From: Pelagibacteraceae bacterium AG-464-B04
GTDB lineage: Bacteria > Pseudomonadota > Alphaproteobacteria > Pelagibacterales > Pelagibacteraceae
Assembly (NCBI GenBank): GCA_003209225.1
Contig: QCRZ01000001.1
Coordinates: 1-64,000, forward strand
DNA length: 64,000 bases
Direction: 5' to 3'
A program made the position numbers and the translations under genes. Positions 1-64,000 of the stretch are shown in pieces. The notes below the pieces were generated by a model. It was not told where the DNA came from. It did no database searches and saw only the letters and a list, made by a program, of their open reading frames with translations. The first letter of the stretch is position 1. Each line of letters opens with the position of its first letter.

Positions 1-420
1 GCAGAAGTTACAGGTTCTGACGATTTGATAAATACAATTTCTGAAGGTAAAATTAATTTTGATAAACTTATATCTACGCCCGCAATGATGATAAAGTTAA
101 GTAAGCTTGGAAAAATTTTAGGTCCAAAAGGTTTGATGCCCAATCCTAAACTTGGCACTGTAACAAATGAAATTTCTAAATCTGTTAATAATATTAAATC
201 AGGACAAGTAGAAATTAGAAATGATAAAGATGGGAATGTTTCTTTATCTATAGGGAAAAAAAGTTTTTCTAATGAAAATTTAATTAAGAATTTTAATTCA
301 GTTATTGAAATAATTACAAAAGAAAAGCCTGTTGGGATAAAAGGTAATTTAATTAAGAATGCCTATCTAACATCAACAATGGGTGTTTCATACAAAATAA
401 AATTAAGCAAAAATATATAA
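1..420 (+). CDS. rplA: 50S ribosomal protein L1, C-terminal part (5' truncated by window edge)
   Basis: Frame open from base 1; GKILGPKGLMPNPKLGTVT motif; followed by rplJ, rplL, rpoB. Confidence 0.95.
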   Translation, partial: AEVTGSDDLINTISEGKINFDKLISTPAMMIKLSKLGKILGPKGLMPNPKLGTVTNEISKSVNNIKSGQVEIRNDKDGNVSLSIGKKSFSNENLIKNFNSVIEIITKEKPVGIKGNLIKNAYLTSTMGVSYKIKLSKNI

Positions 421-424
421 TCTT

Positions 425-940
425 ATGATGAATAAAGAACAAAAAAAAAATTACATTACAGAGATGAAAGAATTTTTTAATACAAGTGATTCTGTTCTTG
501 TTACTCATTATCAAGGATTAACTGTTTCACAGTTAGATGAACTAAGAAAAGAAATGCGTAAACATGGAATAATGTTTAAGATTACAAAAAATAGAATTAC
601 AAAACTCGCTTTAAAAGATACAAAATGTAAGGATCTTGCTAATTTATTCTTAGGGCCTACAGCTATTGCTTTATCAAAAGATGCCATTTCTTCAGCAAAA
701 ATTTTAGCCAAATTTTCAAAAGACAACAAAAATCTTAAGATTCTCGGCGGACTTATGGGAGAGGAGATATTGAAACAAGAAGATGTGCTCAAAATCGCCA
801 CACTTCCTACACTCGATGAAGCAAGAGCTAAAATCGCTGCTATTTTGAAAGCACCAGCTCAAAAATTATTAAGTATTTTACTTGCGCCTGGCTCAAAAAT
901 TGCTATTTTGGCGCTCAAAAAGAGCAAACAATCTAAATAG
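425..940 (+). CDS. rplJ: 50S ribosomal protein L10
   Basis: ORF between rplA and rplL; L10-like N-terminus; start could be 425 or 428. Confidence 0.94.
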
Positions 941-948
941 AAAAACAT

Positions 949-1314
949 ATGGCTGATCTGAATAAAATAATTGAAGATTTATCAAAACTAACTGTAGTAG
1001 AAGCTGCAGATCTTTCTAAACAACTTGAAGAAAAGTGGGGAGTTACAGCAGCAACAGCAGTTGCAGCAGCACCTGCTGCCGGCGCAGCACCAACAGAAGA
1101 ACAAAGTGAATTTACTGTTATGCTTACATCTGCGGGAGATAAAAAAATTAACGTAATAAAAGAAATAAGAACAGTAACAACACTGGGTTTAAAAGAAGCA
1201 AAAGATTTAGTCGAAGGCGCACCAAAAGAAGTTAAGTCAGGCGTCAATAAAAAAGAAGCAGAAGAAATTAAGAAAAAGTTAGAAACTGCTGGGGCAAAAG
1301 TAGAATTAAAATAA
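949..1314 (+). CDS. rplL: 50S ribosomal protein L7/L12
   Basis: Ala-rich hinge and EKTEFTV-like / [15 protein letters not shown]-terminal domain. Confidence 0.97.
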
Positions 1315-1326
1315 CAAAATTTTTTA

Positions 1327-1348
1327 AATCTAATTTTAATATTAGATT
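1327..1348 (+). promoter_or_regulatory. Inverted repeat in rplL-rpoB spacer: AATCTAAT-tttaat-ATTAGATT
   Basis: Perfect 8-bp stem with 6-nt loop, read directly, just upstream of rpoB start at 1355. Confidence 0.5.
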
Positions 1349-1354
1349 CTATAA

Positions 1355-4300
1355 ATGCAATTATCTTTTACTGAAAGAAAAACTGTTAGAAAAAATTTTG
1401 GAAAGTTAAAGGAAACTTTATCTATTCCTAATTTAATAGAAGTACAAAAAAATTCATATAACACTTTTTTAAATATAGACGGCCAAAATAAACCCGAAGT
1501 TAATCCAAAGGGATTAGAAAAAGTTTTTAAAAGTATTTTTCCTATAGAAGATTTATCAGAAAAAGCCACATTGGAATATGTTTCATATAGATTAGAAAAG
1601 CCAAAGTATGGAGTTGAAGAATGTATCCAAAGAGATTTAACATATGCGTCTGCTTTAAAACCAATATTGAGATTAGTTGTATACGAAATAAACCACGAAA
1701 CTAATACTAAAGAAATACTTTCAGCAAAAGAACAAGAAGTTTACATGGGAGATATACCTATGATGACTCCTAGTGGTACATTTATTGTTAATGGCGTTCA
1801 AAGAGTAGTTGTGAATCAAATGCATAGAAGTCCAGGTGTTTTTTTTGATCACGACAAAGGAAAAACTCATGCTAGTGGAAAATTATTATTTAATTGTAGA
1901 GTTATACCAAATAGGGGCTCATGGTTAGATTTTGAATATGATATAAAAGATTTATTATATTTTAGAATTGATAGAAAAAAAAAATTATTGGCGTCCACTC
2001 TTTTGCAAGCTCTAAAATATACCAAGCAAGAAATTGCTGATTTGTTTTATGATAGCCATAAATTCGAGTTCAATTCTAATTTAAAAAAATGGAAAACTGT
2101 TTTTAATCCGGAAACTTATAAGGTAAAAAAAATTTCAGAAGAAATAATTGATGCAAAGAATAATAAATTAATTTTAAAATCTGGATCTAATATAAACTTT
2201 TTACAAGCACAAAAACTCTATAACAGTGGGTTAAAAGAAATTTTAACATCAGACGAAGCTCTTTGGGGAAGATTTTTGCAAAATAAAATTACCTTCAATG
2301 AGAATGAAAACATTCCAATTGGAACAGAAATTACAGAAGAAATTTTAAACAAAATTAAAGAAAATAATATTAAAACAATTTTAATAGCTAATACTAATTC
2401 AATCAATAAAGGACCATACTTACTTAGAACAATTTTGGCTGATAAAAACAATACTCAAGAAGAGGCAATTACTGACGTTTATAAAATTTTAAGACCTGGT
2501 GAGCCACCAACTATTGAAATAGCTAACCAAATCTTTCAAAATTTATTTTTCGGTTCAGATAGATATGATTTGTCAGATGTAGGAAGAGTAAAAATAAATT
2601 CTAGATTAGATTTAAATTGTTCAGATAAAATTACGATACTTCGAAACGAAGATTTAGTTGCTATTATTAGATTTATGCTGGATCTACGTGATGGCAAAAA
2701 CGAAGTTGATGATATAGACCACCTTGGAAATAGAAGAGTTAGATCTGTTGGTGAACTAGTTGAAAATCAATCAAGAATAGGTTTGTATAGAATGGATAGG
2801 GCAATAAAAGAAAAAATGTCAACTTTGGATGTTGAATCTTCAATGCCCCAAGATCTTATTAATGCAAAGCCACTGACAATGGCTTTAAAAGAATTTTTTG
2901 GAACATCTCAACTTTCTCAATTTATGGATCAAACAAATCCATTATCAGAAATAACTCACAAAAGAAGAGTTTCTGCCTTAGGCCCTGGTGGTTTAACAAG
3001 AGAAAGAGCAGGATTCGAAGTAAGAGATGTTCACCCTACTCACTATGGAAGAATCTGCCCAATAGAAACACCAGAAGGTCCTAACATAGGATTAATAAGT
3101 AGTTTGTCAACTTACTCAAGGATAAACAAATATGGATTTATTGAAAGTCCATATAAAAAAGTATCAAAAGGTAAAGTTTTAGAGGAAATAAATTATTTGT
3201 CAGCTATGGAAGAATCAAAGTTTACAATAGCTCAAGCAAATTCTCCTATAGATAAGAATTCAAGTTTTACTGAGGATTTAGTGTCTTGCCGAAAATCACT
3301 TAATTTTATTTTGTCTAAGCCTGAAAATATTGATTATATAGACGTGTCACCAAAACAACTTGTTTCTGTTGCCGCTTCTTTAATACCTTTTTTAGAAAAT
3401 GATGATGCAAATAGAGCACTAATGGGCTCTAATATGATGAGGCAAGCCGTGCCGCTAATTAAGCCTGAAGCCCCATTAGTTGGAACTGGCATAGAAAGTG
3501 ATGTTGCTTTGGATTCTGGCGTAACAATAGTTGCAAAGAGAAATGGTATAGTTGATAAAATTGATGGAAAACGAATAGTTGTAAAAGTTACTTCGGAAAA
3601 AGATTTAAGCAAATCAGGAGTAGATATCTATAATTTGCTAAAATTTCAGAGATCAAATCAAAATACATGTATTAATCAGAGACCTTTAGTAAAAGTTGGG
3701 GATGTAGTATCAAAAGGAGATATAATAGCTGACGGTCCATCAACGAAATTAGGAGAGTTAGCATTAGGAAAAAATGTAACGGTAGCCTTCATGCCTTGGT
3801 TAGGTTACAATTTTGAAGATTCAATTTTAATTTCAGAGCGATGTGTAACGGATGATGTATTTACTTCAATTCATATAGAGGAATATGAATTGATGGCAAG
3901 AGACACTAAGCTTGGTACTGAAGAAATAACCAGAGACATACCTAATATAAGTGAAGAAGCTTTAAGGAATTTGGATGAATCTGGAATTGTTTATGTGGGT
4001 GCAGAAGTGAAGCCAAACGATATTTTGGCAGGGAAGGTAACGCCAAAAGGTGATACTCCATCAGGACCTGAAGAAAAACTTTTGAGATCAATTTTTGGAG
4101 AAAAGGCTGTAGACGTGATTGATACATCTTTGCGCTTGCCCCCAGGCAGTGGTGGCGTTGTAGTCGATGTTAGATTATTTAACAGACATGGAATAGAAAA
4201 AGATGAAAGATCTATAGCTATAGAAAGATCTGAAATAGAAGTTGTTCAAGAAGATAAATTGGTAGAAGAGGAAATTTTAGAGAGAAATATCAGGCAAAGA

Positions 4301-5416
4301 GCTATTCAAATTATAAAAAATTCATCTGTAGATAAAAAATTTAAAGAAGAAGAATTAGAGGAATTAAGTTTAAAAAATTTATTTGATATATCAGTAAAAG
4401 ATAAATCAAAAAATCAAAGTCTCTCAACACTTATGCAGCAGTATAATAAAGTTAAATCAGACATTAAAGACAGATTCGAAGATAAAGTTGAAAAAATAAG
4501 ACAAGGCGATGAACTGTTACCAAGTGTTATGAAAATGGTAAAAGTTTTTGTTGCAGTTAAGAGACGCCTAAGACCTGGGGACAAAATGTCTGGAAGGCAT
4601 GGAAACAAAGGTGTAATCAGTAAAATTGTTCCAATAGAAGACATGCCTTATAGAAAAAATGGTAAACCAGTCGATATAGTTTTAAATCCACTTGGAGTTC
4701 CAAGTAGAATGAACGTAGGGCAAATTTTAGAGACTCATCTTGGATGGAGTTGTTCAGAACTAGGGGAAAATTTAAAAACATTAATTAATAACAATCAACA
4801 AAAAATAGCTAAAAGTGAAAAAATTGTTTCATTGATGCAGTCAATTTACGGCAAAGAGTATTATGACAAGACAATTAAAAATTTTTCATCAGAGGAATTT
4901 AATGATTTGTGTGAAAATTTAATTAAGGGTGTTCCGATATCCACTCCAGTGTTTGATGGGGCAAAAGAAAAAGATGTTACCGATATGCTTAAATTAGCTA
5001 ATTTACCATCGTCAGGTCAAACCGAACTTTGGGATGGAAGAACGGGTAAAAAATTTGATAGATCTGTGACTGTTGGCACTATATACATGTTAAAATTACA
5101 TCACCTTGTCGAAGACAAGATTCATGCGAGATCAACAGGGCCATACAGTTTAGTCACACAGCAGCCACTCGGCGGTAAAGCGCAGCTTGGAGGTCAAAGA
5201 TTCGGTGAAATGGAAGTGTGGGCTTTAGAAGCTTATGGAGCATCTTATACATTGCAAGAAATATTAACTGTTAAATCAGACGATGTTGCTGGAAGAGTAA
5301 AAATTTATGAGACCATAATTAAAGGTGAAGAAAATTTTCACTCTGGAGTTCCAGAATCTTTTAACGTTTTAGTAAAAGAAATAAAATCATTAGGCTTAAA
5401 TATTGAATTAAAATAA
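1355..5416 (+). CDS. rpoB: DNA-directed RNA polymerase subunit beta
   Basis: 1353 aa; [38 protein letters not shown] motifs. Confidence 0.98.
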
Positions 5417-5419
5417 AAT

Positions 5420-7390
5420 ATGAAAAACGAATTAACAAATTTATTTAGCAACAAACCAGCTTTAGAAGAAAATTTTAGCAGTATTAGAATTAGTTTAGCG
5501 TCACCTGAAAAAATTAAATCATGGTCTTTTGGTGAAATTAAGAAACCGGAAACAATAAATTACAGAACTTTTAGACCAGAAAAAGATGGTTTGTTTTGCT
5601 GTAGGATTTTTGGCCCAATTAAAGATTATGAATGTTTATGTGGAAAATATAAGAGAATGAAATTTAGAGGAATTATTTGTGAAAAATGTGGAGTTGAGGT
5701 AACTAAATGCAATGTTAGACGGGAAAGAATGGGTCATATTAATTTAGCTACTCCTGTTGCTCATATTTGGTTTTTAAAATCATTACCAAGCAGAATATCA
5801 CTTGCTATTGATATGAAGTTAAAAGAAGTTGAAAAAGTTTTATACTTTGAGAGTTTTATTGTTATTGAACCTGGGCTCACTTCTTTAAAAAAAAATCAAT
5901 TACTAAGTGAAGAAGAATTAACCAATTTTCAAAATGAATTTGGGGAAGATTCTTTTACTTCAGGTATTGGCGCTGAAGCAATATTAGAAATTCTAAAATC
6001 GCTAAATTTAAAAGAAGAAAAAGAAAAACTTTCGAAACAAATAGCCGAGTTAAAATCTAAAGTTGCAGAAGAGAGGGCAATAAAAAGATTAAAATTAATA
6101 GATAATTTTATTGAATCTGGTGGAAAACCAGAATGGATGATTTTAACGACGATCCCAGTAATACCACCTGAGCTAAGACCTTTGGTCCCACTTGATGGTG
6201 GTAGATTTGCGACATCGGATTTGAACGACCTTTATAGAAGAGTCATAAATAGAAATAACAGATTAAAAAGACTAATAGATTTAAAATCACCAGACATAAT
6301 TATAAGAAATGAAAAAAGGATGTTGCAAGAATCAGTCGATGCTTTATTTGACAATGGACGTAGAGGCAGGGTTATTACTGGAACTGGAAAAAGGCCATTA
6401 AAATCTTTGTCAGAAATGCTTAAGGGTAAACACGGAAGATTTAGACAAAATTTATTAGGAAAAAGGGTTGATTACTCAGGAAGATCCGTAATTGTGGTTG
6501 GTCCAGATTTAAAGTTGCATCAATGCGGTTTACCAAAAAAAATGGCACTAGAATTGTTCAAGCCATTTTTATATGCAAGATTAGATCAATTGGGACTGGC
6601 TACAACAATAAAACAAGCAAAAAAAATAGTTGAAAAGGAAAAAACAGAAGTTTGGGATGCCTTAGAGCACATAATTAGAGAACACCCAATACTGTTGAAC
6701 AGGGCACCAACCTTACACCGTCTTGGAATACAAGCATTTGAGGCTAAATTAATAGAAGGAAATGCTATAGAACTTCACCCGCTTGTCTGTTCAGCTTTTA
6801 ATGCTGACTTTGATGGAGATCAGATGGCCGTGCATATTCCATTAAGTTTAGAAGCGCAACTAGAAGCTAGAGTTTTGATGATGTCAACAAATAATATTTT
6901 AAGTCCATCTAATGGAAAACCAATTATTGTACCAAGCCAAGATATGATTTTAGGTATATATTATTTATCTCAAGAGCCAATTCATACAGAAAAAAATAAA
7001 ATAGAAGGATATTTTGTGGACGCATCTGAAATTGAACATGGTTTAGACTCAAATTCAATAACTGTTCATTCAAAGATAATTTCAAGATTTGAGACAGTAG
7101 ATGAAAAAGGAAACGTAAAATTAGAGAAGTACACAAGTACAGCTGGTAGATTTTTATTAGGAAATATTTTACCAAAAAGCCCAAGAATTAAATTTTCATT
7201 TGTTGATAAAATTTTATCTAAAAAACAAGTTTCTGAAATTATTGATCAAGTTTTCAGGTTTTGTGGACAAAAAAAGACTGTAATTTTTTGTGATAAAATT
7301 AAAGATCTAGGTTTTAAACATGCTTTTAAAGCAGGTATATCATTTGGAAAAGATGATTTAATTATCCCAGAAAAAAAACAGAAATTATAA
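5420..7390 (+). CDS. rpoC: DNA-directed RNA polymerase subunit beta', N-terminal fragment (reading frame broken at 7371-7378)
   Basis: [12 protein letters not shown] catalytic motif; ORF ends prematurely in ...IIPEKKQKL*. Confidence 0.96.
7371..7378 (+). other. A8 homopolymer at rpoC frame break; candidate -1 slip site (gAA AAA AAA C) or sequencing indel
   Basis: 0 frame: cca gaa aaa aaa cag aaa tta taa; -1 frame after aaa: aca gaa att ata aat gaa act aaa aaa atg, giving [22 protein letters not shown]. Confidence 0.85.
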
Positions 7391-7404
7391 ATGAAACTAA
7401 AAAA

Positions 7405-9582
7405 ATGATTGAAGAATATGAAGATCAATATGCTGAAGGATTAATAACTAGAGGTGAAAAATATAATAAAGTTGTTGATGCTTGGTCTAAATGTACAGAT
7501 TTAGTTGCCGCCGAAATGATGAAAAAAATCTCTTCTACATCAAATGTCAATACAAATAGTAAAATTAATAATTTGAATTCAGTTTTCATGATGGCAGATT
7601 CTGGAGCAAGAGGATCAGCCGCTCAAATGAAGCAATTGGCTGGAATGAGAGGGTTAATAGCAAAACCATCTGGAGAAATTATAGAAACACCAATAATATC
7701 TAATTTTAAAGAAGGTCTAACTGCTCTTGAATTTTTTAACTCTACTCATGGTGCCAGAAAAGGTTTAGCAGATACAGCACTTAAAACTGCTAATTCAGGT
7801 TATTTAACGAGAAGGCTTTGTGATGTTGCTCAAGATCTATCAATTACAAGTGATTTTTGTGGAACAAAAAAATATATAGTTTTATCTGAAGTAATAGAGG
7901 GTGGAAATATTTTAGTTAGTTTGTCTGATCGAGCCCTAGGCAGAATAGTTGCTGAAGATGTAAAAAACCCCATCAATGGTAAAGTTTTAATTAAGAAAAA
8001 AGATATGATTGATGAAGAAGCTTGTGAAAAAATTGATTCTGCCGGAGTAAAATCTATAAAAGTTTATTCAGTTATTACATGCGAAAACAAAGAAGGTGCT
8101 TGTGCAACTTGTTATGGAAGAGATTTGTCGAGAGGAAAAATAGTAGGTTTAGGAGAGGCTATAGGAATGATAGCAGCTCAATCTATTGGCGAACCAGGAA
8201 CTCAATTAACAATGAGAACTTTTCATGTTGGGGGTACGGCGCAAATAAAACAAGACTCACAAATTATATCTAAATCAGATGGTATTTTAAAAATTATTAA
8301 TAAAAATTTATTAGAAGATTCAAAAAAAAATCTTGTAGTAATGGGAAGAAATACACAGTTAGCAATTGAAGATGACAAGGGCCAACAAATAGCTCTTTAT
8401 AAAATACCATATGGAGCAAAACTTTTATGTCAAAACGATGAGAAAATTAAAAAAGGAGTTAAAATTTGTGAGTGGGATCCTTATACTTTGCCTGTGATAG
8501 CAGAAAAAAATGGAATTGCTAATTATGTTGATTTAATCGATGGAGTTTCGTTAGCTGAAACAGTTGATGATGCAACTGGTATTTCATCAAAGTCGGTTAT
8601 TGACTGGAGATCTCAATCTAAAAACACTGATTTAAAACCAAGAATAACTCTAAGAAATGAAAAAGGAAGTGTAATCAAAAAAGCAGATGGTAACGAGGCA
8701 AGATATTATTTGGTTGCAGATTCAATTTTATCAGTAAAAGATGGTCAAAATATATTAGCAGGAGATGTAATTGCTAGGTTACCAAAAGAAACTTCTAAAA
8801 CAAAAGATATCACTGGTGGTTTACCAAGAGTTGCTGAATTGTTTGAAGCTAGGAAGCCTAAAGAGAGTGCAATTATTGCTGAAAATGATGGGGTAGTTGT
8901 TTTTGGAAAAGAAGTTAGAGGAAAATTGAAAATTTCAATTCAGCCAAAAAATGGAGAAGCATCAAATTATTTAATTCCAAAGGGAAAAAATATTAATTTT
9001 AACCAAGGTGAAAAGATAAGCAAAGGAGAATACTTATTAGATGGCAGTCCAGCACCGCACGATATTTTAAGAATTTTAGGTGTTGAGCAATTGACAGATT
9101 ATTTTGTCAATGAAGTTCAAGAAGTATATAGATTACAAGGTGTAGTGATTAATGATAAGCACATTGAGGTTATTGTTAAGCAAATGCTTAAAAAGATTGA
9201 GATTAAAGAAGTAGGTGATTCAAAATATCTAAGAGGTGAAGTAGTAGATAAAGTCGAATTCGAAGAAGAAAACGAAACTCTTAAAAATAGTAAAAAAACC
9301 CCAGCAATAGGAGAGAGAATTTTGTTAGGAATAACTAAAGCTTCTTTGCAAACAAACTCGTTTATCTCAGCAGCTTCATTTCAAGAAACAACTAGAGTTT
9401 TAACTGATGCATCAATAAAGGGCAAGGTTGATAAACTAAAAGGGCTTAAAGAAAATGTAATTGTTGGACGTTTAGTTCCAGCTGGCACAGGAACAGTAAA
9501 AAATAGATGGAATCATCTAGCAAAAGAAAAAGATCGAATTTTTCTCTCTGAAAAAACACCCGAAAAGGTCAAAGAGCTATAA
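7405..9582 (+). CDS. rpoC: DNA-directed RNA polymerase subunit beta', C-terminal fragment (same gene as 5420-7390, -1 frame)
   Basis: ADSGARGSAAQMKQLAGMRGL trigger-loop/bridge region; GEPGTQLTMRTFHVGG; the -1 frame is open from the A8 tract. Confidence 0.96.
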   Translation: MIEEYEDQYAEGLITRGEKYNKVVDAWSKCTDLVAAEMMKKISSTSNVNTNSKINNLNSVFMMADSGARGSAAQMKQLAGMRGLIAKPSGEIIETPIISNFKEGLTALEFFNSTHGARKGLADTALKTANSGYLTRRLCDVAQDLSITSDFCGTKKYIVLSEVIEGGNILVSLSDRALGRIVAEDVKNPINGKVLIKKKDMIDEEACEKIDSAGVKSIKVYSVITCENKEGACATCYGRDLSRGKIVGLGEAIGMIAAQSIGEPGTQLTMRTFHVGGTAQIKQDSQIISKSDGILKIINKNLLEDSKKNLVVMGRNTQLAIEDDKGQQIALYKIPYGAKLLCQNDEKIKKGVKICEWDPYTLPVIAEKNGIANYVDLIDGVSLAETVDDATGISSKSVIDWRSQSKNTDLKPRITLRNEKGSVIKKADGNEARYYLVADSILSVKDGQNILAGDVIARLPKETSKTKDITGGLPRVAELFEARKPKESAIIAENDGVVVFGKEVRGKLKISIQPKNGEASNYLIPKGKNINFNQGEKISKGEYLLDGSPAPHDILRILGVEQLTDYFVNEVQEVYRLQGVVINDKHIEVIVKQMLKKIEIKEVGDSKYLRGEVVDKVEFEEENETLKNSKKTPAIGERILLGITKASLQTNSFISAASFQETTRVLTDASIKGKVDKLKGLKENVIVGRLVPAGTGTVKNRWNHLAKEKDRIFLSEKTPEKVKEL

Positions 9583-9621
9583 AAAAGACTAGAATTGGTA
9601 TCAATTTTTAATACATATTTA

Positions 9622-9650
9622 TTGACAATTTTACATTCAATTAGTAGTTT
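9622..9650 (+). promoter_or_regulatory. Candidate promoter for the rpsL-rpsG-fusA operon (TTGACA-N17-TAGTTT)
   Basis: Perfect -35 hexamer, 17-nt spacer, weak -10 (3/6). Confidence 0.4.
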
Positions 9651-9664
9651 AGCGAAAAATTTTA

Positions 9665-9738
9665 TGGTTGGAAGTAAGGTTGAATAACCTTAGACGCTGC
9701 CAAAAATAGTTGTCTTTTCATACATTATTTTCCAGCCA
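9665..9738 (+). ncRNA. Candidate structured 5' leader of rpsL
   Basis: Outer TGGTTGGAA (9665-9673) pairs with TTCCAGCCA (9730-9738), 9 bp with one G-U; inner AAGGTT-gaat-AACCTT (9676-9691). Confidence 0.6.
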
Positions 9739-9753
9739 AAAAATATAAAAATT

Positions 9754-10125
9754 ATGCCAACAGTTAATCAGTTAATTAAAAAACCTAGAGTTAAAGTAAA
9801 ATTAAGGAACAAGGTTCCCGCTTTAGAAAGATCGCCACAAAAAAGAGGTGTTTGCGTAAAAGTTTATACAACGACACCAAAAAAACCAAATTCAGCATTG
9901 AGAAAAGTTGCAAGAGTTAGATTATCTAATGGTCATGAGGTAACTTGTTATATACCTGGAGAAGGTCATAATTTACAAGAGCATTCAGTCGTTTTGATTA
10001 GAGGTGGTAGAGTTAAAGATTTACCCGGTGTTAGATACCATATTTTAAGAGGAAACCTAGATACTCAGGGAGTTACAAGCCGTAAACAACAAAGATCTAA
10101 ATATGGAGCTAAAAGACCAAAATAA
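9754..10125 (+). CDS. rpsL: 30S ribosomal protein S12
   Basis: [25 protein letters not shown] motifs. Confidence 0.98.
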
Positions 10126-10134
10126 TTTTAATTT

Positions 10135-10605
10135 ATGTCTAGAAAAAGAAAAACAATAAGAAGAATTTTTTTATCTGACTCAAAATACAAATCAGATTTA
10201 ATTTTGAAGTTAATGAATTCTATTATGTATGATGGAAAAAAAACAATTGCTGAAAAAATTGTTTATAATGCAATGGATAAGCTAAAATCAAAGTCGAAAG
10301 AAGAGCCTATAAAAATTTTTAATACTGCTATAAATAATATCAAACCTACAGTAGAAGTTAGATCAAGAAGAGTAGGTGGCGCTACTTATCAGGTACCTGT
10401 TGAAGTAAAACAAAAGAGGTCGCAAGCCCTTGCTATCCGATGGTTAGTTGAGGCTTCAAAAAAAAGAAAAGACAAAATCATGTCAGATAAAATTTGTTTT
10501 GAACTTTATGATGCATACCAAGGCAAAGGTTCTGCTATAAAGAAAAAAGAAGATACACATAGAATGGCTGAATCAAACAAAGCTTTTGCGCATTTTAGAT
10601 GGTAA
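10135..10605 (+). CDS. rpsG: 30S ribosomal protein S7
   Basis: VRSRRVGGATYQVPVEV motif. Confidence 0.97.
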   Translation: MSRKRKTIRRIFLSDSKYKSDLILKLMNSIMYDGKKTIAEKIVYNAMDKLKSKSKEEPIKIFNTAINNIKPTVEVRSRRVGGATYQVPVEVKQKRSQALAIRWLVEASKKRKDKIMSDKICFELYDAYQGKGSAIKKKEDTHRMAESNKAFAHFRW

Positions 10606-10611
10606 TTATTT

Positions 10612-12687
10612 ATGGCTAGAACACATAACTTAGATAAATATAGAAACATTGGAATTATGGCCCATATAGATGCGGGTAAAACAACAACTACTGAAAGAAT
10701 ATTATATTACACCGGAAAGAGTCATAAAATCGGCGAAGTTCATGATGGTGCAGCAACAATGGATTGGATGGAGCAAGAACAAGAAAGAGGAATAACAATT
10801 ACTTCAGCGGCAACAACTTGTTATTGGAACAATCATAGAATTAATATCATAGATACACCTGGGCATGTAGATTTTACCATTGAAGTAGAAAGATCATTAA
10901 AAGTTTTAGATGGAGCAGTTGCAGTTTTTGATGGGGTGGCAGGTGTTGAGCCACAATCGGAAACTGTTTGGAGACAAGCAGACAAATATAAAGTTCCACG
11001 GATTTGTTTTGTGAATAAATTAGATAGAACGGGGGCTGATTTTTTCAGATGTGTAGATATGATTAAAGATAGGTTGGGATCTAAGCCTTTGGTTATGCAA
11101 ATACCAGTTGGGATCGAAGCTTCATTAAAAGGTGTTATTGATTTAATTAAGATGAAAGCAGTAATCTGGAAAGATGAAACTTTAGGAGCTAAATTTGATT
11201 ATGTTGAAATTCCTGAAAACTTAAAAAACGAAGCTGAAAAATATAGAAAAGAATTAGTTGAAACTGCTGTAGAACAAGATGAAAAATTAATGGAAGACTA
11301 TTTAAATGGTAAAACAATATCCGAAAATGATTTAATATCTTGTGTTAGAAAAGGCTGTCTAAAGTTTGATTTTGTTCCAGTTTTAACAGGATCCGCATTT
11401 AAAAACAAAGGTGTGCAACCACTACTTGATGCAGTTGTTGATTTTCTTCCAAGTCCACTGGATATAGGAAATATTAGCGGTACCAAACCTGGATCTGACG
11501 ATAAATTAGAAAGAAAATTTGATGATAAAGAACCTTTTTCAGCATTGGCCTTTAAAGTAGCTAACGATCCATTCGTTGGTTCATTAACATTTATAAGAAT
11601 TTATTCAGGTACAATTAAATCAGGTACTGGAATGTACAATACCTCAAGAGATAAAGAAGAAAGAATTGGACGGATGCTTTTAATGCATGCAAATTCAAGA
11701 GAAGATATAAAAGAAGCTAATGCCGGAGATATTGTTGCACTAGCAGGTCTTAAATACACCATTACAGGACATACTCTTTCGGAAGAAGATAAACCAATAT
11801 TGTTAGAACCGATGGAATTTCCAGATCCGGTAATTGAAATTGCTGTAGAACCAAAAACCAAGGGAGATCAAGAAAAAATGGGTGAAGCTTTGGGAAGGTT
11901 AGCTAAAGAAGACCCATCATTTAGAGTTACTTCAGATGAAGAATCTGGACAAACTATTATCAAAGGAATGGGAGAACTTCACTTGGATATTATAGTAGAT
12001 AGAATGAAAAGAGAATTTAAGGTTGAGGCAAATATTGGGGCTCCACAAGTAGCATACAGAGAAACCATCTTAGGAAATGCAGAATTTGATTATATTCATA
12101 AAAAGCAAAGTGGCGGAGCTGGACAATTTGCGAGAGTTAAACTTTCAATTGAACCTTTAGAACCTGGTAAGGGTAGAGAAGTAGAAAATAAAATAAAAGG
12201 GGGAGCAATTCCAAAAGAATTCATTCCAGGAGTAGAAAAAGGCATAGAAAGTGTTTCAGATTCAGGAATTTTAGCTGGCTTCCCAATCATAGATTATAAA
12301 GTTACAATTATAGACGGTTTACATCATGACGTTGATTCAAGTGTTCTTGCATTTGAAATAGCATCAAGACATTGTTTTAAACAATTATGTACAAAAGCAT
12401 CATTGAAACTTTTAGAACCTATAATGAGGGTAGAAATTGTAACGCCGGAAGATTACATGGGAGATGTAATAGGGGATTTAAATAGTAGAAGAGGTCAAGT
12501 AGAAGGCACCGAGACAAGGGGTAATGCAACTGTAATCACAGGAATGGTACCGTTAGCAAATATGTTTGGTTATGTAAATAATTTAAGATCAATGTCACAA
12601 GGTAGGGCTCAATATTCAATGTTCTTTGATCATTATGAAAAAGTTCCACAAAATGTCCAAGAAGAAGTAACAAAGAAAATGGCATAA
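10612..12687 (+). CDS. fusA: Elongation factor G
   Basis: [31 protein letters not shown] motifs. Confidence 0.98.
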
Positions 12688-12690
12688 ATT

Positions 12691-12999
12691 ATGAACAATC
12701 AAAATATAAGAATTAAATTAAGAGCCTATGACAACAAAATTTTAGATAAATCTACAATAGAAATAGTTAATACAGTAAAAAGAACTGGAGCAAATATAAA
12801 AGGCCCAATACCGCTACCAACAAAAATAGAAAAATATACAGTCTTAAGATCTCCTCATATTGATAAAAAAAGCAGAGAGCAATTTGAAACAAGAACTCAT
12901 AAAAGATTAATTGATATAATAGAACCTACGCCACAAACGGTCGAAGCTTTAATGAAATTAGATTTAGCTTCGGGAGTTGATGTAGAAATAAAAATATAA
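12691..12999 (+). CDS. rpsJ: 30S ribosomal protein S10
   Basis: [16 protein letters not shown] motifs. Confidence 0.97.
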
Positions 13000-13007
13000 G
13001 GATATAA

Positions 13008-13724
13008 ATGATAAGTGTCGGATTGATGGGCAGAAAAATAGGAATGAGTAGAGAATTCTTTCCTATGGGTTTATCTGTTCCGGTTACCGTAATACGTATA
13101 GAAAAAGGTAGAGTGATTGATTTAATTACAAAAGATAAAAGAGGCTATGATGCTGTAAGAGTTGGTTTTGGAAAAATTAAGTCAACAAAATTAAGTAAGG
13201 CGATGAAGGGTTTTTATGCAAAAAAGTCTACCGAAACTAAGAAATACTTAAAAGAATATCGAGTAAAAGATTTAACAAACTACAAAGAAGGAAATGAAAT
13301 AGGTTTAGAGATCTTTAAAGATATAAAATTTGTTGATGTAACTTCTAAAACTATAGGAAAAGGATTTGCTGGTGTTATGAAAAAATATAATTTTGCTGGT
13401 TTAAGAGCTTCACACGGTGTTTCAGTATCACACCGTTCACACGGCTCTACAGGTCAAAGACAAGATCCAGGAAAAGTATTTAAGGGAAAAAAAATGGCAG
13501 GTCATATGGGAGATAAATATAGAACTATGTTAAATTTAGAAATTGTAAAATCTGATTTAACTAATGATTTAATTTATTTAAAAGGATCTATTCCTGGTTC
13601 AAAAAATTCGTTAGTTTTTTTAAGAAATTCTGTAAAAAAAATTACAAAAAAAACACTTTCTGAAAAATATAAATTAATAATAAAAAATGATGAAAAAAAA
13701 GAACCTATTAAAGAAACTAAATGA
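13008..13724 (+). CDS. rplC: 50S ribosomal protein L3
   Basis: GLMGRKIGM; SHGVSVSHRSHGSTGQRQDPGKVFKGKKMAGHMG. Confidence 0.96.
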   Translation: MISVGLMGRKIGMSREFFPMGLSVPVTVIRIEKGRVIDLITKDKRGYDAVRVGFGKIKSTKLSKAMKGFYAKKSTETKKYLKEYRVKDLTNYKEGNEIGLEIFKDIKFVDVTSKTIGKGFAGVMKKYNFAGLRASHGVSVSHRSHGSTGQRQDPGKVFKGKKMAGHMGDKYRTMLNLEIVKSDLTNDLIYLKGSIPGSKNSLVFLRNSVKKITKKTLSEKYKLIIKNDEKKEPIKETK

Positions 13725-14350
13725 AAATAGATAGTATAAATATTAACGGTAAAGTGTCAGAATTCGAAATCTCTGAGAAAATTTTTTCATCTAAAATTAA
13801 TAGCAAGTTAATATCCCAGGTAATTCATGCTCAAATATCGTATTTAAAACCAAGAGTAGCTAAAACTAAGCAGAGAAATGAGATAATTGGATCTACAGCA
13901 AAAATTTATGCCCAAAAAGGAACTGGTAACGCTAGGCATGCAAGTAGAAAAGCGCCAATTTTTGTTGGTGGTGGTGTTGCTCATGGACCAAAGGGCAATG
14001 TTTATAGGATTAAAAAAATTAATAAAAAGCAAAAAAAGACAAGTTTAATAAGCGCAATATCCCAAAGATACAAAGAAAAAAGTTTAATTATTTTTGACGA
14101 TATACAAAGCAAGATTAATAAAACAAAAGATTTTTATAAATTTCTTAAAAAAAATAATATTAGCAATGCATTAATAGTAGTAGATGCAAAATCTAAAAAA
14201 AATATTGAAATGTCAGCAAGAAATATAGCTAATATAAAGCTTATTGACACCTTATACTTGTCTACTTATGACATTTTAAAGTTTAAAAAGATTGTATTTA
14301 CGCAGTCTTCAACTAAAGAACTAGAAAAAAAATTTTTAAAACATGAATAA
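13721..14350 (+). CDS. rplD: 50S ribosomal protein L4
   Basis: AQKGTGNARHASRKAPIFVGGGVAHGP motif. Confidence 0.95.
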   Translation: MKIDSININGKVSEFEISEKIFSSKINSKLISQVIHAQISYLKPRVAKTKQRNEIIGSTAKIYAQKGTGNARHASRKAPIFVGGGVAHGPKGNVYRIKKINKKQKKTSLISAISQRYKEKSLIIFDDIQSKINKTKDFYKFLKKNNISNALIVVDAKSKKNIEMSARNIANIKLIDTLYLSTYDILKFKKIVFTQSSTKELEKKFLKHE

Positions 14351-14636
14351 AGTTCATCTATATGATTGCATATTGAGTCCTGTTGTTACTGAAAAATCAA
14401 CAAATTTGTCTGAAATGAACAAAGTGGTTTTTAAAGTTAATGTTTCAGCAAATAAAAAAAATGTTAAAAAAAATATTGAAAAAATATTTAAAGTTAATGT
14501 TGTCAAGGTAAATATAATAAATAAAAAAAATAGATTAAAAACGGTCAGGGGAAAAAAAGTTAAGGTTCAGGGATATAAAAAAGCTATAGTCACTCTTAAA
14601 AAGGGAGACAATATAGATTTAACAACAGGAATTTAA
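14343..14636 (+). CDS. rplW: 50S ribosomal protein L23
   Basis: SPVVTEKST motif and synteny. Confidence 0.94.
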   Translation: MNKVHLYDCILSPVVTEKSTNLSEMNKVVFKVNVSANKKNVKKNIEKIFKVNVVKVNIINKKNRLKTVRGKKVKVQGYKKAIVTLKKGDNIDLTTGI

Positions 14637-15467
14637 ATGTCATTAAAAACTTTTAAACCATATACGAAATCAACACGTGGAACAGTTATCTTAACAAGAA
14701 ATAAACTTTGGAAAGGTAAATCAGTAAAATCACTAACAATAGGAAAAAAATCTTCATCAGGGAGAAATAATTTAGGCAGAATTACTTCACGGAGAAGAGG
14801 AGCGGGACATAAAAAAAAATATAGAAAAATAGATTTTTATAGAAATAAAAATGATATCGAAGCAGTAGTTGAAAGAATTGAATATGACCCAAATAGAACT
14901 TGCCACATTATGTTAGTAAAATATGAAGATGGTGAAAAATCTTATGTTTTACATCCACAAAATTTGAAAATTGGTGACAAAATTGTTTCTGGAAATAAAA
15001 AAGAAATAAAAATAGGAAATTGTATGCCTTTACAAGATATTCCAGCAGGTACCTCTATCCATAATGTTGAAATGGAAGCTGGCGCAGGAGCAAAAATTGC
15101 AAGATCGGCAGGTGCTTCAGTTCAAATTAGTGGATCTGATGGTAAATATTCTATAATTAAATTAGCATCCGGAGAAATAAGAAGAGTAATTAGTACAGCA
15201 AAGGCAACCATAGGAGTTTTGTCAAATCCTGATCAAAAAAATATAAAAATTGGAAAAGCTGGAAGAAATAGATGGCTCGGAGTAAGACCAAGTGTCCGTG
15301 GAGTTGTAATGAATCCAGTTGATCATCCCCACGGAGGCGGTGAAGGAAAAACTTCAGGTGGTAGGCATCCTGTTTCACCATGGGGGCAATCAGCAAAAGG
15401 TTTAAAAACGCGTAACAACAAACGAACAAATAAATTCATTATTTCAAGAAGGGGTAAAAAGGTATAA
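14637..15467 (+). CDS. rplB: 50S ribosomal protein L2
   Basis: [31 protein letters not shown]. Confidence 0.98.
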
Positions 15468-15472
15468 TAAAT

Positions 15473-15805
15473 ATGTCTAGATCAGTTTGGAAAGGACCTT
15501 TTGTTGAACCAAGTTTAATTAAAAAGGTTGAAAAGCATAAAAAACAAAGTGACAAAAAACCAATTAAAACATGGTCAAGAAAATCTACCGTTATCCCTGA
15601 CTTTATAGGTATTAGTTTTTTAATTTATAACGGAAAAAAATTTATTCCAATAACAATTTCTGAAGATATGGTTGGTCATAAACTGGGCGAATTTTCTCCT
15701 ACAAGAACATTTGCTGGCCACACTCCAGCAGATAAAAAAGCCGCTCAAGAGAAAGCATTAACCCCTCAAGCAAAAAAAGAAACAACTTCAAATGAAAAAA
15801 AATAA
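15473..15805 (+). CDS. rpsS: 30S ribosomal protein S19 with a short C-terminal extension
   Basis: [25 protein letters not shown]. Confidence 0.96.
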
Positions 15806-16190
15806 ACAAAAAAAAGAAAAACAAAATTTAGTTAAAACTACTAACAAAAATGTTAGAAGTAGCACAAGAAAAATTAGTGTTATATTAAAAGGTATTGTTG
15901 GAAAAAAAGTTGAACATGCTTTAAGAGATTTAACCTTTGCAAATCAAAGAATATGTAAAGATATTAAAAAAACAATTAACACTGCAGTTGCTGACGCAGA
16001 AAATAATTTTCAATATGATATTGATAATTTATTTATAAAGGAAGCTTATTGTGGCAAATCTATTGTTATGAAAAGATTTAGACCAAGAGCAAAAGGAAGA
16101 GCCAGTGCTATTAAAAAGCCTTATAGCAATGTAACTATTATATTATCAGATAAAATAAAAAAAGAGGAGAAACATGGGGCAAAAAGTTAA
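15792..16190 (+). CDS. rplV: 50S ribosomal protein L22
   Basis: [25 protein letters not shown]. Confidence 0.94.
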
Positions 16191-16833
16191 TCCAGTAGGT
16201 TTTAGATTGGGAATTAATAGAGGTTGGGACTCTATATGGTTTGCTAAAAAAGATCAGTTTGGGAATAATTTAATCGAAGATTTTAATATAAGAAATTATA
16301 TTAAAAAAAATGTTGTAAATTCTGGAATTTCTAAAGTTATGATTGAAAGAACAACAAAAAAATGTTTTGTAACAATTTATACCTCAAGACCAGGATTTGT
16401 TATTGGAAAAAAAGGTAGTGATATAGAGAAAATTAAAAAAAAACTATCAAAATTTAGCAATAATGAAGTTATTTTAAATATTAAAGAGGTAAAAAAACCT
16501 GAATTAAATAGTTATTTAGTTGCTGAAAATATTGCTCAACAGCTTGTTAAAAGAATAGCTTACAGAAGAGCTATGAAAAGAGCTATGCAATCAGCTCTTA
16601 GATTGGGTGCAAAAGGAATAAAAGTTTGTGTAAGCGGAAGATTGGGTGGAAATGAAATAGCTCGATCTGAATGGCTAAGAGAAGGCAGTGTGCCTTTACA
16701 TACCTTGAGAGCGGATGTTGATTATGCTGATACAGAAGCTTTAACAACTTATGGTATGATAGGAATTAAAGTTTGGATATATAAAGGGAAAATTTTTAAA
16801 AGCGAATTTAATCAGGAAACTAATAAAGGCTAA
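16174..16833 (+). CDS. rpsC: 30S ribosomal protein S3
   Basis: [18 protein letters not shown] domain [12 protein letters not shown]. Confidence 0.97.
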
Positions 16834-16835
16834 AC

Positions 16836-17240
16836 ATGTTACAACCAGCAAGAACAAAATATAGAAAGTCGCATAAAGGTAGAATTCATGGTAAAGCTCA
16901 AAGATGTGACAAGTTAAATTATGGTGCTTTTGGTCTTAAAGCATTGCAGCCTGAAAGAATTGTTTCAAATCAAATAGAAGCAGCAAGAGTTGCTTTAACC
17001 AGACACATGAAAAGAACTGGAAAAGTTTGGTCAAGGATATTTCCAAATATTCCAGTCTCAAAAAAACCTACAGAAGTGCGTATGGGAAAAGGCAAAGGAT
17101 CACCAGAATATTGGGTATGTCGAGTAAAACCAGGAAGAATTTTATTTGAAGTAGATGGAGTTAAAGAAATTGTTGCAAAAGAAGCATTATATAAAGCTTC
17201 AGCAAAACTTCCAATAAAAACAAAATTTGTTAAAAGATAA
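16836..17240 (+). CDS. rplP: 50S ribosomal protein L16
   Basis: [23 protein letters not shown]. Confidence 0.97.
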
Positions 17241-17243
17241 TTT

Positions 17244-17426
17244 ATGAAAATAAAAGAAATTAAAAAGCTATCAGAAGATCAATTAAGCCAAAATTTAAAT
17301 AAATTAAAGAAAGATTTATTTAATTTAAGATTTAAAAAAGTAAATGGTCAACTAACTAATCCATCAAAATTAAATGAAATAAAAAAATCAATAGCAAGGA
17401 CAAATACATTTCTTAGAAAAAAATAA
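17244..17426 (+). CDS. rpmC: 50S ribosomal protein L29
   Basis: Length, L29 fold signature and position between L16 and S17. Confidence 0.92.
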   Translation: MKIKEIKKLSEDQLSQNLNKLKKDLFNLRFKKVNGQLTNPSKLNEIKKSIARTNTFLRKK

Positions 17427-17427
17427 T

Positions 17428-17664
17428 ATGTCAAAAAATATTTTAAAAGGAAAAGTTATTAGTAACAAAAGTGAAAAAACCATAGTTGTTTTGGTTGAGA
17501 GAAAATATCAACATCCTTTCCTTAAAAAAGTTGTTAAAACAAAAAAAAAATACCACGCACATGACGAAAAAAATAAATTTAAAATTGGTGATGTTGTTGA
17601 AATTGAAGAATCAAGACCATTTTCTAAAAATAAACGATTCAAAGTTTTGGAGAAAAGTACATGA
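17428..17664 (+). CDS. rpsQ: 30S ribosomal protein S17
   Basis: [41 protein letters not shown]. Confidence 0.95.
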
Positions 17665-18029
17665 TACAAGTTCAAACAGAGTTATTAGTTGCAGACAACA
17701 CCGGTGCTAAAAGAATAGAGTGCATAAAGGTTTTGGGTGGTTCAAAAAGAAGATATGCATCCGTTGGTGATACAATAGTCGTTAGTGTCAAGGAAGCAAT
17801 TCCTAAAGGAAAAGTTAAAAAAGGGTCTGTACATAAAGCTATAATAGTAAGGACAAAACAGGGAATTTTTAGAAATGATGGATCAAAGGTAAAATTTGAT
17901 AATAATGCAGCAGTATTAACTGATGAAAAAGGCGAGCCACTTGGAACAAGAATTTTTGGTCCAGTTACTCGCGAACTAAGATCAAAGGGTCAAATGAAAA
18001 TAATTTCTTTAGCGCCGGAGGTTTTATAA
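17661..18029 (+). CDS. rplN: 50S ribosomal protein L14
   Basis: [27 protein letters not shown]. Confidence 0.98.
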
Positions 18030-18032
18030 AAA

Positions 18033-18290
18033 ATGCATTTAAAAAAAGGAAATTTAGTAAAAATACTTACCGGAAAAGATAAAAATAAGTCAGGTGAAAT
18101 TATTGAATTAATTAAAAAACATAATAAAGCAAAAGTGAAGGGTATAAATTTAGTTAAGAAACATTTAAAAGCAACTAAAGAAAAAAAAGGTGGGATTATT
18201 TCTAAGGAAAACTTCATCCATTTGTCTAATCTTGCTTTACAAGAAACAAATAAAAAAATTGAAAAAAAAAAGAAAGTAGCTAAAAAATGA
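18033..18290 (+). CDS. rplX: 50S ribosomal protein L24
   Basis: KOW-type [16 protein letters not shown]; position. Confidence 0.92.
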
Positions 18291-18841
18291 ATCCAAGATT
18301 AAAAGAGCAATATTTTTCAAAAATACAAATTGATTTAATAAATAAACTTTCATTAAAAAATAAATTAATGGTTCCACGGCTAGAAAAAGTTGTAATTAAT
18401 ATGGGATTGGGTAATGACGGTAATGATAAGAAAATTTTAAAATCATGTACTGAAGACTTAGCATCTATTACTGGTCAAAAACCAGTTGTTACAAAGTTTA
18501 AAAAATCTATTTCAAATTTTAAATCAAGAAAGGATAGTTTGTCAGGATTAAAAGTTACTTTAAGAAAAAATAAAATGTATGAATTTATTGATAGATTAGT
18601 AAATATTGCACTTCCAAGAATTAAAGACTTTAGAGGTCTAAATCCAAAAAGTTTTGATGCGTTCGGAAATTATACTTTTGGAATTAAAGAGCATATTATT
18701 TTTCCAGAGGTAAATTTTGATAAAGTTGAAAAAATAAGAGGAATGGACATAACAATTGTAACAAAAGGATCAAATAAAAATCATGTTTTAGCTTTGCTAA
18801 AAGAATTTAACTTTCCTTTTAATACAGAAAAGAAAAATTAA
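18287..18841 (+). CDS. rplE: 50S ribosomal protein L5
   Basis: [22 protein letters not shown]. Confidence 0.97.
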
Positions 18842-18854
18842 AAGTAGAGGAACT

Positions 18855-19160
18855 ATGGCAAAAAAAAGCACAATAAATAGAAATAAAAAAAGAATTAAAA
18901 TGAATAAAAAATTCTTAAATAAAAGAAAAAAACTAAAAAATATAGTAATGGACAAAAAAATAAGTTTAGAAGAAAGATTTAAAGCACAGATGAAACTATC
19001 TAAATTACCAAGAAATTCAGCCAAGACAAGAATTAAAAATAGATGCGAAATTACAGGAAGATCTCATGGAGTTTATAGAAAATTAAAAGTTTCAAGAATT
19101 TATTTAAGAAAGTTATGCCTAGAAGGAAAAATCCCAGGCATGGTTAAATCAAGTTGGTAG
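18855..19160 (+). CDS. rpsN: 30S ribosomal protein S14
   Basis: [26 protein letters not shown]. Confidence 0.96.
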
Positions 19161-19175
19161 GAAAGGAATAAATAT

Positions 19176-19574
19176 ATGAGTTTTTCAGATCCCGTTGGAG
19201 ACATGATAGCAAGAATCCAAAATGGACAAATGAGAGCTAGCAGCAAAATTCAAATGCCCGCTTCAACATTTAAAGGTAAAATTCTAGAAGTTTTAAAAAG
19301 AGAGGGCTTTATATCAAATTATTCCTTAGAGGAAGATGAGCAAAAAAAATCTAATTTTTTAATAAATTTAAAATATAATTCTGGTTCACCAGTAATTAGC
19401 AATATTGAAAGAATATCTAAGCCTGGAAGAAGATTTTATTCAAGTGCCGAAAGTATCCCAAAAATTCAAAATGGCTTAGGTATAGCAATTGTTTCTACTT
19501 CGAAAGGGGTCATGACTGACTCTGAAGCTAGAAAAGCAAATCTAGGTGGTGAAATTATTTGTAAGGTTTTTTAA
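19176..19574 (+). CDS. rpsH: 30S ribosomal protein S8
   Basis: DPVGDMIARIQNGQ; SKPGRRFY; GLGIAIVSTSKGVMTDSEAR. Confidence 0.97.
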   Translation: MSFSDPVGDMIARIQNGQMRASSKIQMPASTFKGKILEVLKREGFISNYSLEEDEQKKSNFLINLKYNSGSPVISNIERISKPGRRFYSSAESIPKIQNGLGIAIVSTSKGVMTDSEARKANLGGEIICKVF

Positions 19575-20116
19575 TGTCAAAAATAGGAAAGAAAAAAATA
19601 ATAATACCTAATGGAGTAAATATTTCAGTTGATGAAAATAATTTAAATATTAAAGGCCCAAATGGAAACAAAAGTATGAGTTTAGATAGAAAAGTTTTTG
19701 AAGTAAATCTTATTGAAAATAAAGAAATTTCTATTAAGCCTATAAATAAAGCAACTGATGAAATCAAAAAAGATTGGGGCATGAACAGAAGTCTTCTTAA
19801 TAATGCAATAATTGGTGTAAATAAGGGTTATGAAAAAATTTTAGAAATGACTGGAGTTGGATATAGAGCTGCTATTAAAGGAAATCATCTAAACTTACAA
19901 CTAGGTTACAGCCATGATATCAATTTTGAAATACCTAAAGATGTAAAAATTATGGTTGAAAAACAAACTACAATTAAAATTAATGGAACAGATAAGCAGG
20001 TGGTCGGCCAAATAGCTTCTAAAATTAAGTCTTACAGACCTCCAGAACCTTATAAAGGAAAAGGAATTAAAGTTAAGGGTGAGTATATTTTACGTAAAGA
20101 AGGGAAAAAAAAATAA
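19574..20116 (+). CDS. rplF: 50S ribosomal protein L6
   Basis: MTGVGYRA; RPPEPYKGKGI. Confidence 0.97.
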   Translation: MSKIGKKKIIIPNGVNISVDENNLNIKGPNGNKSMSLDRKVFEVNLIENKEISIKPINKATDEIKKDWGMNRSLLNNAIIGVNKGYEKILEMTGVGYRAAIKGNHLNLQLGYSHDINFEIPKDVKIMVEKQTTIKINGTDKQVVGQIASKIKSYRPPEPYKGKGIKVKGEYILRKEGKKK

Positions 20117-20119
20117 ACT

Positions 20120-20476
20120 ATGAAACTTAATAGGAAAAATAAAAAAAAATTAAGAGTTAGGAATAAATTAAAAAAGACAAATAAAAGTAATAGATTGAGA
20201 CTTACCATAAATAGGTCTAGTAAAAATATTTCTGCTCAAATAGTGAATGATAACGAAAGTAAAACTCTTGTAGCCGCTTCTTCTGTAGAAAGAGATTTAA
20301 AAAATATGAAAAAAACTAAAAAAATGGATTTATCTCTATTTGTAGCTGAAGCTTTAGCTAAAAGAGCAAATGATAAAAAAATTACAAAAGTATTTTTTGA
20401 TAGAGGATCTTATAAATATCATGGAAGAGTTAAACTATTAGCGGAAACTTTAAGAAAAAAAGGTTTGGATTTTTAG
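20120..20476 (+). CDS. rplR: 50S ribosomal protein L18
   Basis: [24 protein letters not shown]. Confidence 0.96.
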
Positions 20477-20974
20477 ATGGCAAATAATGATTTAAAAGAA
20501 AAACTAATTTATATTAACCGAATTACCAAAGTTGTAAAAGGTGGAAGGCGTTTTGCATTTTCAGCCTTAGTTGTAGTAGGAGATCAATTGGGTAAATTAG
20601 GTATAGCTCACGCTAAATCTAAACAAGTATCCGACGCTATTAAAAAAGCTACTGAAGTAGCTAAAAGAAAACTTGTCCACATATCTTTAAAAGATGGAAG
20701 AACTTTGCATCATGATATTCTTGGTAAAAAAGGATCTGGAAAAGTTCTTTTAAGATCTGCTCCAAAAGGAACAGGTATAATTGCAGGAGGACCCATCAGA
20801 GCTGTTTGCGAAGTAGTTGGTATAAAGGATATTGTAGCTAAATCTTTAGGATCGTCTAATCCTCACAATGTAGTTCGAGCTTGTATGAAAGCACTTATGA
20901 GTCAAACTTCTCCAAAAAATATATCTTTTTTAAGAGGAAAAAAAATATCAGAAATTGTCGAGAAAAGAGGCTAA
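20477..20974 (+). CDS. rpsE: 30S ribosomal protein S5
   Basis: KVVKGGRRFAFSALVVVGD; APKGTGIIAGGPIRAV. Confidence 0.97.
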   Translation: MANNDLKEKLIYINRITKVVKGGRRFAFSALVVVGDQLGKLGIAHAKSKQVSDAIKKATEVAKRKLVHISLKDGRTLHHDILGKKGSGKVLLRSAPKGTGIIAGGPIRAVCEVVGIKDIVAKSLGSSNPHNVVRACMKALMSQTSPKNISFLRGKKISEIVEKRG

Positions 20975-21430
20975 ATGAATTTAAATACATTAAATTACAA
21001 AATTAAAAGTAAAAAAATCCGTGTAGGAAGAGGTATTGGCTCCGGTAAGGGAAAAACTTGTGGGCGCGGAATGAAAGGACAAAAATCTCGATCAGGAGTT
21101 GCTATTAAAAGCTTTGAAGGTGGTCAAATGCCTTTGTATAGAAGATTACCCAAAAGAGGATTTAATCCTATTTTTAAAAAAAATGTAGCCATACTAAATT
21201 TAAATCAATTGCAAAACTATTTATCAAAAAATCTTATAAGTAATAAAAATACATTAAATTTACTTGAGCTTAAAAAAAGCAAAATATTTAAAAAAAAAAC
21301 AACTAAACTAAAGTTGCTAGGTAATGGTGAATTAAAAGATAAAATAAATATTGAAGTTGATTTTATTTCAAAATCTGCCAAGGAAAAAATTGAGAAAATT
21401 GGTGGTTCAATTAAACTAATAACAAAATAA
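20975..21430 (+). CDS. rplO: 50S ribosomal protein L15
   Basis: GRGIGSGKGKTCGRGMKGQKSRSG; FEGGQMPLYRRLPKRGF. Confidence 0.96.
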   Translation: MNLNTLNYKIKSKKIRVGRGIGSGKGKTCGRGMKGQKSRSGVAIKSFEGGQMPLYRRLPKRGFNPIFKKNVAILNLNQLQNYLSKNLISNKNTLNLLELKKSKIFKKKTTKLKLLGNGELKDKINIEVDFISKSAKEKIEKIGGSIKLITK

Positions 21431-21448
21431 TTTAATTAAATAATATTA

Positions 21449-22732
21449 ATGAGCAATGTTCTATCTCAAACAAATGATTTAAAAAATAGAATCATCTTTA
21501 CTATTATAGTTTTGTCCATTTATAGGCTTGGCACTTTTATACCTATACCAGGTATAGATCCTCAATCCCTTCAGGAAGTCATGAGTTCTAATCAACGTGG
21601 TTTATTAGGTATGTTCAATGTTTTTGCTGGTGGAGCCATAGCTCGAATGGCAATTTTTGCATTAGGTATTATGCCGTATATTTCATCTTCTATTATAGTT
21701 CAGTTATTAACAGGTGTTTCTGATTATTTTAAAAATTTAAAAAACCAGGGCGAGCTAGGAAGAAAAAAAATTACACAAATTACTAGATATGGAACTGTTT
21801 TATTAGGAACTATACAAGGATATGGATTAGCTGTTGGTTTAGAAACTGCAGAAAATTTAGTTATTAACCCAGGAATTTTTTTCAGAGTAAGTACGGTTAT
21901 AACTATTGTAGCTAGCACTGTATTTTTAATGTGGTTAGGAGAACAAATAACACAAAGAGGTATTGGAAATGGAATTTCCCTAATAATATTTTCAGGAATA
22001 GTAGCCGAAATACCAAGAGCCCTTGTTACAACATTTGAATTAGGAAGAACCGGAGCAATATCAGCTTTAATGATTATATCAATTTTTCTTTTACTTATAG
22101 TTACAATTATTTTTATTGTTTTTATGGAGAGAGCTTTAAGAAAAATATTAATAAATTATCCTAAAAGACAAATGGGAAGTAAAGTTTATGGTGGTGAATC
22201 GTCTCATTTGCCTTTAAAAATTAATTCTGCAGGTGTAATACCAGCAATTTTTGCGTCAGCCTTACTTTTATTGCCGATTACTTTTTCTAATTTTAGTTTT
22301 TCAGAAAATGAATTTTTTTTGAATATTTCTTCATATTTTTCTCAAGGTAAACCTCTTTATATGATTTTATATGGTTCAGGTATTATTTTCTTTACCTTTT
22401 TTTATACGTCAATAGTTTTTAATCCCAACGAAACTGCTGAAAATTTAAGAAAGTATGGTGGTTATATTCCAGGAATAAGGCCTGGTGAAAGTACAGCTAT
22501 TTATATTGATAACATTCTTACTAAGCTTACAACAATGGGAGCTTTATATTTAGCTCTTGTTTGCTTAATGCCAGAAATATTGATTGCAAAATATCCTATA
22601 CCTTTTTATTTAGGAGGTACTTCAATTTTAATTGTTGTAATTGTTGCTATGGATACAGTTACTCAAGTACAAACTAGACTAATGAGTTCTCAGTATCAAT
22701 CACTTATTAAAAAAGCAAAATTTGGAAAATAA
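21449..22732 (+). CDS. secY: Protein translocase subunit SecY
   Basis: RLGTFIPIPGID; ALGIMPYISSSIIVQLL. Confidence 0.97.
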   Translation: MSNVLSQTNDLKNRIIFTIIVLSIYRLGTFIPIPGIDPQSLQEVMSSNQRGLLGMFNVFAGGAIARMAIFALGIMPYISSSIIVQLLTGVSDYFKNLKNQGELGRKKITQITRYGTVLLGTIQGYGLAVGLETAENLVINPGIFFRVSTVITIVASTVFLMWLGEQITQRGIGNGISLIIFSGIVAEIPRALVTTFELGRTGAISALMIISIFLLLIVTIIFIVFMERALRKILINYPKRQMGSKVYGGESSHLPLKINSAGVIPAIFASALLLLPITFSNFSFSENEFFLNISSYFSQGKPLYMILYGSGIIFFTFFYTSIVFNPNETAENLRKYGGYIPGIRPGESTAIYIDNILTKLTTMGALYLALVCLMPEILIAKYPIPFYLGGTSILIVVIVAMDTVTQVQTRLMSSQYQSLIKKAKFGK

Positions 22733-22737
22733 ATTTA

Positions 22738-23388
22738 ATGAATATTATTTTATTTGGACCTCCGGGAGCAGGAAAAGGTACTCAGGCCAAAAAAATAGCT
22801 GAAAATTTTAATTTAATCCAGATATCCACTGGAGATTTATTGAGAAAAGAAACAAAAATTAAATCTGAATTAGGAAAAAAAATTGAAAATTTATTAAGCA
22901 ATGGCCAGTTTATATCAGATGACATTGTTAATAAGTTAATCAAAAAAATTGTTTTTGATAAAAATAATTTTAATAGATTAATTTTTGACGGATACCCAAG
23001 AACTTTGACCCAAATACATAACTTAGAAGAGCTAATATCTGAATCAAAGCAGCATATTTCTCTAGTTCTTTGCCTAATTGTAGAAAAAGATATTATTTTA
23101 AAAAGAATAAAAGGAAGAATTACGTGCAACAATTGTAATAAAATATTTAATTTTCATTTTGATCCACCAAATAAAGAAAATCATACCTGTGATGAAAAAT
23201 ACTTGATTAAAAGAACCGACGATAATTCAGAGGTAATTTTAGATCGTTACGAGACATATATTGATAAAACTAAGCCGATATTAGAATATTATAAAAATAA
23301 GGGTTTATTCAAAGAAATTGATGGTAATAGCAAAATTGACGAAATATACAGTGAAATCAGCGGTATTTTGTCAAATATAAGACATTGA
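22738..23388 (+). CDS. adk: Adenylate kinase with Cys4 zinc-type LID
   Basis: FGPPGAGKGTQA P-loop; DGYPRT; CNNC...C LID region. Confidence 0.95.
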   Translation: MNIILFGPPGAGKGTQAKKIAENFNLIQISTGDLLRKETKIKSELGKKIENLLSNGQFISDDIVNKLIKKIVFDKNNFNRLIFDGYPRTLTQIHNLEELISESKQHISLVLCLIVEKDIILKRIKGRITCNNCNKIFNFHFDPPNKENHTCDEKYLIKRTDDNSEVILDRYETYIDKTKPILEYYKNKGLFKEIDGNSKIDEIYSEISGILSNIRH

Positions 23389-23412
23389 CATTATGTTTAC
23401 TTTTTATATAAG
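23385..23412 (+). promoter_or_regulatory. Candidate sigma70-type promoter of the rpsM-rpsK-rpoA-rplQ operon, overlapping the adk stop codon
   Basis: TTGACA (23385-23390), 16-nt spacer, TATAAG (23407-23412; 5/6). Confidence 0.6.
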
Positions 23413-23443
23413 TTTCTTTAAAAATTTTAACCCTCACTAATTT

Positions 23444-23827
23444 ATGGCGCGAATTGCAGGAATTAATATCCCTCAGAACAAAATAGTCAGTATTGGATTG
23501 ACTTATATTTATGGAATAGGTGATAAATTTTCACAAGACATTTGCAAAAGCTTAAATATACCTTCAGAAAAAAGGATAAGTCAGCTTACAGATGATGAGA
23601 TATTAAAAATAAGAGAGTATATTGATAAAAATTTTTCAGTTGAGGGGGAATTAAGAAGAGAAACTTCTTTAAATATAAAAAGATTAATTGATCTTGCAAC
23701 ATATCGTGGATCTAGACACAGAAAAAAACTTCCTGTTAGAGGCCAAAGAACTCGATGTAACGCTAGAACTAGAAAAGGTAAAGCAATAGCTATCGCCGGA
23801 AAAAAAATCACTCCACTTAAAAAATAA
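23444..23827 (+). CDS. rpsM: 30S ribosomal protein S13
   Basis: [35 protein letters not shown]. Confidence 0.97.
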
Positions 23828-23830
23828 TAT

Positions 23831-24274
23831 ATGACTGATACAAATGAAAACGAAAAGAAAAAAGAAATTAAGAAAACTCAAGTAAAACCCAGCAGTAAGT
23901 TTTTAAAAAAGAAAAAAGTAAAAAGAAATATTTCAACCGGGATAGCATACGTTAAAGCTACATTTAATAATACGATTATAACTATTGCTGATACGAGTGG
24001 AAATGTAATAGCTTGGTCTTCAGCTGGGAAAAAGGGTTTTAAGGGTTCTAGAAAATCAACTCCCTATGCTGCCCAAATAGCTGCCGATGAAGTTGCATCT
24101 AAAGCCTTAGAAACGGGAATGAAGATTTTATCAGTTGAGATTAAAGGTCCTGGTTCAGGTAGAGAAACTGCTTTAAGAGCATTACAGGCAAAAGGTTTTA
24201 AAATTACGTCGATTAAAGACACAACGCCTATGGCGCACAATGGTTCTAGACCACCTAAAAGAAGGAGAGTATAA
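23831..24274 (+). CDS. rpsK: 30S ribosomal protein S11
   Basis: [30 protein letters not shown]. Confidence 0.97.
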
Positions 24275-25309
24275 ATGGAAAAAATGGAAAACGTAGCAAA
24301 TGAAAAAAATTGGAAATCATTAATTAAACCATCAAAGATTGATGTTAAGAGCCATGAAAATAAATCAATAGCTACTATAACAGCGGAACCTTTAGAAAAA
24401 GGATATGGCTTAACAATTGGAAACTCATTAAGAAGAATAATGTTGTCTTCAATAAGAGGATCTGCGGTTACGGCAATTCAAATTGATGGTGTTCTTCATG
24501 AATTTTCATCCATTAAAGGTGTTAGAGAGGATGTGACTGATATTGTTTTAAATGTAAAATCATTGGCATTGAAATGTAATTCTGATGGAGCAAAAAAACT
24601 AATTCTAGATGCAACAGGGCCCGGTGAAATAAGAGCAAAAGATATTGCTGGTAATCCAGATATTGAAATTTTAAATCCAGATTTGATAATCTGCAATCTT
24701 GATGAAGCAACAAAATTTCATATGGAATTAACAGTAAATTCCGGTAAAGGTTATGTTTCTGCAAATCTTAATAAAACAGAAGATCAGCCATTAGGATTAA
24801 TAGCTATAGATTCTTTATTTAGTCCAGTTAAAAAAGTATCTTATTTTGTAAGTACCGCTAGAGAAGGTAAAGCTTTAGATTATGATAAATTAATTTTAGA
24901 AATTGAGACTAATGGATCGATCCATGCTGATGATGCATTGGCGTATGCTGCAAGAATTTTTCAAGATCAGTTATCAATGTTCATTAACTTCGAAGAACCA
25001 AAAGTAGTTGAAGTTCCACAGCAATCTAGTGAACCAGAATTTAATAAAAATCTATTAAAAAAAGTTGATGAACTTGAGTTGTCGGTTCGATCGATGAATT
25101 GCTTAAAGAATGATAATATTACCTATATTGGTGATTTAGTTCAAAAAACAGAAGGAGAAATGTTAAGGACACCAAATTTTGGAAGAAAGTCACTAAATGA
25201 AATAAAAGAAGTTCTTAATGGTATGTCATTATATCTTGGTATGGAAATTCCAAATTGGCCACCTGACAATATTGCTGAATTATCAAGAAAGTTAGATGAA
25301 AGTATTTAA
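24275..25309 (+). CDS. rpoA: DNA-directed RNA polymerase subunit alpha
   Basis: [22 protein letters not shown]; alpha-CTD. Confidence 0.98.
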
Positions 25310-25315
25310 ATTACC

Positions 25316-25762
25316 ATGAGACATTCATTTTCTAATAAAAAACTAAATAGAACTTCCGAACATAGAAAAAGTCTAGTTAAAAATATGTTAAATTCTTTAA
25401 TTAAATATGAGCAAATAACCACGACGTTGCCTAAAGCAAAAATATTAAAACCTCAAATAGATAAAGTGATTACTTTAGGAAAAAGAAATACTCTAGCAAC
25501 TAAAAAGAATCTGTTTTCAAAGTTACAAGATAAACCATGTGCTAGAAAAGTTTCAGCGGTTTTATCTAAAAGATATTTAAATAGAAAAGGTGGTTATTCT
25601 AGAATAATCAAGGCTGGTTTTAGATACGGAGATAAAGCACCATTAGCTATAATAGAGCTAGTAGATAGAGATATAAACGCAAAGAAAGTTGATATAAAGA
25701 AAAAAGTTAAAGAAACCAAACCTGAAACTGATACAACGAAAAAAGACGAGACAAAAAAATAA
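25316..25762 (+). CDS. rplQ: 50S ribosomal protein L17 with Lys-rich C-terminal tail
   Basis: MRHSFSNKKLNRTSEHRKSLVKNM. Confidence 0.96.
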   Translation: MRHSFSNKKLNRTSEHRKSLVKNMLNSLIKYEQITTTLPKAKILKPQIDKVITLGKRNTLATKKNLFSKLQDKPCARKVSAVLSKRYLNRKGGYSRIIKAGFRYGDKAPLAIIELVDRDINAKKVDIKKKVKETKPETDTTKKDETKK

Positions 25763-25801
25763 TTTTTTTCTTTTTAAAAAAATTTTTTTTTAAAATTTTA
25801 A

Positions 25802-26719
25802 ATGGAAAAGATTATTTTAGTTAATAAAGATTTTGAAAATTCAAGAATTGATAAATGGATCAAAAAAAATATCTGTCAAGTCCCACAATCATTTATTGAG
25901 AAAAATTTAAGAAATAAAAAAGTCACTGTTAATAAAAATAAAATTAAGAGCTCTTATAAGCTTAAGTTAAATGATAAAATTTATCTAAATGACTTTTATC
26001 CAAAACAAAATATTACTAAACCTAAAAAGAAATTTAATCCTAGTAAAAAAGATATTAAAGATAGTAATTCTTTTATAATAGAAAATAATGAGAACTTTTG
26101 TGTAATTAATAAACCTTATGGCTTAGCAGTTCAGGGAGGAAGTAAAATTACAAAAAATTTAGTAGATTTAATTAGTAAAAATCCTATTTTTTTAAATATA
26201 AAACCTTTTATCGTGCATAGAATTGATAAGGAAACTTCTGGAATATTGATTATAGCAAAAAATAGAGAATATGCTCAACTACTTACTTCTTTATTTAGAA
26301 TTAGAAAAATTCATAAATCGTATTTATGTATTTGTTATGGTGAAATAGAAAAAAACAAAGGTTTGTTTGATGGAGATTTAATTCGATATGAAAAGGATAA
26401 AAAAATATCGGAAAGGGCTATTACTAAATATAATGTTGTTGATAAAAATTCCAATGCATCATTTCTAATTTTAAACCCGACCACAGGAAGAAAACATCAA
26501 ATTAGAAAACAGCTATTTTCAATTGGCTTTCCTATTATAGGAGATTCTAAATATAATTTTCCAGAAAATAAAATTAATAAAAATAAAAAACTAATGCTAC
26601 ACGCTTATTCAATTAAATTCATGATTAAAAATACCAAATTTGAATTTGCTGTAAACGTACCTGATTATTTTCAAAAAATGTTGCAAGCAAAAAGGTTAAC
26701 TTTATTTAAAAATACTTAA
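25802..26719 (+). CDS. rluC: RluA-family 23S rRNA pseudouridine synthase (RluC-like, S4 domain)
   Basis: VHRIDKETSGILIIAKN; GRKHQIRKQL. Confidence 0.85.
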   Translation: MEKIILVNKDFENSRIDKWIKKNICQVPQSFIEKNLRNKKVTVNKNKIKSSYKLKLNDKIYLNDFYPKQNITKPKKKFNPSKKDIKDSNSFIIENNENFCVINKPYGLAVQGGSKITKNLVDLISKNPIFLNIKPFIVHRIDKETSGILIIAKNREYAQLLTSLFRIRKIHKSYLCICYGEIEKNKGLFDGDLIRYEKDKKISERAITKYNVVDKNSNASFLILNPTTGRKHQIRKQLFSIGFPIIGDSKYNFPENKINKNKKLMLHAYSIKFMIKNTKFEFAVNVPDYFQKMLQAKRLTLFKNT

Positions 26720-27340
26720 AAAATTTTTAATTAATAATTTATCAATATTTTTATAACTTCTCTTTTTAATACTTTTAAGATTTGTTATTTTTTTATTATA
26801 TAGACCACATGGCACTATTTTTTTATAAACATCAATATTGTTCGAAATATTTATAGCGAAACCATGGAAAGCAATCCACTTTTTTACTCTTATTCCAATT
26901 GCAGCTACTTTTTTTACTTCTTTTTTATGGTTTACCCAAATACCAATATTTTTTTTATCGTAATGTGACTTTATATTGAATTCTTTTAGAGTTAAAATTA
27001 TGCACTTTTCAATATTTCTAATTAGATTTCTTATATCCTTTTTTCGTTTATTCAAATTTAATACAAAATAAACGATTATTTGACCTGGTCCATGATATGT
27101 GATTTTACCACCTCTTGATGTCTTTATTATTTCAATACTTTTGTTTAATATCTCATGTTTTTTATAGCTAGTTCCGGCAGTAAATACCGCTTTATGTTGT
27201 AAAATCCACAGTAATTCTGGTTTTTTTTCATTAATTACATCATCAACCCTTTCTTCTAGAAATTTAATAGCGTAAGTATAATTAACAAGTTTTGAGCTTT
27301 TTTTAATTTCGATTTTCATTTTAGAATTGTAATTACTCAA
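26702..27340 (-). CDS. lipB: Octanoyl-[ACP]-protein N-octanoyltransferase
   Basis: GGKITYHGPGQIIVY motif. Confidence 0.9.
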   Translation of the reverse strand: MSNYNSKMKIEIKKSSKLVNYTYAIKFLEERVDDVINEKKPELLWILQHKAVFTAGTSYKKHEILNKSIEIIKTSRGGKITYHGPGQIIVYFVLNLNKRKKDIRNLIRNIEKCIILTLKEFNIKSHYDKKNIGIWVNHKKEVKKVAAIGIRVKKWIAFHGFAINISNNIDVYKKIVPCGLYNKKITNLKSIKKRSYKNIDKLLIKNFLSIFK

Positions 27341-27383
27341 TATATAAATTAATAGTTCAGCAGATTTTTTTAAGGTAAAGATT

Positions 27384-28763
27384 ATGGTTTTAGTAAAGAA
27401 AATTAAAGATAAAAAAGTAAATATAGAATTTAATAAAGAGTTTATTCAAGTAATTAATGAAAAAATAAAAAGTCGAGATATTGATTTTTTAGATAAATCT
27501 TTAAAAGAACTATTGCCTGCAGATTCTGCCGATATTATAGAAAATTTAACGCCTGAAAATAGGTCAAAATTAATAGAACTTGAAGGCTTTAGTATTAATC
27601 CTGAAATATTTGTTGAGCTTAATGAATCAGTACAAACTGAGATTTTTTTACTTTTATCAATTGATTCAATTACAAGTTTATTGAAAAAGCTAGAATCTGA
27701 TAATGCTCTTAAGATTCTTGAAAATTTAGATAAAGAAAAAAAAAGAATTGTCCTAGACAAGCTCCCACCAAAAGATAGATTTTTATTAGAAGAAGGTTTG
27801 AGCTATCCCGAGGATACAGCAGCTAGAATTATGCAAAGAGAATTCACAGCAATTCCTAGCGATTGGTCTGTAGGACATACAATAGATTACTTAAGAGAAA
27901 ATGAAGATTTGCCAGACGAATTTTTGGAAATTTTTATAGTTGATAGTGATTTTATTCCAATTGGAACAGTGCCATCTTCAAAAGTTCTTAGAACTGCTAG
28001 AGAAACTAAAATGAATTCTATTATGAGAAAAATGCAAGTATTAATACCAGTAAATATGGATCAAGAAGAAGTCGGACATACTTTTGAGAATTATAATCTT
28101 ACATCAGCGGGCGTTGTTGATAAAAATAACAAATTAGTTGGAATGATAACTAGTGATGACATACTTACTGTAATTCAAGAAGAGGCCGAGGAAGATGTTT
28201 TAAGGCTTGCTGGAGTAGGGGATGAGGAAATAACTGATAGTATTTTTAAGAAAACTAAAAGAAGATTTAACTGGCTATTATTAAATTTGTTTACCGCTTT
28301 GTTGGCTACCTGGGTAATTAGCAAATTTGGTGGAACGATTGAACAAATGGTAGCTTTAGCATTTTTAATGCCGATCGTAGCTTCAATGGGTGGAAATGCT
28401 GGAATGCAAACTTTAGCTGTTACTATAAGAGCAATAGCCACTAAAGAATTAACCTCTGAAAATTTAGCAAAAATTGTATCTAAGGAGTTTGTTATAGGAG
28501 TATTAAACGGAATAATATTTGCTTTAATTACAGGAATTATTGTTCAACTATGGTTCAATGAAATTAACTTATCTATATTAATTTCTGTTTCAATGATTTT
28601 AAACATGATCGTAGCTGGTCTCTTTGGAATTTTAGTTCCAGTCACTTTAAAAAAATTTAATATTGATCCAGCTTTGGCATCAAGTGTTTTTGTAACAACT
28701 ATTACTGACGTTATAGGGTTTTTATCTTTTCTAGGCTTAGGAGCTTATTTTTTTTATAACTAA
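27384..28763 (+). CDS. mgtE: Magnesium transporter MgtE
   Basis: MgtE N domain, CBS pair, C-terminal TM domain with PIVASMGGNAGMQTLAVTIRA. Confidence 0.93.
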   Translation: MVLVKKIKDKKVNIEFNKEFIQVINEKIKSRDIDFLDKSLKELLPADSADIIENLTPENRSKLIELEGFSINPEIFVELNESVQTEIFLLLSIDSITSLLKKLESDNALKILENLDKEKKRIVLDKLPPKDRFLLEEGLSYPEDTAARIMQREFTAIPSDWSVGHTIDYLRENEDLPDEFLEIFIVDSDFIPIGTVPSSKVLRTARETKMNSIMRKMQVLIPVNMDQEEVGHTFENYNLTSAGVVDKNNKLVGMITSDDILTVIQEEAEEDVLRLAGVGDEEITDSIFKKTKRRFNWLLLNLFTALLATWVISKFGGTIEQMVALAFLMPIVASMGGNAGMQTLAVTIRAIATKELTSENLAKIVSKEFVIGVLNGIIFALITGIIVQLWFNEINLSILISVSMILNMIVAGLFGILVPVTLKKFNIDPALASSVFVTTITDVIGFLSFLGLGAYFFYN

Positions 28764-29569
28764 ATGTTATCTATTATTCTAGTCTTGCCAAGATAGTATG
28801 CAAAAAAAATTTTAAATTTCTTTTTTTTTTTATAAGGTTTAAATATTTTATTAGTATTTAAAATTTTTAAATATTCTATTCTTTTTACACCTAGTTTTGA
28901 TATTTGAAGTTTTAATATTTCAGTATTTTTTTTTTTTTTAATCAATTTTTTTTTTGCACTATAAATTATTTTATAAACTCTTGAAGCGATTTCCTTTTCT
29001 TTATTTGATAGCAAAAGGTTTCTTGAGGAATAAGCTATTCCATTTTTTTCTCTAACAGTTTTACATCCTATAACTTTAGTTAAAATCTTGTTTTTTAAAA
29101 AAAAAAAATCAATCAATCTAAGTTGTTGATAATCTTTTTGGCCTAAAAAGATTTTTTTAGGTTTGGTGATTCTTATAAATCTATTTACTACATTAACTAC
29201 AGCTTCAAAATGTCCAGGTCTATTTTTTCCACATAATTGTTTACTGAAAGAATGTATTTTCAATTTTTTAATTTTTTTCTCCGGATAAATTTGCTTCATA
29301 TTTGGGAGATACAAAAAATCAACTTTATTTTTTTTAAGTATAGCAATATCTTTTCTTAAAATTCTCGGATATTCTTTATAATCATTTCTGCTATTAAATT
29401 GTGGTTTATTAATAAAAATTGAAACTAAAGTCTTATCGCAAATTGAGTTACTTTTTTTTATTAATGAAATGTGGCCCTTATGAATTGCTCCCATTGTAGG
29501 AACAAAACCTAAATTTTTTTGGTTTTTAATAGATCTAATTAGTTTGTTTTTATTTAAAATTATTTTCAT
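28760..29569 (-). CDS. panC: Pantothenate synthetase
   Basis: GFVPTMGAIHKGHISLI; GQKDYQQL; SSRN motifs. Confidence 0.9.
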   Translation of the reverse strand: MKIILNKNKLIRSIKNQKNLGFVPTMGAIHKGHISLIKKSNSICDKTLVSIFINKPQFNSRNDYKEYPRILRKDIAILKKNKVDFLYLPNMKQIYPEKKIKKLKIHSFSKQLCGKNRPGHFEAVVNVVNRFIRITKPKKIFLGQKDYQQLRLIDFFFLKNKILTKVIGCKTVREKNGIAYSSRNLLLSNKEKEIASRVYKIIYSAKKKLIKKKKNTEILKLQISKLGVKRIEYLKILNTNKIFKPYKKKKKFKIFFAYYLGKTRIIDNI

Positions 29570-29604
29570 TTGTAAATTTTAAATATTATATGTAAAAGAT
29601 AACA

Positions 29605-30426
29605 ATGATCAAACAGGCGATTATACCTCTTGCTGGACTAGGGACAAGGCTATTACCTCTTACAAGTGTAATTCCAAAGGAACTCTTGCCCATAAATGGT
29701 AGACCTGGTTTGGAGTATATTTTAGACGAAGGAATAAAAGCTGGAATTAAAGAATTTATTTTTATTATTTCAAATAAAAAAAAGGGTATTAAGAATTATT
29801 TTTATAATGATTTGTTTTATAAAAAAATAATTAAAAAAAAAAATAAAGATAAAAGGTTAAAACAAGAATATTTAAAAATTAAAAAATATAAAAAAATGAT
29901 AAAGTTTGTTTATCAAAATAAACCAAATGGCACGGGTGATGCAGTTTTAAAGTGTAAAAATTATATTAAAACTAAATTTTTTTTAATGTTATTGCCTGAT
30001 GATTTAATAATGCAAGAAAATTGTTCTTTGTCTATGATAAGGCAACATAAAAAATTTCGTTCATCAGTGATAGCTTCAAGAAAAGTTAAAAAAAAAGATG
30101 TTTCAAGATGGGGAATTTTTAAATTAAAAAAAATAAATAAAAAAAGTTTTCTTATTGATGATGTTATAGAAAAGCCAAGCGTTTTAAATGCTCCATCGCA
30201 ACAATCAGTTATTGGGAGATATATTCTTCCAAAAAAAATATTTAAAGTCCTTGAACATCAAAAAGCTGGACAAAATGGTGAAGTGCATATTACTGACGCG
30301 ATTAGAACGCTCGTTAAAAAAAATGAAAAATTTACAGGATATATTTTCTCTGGAAAATATTTAGATTGCGGTACTATGAAAGGTTATATAAATTCATCAA
30401 AAAAAATTTCAAGTTATAATTTATGA
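29605..30426 (+). CDS. galU: UTP-glucose-1-phosphate uridylyltransferase
   Basis: IPLAGLGTRLLPLTSVIPKELLPI; adjacent to ugd. Confidence 0.88.
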   Translation: MIKQAIIPLAGLGTRLLPLTSVIPKELLPINGRPGLEYILDEGIKAGIKEFIFIISNKKKGIKNYFYNDLFYKKIIKKKNKDKRLKQEYLKIKKYKKMIKFVYQNKPNGTGDAVLKCKNYIKTKFFLMLLPDDLIMQENCSLSMIRQHKKFRSSVIASRKVKKKDVSRWGIFKLKKINKKSFLIDDVIEKPSVLNAPSQQSVIGRYILPKKIFKVLEHQKAGQNGEVHITDAIRTLVKKNEKFTGYIFSGKYLDCGTMKGYINSSKKISSYNL

Positions 30427-31721
30427 AAATTTGTGTCATTGGGAGTGGTTATGTCGGCCTAGTTACTGGAGTTTGTTTTGCAGATCTTGGTAACAAAGTA
30501 TATTGTGTAGATAATGATATCAAAAAAATCAAAAATTTAAATAGTGGTTATATTCCTATTTTTGAACCGGGATTAGATGAGTTACTTAAAAGAAATTTTA
30601 TTTCTAAAAGAATATTATTTACAACCAATTTAAAAAAAGCAGTTTTAAGCTCAGACATATTGTTTATTTGCGTTGGAACTCCAATAACAAAAAAAGGTGA
30701 TGCGGCAAATTTAAACTACGTTTTTCAAGTGGCAAGAAGTATTAGAAAGTTTATTAATAAATTTAAAGTCATTGTAACTAAATCTACTGTTCCAGTCACA
30801 ACGGGCGATAGAATTGAAAAAATTATTAATTTAAAAGCTAAAAAAAAAAATTTTGAAGTCGTCTCTAATCCCGAGTTTTTAAGAGAAGGAGAGGCTATTC
30901 GTGATTTCAGATATCCTGATAGAATTGTTGTTGGAACAAATAATAAAAAAGTTATTAAAATATTAGAAAATCTTTATGCCCCCATTATAAACAAAGGAGC
31001 TAAATATTTTACTACATCTAGAAGAGGGGCAGAACTAATTAAATATGCATCAAATGCATTTTTAGCTACTAAAATTTCTTATATTAACGAATTGGCAAAT
31101 TTATGTGAAAAAATTAAAGTTGATATAACTGATGTTTCTGTAGGAATGGGTCTAGATAAAAGAATTGGAAGTAGATTTTTAAGAGCCGGCCCAGCTTTTG
31201 GAGGATCTTGTTTTCCGAAAGATAGTAGAGCTCTTTTAGATACTGGAAAAAAATTTAAAACAGAATTTTCAATAGTTAAATCCGCAGTTGAATCTAATGA
31301 AAAAAGAAGAGTTTTATTAACAAAAAGAATTCAAGAAATTATGTCTAAAAAGTTTAAAAATAAAATAATTACCTTTTTAGGTGTTACATTTAAACCTAAT
31401 ACTGATGATATGCGTGAATCTACAAGCTTAACTTTAATACCTTATTTTTTAAAAAAAGGAGCAATAATTCGTTATTATGATCCCTCAGGGAAAAAAGATA
31501 TTTTTAATAAGTACAAAAAAGTTTTTTATTATTCAAACATATCTGACGTCTGTTTAAAAAGCGATTTAATTGTAATTCACACTGAATGGAATGAATTTAA
31601 ATCTATAGAGTTTAGAAAAATAGTAAAAAAAAAAAATTTTAAGATATTTGATATGAGAGGTCTTTATTCTCAAAATTTAATGAAAAAAGAAAAAATAAAT
31701 TATTATTGCATCGGAAAATAA
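30423..31721 (+). CDS. ugd: UDP-glucose 6-dehydrogenase (canonical catalytic Cys present)
   Basis: GSGYVGLVTGVCFADLG; AFGGSCFPKDSRAL. Confidence 0.93.
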   Translation: MKICVIGSGYVGLVTGVCFADLGNKVYCVDNDIKKIKNLNSGYIPIFEPGLDELLKRNFISKRILFTTNLKKAVLSSDILFICVGTPITKKGDAANLNYVFQVARSIRKFINKFKVIVTKSTVPVTTGDRIEKIINLKAKKKNFEVVSNPEFLREGEAIRDFRYPDRIVVGTNNKKVIKILENLYAPIINKGAKYFTTSRRGAELIKYASNAFLATKISYINELANLCEKIKVDITDVSVGMGLDKRIGSRFLRAGPAFGGSCFPKDSRALLDTGKKFKTEFSIVKSAVESNEKRRVLLTKRIQEIMSKKFKNKIITFLGVTFKPNTDDMRESTSLTLIPYFLKKGAIIRYYDPSGKKDIFNKYKKVFYYSNISDVCLKSDLIVIHTEWNEFKSIEFRKIVKKKNFKIFDMRGLYSQNLMKKEKINYYCIGK

Positions 31722-31722
31722 A

Positions 31723-32184
31723 TTATTTTAACTCAAATATAGCATCGATCTCAACTGCCGCACCTAAAGGTAATGAATTAACACTTACAGCAGCTCGTGT
31801 ATGATTCCCAATTTCCCCAAAAACAGATGATATTATTTCAGATGCACCATTTATAACTTTTGGTTGATCAATAAAATCATCTGTTGAATTTACATATCCT
31901 GTAATTTTAACACAATTTGAAATGTTGTCGAGATTACCTTCGCAAGCTTTATTAGCTTGAGCTAATATATTTATTGCACATAATTTAGCAGCTATTTGAC
32001 CCTGCTCTAACGAAAGGTCTTTTCCTATTTTTCCTTTAGTAATTTTTCCATTACTGTCAATTGATATTTGACCCGAAATATACAATAATTTTGAAACCTT
32101 TTTAAATGCTACATATGCGCCAACAGGATCAGGCGCATTAGGTATAGAAATATTTAGCTTTACTAAATTATCTTTAATGGACAT
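31723..32184 (-). CDS. RidA/YjgF family protein
   Basis: SGQISID..., GAAVEIDAIFE C-terminal signature. Confidence 0.8.
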   Translation of the reverse strand: MSIKDNLVKLNISIPNAPDPVGAYVAFKKVSKLLYISGQISIDSNGKITKGKIGKDLSLEQGQIAAKLCAINILAQANKACEGNLDNISNCVKITGYVNSTDDFIDQPKVINGASEIISSVFGEIGNHTRAAVSVNSLPLGAAVEIDAIFELK

Positions 32185-32202
32185 TGCGTTCTTTAAAAAA
32201 TA

Positions 32203-32454
32203 TCACTTATTGTTAAAATCTTTTAATGATTTTGAACCAAACCATTTTCCTAAAAAATTAAGTGATCCATCTTTTTTAGTGGTAATATTTCTTTTAAAGT
32301 TACCTCCAGCTTTTTTTACCCCACAAATTATAGCATTAGGAGATATTTTGTAATCTTTGCAGTTTTCTAGTTCGCCTCTATAGCTATTGTCAGTAGAATT
32401 AACATTCGAAGTTGATAAAAAAATTAATGTAAAAATAACAATCAAAATTCTCAT
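32203..32454 (-). CDS. Small putative secreted protein with Cys pair (C-x11-C-x4-AG-x2-FK)
   Basis: Hydrophobic N-terminal signal-like segment; shares motif with next ORF. Confidence 0.65.
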   Translation of the reverse strand: MRILIVIFTLIFLSTSNVNSTDNSYRGELENCKDYKISPNAIICGVKKAGGNFKRNITTKKDGSLNFLGKWFGSKSLKDFNNK

Positions 32455-32478
32455 AAACTGTTTTCCTTTCTAAACTAA

Positions 32479-32679
32479 TTAATTTTGTTTTTTAGATTTA
32501 TTTTTTAAGTTACCTATCTTATTTTTAAAAGCTTTACCAGCATTTTTTGACTTACACCATGTGTATTGTATCGAATATTTTTTTAAATTTTGACAATTTT
32601 TTTCCTCAGCTGAATAAACATTAAGTGTATTGGCTAGAATAAACGATAAAATTAAAATAGTAAATTTCATTGATTTCAT
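32479..32679 (-). CDS. Small putative secreted protein with Cys pair (C-x12-C-x4-AG-x2-FK)
   Basis: Signal-like N-terminus; tandem with related ORF; downstream of topA. Confidence 0.62.
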   Translation of the reverse strand: MKSMKFTILILSFILANTLNVYSAEEKNCQNLKKYSIQYTWCKSKNAGKAFKNKIGNLKNKSKKQN

Positions 32680-35243
32680 TTTTTTTTCCTTTTTTTGTTT
32701 TTATCATATTCTCTTCTTTTCTCAATCAATATTAATGCTTCTTCCATATTAATTTCAGTAGGATCTTTTTCCTCAGGTATAGTTGCATTTAAAGATTTGT
32801 ATTTAATATAAGGACCATATTGACCCTTCATAACTCTAACAGGTTTTTTGTCGTCGGGGTGCTCTCCCAAATCTTTAATTATTTTTGATGATATTCGGCC
32901 AGGTTTAGCTTCAGCTATCATTGTAATTGCTCTATTTAAACCTATTGAAAAAATATCTTCAGCATTATCCAAACTTGCAGATTTACTTTCACATTTAAGA
33001 TAAGGACCAAATCTTCCTGAATTTAAAAAAATTTCCTTTTCATTGCTAGGATTAATCCCAAGATTTTTAGGTAAAGAGCACAAAAACTTTGCCTTATCTA
33101 AATTAATTGAATCAATTGGTATACCTTTAGGTATAGAAACATTTTTAATATTCTCATTTTCTTCTTTTTTTCTTTTTTTTCTTTTTGTTTTTTTTTCTTT
33201 ATCGGTTGTTTCTTTAACAATCTCAAATTGAAGATATGGACCAAATCTTCCGTTTTTTAAAAAAATGTCATTACCATTATCATGTTTTCCAATAAATTTA
33301 GGTTCCGCTAGCTGAATTTGTTGTGCTGCTTTAACTTTAGAAAGAGGTCTTGTAAACTTGCACTCAGGATAATTAGAACAGCCAATAAAGGCACCTCCAC
33401 GAAAACTATTTTTTAAACTTAAATTACCATTCTCGCAAAGCTTACATTTTCTATCTATATTTCCATCTTTATCTCTTTCAAAAATAAGACTTCCCAAACT
33501 ATCATTTAAAAGATCTAAAACTTCTCTAGTTCTTTTTTCTTTTACTAACGTGACATTTTCATTAAAATCTTTCCAAAATTCACTCAACACTTTTGTCCAA
33601 ACTTCTTTACCAGACGTTATATTGTCAAGTTGATTTTCTAATCCAGCTGTAAAATTGTAATCAACATATTTAGCAAATAGTTTCTCGAGAAAAGCTGATA
33701 TTAATTTTCCTCTATCTGTAGGATGAAATCTTTTATTTATTGTTTCGGCATAACCTCTTGTTGTAATTACAGAAATTATACTTGCATAAGTAGATGGTCT
33801 ACCAATGCCTAATTCTTCTAATTTTTTAACTAATGTTGCTTCAGAATACCTTGGTGGAGGTTGAGTAAAATGTTGTTCATCTAAAAATTCGTTTATATCA
33901 ATATTGCCTTTTGACATTTCTGGTAAAATATTTTCATTTTCATCTTTTTTAATTTCACTTTTGTATATTTTTAAAAAACCATCAAATTTAATTACTGACC
34001 CGCTAGTTTTGCATATTGTTCCTTTATCTTCAGAATGAATTGAAATTGTATTTCTATCAAATTTTGCAGCTTCCATTTGAGACGATAAAGCTCTACTCCA
34101 AATTAAATCATAGAGTTTTGATTGATCAGCGCTCAAGTATTTTTTCATTTTAATTGGAGATCTAAGTATATCTGTGGGCCTAATAGCTTCATGTGCTTCC
34201 TGTGCATTTTTTGCTTTTTTTCCAGCATAATTAATTGCTTCCTTGGGTAGATAATTATTTCCAAATTCTTTATTAATATAGTTTCTAAACGAAGAGATGG
34301 CTTCACTGGATAATTGAGTACCATCTGTTCTCATGTAAGTAATTAATCCTATTGTTTCTCCTTCAATATCTATTCCTTGATACAATCTCTGCGCAATTTG
34401 CATTGTTCTTGATGCTCCAAATCCTAATTTACTAGAAGAAACTTGTTGTAATGAGGAAGTAGTAAATGGACCTTGAGGATTTCTGCTTACAGTTTTTGTT
34501 GAAATGTCTGAAATTAAAAATTTTTTTGATTTTAATTGATTAATGGCTTCATTGATTTCGTTTTTTTCTTTAAAAGTAAATTTTTCAATTTTATTTGAAT
34601 TTAACTGAAATAAACTGGCTATAAGATATTTGTTATTTTTATCATTGAATTTAATATTTAAAGTCCAAAATTCTTTAGGATTGAATAGTTCAATTTCATG
34701 CTCTCTCTCTGTAATAAGCTTTAGGGCTACCGACTGAACACGTCCAGCAGATTTTGATCCAGGCAACTTAGTCCATAGAATTGGTGAAATATTAAATCCA
34801 ACTAAATAATCAAGAGCTCTTCTAGCCATGTAAGCATCAACTAATAGAGGTTCAATTTGCCTTGGGTTTTCAATACCATTCGTAACGGCTTTTTTTGTGA
34901 TTTCATTGAAAACAACTCTTTCTACCTGTTTATCTTTCAAAAGTTTTTTTTCTTTAAGAAATTCTTTTACGTGCCAGGCTATAGCTTCTCCCTCACGATC
35001 CGGATCTGTAGCCAGAATAATTTTAGAAGATTCTTTTGCTGCATCAGTAATTTCTTTAAGATATTTTTTTGAAAAACTATCCACTTCCCAAAGCATTTTA
35101 AAATCGTTATTGGGGTCTACAGATCCATTTTTTGACGGAAGATCTCTAATGTGGCCATAACTAGCTAATACTTTGTAATTTTCACCAAGATACTTATTTA
35201 TGGTTTTTGCTTTAGCTGGACTTTCTACAATAACAAGATTCAT
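32676..35243 (-). CDS. topA: DNA topoisomerase I
   Basis: VESPAKAKTINKYLG; TOPRIM DPDREGEAIAWH; LITYMRTDG; C-terminal Cys4 zinc and repeats. Confidence 0.97.
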   Translation of the reverse strand: MNLVIVESPAKAKTINKYLGENYKVLASYGHIRDLPSKNGSVDPNNDFKMLWEVDSFSKKYLKEITDAAKESSKIILATDPDREGEAIAWHVKEFLKEKKLLKDKQVERVVFNEITKKAVTNGIENPRQIEPLLVDAYMARRALDYLVGFNISPILWTKLPGSKSAGRVQSVALKLITEREHEIELFNPKEFWTLNIKFNDKNNKYLIASLFQLNSNKIEKFTFKEKNEINEAINQLKSKKFLISDISTKTVSRNPQGPFTTSSLQQVSSSKLGFGASRTMQIAQRLYQGIDIEGETIGLITYMRTDGTQLSSEAISSFRNYINKEFGNNYLPKEAINYAGKKAKNAQEAHEAIRPTDILRSPIKMKKYLSADQSKLYDLIWSRALSSQMEAAKFDRNTISIHSEDKGTICKTSGSVIKFDGFLKIYKSEIKKDENENILPEMSKGNIDINEFLDEQHFTQPPPRYSEATLVKKLEELGIGRPSTYASIISVITTRGYAETINKRFHPTDRGKLISAFLEKLFAKYVDYNFTAGLENQLDNITSGKEVWTKVLSEFWKDFNENVTLVKEKRTREVLDLLNDSLGSLIFERDKDGNIDRKCKLCENGNLSLKNSFRGGAFIGCSNYPECKFTRPLSKVKAAQQIQLAEPKFIGKHDNGNDIFLKNGRFGPYLQFEIVKETTDKEKKTKRKKRKKEENENIKNVSIPKGIPIDSINLDKAKFLCSLPKNLGINPSNEKEIFLNSGRFGPYLKCESKSASLDNAEDIFSIGLNRAITMIAEAKPGRISSKIIKDLGEHPDDKKPVRVMKGQYGPYIKYKSLNATIPEEKDPTEINMEEALILIEKRREYDKNKKRKKK

Positions 35244-35248
35244 TTAAT

Positions 35249-35300
35249 ATCCTTAAGAAACTTTACTGACAAAAAAAATTTGTTTTGTCAAACTAAGGAT
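35249..35300 (-). promoter_or_regulatory. Nested inverted repeat in topA leader; candidate RBS-sequestering structure
   Basis: Minus strand: ATCCTTA gtt TGACAAAA caaatttt TTTTGTCA gtaaagtttct TAAGGAT attaa ATG; two perfect stems (7 and 8 bp). Confidence 0.55.
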
Positions 35301-35328
35301 TTTATATGTTAAAAAAATGGCTTTTATT

Positions 35329-35937
35329 CTAGAGTTTTATTTTAGGTTCATTTTTATTTTTTAGATTATGAATATTTTTTTTATGTGTAAACATTATTAA
35401 AACGAAAAAAATAAATAGAATAAATGAGCTTGAAAATGTTTCTATTTTAATAGATAAAAAAGGAGAAACAGTTTCTCTTATTAAGGATACAACAAAAATA
35501 GTCAACGATGAAAACAAAGAAGATAATGAAGAATATCTAAATATTAAAAAAACAAGAATCCAAGTAAAAATAAATAAAAAACTTAACTGATAAGATAGAG
35601 CAAATAAAACACCTAAATAGGTAGCAACACCTTTTCCTCCTTTAAATTTTAACCATATCGGAAAAACATGACCTAAAAAAACTAATAAACATGATAAATA
35701 AACTAATTCTGGGAAATAATTTTGAGTAATTATTACTACGAAGTATCCTTTCGTTACATCGAGCACCAATGTTAAAATTGCTAGATATTTATTTCCAGTT
35801 CTAAAAACATTTGTTGCCCCTATATTTCCAGATCCTGTTTTTTTTAAATCATGTTTGCTGAAGCTTTTAGTTAAAATCAAGCCAAAAGGGATGGAGCCAC
35901 CCAAATAGGAGAAAAAAAAAACTAATATAATTTCCAT
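35329..35937 (-). CDS. plsY: Glycerol-3-phosphate acyltransferase PlsY
   Basis: GGSIPFGLIL; GSGNIGATNVFRTG; FKGGKGVAT. Confidence 0.95.
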   Translation of the reverse strand: MEIILVFFFSYLGGSIPFGLILTKSFSKHDLKKTGSGNIGATNVFRTGNKYLAILTLVLDVTKGYFVVIITQNYFPELVYLSCLLVFLGHVFPIWLKFKGGKGVATYLGVLFALSYQLSFLFIFTWILVFLIFRYSSLSSLFSSLTIFVVSLIRETVSPFLSIKIETFSSSFILFIFFVLIMFTHKKNIHNLKNKNEPKIKL

Positions 35938-35943
35938 TTATAA

Positions 35944-37236
35944 TTAGATCCTTTCATAAGCAATTTCACCTTTTACAAATGTTTTTAATACCTGACCTTG
36001 AAGTTTTCTATTTTCAATGGGTGTATTTTTTGATTTTGATTTCAGTTTATTTTTATTGACAATCCATGGTTTATTAATATCTACAACACATAAATCAGCA
36101 TCTTTACCTTTTTGAAGAGTGCCTTTTTCTATTTTTAAAATTTTTGCAGGATTAGATGTAATTGCTGCTATTAATTTATCCAGTTTTATCGATTTATTAT
36201 GGTAAAGTTCTAGAGCAAGAGGCAACAAAGTTTCAACTCCGCTAGCACCGCTAGCGGCCTGTGAAAAAGTTAATCTTTTTGATTCTTCATCTTCTGGTTT
36301 ATGATCTGATACAATTACATCTATAAATCCTTGATTTAATCCGTTTACTAAAGATAAACGATCATTTTCAGTTCTTAGAGGTGGTGAAAGTTTTAAAAAA
36401 GTTTTAAAGTCCCCAATATCATTTTCATTTAAAGATAGGTTATTAATTGAAACTCCAGTGGAAAAAATTTTTCCATCTTTTTTTGCTTTTTTAATAGCCT
36501 GAACAGTTTTTTCCGATGAGATTTGAGAAATATGGTATCTACAAAAATATTCTTCAAGAAAAGACAAATCTCTTTCAACTATAATTTTTTCTGCCAGTGA
36601 AGGGATGCCTTTTAGTCCCAGTCTAGTTGATATCTCACCTTCATTAATTACACCATTTTCAGACAAAATATTATCCTCTGCATGTTGCATAATCAAAGCA
36701 TTAGATTGACTGGCTAAACTCATAATTCTTGACATTAACAAAGGATTTTGAACCGTTTTGATGCCATCAGTAAAAGCAACTATTCCTTTTCTTTTCAAAA
36801 GACCAAATTCCGTCATTTGTTTTCCATCGGTATTTTTTGTTAAACTAGCTGAAGGAAAAATATTAATTTTAGATTTATCTCTTCCTCTTCTTTTTAAAAA
36901 ATCTACCATCGATACATTGTCAATTATTGGAGAAGTATTAGGCATAGAAACAGCTGAGGTAACTCCACCAGCTAATGCTGAATTACTAAAGGTTCTAAAA
37001 TTTTCTTTGTATTCAAAACCTGGCTCACCAACAAAAACTCTCATATCAACTATACCGGGCATTAAAACTTGTTTTTTTAAATCTATTTTTTGCGCTTTTG
37101 AAGGCAAATTTCCATTAGCAACTTTTTTTCCAACTGCTTTAATAAGACCTTTAGAATCTATTATTAATCCACCAATTTCATCAATTTGATTTTTAGGATC
37201 AATAATCCTTGCATTAATTAAATATTTGTCTTTCAT
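35944..37236 (-). CDS. Dihydroorotase-like protein, probably non-catalytic (PyrC'/PyrX type)
   Basis: DHOase family fold and GEPGFEYKENF, SDHKPED motifs, but metal-binding HxH is RVF; immediately downstream of pyrB. Confidence 0.8.
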   Translation of the reverse strand: MKDKYLINARIIDPKNQIDEIGGLIIDSKGLIKAVGKKVANGNLPSKAQKIDLKKQVLMPGIVDMRVFVGEPGFEYKENFRTFSNSALAGGVTSAVSMPNTSPIIDNVSMVDFLKRRGRDKSKINIFPSASLTKNTDGKQMTEFGLLKRKGIVAFTDGIKTVQNPLLMSRIMSLASQSNALIMQHAEDNILSENGVINEGEISTRLGLKGIPSLAEKIIVERDLSFLEEYFCRYHISQISSEKTVQAIKKAKKDGKIFSTGVSINNLSLNENDIGDFKTFLKLSPPLRTENDRLSLVNGLNQGFIDVIVSDHKPEDEESKRLTFSQAASGASGVETLLPLALELYHNKSIKLDKLIAAITSNPAKILKIEKGTLQKGKDADLCVVDINKPWIVNKNKLKSKSKNTPIENRKLQGQVLKTFVKGEIAYERI

Positions 37237-38195
37237 TAATTTTTCTTACAATAAATTTTTAAACAAGCCATTCTTACAGCAACTCCTAATTCAACTTGTT
37301 CTCTTATTAAACTTTTATTAATGTCGTCAGCTAAATTAGTATCTATCTCAACACCGCGATTCATTGGACCTGGATGCATAATCAAAGCATTTTTTTTAGC
37401 CATTTTTAATTTTTCAGGTGTTAAACCAAAGTATTCATAATATTCTCTAGCTGAAGGTAAAAATGCTCCATGCATTCTTTCATTTTGTAATCTAAGCATC
37501 ATAACTATATCGCAATTTTCTAAACCTTTTTTCATGTTATTAAAAGATTTTACCCCCAATCTTTCTATTGAATGAGGTAATAAAGTTTTTGGGGCCACAA
37601 CATTAACTTCTGCTCCCAACATGTTCATCAAATAAATATTTGATCTAGCTACTCTTGAGTGAAGAATGTCTCCACAAATAGCAATTTTTAATCCTTCGAC
37701 TTTACCTTTTCTATTAATTATTGTTAAAGCATCCAACAAAGCTTGCGTAGGATGTTCACGCCTACCATCTCCTGCGTTTATAACTGCGCAATTAACTTTT
37801 CTTGATAATAAGTTTGGAGCTCCTGAATCTTGATGTCTAATTACAATTATATCAGGATGCATTGCATTTAATGTCATAGCAGTATCTATTAATGTTTCAC
37901 CTTTTTTAATAGCAGAATTAGTTATATTCATTGACATTACATCTGCTCCCAATCTTTTACCTGCCAATTCAAAAGAGCTTTGAGTTCTTGTAGAAGGTTC
38001 AAAAAAAAGGTTAATTTGAGTTTTTCCTCTTAATATATCTATTTTTTTTGAAGAACTTTTGTTTAGAGTAATAAAAGTTTTTGCTTGCTTTAATATGTTT
38101 TCTATTTCAGAAAAAGAAAGGCCTTGTATACCTAGTAGGTGATTTTGCTTTTTCTTAACAGCTCTAAATTTTTTAATTACAGCCATTAAAAACAA
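37236..38195 (-). CDS. pyrB: Aspartate carbamoyltransferase catalytic subunit
   Basis: [31 protein letters not shown]. Confidence 0.95.
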
Positions 38196-38231
38196 CTCTA
38201 TAGCCCTTTGCGTTTACTATTGCAAGCTATT

Positions 38232-38723
38232 TTATTGATTGTTTAAAAAATCAATTGCGCCTTGGAGTATAAATGCAGCTGAATTTTTGTCTAATTTTTT
38301 AATTTTACTAGAAGTATTAGTATTGAGTTGCTTAGATAAATTAAAAGCTGCCTCACTCGACAGTCTTTCGTCCCAAAAAGTGATAGGAATGGTAATATTT
38401 TTTGATATGTTTTTAGAAAAATCTAAAACTGATTGTGCAGATTTACCCAATGATCCATCCATGTTAATAGGCATGCCTACAACTATACCCTTTATTTCAT
38501 TTTCATTAATAATTTTATTTACTTCAACTAATACAGATTCTAACTTGTTTTTTTTAATTGTTGTTAGCGGAGTAGCAACTACTGCATTTTCATCACAAAT
38601 GGCTAATCCAATATTTTTTTTGCCAGGGTCGATACCCAGTAATCTGGAATTTTTACCTATTTTTTTTTTAAAATCAATTATACTCAGTATATTGTATGTT
38701 TTCATCTTAGGTGATAATTTCAT
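38232..38723 (-). CDS. ruvX: Holliday junction resolvase-like YqgF/RuvX
   Basis: LGIDPGKKNIGLAICD; WDERLSS. Confidence 0.9.
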   Translation of the reverse strand: MKLSPKMKTYNILSIIDFKKKIGKNSRLLGIDPGKKNIGLAICDENAVVATPLTTIKKNKLESVLVEVNKIINENEIKGIVVGMPINMDGSLGKSAQSVLDFSKNISKNITIPITFWDERLSSEAAFNLSKQLNTNTSSKIKKLDKNSAAFILQGAIDFLNNQ

Positions 38724-38746
38724 TAGTTATTTGCCAATATTCTCAA

Positions 38747-39034
38747 ATGTCAATAGATAAAGATATAGTAAAACACATATCAAAATTAGCTAGAATCTCA
38801 CTAGATGATAAAAAGACAGATGGCCTTGTTAAGGACCTTTCTTCAATAATTTTATTTATTGAAAAACTTAACAAATTAAACACTGACAATGTTGTTCCAT
38901 TAACATCTATAATTAATGCTTCTTTAAAATCGAGGGCAGACGAAGTTAAAAATGAAAAAATAAGAGATCAAATACTTAAAAATTCTCCTGAAAAAAACGA
39001 AGAGTTTTTTGTTGTTCCAAAGGTTATTGAATAA
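38747..39034 (+). CDS. gatC: Asp-tRNA(Asn)/Glu-tRNA(Gln) amidotransferase subunit C
   Basis: Start chosen at [17 protein letters not shown]; followed by gatA, gatB. Confidence 0.9.
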
Positions 39035-39035
39035 A

Positions 39036-40490
39036 ATGATTGATCTAACAAAAATATCTTTATGTGATTTAGTGAAAGGTATTAAAAAAAAAGATTTTAC
39101 CTCAGAAGAAGTTACTAAATCATTTATTGATAATGAAAAAAAATCAAAAAAACTTAATTCTTTTATTACAACAAATTTTGATGAGGCAATAATCAAATCT
39201 CAAACTTTTGATAAAAAAAAAAATTATAGCGGTCTTTTAGCCGGTGTTCCTCTTGCTGTAAAAGATTTATTTTGCACAAAAAATATAAAAACTACAGCGG
39301 GTAGTAAAATATTAAATAATTTTTTTCCCACTTATGAATCAACAGTCACTGCTAATTTGTGGTCTGAGGGTGCTTTTTTATTGGGTAAGTTAAATTGTGA
39401 CGAATTCGCTATGGGATCGTCTAATGAAACAAGTTTTTTTGGTAATGTAATAAACCCTTATGGAGATAAATTGGTTCCAGGAGGATCCTCTGGAGGTTCT
39501 GCTGCTGCTTTAGCATCAAATCTTACTCCAGCTACTATAGGAACCGATACCGGTGGGTCTATAAGACAGCCAGCTTCTTTTACTGGTACAGTTGGACTTA
39601 AACCTACCTATGGCAGATGTTCACGTTGGGGTATTGTTGCTTTTGCATCTTCATTAGATCAGGCTGGTCCTATGACTCAAAATGTTGAGGATTGTGCATT
39701 ATTATTGCAGGCAATTTCTAGTTATGATCCTAAAGACTCAACCTCAGTTAATGTTAAAGTAGATAATTACAGTGAAAATTTAACGGATAATATAAAAGGA
39801 TTAAAAATTGGAATTCCAAAAGAGTATAGAGTTGAAAATATGCCAGACGAAATTGATATACTATGGAAAAAAGGAGTTGAATATTTAAAAGATGCCGGAG
39901 CGATAATAAAGGATATTACTTTACCTCATACAATGTATGCTCTTCCGGCTTATTATATTGTTGCCCCTGCCGAAGCTTCATCCAATTTGGCTCGTTATGA
40001 TGGAGTTAAATATGGTCATAGAGCCAAAGGTAAAAATTTAATTGAAATGTATGAAAATACTAGATCTGAAGGTTTTGGAGATGAGGTTAAAAGAAGAATT
40101 TTGATAGGCACTTATGTTTTATCTTCTGGTTATTACGACGCGTATTATATAAAAGCTCAAAAAGTTAGGCAATTGATAAAGAAAGATTTTGATGAATCTT
40201 TTAATGAAATTGATGCTGTTTTAACACCATCAACTCCAAGTTCAGCTTTTAAAGTTGGTGATAAAAAAGACGATCCTATTTCAATGTACTTAAATGATGT
40301 GTTTACTGTTCCCGTAAATTTAGCTGGATTGCCCGCAATTTCAGTTCCTGCAGGACTAGATAAAAAAAACCTACCATTGGGTCTACAGCTTATAGGAAAA
40401 CCTTTTCAAGAACAAACAATACTAAACTTATCTTTAGCTATACAAAAAAGAGCTGGATTTAAAAAATCTATTAAAGAATGGTGGAAATAA
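39036..40490 (+). CDS. gatA: Asp-tRNA(Asn)/Glu-tRNA(Gln) amidotransferase subunit A
   Basis: Amidase signature [34 protein letters not shown]. Confidence 0.97.
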
Positions 40491-41956
40491 TGGATCAAAA
40501 AAAATTTAATTATTATATTCAAGGTGAAAAAAATAAATGGGAAGTTATAATAGGTTTGGAAGTTCATGCTCAAGTATTGTCAAAATCTAAACTTTTTTCA
40601 TCTTCATCAACAAAATTTGGAGCAGATCCCAATACACAAGTAAGTTTAGTAGATTCTGCTTTTCCAGGAATGCTTCCTGTTATTAATCAATATTGTGTAG
40701 AGCAGAGCATAAAAACAGGACTTGGTTTAAAAGCTAAAATTAATCTTCATTCAGTTTTTGATCGAAAAAATTATTTTTATGCTGATTTACCACAAGGATA
40801 TCAAATTTCACAATACAAAAATCCTATAGTTGGAGAGGGAAAAATTATTTTGGATATGCCCTATGGAAGTAAAACAGTTGGAATTGAAAGACTGCATTTA
40901 GAACAAGATGCAGGAAAAAGCATTCATGATCTTGATCCAGAAAATACATATGTTGATCTTAATAGATCTGGAGTTGCGCTTATGGAAATAGTTAGCAAAC
41001 CTGATCTTAGATCACCAGATGAAGTAAGTGCTTATGTTAAAAAACTAAGATCTATAATGAGATATTTAAATACATGCGATGGAAATATGCAAGAAGGATC
41101 ATTGAGAGCTGATGTAAATGTATCAGTAAGAAAAGTTGGAAGTAAAGAATTTGGTACCAGATGTGAAATAAAAAATGTTAATTCAATTAAATTTATGCAA
41201 ATGGCCATCCAATATGAAGCAAAAAGGCAAATTGATTTATTAGAAGATAATAAAACGATTGATCAAGAAACTAGATTGTTCGATACCAAAAAAAATGAAA
41301 CCCGATCTATGAGATCCAAAGAAGATGCTCACGATTACAGATATTTTCCAGATCCAGATTTACTTCCATTGAAGATTGAAAAAAAATTAGTTGACACTAT
41401 TAAAAAAAATTTACCAGAATTGCCAGATGAAAAAAAAGAAAGATTCATTAAAGAGCACAATTTATCTTTATATGAAGCAACTATTTTAGTCTCGGAAAAA
41501 GAAATTTCTCACTATTATGAAGAAGTAGTTAAAAATTGTGATAAAAAACTTGCTGCCAATTGGATCACAGGAGATTTATTTGCAGTTTTAAATAAAAAAA
41601 ATTTATCTATTTCTAAATCTCCAATTAGTGCAACAAATCTTTCTTCAATGATAAAAATGATTTCTACAGGAAAAATTTCTGGAAAAATAGCAAAAGAAGT
41701 ATTTGAAAAAATGCAATCTAACAATGTTGATCCACATGAAATCGTAGAAAAAGAAGGATTGCTACAACAAAGCGATCCAAAGGCGTTAGAAAAAATAGTT
41801 CAGGAGGTAATTTCAAAAAACCTAGATAAAGTTTCAGAGTATAAATCTGGAAAAATTAAACTCTTTGGTTTTTTTGTTGGTCAAGTAATGAAAGTTTCGG
41901 GAGGTAAGGCTAATCCTCAATTGGTTAACAATATTTTAAAAGAAAAACTTAAATAA
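40490..41956 (+). CDS. gatB: Asp-tRNA(Asn)/Glu-tRNA(Gln) amidotransferase subunit B
   Basis: [31 protein letters not shown]. Confidence 0.97.
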
Positions 41957-41978
41957 ATCGTAAAATCTTAGATACTAA

Positions 41979-42635
41979 ATGGGAAAAAATTTGGAAATTA
42001 ATGAAAAATTAGAGAAATACATTGAGAAGTATAGTCATAAACTACACCCCGTTCAGAAGGAAATAATTTCTTATAACGAAACACTAGGTGATATTAAGAG
42101 AATGCAGATAGCAGTATCACAATGTTTTTTTTTAGAATTAATAATAAAAACTTCTAATGCTAAAAATATCCTTGAAATAGGAACCTTTACTGGTTTAAGT
42201 GCTTTATCAATGGCCTTAGCTTTACCAAAAAATGGTTCTCTTGTTTCATTAGATAAAAACTTTAATACTAATAAAACTGCTACAGATTTTTTTAAAAAAG
42301 CCAAACTGGATAAAAAAATTAATACCATAACAAAACCAGCTTTAGAAACTCTTGCTGAATTAAAAAAAAATAAAAGAACTTTTGATTTAGTTCTGATTGA
42401 TGCAGATAAAGAAAATTATAAGAAATATTATGATAACTCTCTTGAACTAATTAAAAAAAATGGGTTAATTATTATTGATAATGTTTTATGGCATGGTGAT
42501 GTTGCAGATAAAAAAAAAAATGATAAGTTCACAAGAATTATAAGAGATTTTAACGTATATGTTAATGAAGATAAAAAAACCGAACAAGTAATTTTACCTC
42601 TTGGTGATGGATTTACTGTTAGTAGAAAATTATAA
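41979..42635 (+). CDS. O-methyltransferase family 3 (SAM-dependent)
   Basis: ILEIGTFTGLSALSMALALP; LVLIDADKENY. Confidence 0.88.
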   Translation: MGKNLEINEKLEKYIEKYSHKLHPVQKEIISYNETLGDIKRMQIAVSQCFFLELIIKTSNAKNILEIGTFTGLSALSMALALPKNGSLVSLDKNFNTNKTATDFFKKAKLDKKINTITKPALETLAELKKNKRTFDLVLIDADKENYKKYYDNSLELIKKNGLIIIDNVLWHGDVADKKKNDKFTRIIRDFNVYVNEDKKTEQVILPLGDGFTVSRKL

Positions 42636-43540
42636 TGTTTAATATATTTGGATTTTATAAGTTCAAAAAAATTCTTTTTTTAAAGAAAAAAAAAAAAATT
42701 CTTAAAGATTTTTTTTTAAACAACAATATAAGAGGAACTATTATAATTTCGCCAGAAGGCATAAACGGTACAATTTCTGGTAAACCTAAAGATATAACGA
42801 AATCAAAAAATAAAATTAAAAAATTTTTAAAAAATTCTCATTTTGATAGTGAAAATATTTCAAAAAGTAAATTTCAACCATTTCATAGAGTAAAAGTAAA
42901 AATTAAAAAAGAAGTAGTTCCAATAGGCATAAACATTATGTCCAAAATTAAGAAAAATAATTATATTCACCCTTTAAAATGGAATAATTTAATCAAAGAT
43001 AAAAATACTTATGTTTTGGATTCTAGAAAGCCTTTTGAATATGAAGTTGGAACTTTTAAAAAAGCCATAAAACCAAAAATAGATAATTTTAGAGAATTTC
43101 CTAAATATTTAAATACACTAAATAAAAAAAAAACTGTAGCAATGTTTTGTACAGGAGGAATTAGATGTGAAAAGGCATCTGCATACCTAGAGCAAAGAGG
43201 TTTTAAGAATGTGTATCAATTAAAAGGGGGCATATTAAATTATTTAAAAAAAATTAAAAAAAAAGACAGTTTATGGAAAGGTGAGTGTTTTGTATTTGAT
43301 AATAGAGTCTCAGTAAAGCATGATTTGATTGTTGGATCTTATTCAATGTGCAGTGGTTGTAGAAAGCCTATTTCTTCTAAAGATAAAAAATCTATTAAGT
43401 ATGAGGAGGGTGTTTCTTGTCCCAGGTGTCACAGCAAACTTAGCTCTTCACAAAAGGTTAGGTTTAGAATGAGACAAAAACAAGTTAACTTTGCTAAAAA
43501 AACTGGTAAAAGACATATCTTTCAAAAAGAATATTATTAA
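42635..43540 (+). CDS. trhO: Rhodanese-domain tRNA uridine hydroxylase (TrhO/YceA family)
   Basis: SPEGINGTISG; MFCTGGIRCEKASAYLEQRGF. Confidence 0.88.
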   Translation: MFNIFGFYKFKKILFLKKKKKILKDFFLNNNIRGTIIISPEGINGTISGKPKDITKSKNKIKKFLKNSHFDSENISKSKFQPFHRVKVKIKKEVVPIGINIMSKIKKNNYIHPLKWNNLIKDKNTYVLDSRKPFEYEVGTFKKAIKPKIDNFREFPKYLNTLNKKKTVAMFCTGGIRCEKASAYLEQRGFKNVYQLKGGILNYLKKIKKKDSLWKGECFVFDNRVSVKHDLIVGSYSMCSGCRKPISSKDKKSIKYEEGVSCPRCHSKLSSSQKVRFRMRQKQVNFAKKTGKRHIFQKEYY

Positions 43541-43557
43541 ATTCAATATTAAAAATT

Positions 43558-44913
43558 ATGAATCTTCTAAAAGATAATATACCCGATCTAGTAAAAAATC
43601 TTGCTATCCCAGCAAGTGTTGGAACACTTTTTCAAACACTCTATAATATTGTAGATACATTTTATGCTGGAAAAATTTCGCCAGAAGCACTTTCAGCTTT
43701 AAGCAAATCATTTCCAATTTATTTTATTATAATTGCAACATCAATAGGGGTTACGGTGGCCGGAACTTCTTTGATTGGCAATAGCATTGGTGAAAATAAT
43801 AAAAATAAAGTTTTATATTATTTTACTCATATAATTATTTATGGATTAATAATTTCATTAATTATTACTTTCCTTGGATTAATTTTTTCTGAGAAAGTTT
43901 TTAACGTTATGGGCTCAACCAAAGAAGTAACTAAATTTGGACTTGAGTATACCAATATAATTTTTTATGGATCTATAATATTTATTTTTGTTGTAGCTTT
44001 AAATTCATTGCTTCATGCTGAAGGGGATACCAAAACATATCGAAATGCATTAATTTTATCTTTTTTTCTCAATGTTATTTTAAATCCTATATTAATATTT
44101 GGTTTTTTATTTATCCCACCTTTAGGTGTTACCGGCATAGGTTTATCAACATTAATTGCTCAATCCGTATCTTTGATAATTATTTTAATGAAAGTTATGA
44201 CCAATCAAAGAATAAAAAATTTAACAAAAGAATTTTTTATACCCAAATTTTATTATTTAAAAAATATTTTTTTTCAATCAATGCCAATCACTATTGCAAT
44301 TTCTGGTTATTCTATTGCAGCATCCATAATTTTCACTTACGTAGGTTCATCTGGTGAATACGCAGTAGCAGGATATGGGGCAGCTACCAGAATTGAACAA
44401 GTTGTTCTTCTTCCGGTTTTAGGTATTAATACTGCTATTATTTCTATAATAGCTCAAAATTTTGGTGCTAATTATTTAGATAGAGTAAAGCAAACATATT
44501 TTACATCAATTAAATATGGACTTTTTATAATGATTATTTCTGGAATATTAGTTTTTGTGACAGCGGGTATAGTTCCTAATTTTTTTTCAAAAAATCCTGA
44601 AGTTTTAGATTTTGGAACAAGATATTTAAAAATTTCAGCCTTTATTTTGCCAGCTTACCCAATCTTTTTCCTTTCAAACGGTTTTTTTATGGCTTTAAAA
44701 AAATCTGAGAATGCCATGATAAATAACCTTTTAAGAAACGTGTTAGTGCCAATCTTAGTATTTCAATTGGCTAAATATTTAAGTGCAGACTTCAATAGCT
44801 TTTTTTGGTTGTGGGCAATATTTCAATGGTCTTTATCACTATTATTATTGTTTTTTGTTATTTATTATATGAAATATAGATTAGATAAATCTAGCGCTGT
44901 CGCACATCCATGA
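43558..44913 (+). CDS. MATE family efflux transporter
   Basis: Multi-TM; IVDTFYAGKISPEALSALS; GYGAATRIEQ. Confidence 0.9.
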   Translation: MNLLKDNIPDLVKNLAIPASVGTLFQTLYNIVDTFYAGKISPEALSALSKSFPIYFIIIATSIGVTVAGTSLIGNSIGENNKNKVLYYFTHIIIYGLIISLIITFLGLIFSEKVFNVMGSTKEVTKFGLEYTNIIFYGSIIFIFVVALNSLLHAEGDTKTYRNALILSFFLNVILNPILIFGFLFIPPLGVTGIGLSTLIAQSVSLIIILMKVMTNQRIKNLTKEFFIPKFYYLKNIFFQSMPITIAISGYSIAASIIFTYVGSSGEYAVAGYGAATRIEQVVLLPVLGINTAIISIIAQNFGANYLDRVKQTYFTSIKYGLFIMIISGILVFVTAGIVPNFFSKNPEVLDFGTRYLKISAFILPAYPIFFLSNGFFMALKKSENAMINNLLRNVLVPILVFQLAKYLSADFNSFFWLWAIFQWSLSLLLLFFVIYYMKYRLDKSSAVAHP

Positions 44914-45444
44914 CCAAAGATGAATTGAAAAAGATCTTCTTACTAAAAGGTCAACATTTTCATCGTCTTTTTTAAAAATTGTAACATCAATGCTGTTTAT
45001 TAAAGTTTGAACAGAAGAATTATTTGACAATGTATCAAAATCAAATGGAGAGGATTTTGATAAAATTTCAAATATATTTGTTCCTTTTAAAGTAAATATA
45101 GTAAATTGATCACTCACATTAGTTACAGATCCTAAATTCGTTTTAGAAATATTTTCAAATAAAACATTTTCTAATTCTAAACTGTTATTATCTTTCTTAA
45201 CTTTGTTGTTTGTAATTATTAACCATTCATTCGGACCGGTAGTAATAATTGATATTTCTTCATTAACAACTACGTTTCCAACCTCTACAGGAAGTATTAT
45301 GCCAAGTATCTTGCCAACTTTGCTGGTAAAATCTTTTTGATTTGGATTACCCCTTAGGTTTATTTTTTCAACAGGTGTTTTTTCTTCCATAGAAAAATTA
45401 TCAAAGTGTTTGCTTTCATTTATTGTTGAAGTTGCTTCAAGCAT
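44881..45444 (-). CDS. soxG: Sarcosine oxidase subunit gamma
   Basis: Position in sox operon; GPNEWLI motif. Confidence 0.85.
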   Translation of the reverse strand: MLEATSTINESKHFDNFSMEEKTPVEKINLRGNPNQKDFTSKVGKILGIILPVEVGNVVVNEEISIITTGPNEWLIITNNKVKKDNNSLELENVLFENISKTNLGSVTNVSDQFTIFTLKGTNIFEILSKSSPFDFDTLSNNSSVQTLINSIDVTIFKKDDENVDLLVRRSFSIHLWSWMCDSARFI

Positions 45445-48439
45445 TTAATTTATTACCTTCTTTATCTAAGAAAACGGAGTCAGAAACAATAACTTCAATA
45501 ATTTTATTTTGCATAGGAACATACAACTTTTTACCTTTTAAATTTTTTCCATTCTTAACAAGAGCGAGAGCTATAGATTTTTTCAAATTTGGACTGTAAT
45601 AGCTCGAAGTTACATGGCCTAGCATATTCATAGGTGGTTTTTTTTTAACTTCAGCTACTATTTGAGCGCCTTCCTCTAAAATTTCATTAGGATCGGTAGT
45701 TAAAAGTCCTACCATCTGTTTTCGCCCATCTTTCATTGTATCTGACCTATATAGAGATCTTTTTCCTATAAAATCATATTTTTTCTTACTAACAATCCAA
45801 TCCATTTGTAAATCAACCGGTGTAATGGTTCCGTCGGTTTCTTGACCAACAATTACAAATCCTTTCTCAGCTCTTAATAAATGCATTGCTTCAGTACCAT
45901 ATGGTGTAATTTTAAATTCTTTACCCGCATCCATGCATTTTTCCCACACAGCTTTTCCATAATTAGCTTGTATATTGATTTCGTAACTTAACTCCCCTGT
46001 AAAACTTATCCTCATAACTCGGCATTTAATATTATCAATTATACCATCTTTAAAACTCATATGAGGAAATTTTTGATCTTCGAAATTAATATTTTTTACA
46101 ATTTTTTCTAATATTTTTTTACTATTGGGACCACAAACGCTGACAGTAGCAAAATGATCAGTAACAGAAGTTAAAAAAACTTTCAATTCGGGCCATTCAG
46201 TTTGTAAATAATCTTCAAGTTTATTCATTACTGTGGCAGCTCCGCCCGTTGTAGTGGTCATTATATAATGATTTTCGCCTAATCTTGTTGTAACACCATC
46301 ATCATAAACCATTCCATCTTCATTTAGCATAAGACCATACCTGCATTTACCAATATCTAATTTGCTCCAAGCATTAGTATAAATTCGGTTTAAAAATTCA
46401 TTTGCATCTCTACCTTGGATATCAATTTTTCCTAATGTCGAAGCATCGAGGATACCAGCGTTATTTCTTGCTGCTTTAGATTCTCTTTGCACCGCATCAT
46501 GCATATTTTCATTATTAACAGGGTAGTACCAAGCTCTTTTCCATTGACCAACATCTTCAAATTTAGCTCCTTTTTTTTTATGCCATGAATGCATCGGAGT
46601 TTCTCTAGTGATATCAAAAAATTGTTTAACATTTCTTCCAACTAAAGCACCAAAAGTGAGAGGAGTATAAGGTGGTCGAAAGGTAGTGGTACCTAGTTCA
46701 CCCATCTTAGTTTTAGTAATTTCAGATATAATTCCTAAAGCATGCATATTAGAAATCTTTCCTTGGTCAGTAGCCATACCTGTGGTGGTATATCTTTTTA
46801 CATGTTCAATAGATTTAAAACCTTCTCTTAAAGCTAACTTAATATCGTTTGCTGTTGAATCATTTTGAAAATCAACAAAAGATTTTGTTTTACCAGTAAC
46901 TTTATCTGAGGGTAAAAGCCAAATATTTTTAAAATTTCCTGAATTATAATCAGATACTATAATTTCATTTTTAATTTCTGTTTTTAAAAAATCATTTACT
47001 TTTAAATTTGAATCTTGAATTATTTTTTTAAGATTAAATATACCAGAACAAGATCCAATAGAAATTTGGTTCAAGGTCGTTTTTACTGGATAAAAATAAA
47101 ATTTTTTTTCATCAAATGACAATTTGCCACCAGATTGAGTGAATAAATGTACTGCTGGTGTGTAACCTCCAGAAACGCACAATAAATCACAATTAATTTT
47201 AATTTTATCTCCAACAACAGAATTGTTATCAGCAGAAAGCTTCATGACAAAAACCTTGTCAATTTTTTTGTGACCACCGGTAGAAACAACCGAATGTTTC
47301 CACATAATTTTTAAACCAAGATCAGTACATTTTTTTACAAGATCTCCATTTGATTCTTCTCTAATATCTATAATAGCCTTTATTTTTACTCCTTTGCTAT
47401 GGAGGCTTAATGCTGTTTCGTAGGCGTCATCATTATTTGCAAAAATAATTGCATTATTTCCACATTTAACTGCATAATGATTTAAGTATTTTCTTACAGC
47501 TGAAGACAGCATAATTCCAGGTCTATCATTGCAATCAAAAATCATAGTTCTTTCAATAGACCCTGTTGCTAGGATAACTTTTTTAGCTCTGACTTTCCAT
47601 AAACGTTGTCTTATTTTATTTTTTTTATCATTTTCATTAAGATGGTCAGTCAAATTTTGAACCATAATGAGGTAGTTATAATTATGGTAAGACGCAACAC
47701 TAGTTCTATTTAAAATTTGGACATTTTTATTTTTTAATAATTCCAAATAGGTTTTTTTAATCCAATCTTTAGGAGTGTCATTGTTGATGCGAATTACATT
47801 ATCATTTGAACCAATTAAACTACCTCCAATCTCAGGTTTTTCATCCACTAAAAGAACTTTTTTTTCAGTTTTTGCAGCTATTAAAGCAGCAGCCAAGCCT
47901 GCTGGTCCACTTCCAACTATTAATACTTCGCAATGATAATATTTATGATCATATAAATCAGGGTCCCGTTGAGTGGCCGAAATTCCCAGTCCAGCAGACT
48001 TTCTAATAAAGTATTCATACTTTTTCCAAAATTTAGCAGGCCACATAAAAGTTTTATAATAAAAACCTGCTGGAATAATAGGGGAGAATAAATTGTTTAT
48101 TTCACCAAAATCAAAATTTACACTTGGCCAGCAATTTTGACTTTTAGCTTCTAAACCTTCAAAAATTTCAATTTCAGTAGCTCTAACATTGGGTTCTTTC
48201 TTAGCTTCATCTTTATAAACTTGAACAATAGCATTAGGTTCTTCTGATCCTGATCCCAAGAATCCTCTTGGTCTATGATATTTAAAACTTCTTCCAACTA
48301 AATGAATACCATTAGCAAGTAAAGCTGAAGCTAAAGTATCTCCCTTATAACCAAAAAAAGTTTTTCCATTAAATTTAAAAGAAATTGCTTCAGATCTGTT
48401 AATTTCTCCACCTGATTGTAATCTAAATTTGCTTGACAT
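45437..48439 (-). CDS. soxA: Sarcosine oxidase subunit alpha
   Basis: 1000 aa; FAD/NAD domain VGSGPAGLAAALIAAKTEKKVLLVDE plus GcvT-like C-terminal domain. Confidence 0.95.
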   Translation of the reverse strand: MSSKFRLQSGGEINRSEAISFKFNGKTFFGYKGDTLASALLANGIHLVGRSFKYHRPRGFLGSGSEEPNAIVQVYKDEAKKEPNVRATEIEIFEGLEAKSQNCWPSVNFDFGEINNLFSPIIPAGFYYKTFMWPAKFWKKYEYFIRKSAGLGISATQRDPDLYDHKYYHCEVLIVGSGPAGLAAALIAAKTEKKVLLVDEKPEIGGSLIGSNDNVIRINNDTPKDWIKKTYLELLKNKNVQILNRTSVASYHNYNYLIMVQNLTDHLNENDKKNKIRQRLWKVRAKKVILATGSIERTMIFDCNDRPGIMLSSAVRKYLNHYAVKCGNNAIIFANNDDAYETALSLHSKGVKIKAIIDIREESNGDLVKKCTDLGLKIMWKHSVVSTGGHKKIDKVFVMKLSADNNSVVGDKIKINCDLLCVSGGYTPAVHLFTQSGGKLSFDEKKFYFYPVKTTLNQISIGSCSGIFNLKKIIQDSNLKVNDFLKTEIKNEIIVSDYNSGNFKNIWLLPSDKVTGKTKSFVDFQNDSTANDIKLALREGFKSIEHVKRYTTTGMATDQGKISNMHALGIISEITKTKMGELGTTTFRPPYTPLTFGALVGRNVKQFFDITRETPMHSWHKKKGAKFEDVGQWKRAWYYPVNNENMHDAVQRESKAARNNAGILDASTLGKIDIQGRDANEFLNRIYTNAWSKLDIGKCRYGLMLNEDGMVYDDGVTTRLGENHYIMTTTTGGAATVMNKLEDYLQTEWPELKVFLTSVTDHFATVSVCGPNSKKILEKIVKNINFEDQKFPHMSFKDGIIDNIKCRVMRISFTGELSYEINIQANYGKAVWEKCMDAGKEFKITPYGTEAMHLLRAEKGFVIVGQETDGTITPVDLQMDWIVSKKKYDFIGKRSLYRSDTMKDGRKQMVGLLTTDPNEILEEGAQIVAEVKKKPPMNMLGHVTSSYYSPNLKKSIALALVKNGKNLKGKKLYVPMQNKIIEVIVSDSVFLDKEGNKLNA

Positions 48440-48711
48440 TATTTAGGGGGATTTTCTCCCATTTTATAAATTAAATGAATTTTATCGTTTGATGTATCTC
48501 TTGCTACATTAAACCATTGTCTGCAACCATGAGAATGATTCCACCTTTCGTATTGTAGACCCTTAATATTTTTTCTCATAAAAAGGTACTCTGCCCACTG
48601 ATCATCGCTTAGTTCTGTTGGTTGTTTAGGCCTAACAATGTGAGCTTCTCCACCATAGCTAAATTCAGTATGATCTCTTTCACCACAATAGGGACATTTA
48701 ATTATAAACAT
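48439..48711 (-). CDS. soxD: Sarcosine oxidase subunit delta
   Basis: CPYCGERDHTEFSYGGEAHI. Confidence 0.95.
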   Translation of the reverse strand: MFIIKCPYCGERDHTEFSYGGEAHIVRPKQPTELSDDQWAEYLFMRKNIKGLQYERWNHSHGCRQWFNVARDTSNDKIHLIYKMGENPPK

Positions 48712-48712
48712 A

Positions 48713-49966
48713 CTAATGTGCTACAGCTGCTGCTCCATGTTCATCTACCAAATCACCACTAATAAATCTATTTATATTAAAAGCTGCATTTAGCTTATGT
48801 GGTTCATTTTTTGCTATTGTATAAGCAAATAAATTTCCAGAACCAGGAGTAGCTTTAAATCCACCCGTACCCCAACCACAGTTAAAATAGAGTCCATTAA
48901 TAGAAGTTTTACTAATTATTGGACTTGCGTCAGGACAAATATCAACTATTCCACCCCATTGTCTCAACATTTTTAATCTACTAAATATTGGATAAAGTTC
49001 TAAAATTGCTTTTAATGTTCCTTCAATTACTTCATGAGTTCCTTTTTGGGTATAAGAAATATAAGCATCGGTTCCTGCGCCAATTACAAGCTCACCTTTA
49101 TCTGATTGGCTTACGTAAGCATGCACAGCATTAGACATAACCACTGTATCTATAATAGGTTTAATCGGTTCAGATACTAGTGCTTGTAAAGGTTTGCTTT
49201 CAAGTGGCAATCTTATACCAGCCATATTAGCTAAAACACTTGAATGACCTGCAGCAACAATTCCAACTTTTGTAGTTTTTATAAAACCTTTTGTTGTTTC
49301 AACTCCTTCTATATTATTTCCTTTTCTTTTAATTCCTGTAACTTCACAATTTTGAATGATATCAACACCAAATGAGTCAGCGCCCCTAGCATAACCCCAA
49401 GCAACAGCGTCATGTCTTGCTGTACCAGCTCTTTTTTGTAGCGTACTACCCATAACAGGATATCTAATGTCTGGAGAACAATTTATAATTGGACAAAATT
49501 CTTTAACTTGCTTTGTATCAAGCCAATCACAGTCAATTCCATTTAACCTGTTTGCATGAGTTCTTCTTTTTAATTCTCTTACATCATGTAAGTTGTGAGC
49601 TAAATTCATAACACCTCTTTGGCTAAACATTACGTTATAGTTTAACTCTTGAGATAAACCTTCCCAAAGTTTTAATGCGTGATCATATAAACCGGCGCTG
49701 GCATCCCATAAGTAGTTAGATCTTATAATAGTAGTATTTCTTCCAGTGTTACCTCCGCCTATCCAACCTTTTTCTAAAACAGCGATGTTTTTTAAATTAT
49801 GTTCTTTTGCTAGATAATAAGCCGTAGCTAAACCATGACCTCCACCTCCAACTATTATTACATCATAATTTTTTTTAGGCTCTGGGTCTCTCCAAGCTCT
49901 TTGCCAATTTTCGTGATAGGTAAAAGAGTTTTTTATTAAGGAAAAGATAGAATATTTATTTTTCAT
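48713..49966 (-). CDS. soxB: Sarcosine oxidase subunit beta
   Basis: [24 protein letters not shown] motif. Confidence 0.95.
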
Positions 49967-50004
49967 ATTTTTTAAAAATTACTGCAATAAGCTTGAATAT
50001 TCAA

Positions 50005-50010
50005 TATAAT
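50005..50010 (+). promoter_or_regulatory. Candidate -10 box (TATAAT) for tRNA-Ser
   Basis: Perfect consensus hexamer 20 nt upstream of tRNA 5' end; -35 weak. Confidence 0.4.
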
Positions 50011-50030
50011 GAATATAAACCAATTGACAC

Positions 50031-50123
50031 GGAGAGATGGGTGAGTTGGTTTAAACCAGTCGTTTGCTAAATGACCGTGCGTGGAAACATGTACCGAGGG
50101 TTCGAATCCCTCTCTCTCCGCCA
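50031..50123 (+). tRNA. tRNA-Ser(GCU), CCA encoded
   Basis: Acceptor GGAGAGA/TCTCTCC, anticodon stem GTCGT-ttGCTaa-ATGAC, T-arm GAGGG-TTCGAAT-CCCTC, long variable arm. Confidence 0.95.
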
Positions 50124-50175
50124 ATAATCCAATGCCAAAGGGTGAAAAAATTTTTTAATAGGTTAATATTTTGCA

Positions 50176-50973
50176 ATGAAGACAAAATGTATATTACAAG
50201 CAAGAATTTCAAGCTCAAGATTATGGGGAAAAGTATTATTACCAGGTTATGATAAACCTTTACTTCTACATATTGTAGAAAGATTAAAAAAATCTAAATT
50301 ACTAGATGATGTTATAGTTGCCACCTCTTTCGAGAAAATTGACGATATAATTTATAATATTTGTAAAAAGCATAAAATTTCTGTTTTTAGGGGGCATCAT
50401 ACTAATTTGTTAAATAGATATTATCAGTGTGCTAAAAAATTCAAAATTGATACAGTTGTAAGAATTACCTCTGATTGTCCCTTAATAGACTCTAGATTAA
50501 TTGATAAAATTATTGTCTTTTTTAACACTAAAAAAGGGATAGATTATGTAAGTAATATTCATCCAGCAACTTTTCCTGATGGATATGATGTTGAGGTTTT
50601 TAATTTTAAATCTTTAAAAAAATCTTTTTTTGAAGCAAAAAAAAATTTTGAAAGAGAACATGTCACACCCTATATTTGGGAAAATTCAGATAAATTTGTT
50701 ATTAAAAATTATAGTAATTTGAGAGATATTAACTTACACAAAAAATATAGACTTACTTTAGATTATATAGAAGATTACTATGTTATTTTTAAAATTTACC
50801 AAAAAATTTATCCAAAAAAAAAAAATTTTGATTTAAAAGATGTGTTGAATTATCTAAAATCAAATCCTAAAATATTAGTTAATAAAAAATATCTTGGTGT
50901 AAATTGGTATAGGCATCATTTAACTAAATTAAAAACAATTAAAAAAAGTGATACAAATCTTAAATATTTTTAA
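50176..50973 (+). CDS. SpsF-like cytidylyltransferase / nucleotidyltransferase family protein
   Basis: CILQARISSSRLWGKVLLP; VRITSDCPLID. Confidence 0.85.
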   Translation: MKTKCILQARISSSRLWGKVLLPGYDKPLLLHIVERLKKSKLLDDVIVATSFEKIDDIIYNICKKHKISVFRGHHTNLLNRYYQCAKKFKIDTVVRITSDCPLIDSRLIDKIIVFFNTKKGIDYVSNIHPATFPDGYDVEVFNFKSLKKSFFEAKKNFEREHVTPYIWENSDKFVIKNYSNLRDINLHKKYRLTLDYIEDYYVIFKIYQKIYPKKKNFDLKDVLNYLKSNPKILVNKKYLGVNWYRHHLTKLKTIKKSDTNLKYF

Positions 50974-50981
50974 ATTTTAAA

Positions 50982-52313
50982 ATGTATAAAAAATACAAGA
51001 AAAATCCAAAAAAACTTCAGACTTACGCAAGAAAATTAATACCAGGCTTATCACAGCTTTTTGGAAAAAGGCCAGAAATATATTTACCCGGAGGAAATTG
51101 GCCCACTTATTATTCTAAAGCAAAAGGAGTTTATCTTTGGGGAATAGATAAAAAAAAGTTTCTTGACTTTACAATGGTTGGTGTGGGGTCTGCTGTTTTA
51201 GGTTATTCAGACACGGATATAAATAAAGCTGCTAATAAAGCTTTGAAATCAGGATCAATGACAACTTTAAACGTTCCTCAAGAAGTTGAATTAGCTGAGG
51301 TTCTTACAAAGATTCATCCGTGGGCAAATAGCGTTAGATATGCAAGAACTGGTGGCGAAAGCATGTCTATAGCTATAAGAATAGCTAGAGCTTACTCAAA
51401 AAAGGAAAAAATTCTATTTTGTGGTTATCATGGATGGCATGATTGGTATTTATCTGCAAATCTTAAATCAAAGAAAGTTTTAAACACTCACTTGTTGAAA
51501 GGACTTAATCCGTTGGGCGTACCTAGCAATTTAAAAAATACATTAATTCCTTTTAAATTTAATGATTGGAAGGATATAGAAAAAATTGTCAAAAAAAATG
51601 CTAAGTATTGTGCCGCTATAGTTCTTGAGCCATGTAGAGATTTTTTACCTGACAAAAACTATCTTCAAGAACTAAGAATTATAGCAAATAAAAATAATTG
51701 CGTTTTAATATTTGATGAAATTACAAGTGGATGGAGGCTTGGTACTAGTGGCGCTCATAAAAACTTTAAAGTGAACCCTGATATAGCTATTTTTGGAAAA
51801 ACAATAGCTAATGGTATACCAATGGGTGCGATTATAGGAAGAAAAAACATAATGAAATTTGCTACAAAAACTTTTATAAGCAGCGCTCTTTGGACTGAAA
51901 AAATAGGTCCAACTTGTGCTTTAGAATTTATTAAAAAACATAAAAAACTTAATCTTGGAAACAAATTAATACATATTGGGAAAAAGATTAAAAAAATATG
52001 GTTTGATGCAGCAAAAAATTCAAATTTAAACATTCATATTCAAGGAATTGATCCTATGGCAAATTTTAGACTAGAAAACATTAATTGGCCTGTTGCATCC
52101 ACTTTTTTTACGCAAGAAATGCTTAAACATAAAATTTTAGCATCAGAAAAATGCTATGCTAATTATAAGCATACTCCAAAATTACTAGAAAAGTATAAAA
52201 AAGCCTGTTTTAATGTTTTTGAAAAAATTTCTAAATTAGAAAAATCAAATAGTTTGAAAAAAAAATTAGAAGGACCAGTTAAGCAGATGGGTTTTAAGAG
52301 ATTAACTGAATAA
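50982..52313 (+). CDS. Class-III PLP aminotransferase, glutamate-1-semialdehyde aminomutase-like
   Basis: FDEITSGWRLG; catalytic Lys region FGKTIANGIPMGAIIG. Confidence 0.87.
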   Translation: MYKKYKKNPKKLQTYARKLIPGLSQLFGKRPEIYLPGGNWPTYYSKAKGVYLWGIDKKKFLDFTMVGVGSAVLGYSDTDINKAANKALKSGSMTTLNVPQEVELAEVLTKIHPWANSVRYARTGGESMSIAIRIARAYSKKEKILFCGYHGWHDWYLSANLKSKKVLNTHLLKGLNPLGVPSNLKNTLIPFKFNDWKDIEKIVKKNAKYCAAIVLEPCRDFLPDKNYLQELRIIANKNNCVLIFDEITSGWRLGTSGAHKNFKVNPDIAIFGKTIANGIPMGAIIGRKNIMKFATKTFISSALWTEKIGPTCALEFIKKHKKLNLGNKLIHIGKKIKKIWFDAAKNSNLNIHIQGIDPMANFRLENINWPVASTFFTQEMLKHKILASEKCYANYKHTPKLLEKYKKACFNVFEKISKLEKSNSLKKKLEGPVKQMGFKRLTE

Positions 52314-52391
52314 ATGAATATTATTTACATTAAGGCTCAACAATTATATCTTTATAAAACTTTTTAATAAGAGTATTTTATTAACAATTAT

Positions 52392-53471
52392 ATGTACGAT
52401 ATTGATTTTTTCAAAAATTCAAACACAATTAAAAACAAAATAACAAAAGGTTTTCTTAAAAAATCTGACATTGATGATATTACCGTTGAGTTGAATTCTT
52501 TAAAGAAAGAATCTCCATACATATACAATATAGAAACAACCAATTACTGTAATATGAAATGTGTTATGTGCCCAAGAACCATGTATATGACTAGAAAAAA
52601 TATTTGGATTGATGATGATCTTTTTGAAAAGTTACTAAATAACGTTAAAACACATGAAAAAGATAAACTTGAAAATTTTTGGAATTGGATTGAAAATGAA
52701 TATAATCAAAAAATTGATGAAGTTTCAGAAAATGGTTTTTATTTTTCAGTAATTTCAAAACATCTTGTTTTGCATGGATTTGGTGAACCTTTTTTAGATA
52801 AAAAATTAATTAAACGTATATCAATGTGCACAAAAAAAAATATTCCAACTTATTTTTCATGTACCCCAGCTACAATGACTGTTGAAAAAGCCGAAAAAGC
52901 AATGGAGGCAGGCTTAGGAGTTCTTAAATTTTCTCTTGATGCAATGGATGAAAGAAAAATTCAAAAAATTAGAGGCAAGAGAGCTAATTTTGAAGATTCA
53001 GTTGAAAAAATTATTAAATTATTAGAAATAAAAAAGAAACGAAATTTTAAAACTATTCTTGTCCCTTGCATGATAGATTTAGGATTTGATAATACTGATA
53101 TAACTATGCACAAAGAATTTTTAAAATTTTGGAGTGATAAAAAAGTTTTTGCTTATATAAAGAGTCAAGACAACAGATGGTTATACGAAAATGACAAGGA
53201 TATAAAAAGTAAATCTCATTATAGTCAGCAATATTGTGAATATCCTTGGCTATCAGTATCTATTATGGCCGACGGAAATGTAGTTCCTTGTACACAAATA
53301 TCTAACAGTGAATTAGTTTTAGGTAATATTAATGATAATTCTTTAGAAGAAATCTGGAATGGAAAAAAATATCAAGAACTTAGAAAAATGCATGTTTCAG
53401 GAAATTTTCCTAAAGGCCATAAATGCAATGATAAATGTGACATGAAAAAGCTTTATCAGTATCTAAGTTAG
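52392..53471 (+). CDS. Radical SAM protein with SPASM-like C-terminus
   Basis: CNMKCVMC cluster motif; C-terminal GNVVPCTQ...GNINDNSLEEIWNG...CNDKC. Confidence 0.87.
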   Translation: MYDIDFFKNSNTIKNKITKGFLKKSDIDDITVELNSLKKESPYIYNIETTNYCNMKCVMCPRTMYMTRKNIWIDDDLFEKLLNNVKTHEKDKLENFWNWIENEYNQKIDEVSENGFYFSVISKHLVLHGFGEPFLDKKLIKRISMCTKKNIPTYFSCTPATMTVEKAEKAMEAGLGVLKFSLDAMDERKIQKIRGKRANFEDSVEKIIKLLEIKKKRNFKTILVPCMIDLGFDNTDITMHKEFLKFWSDKKVFAYIKSQDNRWLYENDKDIKSKSHYSQQYCEYPWLSVSIMADGNVVPCTQISNSELVLGNINDNSLEEIWNGKKYQELRKMHVSGNFPKGHKCNDKCDMKKLYQYLS

Positions 53472-53497
53472 TCATAATGGAAATGTAAAAAGATTTC

Positions 53498-54379
53498 ATG
53501 AACTTAAAAAAAAGAAAAATACTAAAATTTAAAAACTACAAACCAATAATTATTTTCTTAAAAAAATTTAATTTAAATAGTTTTAATGATAATGTTAAAG
53601 TCAAAATTTATTTAAAATTTTTTGAATTATCTTACTTAATAAAAGAAATCTCAGAAGACACCAAAACGACAAGGTACCCAACATTTTTAAGAACTGTAAA
53701 GGCTGGAGAAAAAAAACCTTTTACTTATGAGCTAAGTGATCTTTGCAGGTTGCATTGGATAATTCTTTCTAGAAAAGCTTTAAATACATTGGAATATGGT
53801 TCTGGCTTTTCAACTATTTTTATGGCTGATGCATGCTATATTTTGTCTCATTTTTTTAATAATACATTAAGTGAAATTAGAGTTGAAAATAAATTTCATG
53901 TTTATGCTTTGGAAGAAAGTTTAGAATATTTAAAAATTACCAAGAAACGAGTTCCACAATTTTTATCTAAATTTGTTTCTTTAATTCATAGTAAAATTAA
54001 TCTTACCCAGTACGATGGAAGGTTTGTTACAACATATTCAACAATACCTGATATATCGCCAGATTTTATTTATTTAGATGGACCTTCAACTTTTGTGAAG
54101 AAACGTTTAAAAGGTTTCAGCATTAACAATATTTCAAGATTTCCGATGTCATCAGACCTTTTAACTTTTGAATACTTTTTAGAACCTGGAACTTTTATAA
54201 TTGTTGACGGAAGAACTGCTAATTCAAGATTTTTAAAAGATTATTTTAAAAGAAAATGGAAATATTATCATGACATAAAAGGTGATTGTCATTATTTCGA
54301 ATTAAACGAAACACCACTTGGCCCTTATAATAAAATTAAACTGAAGTTTTGTCTTGGTGATAAAATTAAATTTTTTTAA
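53498..54379 (+). CDS. Divergent protein, possible class I methyltransferase-like fold
   Basis: LEYGSGFSTIFMADA motif-I-like stretch and PDFIYLDGPS. Confidence 0.45.
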   Translation: MNLKKRKILKFKNYKPIIIFLKKFNLNSFNDNVKVKIYLKFFELSYLIKEISEDTKTTRYPTFLRTVKAGEKKPFTYELSDLCRLHWIILSRKALNTLEYGSGFSTIFMADACYILSHFFNNTLSEIRVENKFHVYALEESLEYLKITKKRVPQFLSKFVSLIHSKINLTQYDGRFVTTYSTIPDISPDFIYLDGPSTFVKKRLKGFSINNISRFPMSSDLLTFEYFLEPGTFIIVDGRTANSRFLKDYFKRKWKYYHDIKGDCHYFELNETPLGPYNKIKLKFCLGDKIKFF

Positions 54380-54426
54380 ATTAATAAGCAAACCTAATAC
54401 AAAATATGCATTATTTTTAAAACCAA

Positions 54427-55455
54427 ATGTTTAAAATAGGAAATAGAAAAATTGGAAATAAATATAAGCCATTAATTATTTGTGAACTTGGAATTAACCA
54501 TTTTGGCAATTTATCAATTGCAAAAAAAATGGTTGATCTAGCTTACAAAAATGGTGCCGAAGCTATTAAAAACCAAACACATATCTTAAACGCTGAAATG
54601 ATAGATAAAGCAAAAGAAGTCATACCCCCAAATTCAAATAAATCAATTTTTGAAGTTATTAAAGAAAATCATATGTCTTTTGAAAATGAAATTAAATTAA
54701 AAAAATATGTTGAAAAAAAAAAATTGATATATTTGAGTACTCCTTTTTCAAGAGAAGCAGCTCACAAATTATACAAATTAGGAGTAAAATTATTTAAAAT
54801 TGGATCAGGTGAATGTAATAATTTACCTTTAATTGAAGAAATTTGTAAATTTAAAAAACCAATAATTATGAGTACAGGAATGAACGATCTTAAATCCATT
54901 AAAGAAAGCGTTAAAATAATTGAAAAATATAAAATTAACTATGCTCTTTTGCATTGCGTCAGCGAGTACCCAGTAAATTATAAAAATATTAAACTTGATT
55001 ACATTCAAACTTTAAAAAAAAACTTTCCACGTGCAATAGTGGGTTATTCAGACCATTCAATAGGAATAACACCTTGCATTGCTGCAATGGCAAAAGGAGC
55101 ATGTATTATTGAAAAACATTTTACTGATAATAAAAAAAGAAAAGGTCCTGATATAATATGTTCTATGGACCCATTAGAACTATCTGCTTTAAAAAAATGC
55201 TCTGAGATAATTTTTTTATCTAATGGATCCAAAAAAAAAATAACTATCACAGAAAAAAAAACCTCAAATTTTGCATTTTCTTCAGTAGTCTCAATAAAAA
55301 ATATCCTTAAAAATGAAAAATTATCAAATAAAAATGTTTGGATTAAGAGGCCTGGTACAGGAGATTTTCCAGCAAAGGATTATAAAAAACTATTAGGTAA
55401 AAAGGCTAAAAAATTTATATTTAAAAATAAATTTATTAAGAAAAAAGATGTCTAA
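54427..55455 (+). CDS. neuB: N-acetylneuraminate (sialic acid) synthase family, NeuB
   Basis: CELGINHFGNLSIAK, STPFSREAA, IGSGECNNLPLI, GPDIICSM, C-terminal SAF-like KRPGTGDFPAKDY. Confidence 0.9.
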   Translation: MFKIGNRKIGNKYKPLIICELGINHFGNLSIAKKMVDLAYKNGAEAIKNQTHILNAEMIDKAKEVIPPNSNKSIFEVIKENHMSFENEIKLKKYVEKKKLIYLSTPFSREAAHKLYKLGVKLFKIGSGECNNLPLIEEICKFKKPIIMSTGMNDLKSIKESVKIIEKYKINYALLHCVSEYPVNYKNIKLDYIQTLKKNFPRAIVGYSDHSIGITPCIAAMAKGACIIEKHFTDNKKRKGPDIICSMDPLELSALKKCSEIIFLSNGSKKKITITEKKTSNFAFSSVVSIKNILKNEKLSNKNVWIKRPGTGDFPAKDYKKLLGKKAKKFIFKNKFIKKKDV

Positions 55456-56581
55456 ACAAAACAAAAAAAAGATTTTGTTTTTAACTGGTTCCAGGGCCGA
55501 TTACGGAAAAATGAAATCTTTAATCATCGAAACCAAAAAAAGTAAAAAATTTCAACCATTAATTGCTGTTACCGGTATGCATTTACAAAAAATTCATGGA
55601 TATACTTTTAATGAAATTAAAAATGATTTTAAAGATATTAAAATTTATAAATTTTTTAATCAAAGTTATAAAGATTCAATGGATATTATTTTATCCAAAA
55701 CCATCACTCTTTTTAATAAAACTTTAAAATCAATTAAACCTGATTTAGTTGTTATCCATGGGGATAGATCGGAAACATTAGCAGCATCTATTCATTGCAA
55801 TCTTAACAATATATTAATAGCACATATAGAGGGTGGTGAAGTCTCTGGAACGGTTGACGAATCTATTAGGCATGCAACAACTAAACTTTCGCATATACAT
55901 TTTGTTTCTAATAAAAAAGCTAAAAATGTTTTAATTAAAATGGGTGAGATTAAGAAAAACATTTATATAATTGGTTCACCTGAAGTTGATATAATGATAA
56001 AAAAAGATCTCCCTTCTTTTGAAAACTTAATGTTAAGATATAATTTAAAATTTAATGAATATGGAATTTTTCTATTCCACCCAGTGACAACTTTAAAAAA
56101 AAAGGAAGTCATTAAGCAATGCCAAATTCTATTTAATGTTTTGAAAAAATCTTTAAAAAATTACGTAATTATTTACCCAAACAATGACACTTTTTCTGAT
56201 ATAATTTTTAAATATATTAAAAAACTCAAATTTTCTACCAGGTTTAAAATCCTTCCGAGCCTAAGATTCGAATATTATCTCACTTTATTAAAAAATTCTG
56301 AATTTATAATTGGAAACTCAAGCTCAGGAATAAGAGAAGCTCCAATTTATGGAATTAAAACAATTAACTTAGGAAATAGACAAAAAAACAGGTCAGGCAA
56401 CAAATTTATCTTTAATTTAAAATTTAAAGAATCTCAACTTTTAAAAAAAATTAAATATATAAAAAAAGAAAAAAATAAAAAATTTTTTGGTTTTGGAAGA
56501 GGTGATTCTGCAAAAAAATTTATTAAAACTTTAAACAAAGAAATTTTCTGGAAAACAGATAAACAGAAGTATTTTTCGTAA
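55448..56581 (+). CDS. neuC: UDP-N-acetylglucosamine 2-epimerase (hydrolysing), NeuC type
   Basis: LTGSRADYGKMKSL; HGDRSETLAA; HIEGGEVSGTVDESIRHA. Confidence 0.9.
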   Translation: MSKQNKKKILFLTGSRADYGKMKSLIIETKKSKKFQPLIAVTGMHLQKIHGYTFNEIKNDFKDIKIYKFFNQSYKDSMDIILSKTITLFNKTLKSIKPDLVVIHGDRSETLAASIHCNLNNILIAHIEGGEVSGTVDESIRHATTKLSHIHFVSNKKAKNVLIKMGEIKKNIYIIGSPEVDIMIKKDLPSFENLMLRYNLKFNEYGIFLFHPVTTLKKKEVIKQCQILFNVLKKSLKNYVIIYPNNDTFSDIIFKYIKKLKFSTRFKILPSLRFEYYLTLLKNSEFIIGNSSSGIREAPIYGIKTINLGNRQKNRSGNKFIFNLKFKESQLLKKIKYIKKEKNKKFFGFGRGDSAKKFIKTLNKEIFWKTDKQKYFS

Positions 56582-56587
56582 ATTTAA

Positions 56588-56845
56588 TTAATTATTAAGT
56601 TCATTTTGTATTTTTAAAATAAATTCTTTAATAATCTTTTTATCATTTGGATTAAATATTTGATCTTTAGAATTTGCTTTAATTAATTCATTTCTTAATT
56701 TATTTCTTATTATTTCTCTACCTTGATCGTTAGTTAAGTAATTAAGTTTATTCTCGTATTTATTTACAGTCATGCCTATAGTTAGTTGATATAAAATATA
56801 TACTCCAATTAGTATAAAAAGACTTTTATAGATAAATATTTTCAT
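56588..56845 (-). CDS. Small hypothetical protein with N-terminal TM/signal segment
   Basis: 85 aa ORF in intergenic position; weak support beyond ORF. Confidence 0.5.
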   Translation of the reverse strand: MKIFIYKSLFILIGVYILYQLTIGMTVNKYENKLNYLTNDQGREIIRNKLRNELIKANSKDQIFNPNDKKIIKEFILKIQNELNN

Positions 56846-56871
56846 AAACTTTCAATACTTTATTTTATCAA

Positions 56872-58482
56872 TTAATTTAATTTATAAACACTATTAATTA
56901 TCATTTCTTCAACTTTAAATTCTTTTAATAATTGATATTTTTCTTTTAACTCATTATTAATATCAATAGGTTTTCCTTTTTGATAATAATGATTTGTTAC
57001 AAGATAATTAGCTTTGTTTAATTCGTTAACAAATTTAATTCTTTTTTTATCTTTCTCGCTAAATAGAAGTAAACTAAAATAATATGGCGAATTACTTAAA
57101 ACATAGATCTTAATTTCTTCATTTTCATTGTTATTTAAAATAAAGGATATCGCTTTTTTGTTACTTACTCCCCAATAGTCTAATTCAAAAAATTTTTCTA
57201 CTTCTTTGCCTGCTAATTTGTTAAAAAAAACATACTGAAATGGGTGGTTTGTATACATCCACAAAAAAATCAAAATTAAAAAAGGAGCTGTAATAACTAT
57301 TAAATATTTTTTAATGTAATTTTTAGATAAAAACTCAAAGCCTCTAATGGAAATAAAAATCAAACATGGGTAAATAAAGTATAAGTGTCTCCATCCGTTA
57401 TATAGGGTTGAGTTGAGTTCTATTACAAGGAATAAAGTAAAATAAAAAATTGAAAAAAAAATTACATCCATTCTTTCTTTGTTGCCCATCCATAAATCAT
57501 TAAATTTTTTTTTTTTAGATAAGTTGATGAATCTAAAGGAAATTCTAATTAATATTAAATATGAGCCTATAAAAAAGAAAATTAAATAAATAATAGGAGT
57601 AGATATCAAAATCCAAATAATTGGATAGTGCCAAGGGAGATTCATTGCGCTAATGTACTGATCAAAATAAAAAATAGCTCCTGTCCAGGGGTGTGAGCTA
57701 AAAGTTTTTAATGCATGTAAAAAATTACTTAATGGACTGTTCCATAAATATGGCCAAAAAATAATTGTAAAAATAAAAAGTGAAAAAAAGAAATTAATTA
57801 ATTTTAAAATATTTTTTTTTATATTATTTTTATCATCTATAGATTTAAGTACAAAAAAAACAAAAATTATAAAAGGAATAATAATTCCAATAACTTTGGT
57901 TGCAATTAAGATTGAAGATGATAATGAAGCTAATATTAAATTTTTATATGAATTTTTATTTAAAAATTTTATTGCATAATAAATGCTAATAATGAATATT
58001 GATAGAAACAATATATCTTTGTTGTTGTAAAAGCTTTCTGCGAAAATTCTTGGACTTAATATGAAAAAAACTATTCCTATTATAGATAATTTCTTTGAAA
58101 ATCTTTTTTTTAAAAGTAAATAAAAGTAAATACTTGATATAAAAAAAATAATAAAACTGGCTAAATGTCTTAGTAAGAAAAAACTTTTTGAATTTTCTAT
58201 TTTAAATTTGTATTCAATAAAAGCTGTTGGTAAATCAAAAATTACGCCATATATCTTTGCTGTTTCAGCAAAACTTTTAGTATCATGTGTTAAATTAGGA
58301 AATATTTCATTAAACAAAAAAAATTTTCTAATAAAATTTAGTGAAACAAAACCATTTATTCTTTGATAATATTCATCCCAGGAAATTCCATAATCATCGT
58401 AAATTATAATTCCGGTAATTAGGAATCCTATAAATAAGCTTATTATGAGTAAATTTGAATATTTTTTATATTCTTTTTGCAT
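56872..58482 (-). CDS. Multi-TM glycosyltransferase-like membrane protein (GT39/PMT-like)
   Basis: Multiple TM helices; YGISWDEYYQR acidic first-loop motif. Confidence 0.65.
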   Translation of the reverse strand: MQKEYKKYSNLLIISLFIGFLITGIIIYDDYGISWDEYYQRINGFVSLNFIRKFFLFNEIFPNLTHDTKSFAETAKIYGVIFDLPTAFIEYKFKIENSKSFFLLRHLASFIIFFISSIYFYLLLKKRFSKKLSIIGIVFFILSPRIFAESFYNNKDILFLSIFIISIYYAIKFLNKNSYKNLILASLSSSILIATKVIGIIIPFIIFVFFVLKSIDDKNNIKKNILKLINFFFSLFIFTIIFWPYLWNSPLSNFLHALKTFSSHPWTGAIFYFDQYISAMNLPWHYPIIWILISTPIIYLIFFFIGSYLILIRISFRFINLSKKKKFNDLWMGNKERMDVIFFSIFYFTLFLVIELNSTLYNGWRHLYFIYPCLIFISIRGFEFLSKNYIKKYLIVITAPFLILIFLWMYTNHPFQYVFFNKLAGKEVEKFFELDYWGVSNKKAISFILNNNENEEIKIYVLSNSPYYFSLLLFSEKDKKRIKFVNELNKANYLVTNHYYQKGKPIDINNELKEKYQLLKEFKVEEMIINSVYKLN

Positions 58483-58548
58483 ATAAATTTTAATTATTTA
58501 CAATTTTTTAAGTTAATAAAAATTTAAAATTAAGTCTAAAATATTTAG

Positions 58549-60093
58549 TTAAACAAAACCCTTAACAAGCGCTTTAAAGCCTTTAAAATATCTTTTTATA
58601 TCTTCTAGACTTCTTATATTGAGGATTGCTTTCATTATGTATCTAGGTCTCATGTAAAATGTTTTAAAAGCTTTACGACTCATTTTTAATACTTCTTCTT
58701 TATTCTTATATCCCTCAGGCAAAAATACCACATTCCATCCTTGATATTCGGTAAAATCATTGGTTGTAAGTTTTCCCCACTTGCCTTTTTTAATTTCATC
58801 ATACAAAGCAGTTCCAGGATAAGGTGTAGCAACACTGAATTGAGCATATTCTGGATCTAATCTTAAAGCATCTTTAATGGTTTGTTCTGCTAGTTCAGGA
58901 GTTTCTCCTGGCAGTGCAATCATAAAAGATCCTCTTACTTCAATACCAGCTTTTTTAGTCCATTTAGCTACTTCCATCATATGTTCCATTGATTTATTTT
59001 TTCTATTAGTTTTTATGTTTTCGGCTAATTGTTGAACACCAGTTTCGTAACCATAGAAAATATTCCAACAACCAGCTTTTTTCATTAAATATAATATTTC
59101 TTGATTAACAGTGTTAACAGCAGCGTAGCATGACCATATAACATCGAGATTAGCTTCTATGAGTAGAGTGCAAAATTCCTTCATCCATTTTTTGTGATAA
59201 CTCATTGTGTCATCCCAAAAGGAAATTTCTTTTACTCCGTATTTTTTAACCACATCTTTTATCTCTTCCACAACTTTTTGAGGACTTCTTCTTCGAGCAG
59301 TAGTAGCTGCTTGATCACAAAATGTGCAAACATATGGGCAACCTCTAATAACAACCATATTTGTCATTGGTAATTTTTTGTATTGATTTGGTAACGGAAC
59401 ATATCTTTCCATAGGAAACAATTCCCTTGCTGGTAAAGGTAAAAAATCTAAGTCTTTGATAATTTCTCCTGGTAAATTTTTTATAATTTCATCATGATTC
59501 CTAAAAATAATTCCTTTAATACTTTTCATTAATTCTAGGTTTTTTAAAAATTTTTCACGATTAAAATCACTTTCCGAAAACTTTTTAAGAATATCATGAA
59601 TTACAGTTTCACCTTCGGGATGATAAGAGACTATATCAATTGGTTTAATGTTTTTTGCCGCATCTGTACCCGCAACATTTGCATGTGCACCTCCCAATAT
59701 AATTAACAAATTAGGAAATTCTTTTCGCAATCTTTCAGCTAACGTTGTTGATGCTGGTAGAGCATAAGTTGTTGCTGAAATTCCGATAGATCTTGGTTTT
59801 TTTTTTCTCACAATTTCAACAATCTCATCATGACTTAATTCGAGAGCTATACAATCTAAAGCGGCTATTCCAAAACCAAATTTTCTTAAATATGCAGCTA
59901 ATGACGCTATACCAAGTGGAATTAAATCTCCTTTTAAATCACCCAAATCTTTTTTACCATATCTGTGAGCATAATTTATTCCTATTGATGTTGGAGGAAA
60001 TAAAAGCATTATATCAATAGCCTCATTTTTAGGTTCAAAAGCTCTATCTATAAGATCATTCCGAGAAACTTTTTTTTTGGCTTTATAAAACAT
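58549..60093 (-). CDS. Cobalamin-binding-domain type radical SAM protein
   Basis: N-terminal PPTS...PLGIASLAAYLRK, GGAHAN; CPYVCTFC radical SAM motif. Confidence 0.88.
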   Translation of the reverse strand: MFYKAKKKVSRNDLIDRAFEPKNEAIDIMLLFPPTSIGINYAHRYGKKDLGDLKGDLIPLGIASLAAYLRKFGFGIAALDCIALELSHDEIVEIVRKKKPRSIGISATTYALPASTTLAERLRKEFPNLLIILGGAHANVAGTDAAKNIKPIDIVSYHPEGETVIHDILKKFSESDFNREKFLKNLELMKSIKGIIFRNHDEIIKNLPGEIIKDLDFLPLPARELFPMERYVPLPNQYKKLPMTNMVVIRGCPYVCTFCDQAATTARRRSPQKVVEEIKDVVKKYGVKEISFWDDTMSYHKKWMKEFCTLLIEANLDVIWSCYAAVNTVNQEILYLMKKAGCWNIFYGYETGVQQLAENIKTNRKNKSMEHMMEVAKWTKKAGIEVRGSFMIALPGETPELAEQTIKDALRLDPEYAQFSVATPYPGTALYDEIKKGKWGKLTTNDFTEYQGWNVVFLPEGYKNKEEVLKMSRKAFKTFYMRPRYIMKAILNIRSLEDIKRYFKGFKALVKGFV

Positions 60094-60148
60094 ATATTTT
60101 GAACCTTTTGGTATAATTATTATTATTAATATCTATTTCAAAAAAGGA

Positions 60149-60180
60149 AAGTATAAAAAAACATAATAGAACTTATACTT
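60149..60180. repeat. Inverted repeat AAGTATAA-N16-TTATACTT in divergent intergenic region
   Basis: Perfect 8-bp arms read directly. Confidence 0.5.
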
Positions 60181-60264
60181 ATTGAATTAACAATTTTTCT
60201 ATAGATTAAATTTAATAACTATTTCATCTTTTATGATATAACCTTTTTAACTTATTGAGTATAT

Positions 60265-61200
60265 ATGACAAAAATATCAGTAGTAGTTCCTGTCCGTAAC
60301 GAAAATGAGAATATTAAACCATTCTTAAAAAGAACTGAGCTTATTTTGAGCAAAATAGGCAAAGAATATGAAATTATTTTTGCTTTAGATCCCTCAACTG
60401 ACGGTACAGAAGAAATTATACTAGAGGAAATTAAAAGAAATAAAAGCATTAAACTTATGGTTTTTTCAAGAAGATTTGGACAACCTGCAGCAACAATTGC
60501 TGGGATAGTTAATTGTACAGGCTCATACTGCGTAATTATAGATGTTGATTTGCAAGATCCTCCAGAAATAATTGAACAATTACATAAAAAAATTATTACT
60601 GGATACGAAGTTGTTTACGCTAAAAGAGTTACAAGAAAAGGTGAAACTTTAGTTAAAAAAATAATCTCTTCCATAGGTTACTATTTAATTAATAAACTGA
60701 GCGATGTCAGTATCCCAAAAGATGCTGGAGATTATAGAATAATTTCTAGAAGAGTAATTGACCATTTAAAAAATTTAAATGAAAGTCATGGTTTTCTCAG
60801 AGGCATGATTGCTTTTGTTGGATTTAAACAATCTTTTATAGAATATGATCGTGTTGAAAGATTTGCAGGAAAAAGTAAATATAATAAATTTCTAGGATCT
60901 TTGAAAATAGGTTTCAATGGACTGGTTGGGTTTAGTTCTCGACCATTGTTTTTTATGTCAGTTGTGGGTTTTGTCATTGCTTTTTTAAGTTTTGTTTTAG
61001 GAATCTGGTACTTTTTTCAAAAAATTTTAGGAATAAATTTAACATTAGGGCTAACCACCACGGTTATACTGATTAGTTTTTTTGCTGGTGTCCAACTATT
61101 AGGATTGGGTTTGTTGGGAGAGTATGTTGGTCGCATATATGATGAAGTTAAAAAAAGGCCACAATTTATAGTAGATAAAAAAGTTAATTTTGATGATTAA
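60265..61200 (+). CDS. Polyprenyl-phosphate-linked GT2 glycosyltransferase (DPM1/ArnC-like)
   Basis: ISVVVPVRNENENI; DVDLQDPPE; two C-terminal TMs. Confidence 0.9.
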   Translation: MTKISVVVPVRNENENIKPFLKRTELILSKIGKEYEIIFALDPSTDGTEEIILEEIKRNKSIKLMVFSRRFGQPAATIAGIVNCTGSYCVIIDVDLQDPPEIIEQLHKKIITGYEVVYAKRVTRKGETLVKKIISSIGYYLINKLSDVSIPKDAGDYRIISRRVIDHLKNLNESHGFLRGMIAFVGFKQSFIEYDRVERFAGKSKYNKFLGSLKIGFNGLVGFSSRPLFFMSVVGFVIAFLSFVLGIWYFFQKILGINLTLGLTTTVILISFFAGVQLLGLGLLGEYVGRIYDEVKKRPQFIVDKKVNFDD

Positions 61201-61921
61201 TAAGAATATAAATAAACAAGATCTTTTTCCAAAGGAAGTTCCAAAACTAACAGAAAAACAAAAAATTATTAAAGATAATTTTATGGAATATTGGCTTAAA
61301 GTTTTAAGAAAAAATTACGGTATTGTAGATAGATTTAATCATGGCATTGTAGCAAAAAACAAACCAAACAATTTTCTTAAAACTTTAGAAATAGGAGCGG
61401 GTATAGGTGAGCATTTAAATTATGAAAAATTGTCAGATAATCAAAAAAAGAATTATTTTGCAATGGATAAGAGAGAAAATTTATTAAAGATTATTTCTGA
61501 AGAGCATCCATTTGTGCAAACAGTTTTAGGTGACTGCGAAAAGAAGTTTAATTTTGAAAACAATACTTTTGACAGAGTTATTGCAATACATATTTTGGAA
61601 CATTTGCCAAATTTACCAAATACAATAAATGAAGTATCTAGAGTTTTAAAAAAAAATGGCCTTTTTCAAATCGTAATACCTTGTGAAGGAAGTTTAGCTT
61701 ATACAATTGCTAGAAAAATCTCAGCTGAAAGAATTTTTAAAAAGAAATATAAAACAAATTATGATTGGTTTATAAAAAGTGAACATCTAAATTTACCACA
61801 TGAAATTATTAATGAGTTGAAAAAAAAATTTTTAATAATTAAAAAAAATTATTTCCCAATTCCCCTATCATTTGAATTCTGCAATCTTTGTATTTCAATA
61901 AATTTAAAATTATTAACTTAA
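61190..61921 (+). CDS. Class I SAM-dependent methyltransferase
   Basis: LEIGAGIGEHL; FDRVIAIHILEHLPNLPNTINEVSRVLKKNG. Confidence 0.85.
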   Translation: MMINKNINKQDLFPKEVPKLTEKQKIIKDNFMEYWLKVLRKNYGIVDRFNHGIVAKNKPNNFLKTLEIGAGIGEHLNYEKLSDNQKKNYFAMDKRENLLKIISEEHPFVQTVLGDCEKKFNFENNTFDRVIAIHILEHLPNLPNTINEVSRVLKKNGLFQIVIPCEGSLAYTIARKISAERIFKKKYKTNYDWFIKSEHLNLPHEIINELKKKFLIIKKNYFPIPLSFEFCNLCISINLKLLT

Positions 61922-62913
61922 TTACTGGCCAAATATTGATCTCAAATATTAATAAAAAAAAAATTATTGTAACTGGTTGTGCTGGTTTTATAGGTAGCCA
62001 TTTGGTTGATAAATTGCTTGCTATTAATCTTCATGTTATTGGTATTGACAATTATAGCACTGGAAACAAAAAATTTTTAAATAAGGCTTTCAAAAATAAT
62101 AAATTTAAATTTTTTAAGTCAGATTTAAAAAATTTAGTTAAACTTAAAAAAATATTTAAGGGTTCGAGTATGGTTTTCCATTTTTCTGCAAACGCAGATG
62201 TTAGATTTGGAATCAAGCACCCTCGAAAAGACTTAGAAGAAAACACAATAGTTACATATAATGTGTTAGAGGCAATGAGAAAAAATAGGATTAGCAAGAT
62301 TGTTTTTTGTTCAACAGGATCTGTTTATGGTGAACCAAATAAATTTCCTACTCCTGAAAATTATTCATTTCCAATACAAACTTCTTTTTATGCAGCTTCA
62401 AAATTAGCAGGAGAGTCTCTTATCCAAGCTTATTGTGAAGCCTATGGTTTTAAAACATGGATTTTTCGTTTTGTTTCTATTCTAGGGAATAGATATTCAC
62501 ATGGACACGTTTATGATTTTTATAAGCAATTAATGAAACACCCAAATTATCTAAATTGTTTAGGTGATGGTAATCAAAGAAAATCGTACCTTAATGTTAA
62601 TGATTGTATTAACGCAATTATCTTAGCTATTAAAAGAAGTAAAAAAAAAGTTAATATTTTTAACATTGGAACTAATGAATATGTCAATGTGAAACAATCA
62701 ATTAATGTGATTTGCAAATATTTAAAATTGAAACCAAAAATTATATTTACTGGAGGTAAAAGAGGTTGGGTTGGAGATAGTCCGTTTATTTTTTTAAGTA
62801 CAAAAAAAATAAGATTATTGGGATGGAAACCAAAATTTACAATTAAAGAGAGTATAATACAAACTATTATTTATTTAAAAAATAATAAATGGATTTTTAA
62901 AAAAAGAAAATGA
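61888..62913 (+). CDS. NAD-dependent epimerase/dehydratase (SDR); true start may be further downstream
   Basis: VTGCAGFIGSHLVDKLL; YAASK catalytic motif. Confidence 0.87.
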   Translation: MYFNKFKIINLITGQILISNINKKKIIVTGCAGFIGSHLVDKLLAINLHVIGIDNYSTGNKKFLNKAFKNNKFKFFKSDLKNLVKLKKIFKGSSMVFHFSANADVRFGIKHPRKDLEENTIVTYNVLEAMRKNRISKIVFCSTGSVYGEPNKFPTPENYSFPIQTSFYAASKLAGESLIQAYCEAYGFKTWIFRFVSILGNRYSHGHVYDFYKQLMKHPNYLNCLGDGNQRKSYLNVNDCINAIILAIKRSKKKVNIFNIGTNEYVNVKQSINVICKYLKLKPKIIFTGGKRGWVGDSPFIFLSTKKIRLLGWKPKFTIKESIIQTIIYLKNNKWIFKKRK

Positions 62914-64000
62914 TTATTTTTGTTCAAGGTCTATGGCATTGTGGTTCGGTAGTGTCTGCCTGCTTAGCTTCTTTAAACTTTGATGTTATCGCTTACGATG
63001 AAAATAAAAAATTAGTTAATAACTTAAAAAAAAATATTCCACCTATTTTTGAACCAAATTTAAAAAAACTTATTAAAAAATCAAATAAAAATGGTCAACT
63101 ATCATTTGTTAATAACTCAAAAAAAATAAATTTAGCAGATGTAATCTGGTTTACTTATGATACCCCTGTAGATGAATACGATCGTGCTAATAAAAAATAT
63201 GTTTTAGATAAAATTAAAAAAACTTTGAAAAAAGTTAATTCAGGTAAATTTATAATTATATCATCCCAATTACCAGTTGGTTCAATAAGAGTATTAGAAA
63301 TATTTGCAAAAAAAGAATTAAAAAAAAAATTTCATTTTTTTTGTTGTCCAGAAAATTTGAGGCTTGGTAAATCTATAAAATCTTTTCTAAACGCTGAAAG
63401 GATGATTGTAGGTTATAGAGATATTTCTTCTAGAAAAAAAATCAAAAATCTTTTTGAAATAATAACAGACAATATTGTGTGGATGAAAATAGAGTCTGCA
63501 GAAATTACTAAGCATGCAATAAATACATTCTTAGCAACATCAATTTCTTTTATTAATGAAATGTCCTTAATCTGCGAAAGTTTTGGAGCTGATGCTAAAG
63601 AAGTAGAGGAAGGTTTAAAATCAGAATCAAGAATTGGAAAAAAAGCTTTTTTATCACCCGGCGTTCCCTTTGGTGGTGGTACCTTAGGCAGAGATGTTAA
63701 TTATTTAAATGAAATTTCAGTTTCAAAAAATTTAAATACTAAACTTTTATCATCAATAAAGATCAGCAATGATAACCATAAACAATGGATTTATCGTCAC
63801 TTAAAAAATTTAATAATAAATAAAAAAATTAAAAAAGTGTCAATATGGGGCTTAACCTATACTGAAAACACTGATACTTTAAGAAGATCTTTTGCGATTG
63901 AAATCTCTAATTGGTTAATGAAATTTAATATTAAAATCATTGGTTTTGATAGTAATGTTAAAAAACTACCCACTCATGTAAGTAGAGTAGTTAAAAAAGT
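62910..64000 (+). CDS. UDP-glucose/GDP-mannose dehydrogenase family homologue lacking catalytic Cys (runs off window)
   Basis: MIIFVQGLWHCGSVVSACLASLNFDVIAYDE; ITKHAINTFLATSISFINE; GVPFGGGTLGRDVNYL in place of GGSCFPKD. Confidence 0.85.
   Translation, partial: MIIFVQGLWHCGSVVSACLASLNFDVIAYDENKKLVNNLKKNIPPIFEPNLKKLIKKSNKNGQLSFVNNSKKINLADVIWFTYDTPVDEYDRANKKYVLDKIKKTLKKVNSGKFIIISSQLPVGSIRVLEIFAKKELKKKFHFFCCPENLRLGKSIKSFLNAERMIVGYRDISSRKKIKNLFEIITDNIVWMKIESAEITKHAINTFLATSISFINEMSLICESFGADAKEVEEGLKSESRIGKKAFLSPGVPFGGGTLGRDVNYLNEISVSKNLNTKLLSSIKISNDNHKQWIYRHLKNLIINKKIKKVSIWGLTYTENTDTLRRSFAIEISNWLMKFNIKIIGFDSNVKKLPTHVSRVVKK

Follow-up and report, generated by a model that had tools for sequence, protein, structure and literature searches.

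A gene at the end of the window, i.e. the whole 64,000-nt stretch of DNA analysed, encodes a fusion of a protein of the UDP-glucose dehydrogenase (UGD) fold lacking the catalytic cysteine (UGDL) with a short-chain dehydrogenase (SDR) and is embedded in a conserved gene cassette. We regard it as an evenly balanced proposition that UGDL is an active, rewired UGD-fold enzyme and that a modified NDP-heptose destined for a surface polysaccharide is the product of the cassette, with oxidation at C6 followed by reduction by the SDR. Judged from sequence comparisons, UGDL itself most likely uses NAD+ for a two-electron oxidation of an NDP-heptose at C6, and its product is probably a keto-sugar rather than a sugar acid.

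The UGDL-SDR gene runs on the + strand from an ATG at position 62910 to a stop at 65102 (730 aa), coordinates above 64000 being contig coordinates that continue the window numbering. The window covers only codons 1-363 of the 730 (62910..64000), with the frame open at its end, and the rest was found on the same contig (G000:C1), which reaches position 73930. Retrieval of the full gene, as proposed in the original prediction, revealed that its second half is a complete SDR domain. A pseudogene or a frameshift at the window edge is ruled out by the frame, which is open to the stop at 65102, and by identical residue changes in homologues. In the fusion protein the UGDL domain comprises residues 1 to about 425, the linker residues about 429-438 and the SDR domain residues about 440-730. 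The UGDL domain belongs to the NDP-sugar dehydrogenase superfamily, as it matches TIGR03026 with 271.8 bits (cut-off 189.8, residues 2-405) and exceeds the cut-offs of PF03721, PF00984 and PF03720 (UDPG_MGDP_dh_N/M/C); adh_short (Pfam) matches residues 447-641, and residues 447-690 make up a complete SDR domain. An AlphaFold2 model, for which homologues of both halves were supplied, has a mean pLDDT of 91.7 and consists of two well-ordered units and a low-confidence joining stretch (429-438). Its closest solved structures are UGDs, with 3gg2 as the top PDB match (TMt 0.86-0.89). In the window gene, numbered as S. pyogenes UGD throughout, the motifs read GLWHCG (Gly9 replaced by Trp) and GGGTLGRD (Cys260 by Thr, Lys263 by Arg), with Lys204, Asn208 and Asp264 retained, and the canonical UDP-glucose dehydrogenase paralogue (30423-31721, + strand), which lies outside the cassette and serves for comparison only, has GSGYVG and GGSCFPKD. 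All these motifs, as well as the preserved Lys...Asn helix and the Asp following the Cys motif, had been described in the original prediction and are present as described; the SDR fusion, the UGDL family and the C7-sugar cassette are additional to it.

UGDL-SDR comes fourth in an operon-like series of + strand genes in which neighbouring genes are separated by short overlaps or gaps. It is preceded by a GT2 glycosyltransferase with a C-terminal membrane part (60265-61200), a class I methyltransferase (61190-61921) and an extended-SDR epimerase (EPI, 61888-62913), whose last 4 nt fall within the fusion gene and which contains the motifs STGSVYG and YxxSK without the Asp-Glu pair of 4,6-dehydratases. 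It is followed by a Gfo/Idh/MocA protein (GFO, 65087-66094), an HddA-like kinase (66078-67058), an HddC/MurU-like nucleotidyltransferase (67055-67762), a GmhA-like isomerase (67759-68361), a GmhB-like phosphatase (68370-68894) and a transaldolase (TAL, 68896-69612). The same glycan island carries a nonulosonic-acid set, i.e. genes for a NeuB-family synthase and, after it, a member of the UDP-GlcNAc 2-epimerase family (54427-56581). A 514-aa protein encoded on the - strand (58549-60093) resembles a radical SAM enzyme that carries a B12-type domain at its N terminus, the CxxxCxxC motif being recognized by eye; Radical_SAM and B12-binding domains occur in 4 and 3, respectively, of the 109 neighbours of UGDL loci that were scanned.

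This gene set is conserved. A contig scan with a four-sequence profile (A1) yielded 184 relatives, the best 80 of which were used; in these 80 loci the SDR is the next gene after UGDL in 76, EPI is the immediate upstream neighbour in 68 and a matching GT2 is found nearby in 22. Forty-five loci have enough flanking sequence (6 kb or more on the downstream and 1.5 kb or more on the upstream side), and among them the SDR is present in 45, GFO in 43, EPI and the HddA-like kinase in 42 each, the HddC-like transferase in 38, TAL in 35, the GmhA-like isomerase in 34 and the GmhB-like phosphatase in 33, the core set of EPI, SDR, GFO, HddA-, HddC- and GmhA-like proteins and TAL being complete in 32. 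At 20 canonical UGD loci (about 8 kb on each side) no cassette neighbours were detected, save weak EPI matches in 4. Other neighbours of UGDL are glycosyltransferases, O-antigen ligases and sugar transferases. One Acidobacteria locus (L061) carries the fusion in the opposite order, SDR-UGDL. The heptose core also exists without UGDL, SDR and GFO at one locus (L189), and partly so at another (L193), suggesting a core module to which a three-enzyme tailoring module is added; UGDL, SDR and GFO indeed look like such a tailoring unit. In an Elusimicrobiota cassette (L064, 1459-8308) UGDL and Gfo genes are adjacent and the 9-kb contig contains no SDR, a possible exception to the UGDL-SDR pairing.

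The partner enzymes have intact catalytic residues. The SDR has the features of a classical SDR, i.e. the catalytic Tyr and Lys (80/80 each) and the Gly residues of TGxxxGxG (79-80/80), and an Arg follows β2 in 80/80. The transaldolase Lys is found in 47/47 and the HAD, GHMP and Gfo motifs are intact. The metal ligands of GmhA have been named as H61, E65, Q175 and H183 (PMC5387315), and the corresponding positions of the GmhA-like protein hold H, D, E and H in 51-52 of 52 sequences, i.e. Asp stands for Glu65 and Glu for Gln175. By homology the heptose enzyme set of the cassette is complete, with intact catalytic residues. All core proteins score below their equivalog cut-offs (GmhA 50 of 209 bits, HddA 174 of 600, HddC 101 of 300, GmhB 124 of 178) and, therefore, the sugar may not be a glycero-manno-heptose. 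The evidence on the nucleotide is mixed, as the HddC-like protein scores slightly better against MurU (UTP) than against HddC (GTP), and UGDL has kept Leu211, the residue of UDP-glucose enzymes. The same genome has another GmhA-like gene elsewhere (G000:C8:30218-30661), which is the more canonical of the two (126 bits), and the GmhA-like gene of the cassette is therefore probably a dedicated one.

We infer the step of each enzyme from homology, and a C7 substrate from homology together with this linkage. The linkage also bears on the alternative that UGDL oxidises an ordinary NDP-hexose once at C6, delivering an NDP-hexodialdose (6-aldehyde) to the SDR or another partner, with the heptose genes feeding a separate sugar of the island. 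Aldehyde release from a hexose is what the missing covalent second half by itself would predict, Leu211 fits such a substrate, and at some UGDL loci, e.g. L062, heptose genes are absent from the available stretch. Nevertheless, the HddA-like kinase and the GmhA-like isomerase accompany UGDL at 42 and 34 of 45 loci as compared with 0 of 20 canonical UGD loci, and such close linkage across phyla speaks for a single pathway, so that we consider oxidation of a hexose unlikely, even if it ranks above the other alternatives discussed below.

UGDL constitutes a distinct family, and the 86 sequences collected represent at least 15 named phyla, Methanobacteriota among them. Its occurrence is sparse: in the phylum sample 2 of 399 genomes carry it, in the class sample 4 of 385 (the window genome being counted in both). 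In the window's own order, 3 of 147 genomes contain a close homologue, i.e. the window genome, G022, which has the same UGDL-SDR fusion (56% identity), and G047, in which UGDL and SDR are separate adjacent genes in the gene order of the window genome. UGDL is also carried by Methyloglobulus morosus and by the cultured Rhizobium jaguaris CCGE525 and Paraburkholderia dinghuensis, and at a Pelagibacteraceae locus (L008) UGDL and SDR form a standalone pair. Close homologues are also found on Rhizobium megaplasmids and on a Lawsonia intracellularis plasmid, where the annotated cassette lies nearby and no epimerase directly precedes UGDL. This plasmid locus (plasmid 3, L156) comprises UGDL, SDR, Gfo, kinase, nucleotidyltransferase, SIS, HAD and transaldolase genes, and an LPG-synthase-type membrane protein adjoins UGDL.

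The phylogenetic comparison with UGD, GMD and WbpA types that had been proposed places UGDL apart from all of them. In a quick IQ-TREE analysis of 78 sequences all UGDL proteins, the Lawsonia and Rhizobium plasmid copies included, form one group (SH-aLRT 100, stem 1.31), canonical UGDs form a separate group (SH-aLRT 94), other NDP-sugar dehydrogenase types fall elsewhere, and UGDL clusters neither with UGD nor with GMD or WbpA/WecC. As this quick method gave long-branch warnings among the other dehydrogenase types, we claim no exact sister group for UGDL. A viral origin was considered and rejected, annotated phage UGDs lying outside the clade with 21-30% identity, and a PHROGs search matched a generic UGD family alone. 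A few IMG/VR contigs carry UGDL. One of them, a marine contig classed as viral (L093, 1-13263), encodes HddC-, GmhB-, GmhA-, HddA- and transaldolase-like proteins together with UGDL, a different SDR, a Gfo protein and, amid the cassette, a GIY-YIG homing endonuclease.

The pattern of conserved and replaced residues argues for an active, rewired enzyme. Eighteen residues are invariant in 229 NDP-sugar dehydrogenases (PMC4794789), and 12 of these, namely Gly7, Gly12, Thr83, Pro140, Glu141, Glu201, Lys204, Asn208, Asn219, Gly258, Asp264 and Asn287, are strictly kept in 86/86 UGDL sequences. Asp29 is likewise found in 86/86 and Arg244 is retained. Uniform replacements (86/86 each) are Cys260 by Thr, Thr118 by Gln, Tyr10 by His, Lys263 by Arg, Phe142 by Asn and Glu145 by Leu or Ile. 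Gly9 is replaced by Trp in 85/86, although the Trp (GxW) and KH (TKH) positions were partly selected for, since the peptide patterns used in collecting the family included G[LM]W and [TS]KH; Thr (260), Gln (118), Leu (145) and Arg (263) are unaffected by this bias. The 21 canonical UGD controls have the standard residue at every one of the changed positions, including Cys260 in 21/21. More variable are Gly257 (lost in 82/86 and retained in the window gene), Ser117 (lost in 5/86) and Lys320, which is invariant elsewhere and lost in 8/86, including the window gene with Thr at this position. Among the 86 aligned sequences no Cys is invariant at a new position, and the Cys with the highest conservation (84/86), located in the long dimer helix, occurs in canonical UGD as well, so that an alternative active-site Cys, which the original prediction had named as evidence against altered chemistry, is rejected at the level of the alignment.

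These residues can be assigned to the two halves of the UGD cycle. In the first oxidation Asp264 acts as base and Lys204 and Asn208 provide electrostatics, and NAD+ is contacted by Asp29 and Thr83; the covalent second half involves Cys260 and Tyr10, the latter being reported to catalyse thioester hydrolysis, and Thr118 has been linked to the positioning of water and to NADH exchange (PMC4794789, PMC3184952). In the human enzyme the Gln mutant of Glu161, which corresponds to Glu141, traps the thiohemiacetal; as Glu141 is retained in 86/86 UGDL sequences, the second-half residues are not all lost. The notion of the original prediction that the enzyme performs different chemistry, e.g. a two-electron oxidation, fits well with invariant first-oxidation residues as against uniformly replaced second-half residues; its interpretation as a whole is supported in part. 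The sugar site is altered as well, as Phe142 to Asn and Glu145 to Leu show, and the conserved active-site frame points to C6 as the probable site of oxidation.

Alternatively, UGDL may act on another carbon of the NDP-heptose, i.e. the C7 primary alcohol or a ring hydroxyl, with the sugar bound in a shifted register. This would agree with the changes at Thr118 and at both specificity positions flanking the sugar (Phe142 and Glu145), but UGDL is a close fold match to UGD (TMt 0.86-0.89) and has kept the residues that position C6 in UGD (Arg244, Lys204, Asn208 and Asp264); we regard this as improbable, ranking it next after the oxidation of a hexose. Less probable again is a four-electron oxidation without Cys, in which a hydrated aldehyde or a Thr hemiacetal would be oxidised to an NDP-uronic (or hepturonic) acid. 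This would agree with the retention of Glu141 and Asp264 and with the human C276A variant, which still oxidises added aldehyde, but the same variant cannot complete turnover from UDP-glucose (PMC3184952). Of the features of a four-electron dehydrogenase UGDL has Asp264, Lys204 and Asn208 and lacks Cys260 in GGxC, and it also lacks Tyr10 and Thr118, each uniformly replaced; moreover, an NADPH-type SDR directly follows it in the cassette. Least probable of all is a pseudoenzyme, i.e. a non-catalytic scaffold or substrate-binding partner of the SDR, for although the nucleophile and the Rossmann Gly9 are lost and UGDL is fused to an intact SDR in two orders, Asp264, Lys204, Asn208, Thr83, Asp29, Gly7 and Gly12 do not vary among the 86 sequences, whose identity is otherwise about 40%, and every cassette partner has intact catalytic residues; the residue pattern and the conservation across at least 15 phyla likewise disfavour the non-catalytic role that the original prediction had offered as its other option.

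The fusion, the residue pattern, the clade and the conserved gene set can be read directly from the sequences, and the order of steps, the nucleotide and the product are putative throughout the following scheme for a two-electron oxidation at C6 of an NDP-heptose. The transaldolase and the GmhA-like isomerase would supply a heptose 7-phosphate, the HddA-like kinase, the GmhB-like phosphatase and the HddC-like transferase would form the NDP-heptose, and UGDL would remove one hydride (NAD+) from its C6. UGD needs its Cys because hexose C6, a primary alcohol, is oxidised via the aldehyde to the acid; C6 of a heptose is a secondary alcohol (carbinol). Because heptose C6 is secondary, oxidation would halt at the ketone and the Cys would not be needed: the thiohemiacetal/thioester half of the UGD cycle would be closed to the ketone, so that Cys260, Tyr10 and Thr118 would have become dispensable. 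A C6 ketone as end-point predicts that first-oxidation residues are frozen and covalent-step residues replaced, as is seen. An Arg after β2 in an SDR normally indicates NADPH and Asp29 in the UGD fold NAD+. An NAD+-type dehydrogenase tied to an NADPH-type reductase, and fused to it in two orders, predicts oxidation followed by reduction with net epimerisation or rearrangement, i.e. the fused SDR would reduce the ketone, giving a net inversion at C6 or completing a C5/C6 rearrangement, and GFO and EPI may adjust ring positions. Based on this scheme we speculate, with distinctly less confidence than we place in an active enzyme of NDP-heptose modification as such, that UGDL and SDR are an oxidise-then-reduce pair that reshapes C6 (perhaps C5) via a 6-keto NDP-heptose, yielding an undescribed heptose in surface glycans of at least 15 bacterial and archaeal phyla.

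The current annotation 'nucleotide sugar dehydrogenase' implies uronic acid synthesis and is probably wrong for the UGDL clade, which constitutes a natural test of the role of the UGD cysteine. From the widespread cassette an unknown sugar is predicted for numerous environmental lineages, among them Legionella, Lawsonia and relatives of the Pelagibacteraceae. Searches of the open-licence literature turned up neither the cassette nor a UGD clade devoid of Cys, and an earlier description in subscription journals is possible. A link to bradyrhizose was dropped, as the account of its eleven-gene cluster mentions just sugar-modification genes, a dehydratase among them (PMC4743980), which lends no support.

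UGDL resembles the UGD/GMD/UDP-ManNAc dehydrogenase family (TIGR03026; PMC4794789) in its three-domain fold, in 12 of 18 invariant residues, in Asp29 and in the first-oxidation residues. It differs in lacking Cys260, Thr118 and Tyr10, in having Trp for Gly9, Asn142 and Leu/Ile145, and in its separate clade, its other gene neighbourhood and, in some genomes, its fusion to an SDR. The SDR in turn shares TGxxxGxG, NNAG, Ser-Tyr-Lys and the NADPH-type Arg after β2 with classical FabG-type SDRs, but forms a subfamily of its own with a C-terminal tail and stands beside or is fused to UGDL; a sequence search for a close solved relative found none, the best match scoring 99 bits. With the GDP-D-glycero-D-manno-heptose pathway (GmhA, HddA, GmhB, HddC) the cassette has four homologous activating enzymes in common. 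For the tailoring of GDP-heptose in C. jejuni, the abstract of PMC10680097 names a C4-dehydrogenase, dehydratases, epimerases and C4-reductases and no C6-dehydrogenase. The cassette is unlike the C. jejuni system in its UGD-fold protein, classical SDR, Gfo/Idh/MocA protein and dedicated transaldolase and in core proteins below the equivalog cut-offs, but the use of dehydrogenases, epimerases and reductases to diversify one NDP-heptose is alike; C. jejuni heptose tailoring is the nearest worked-out logic for the pathway proposed here.
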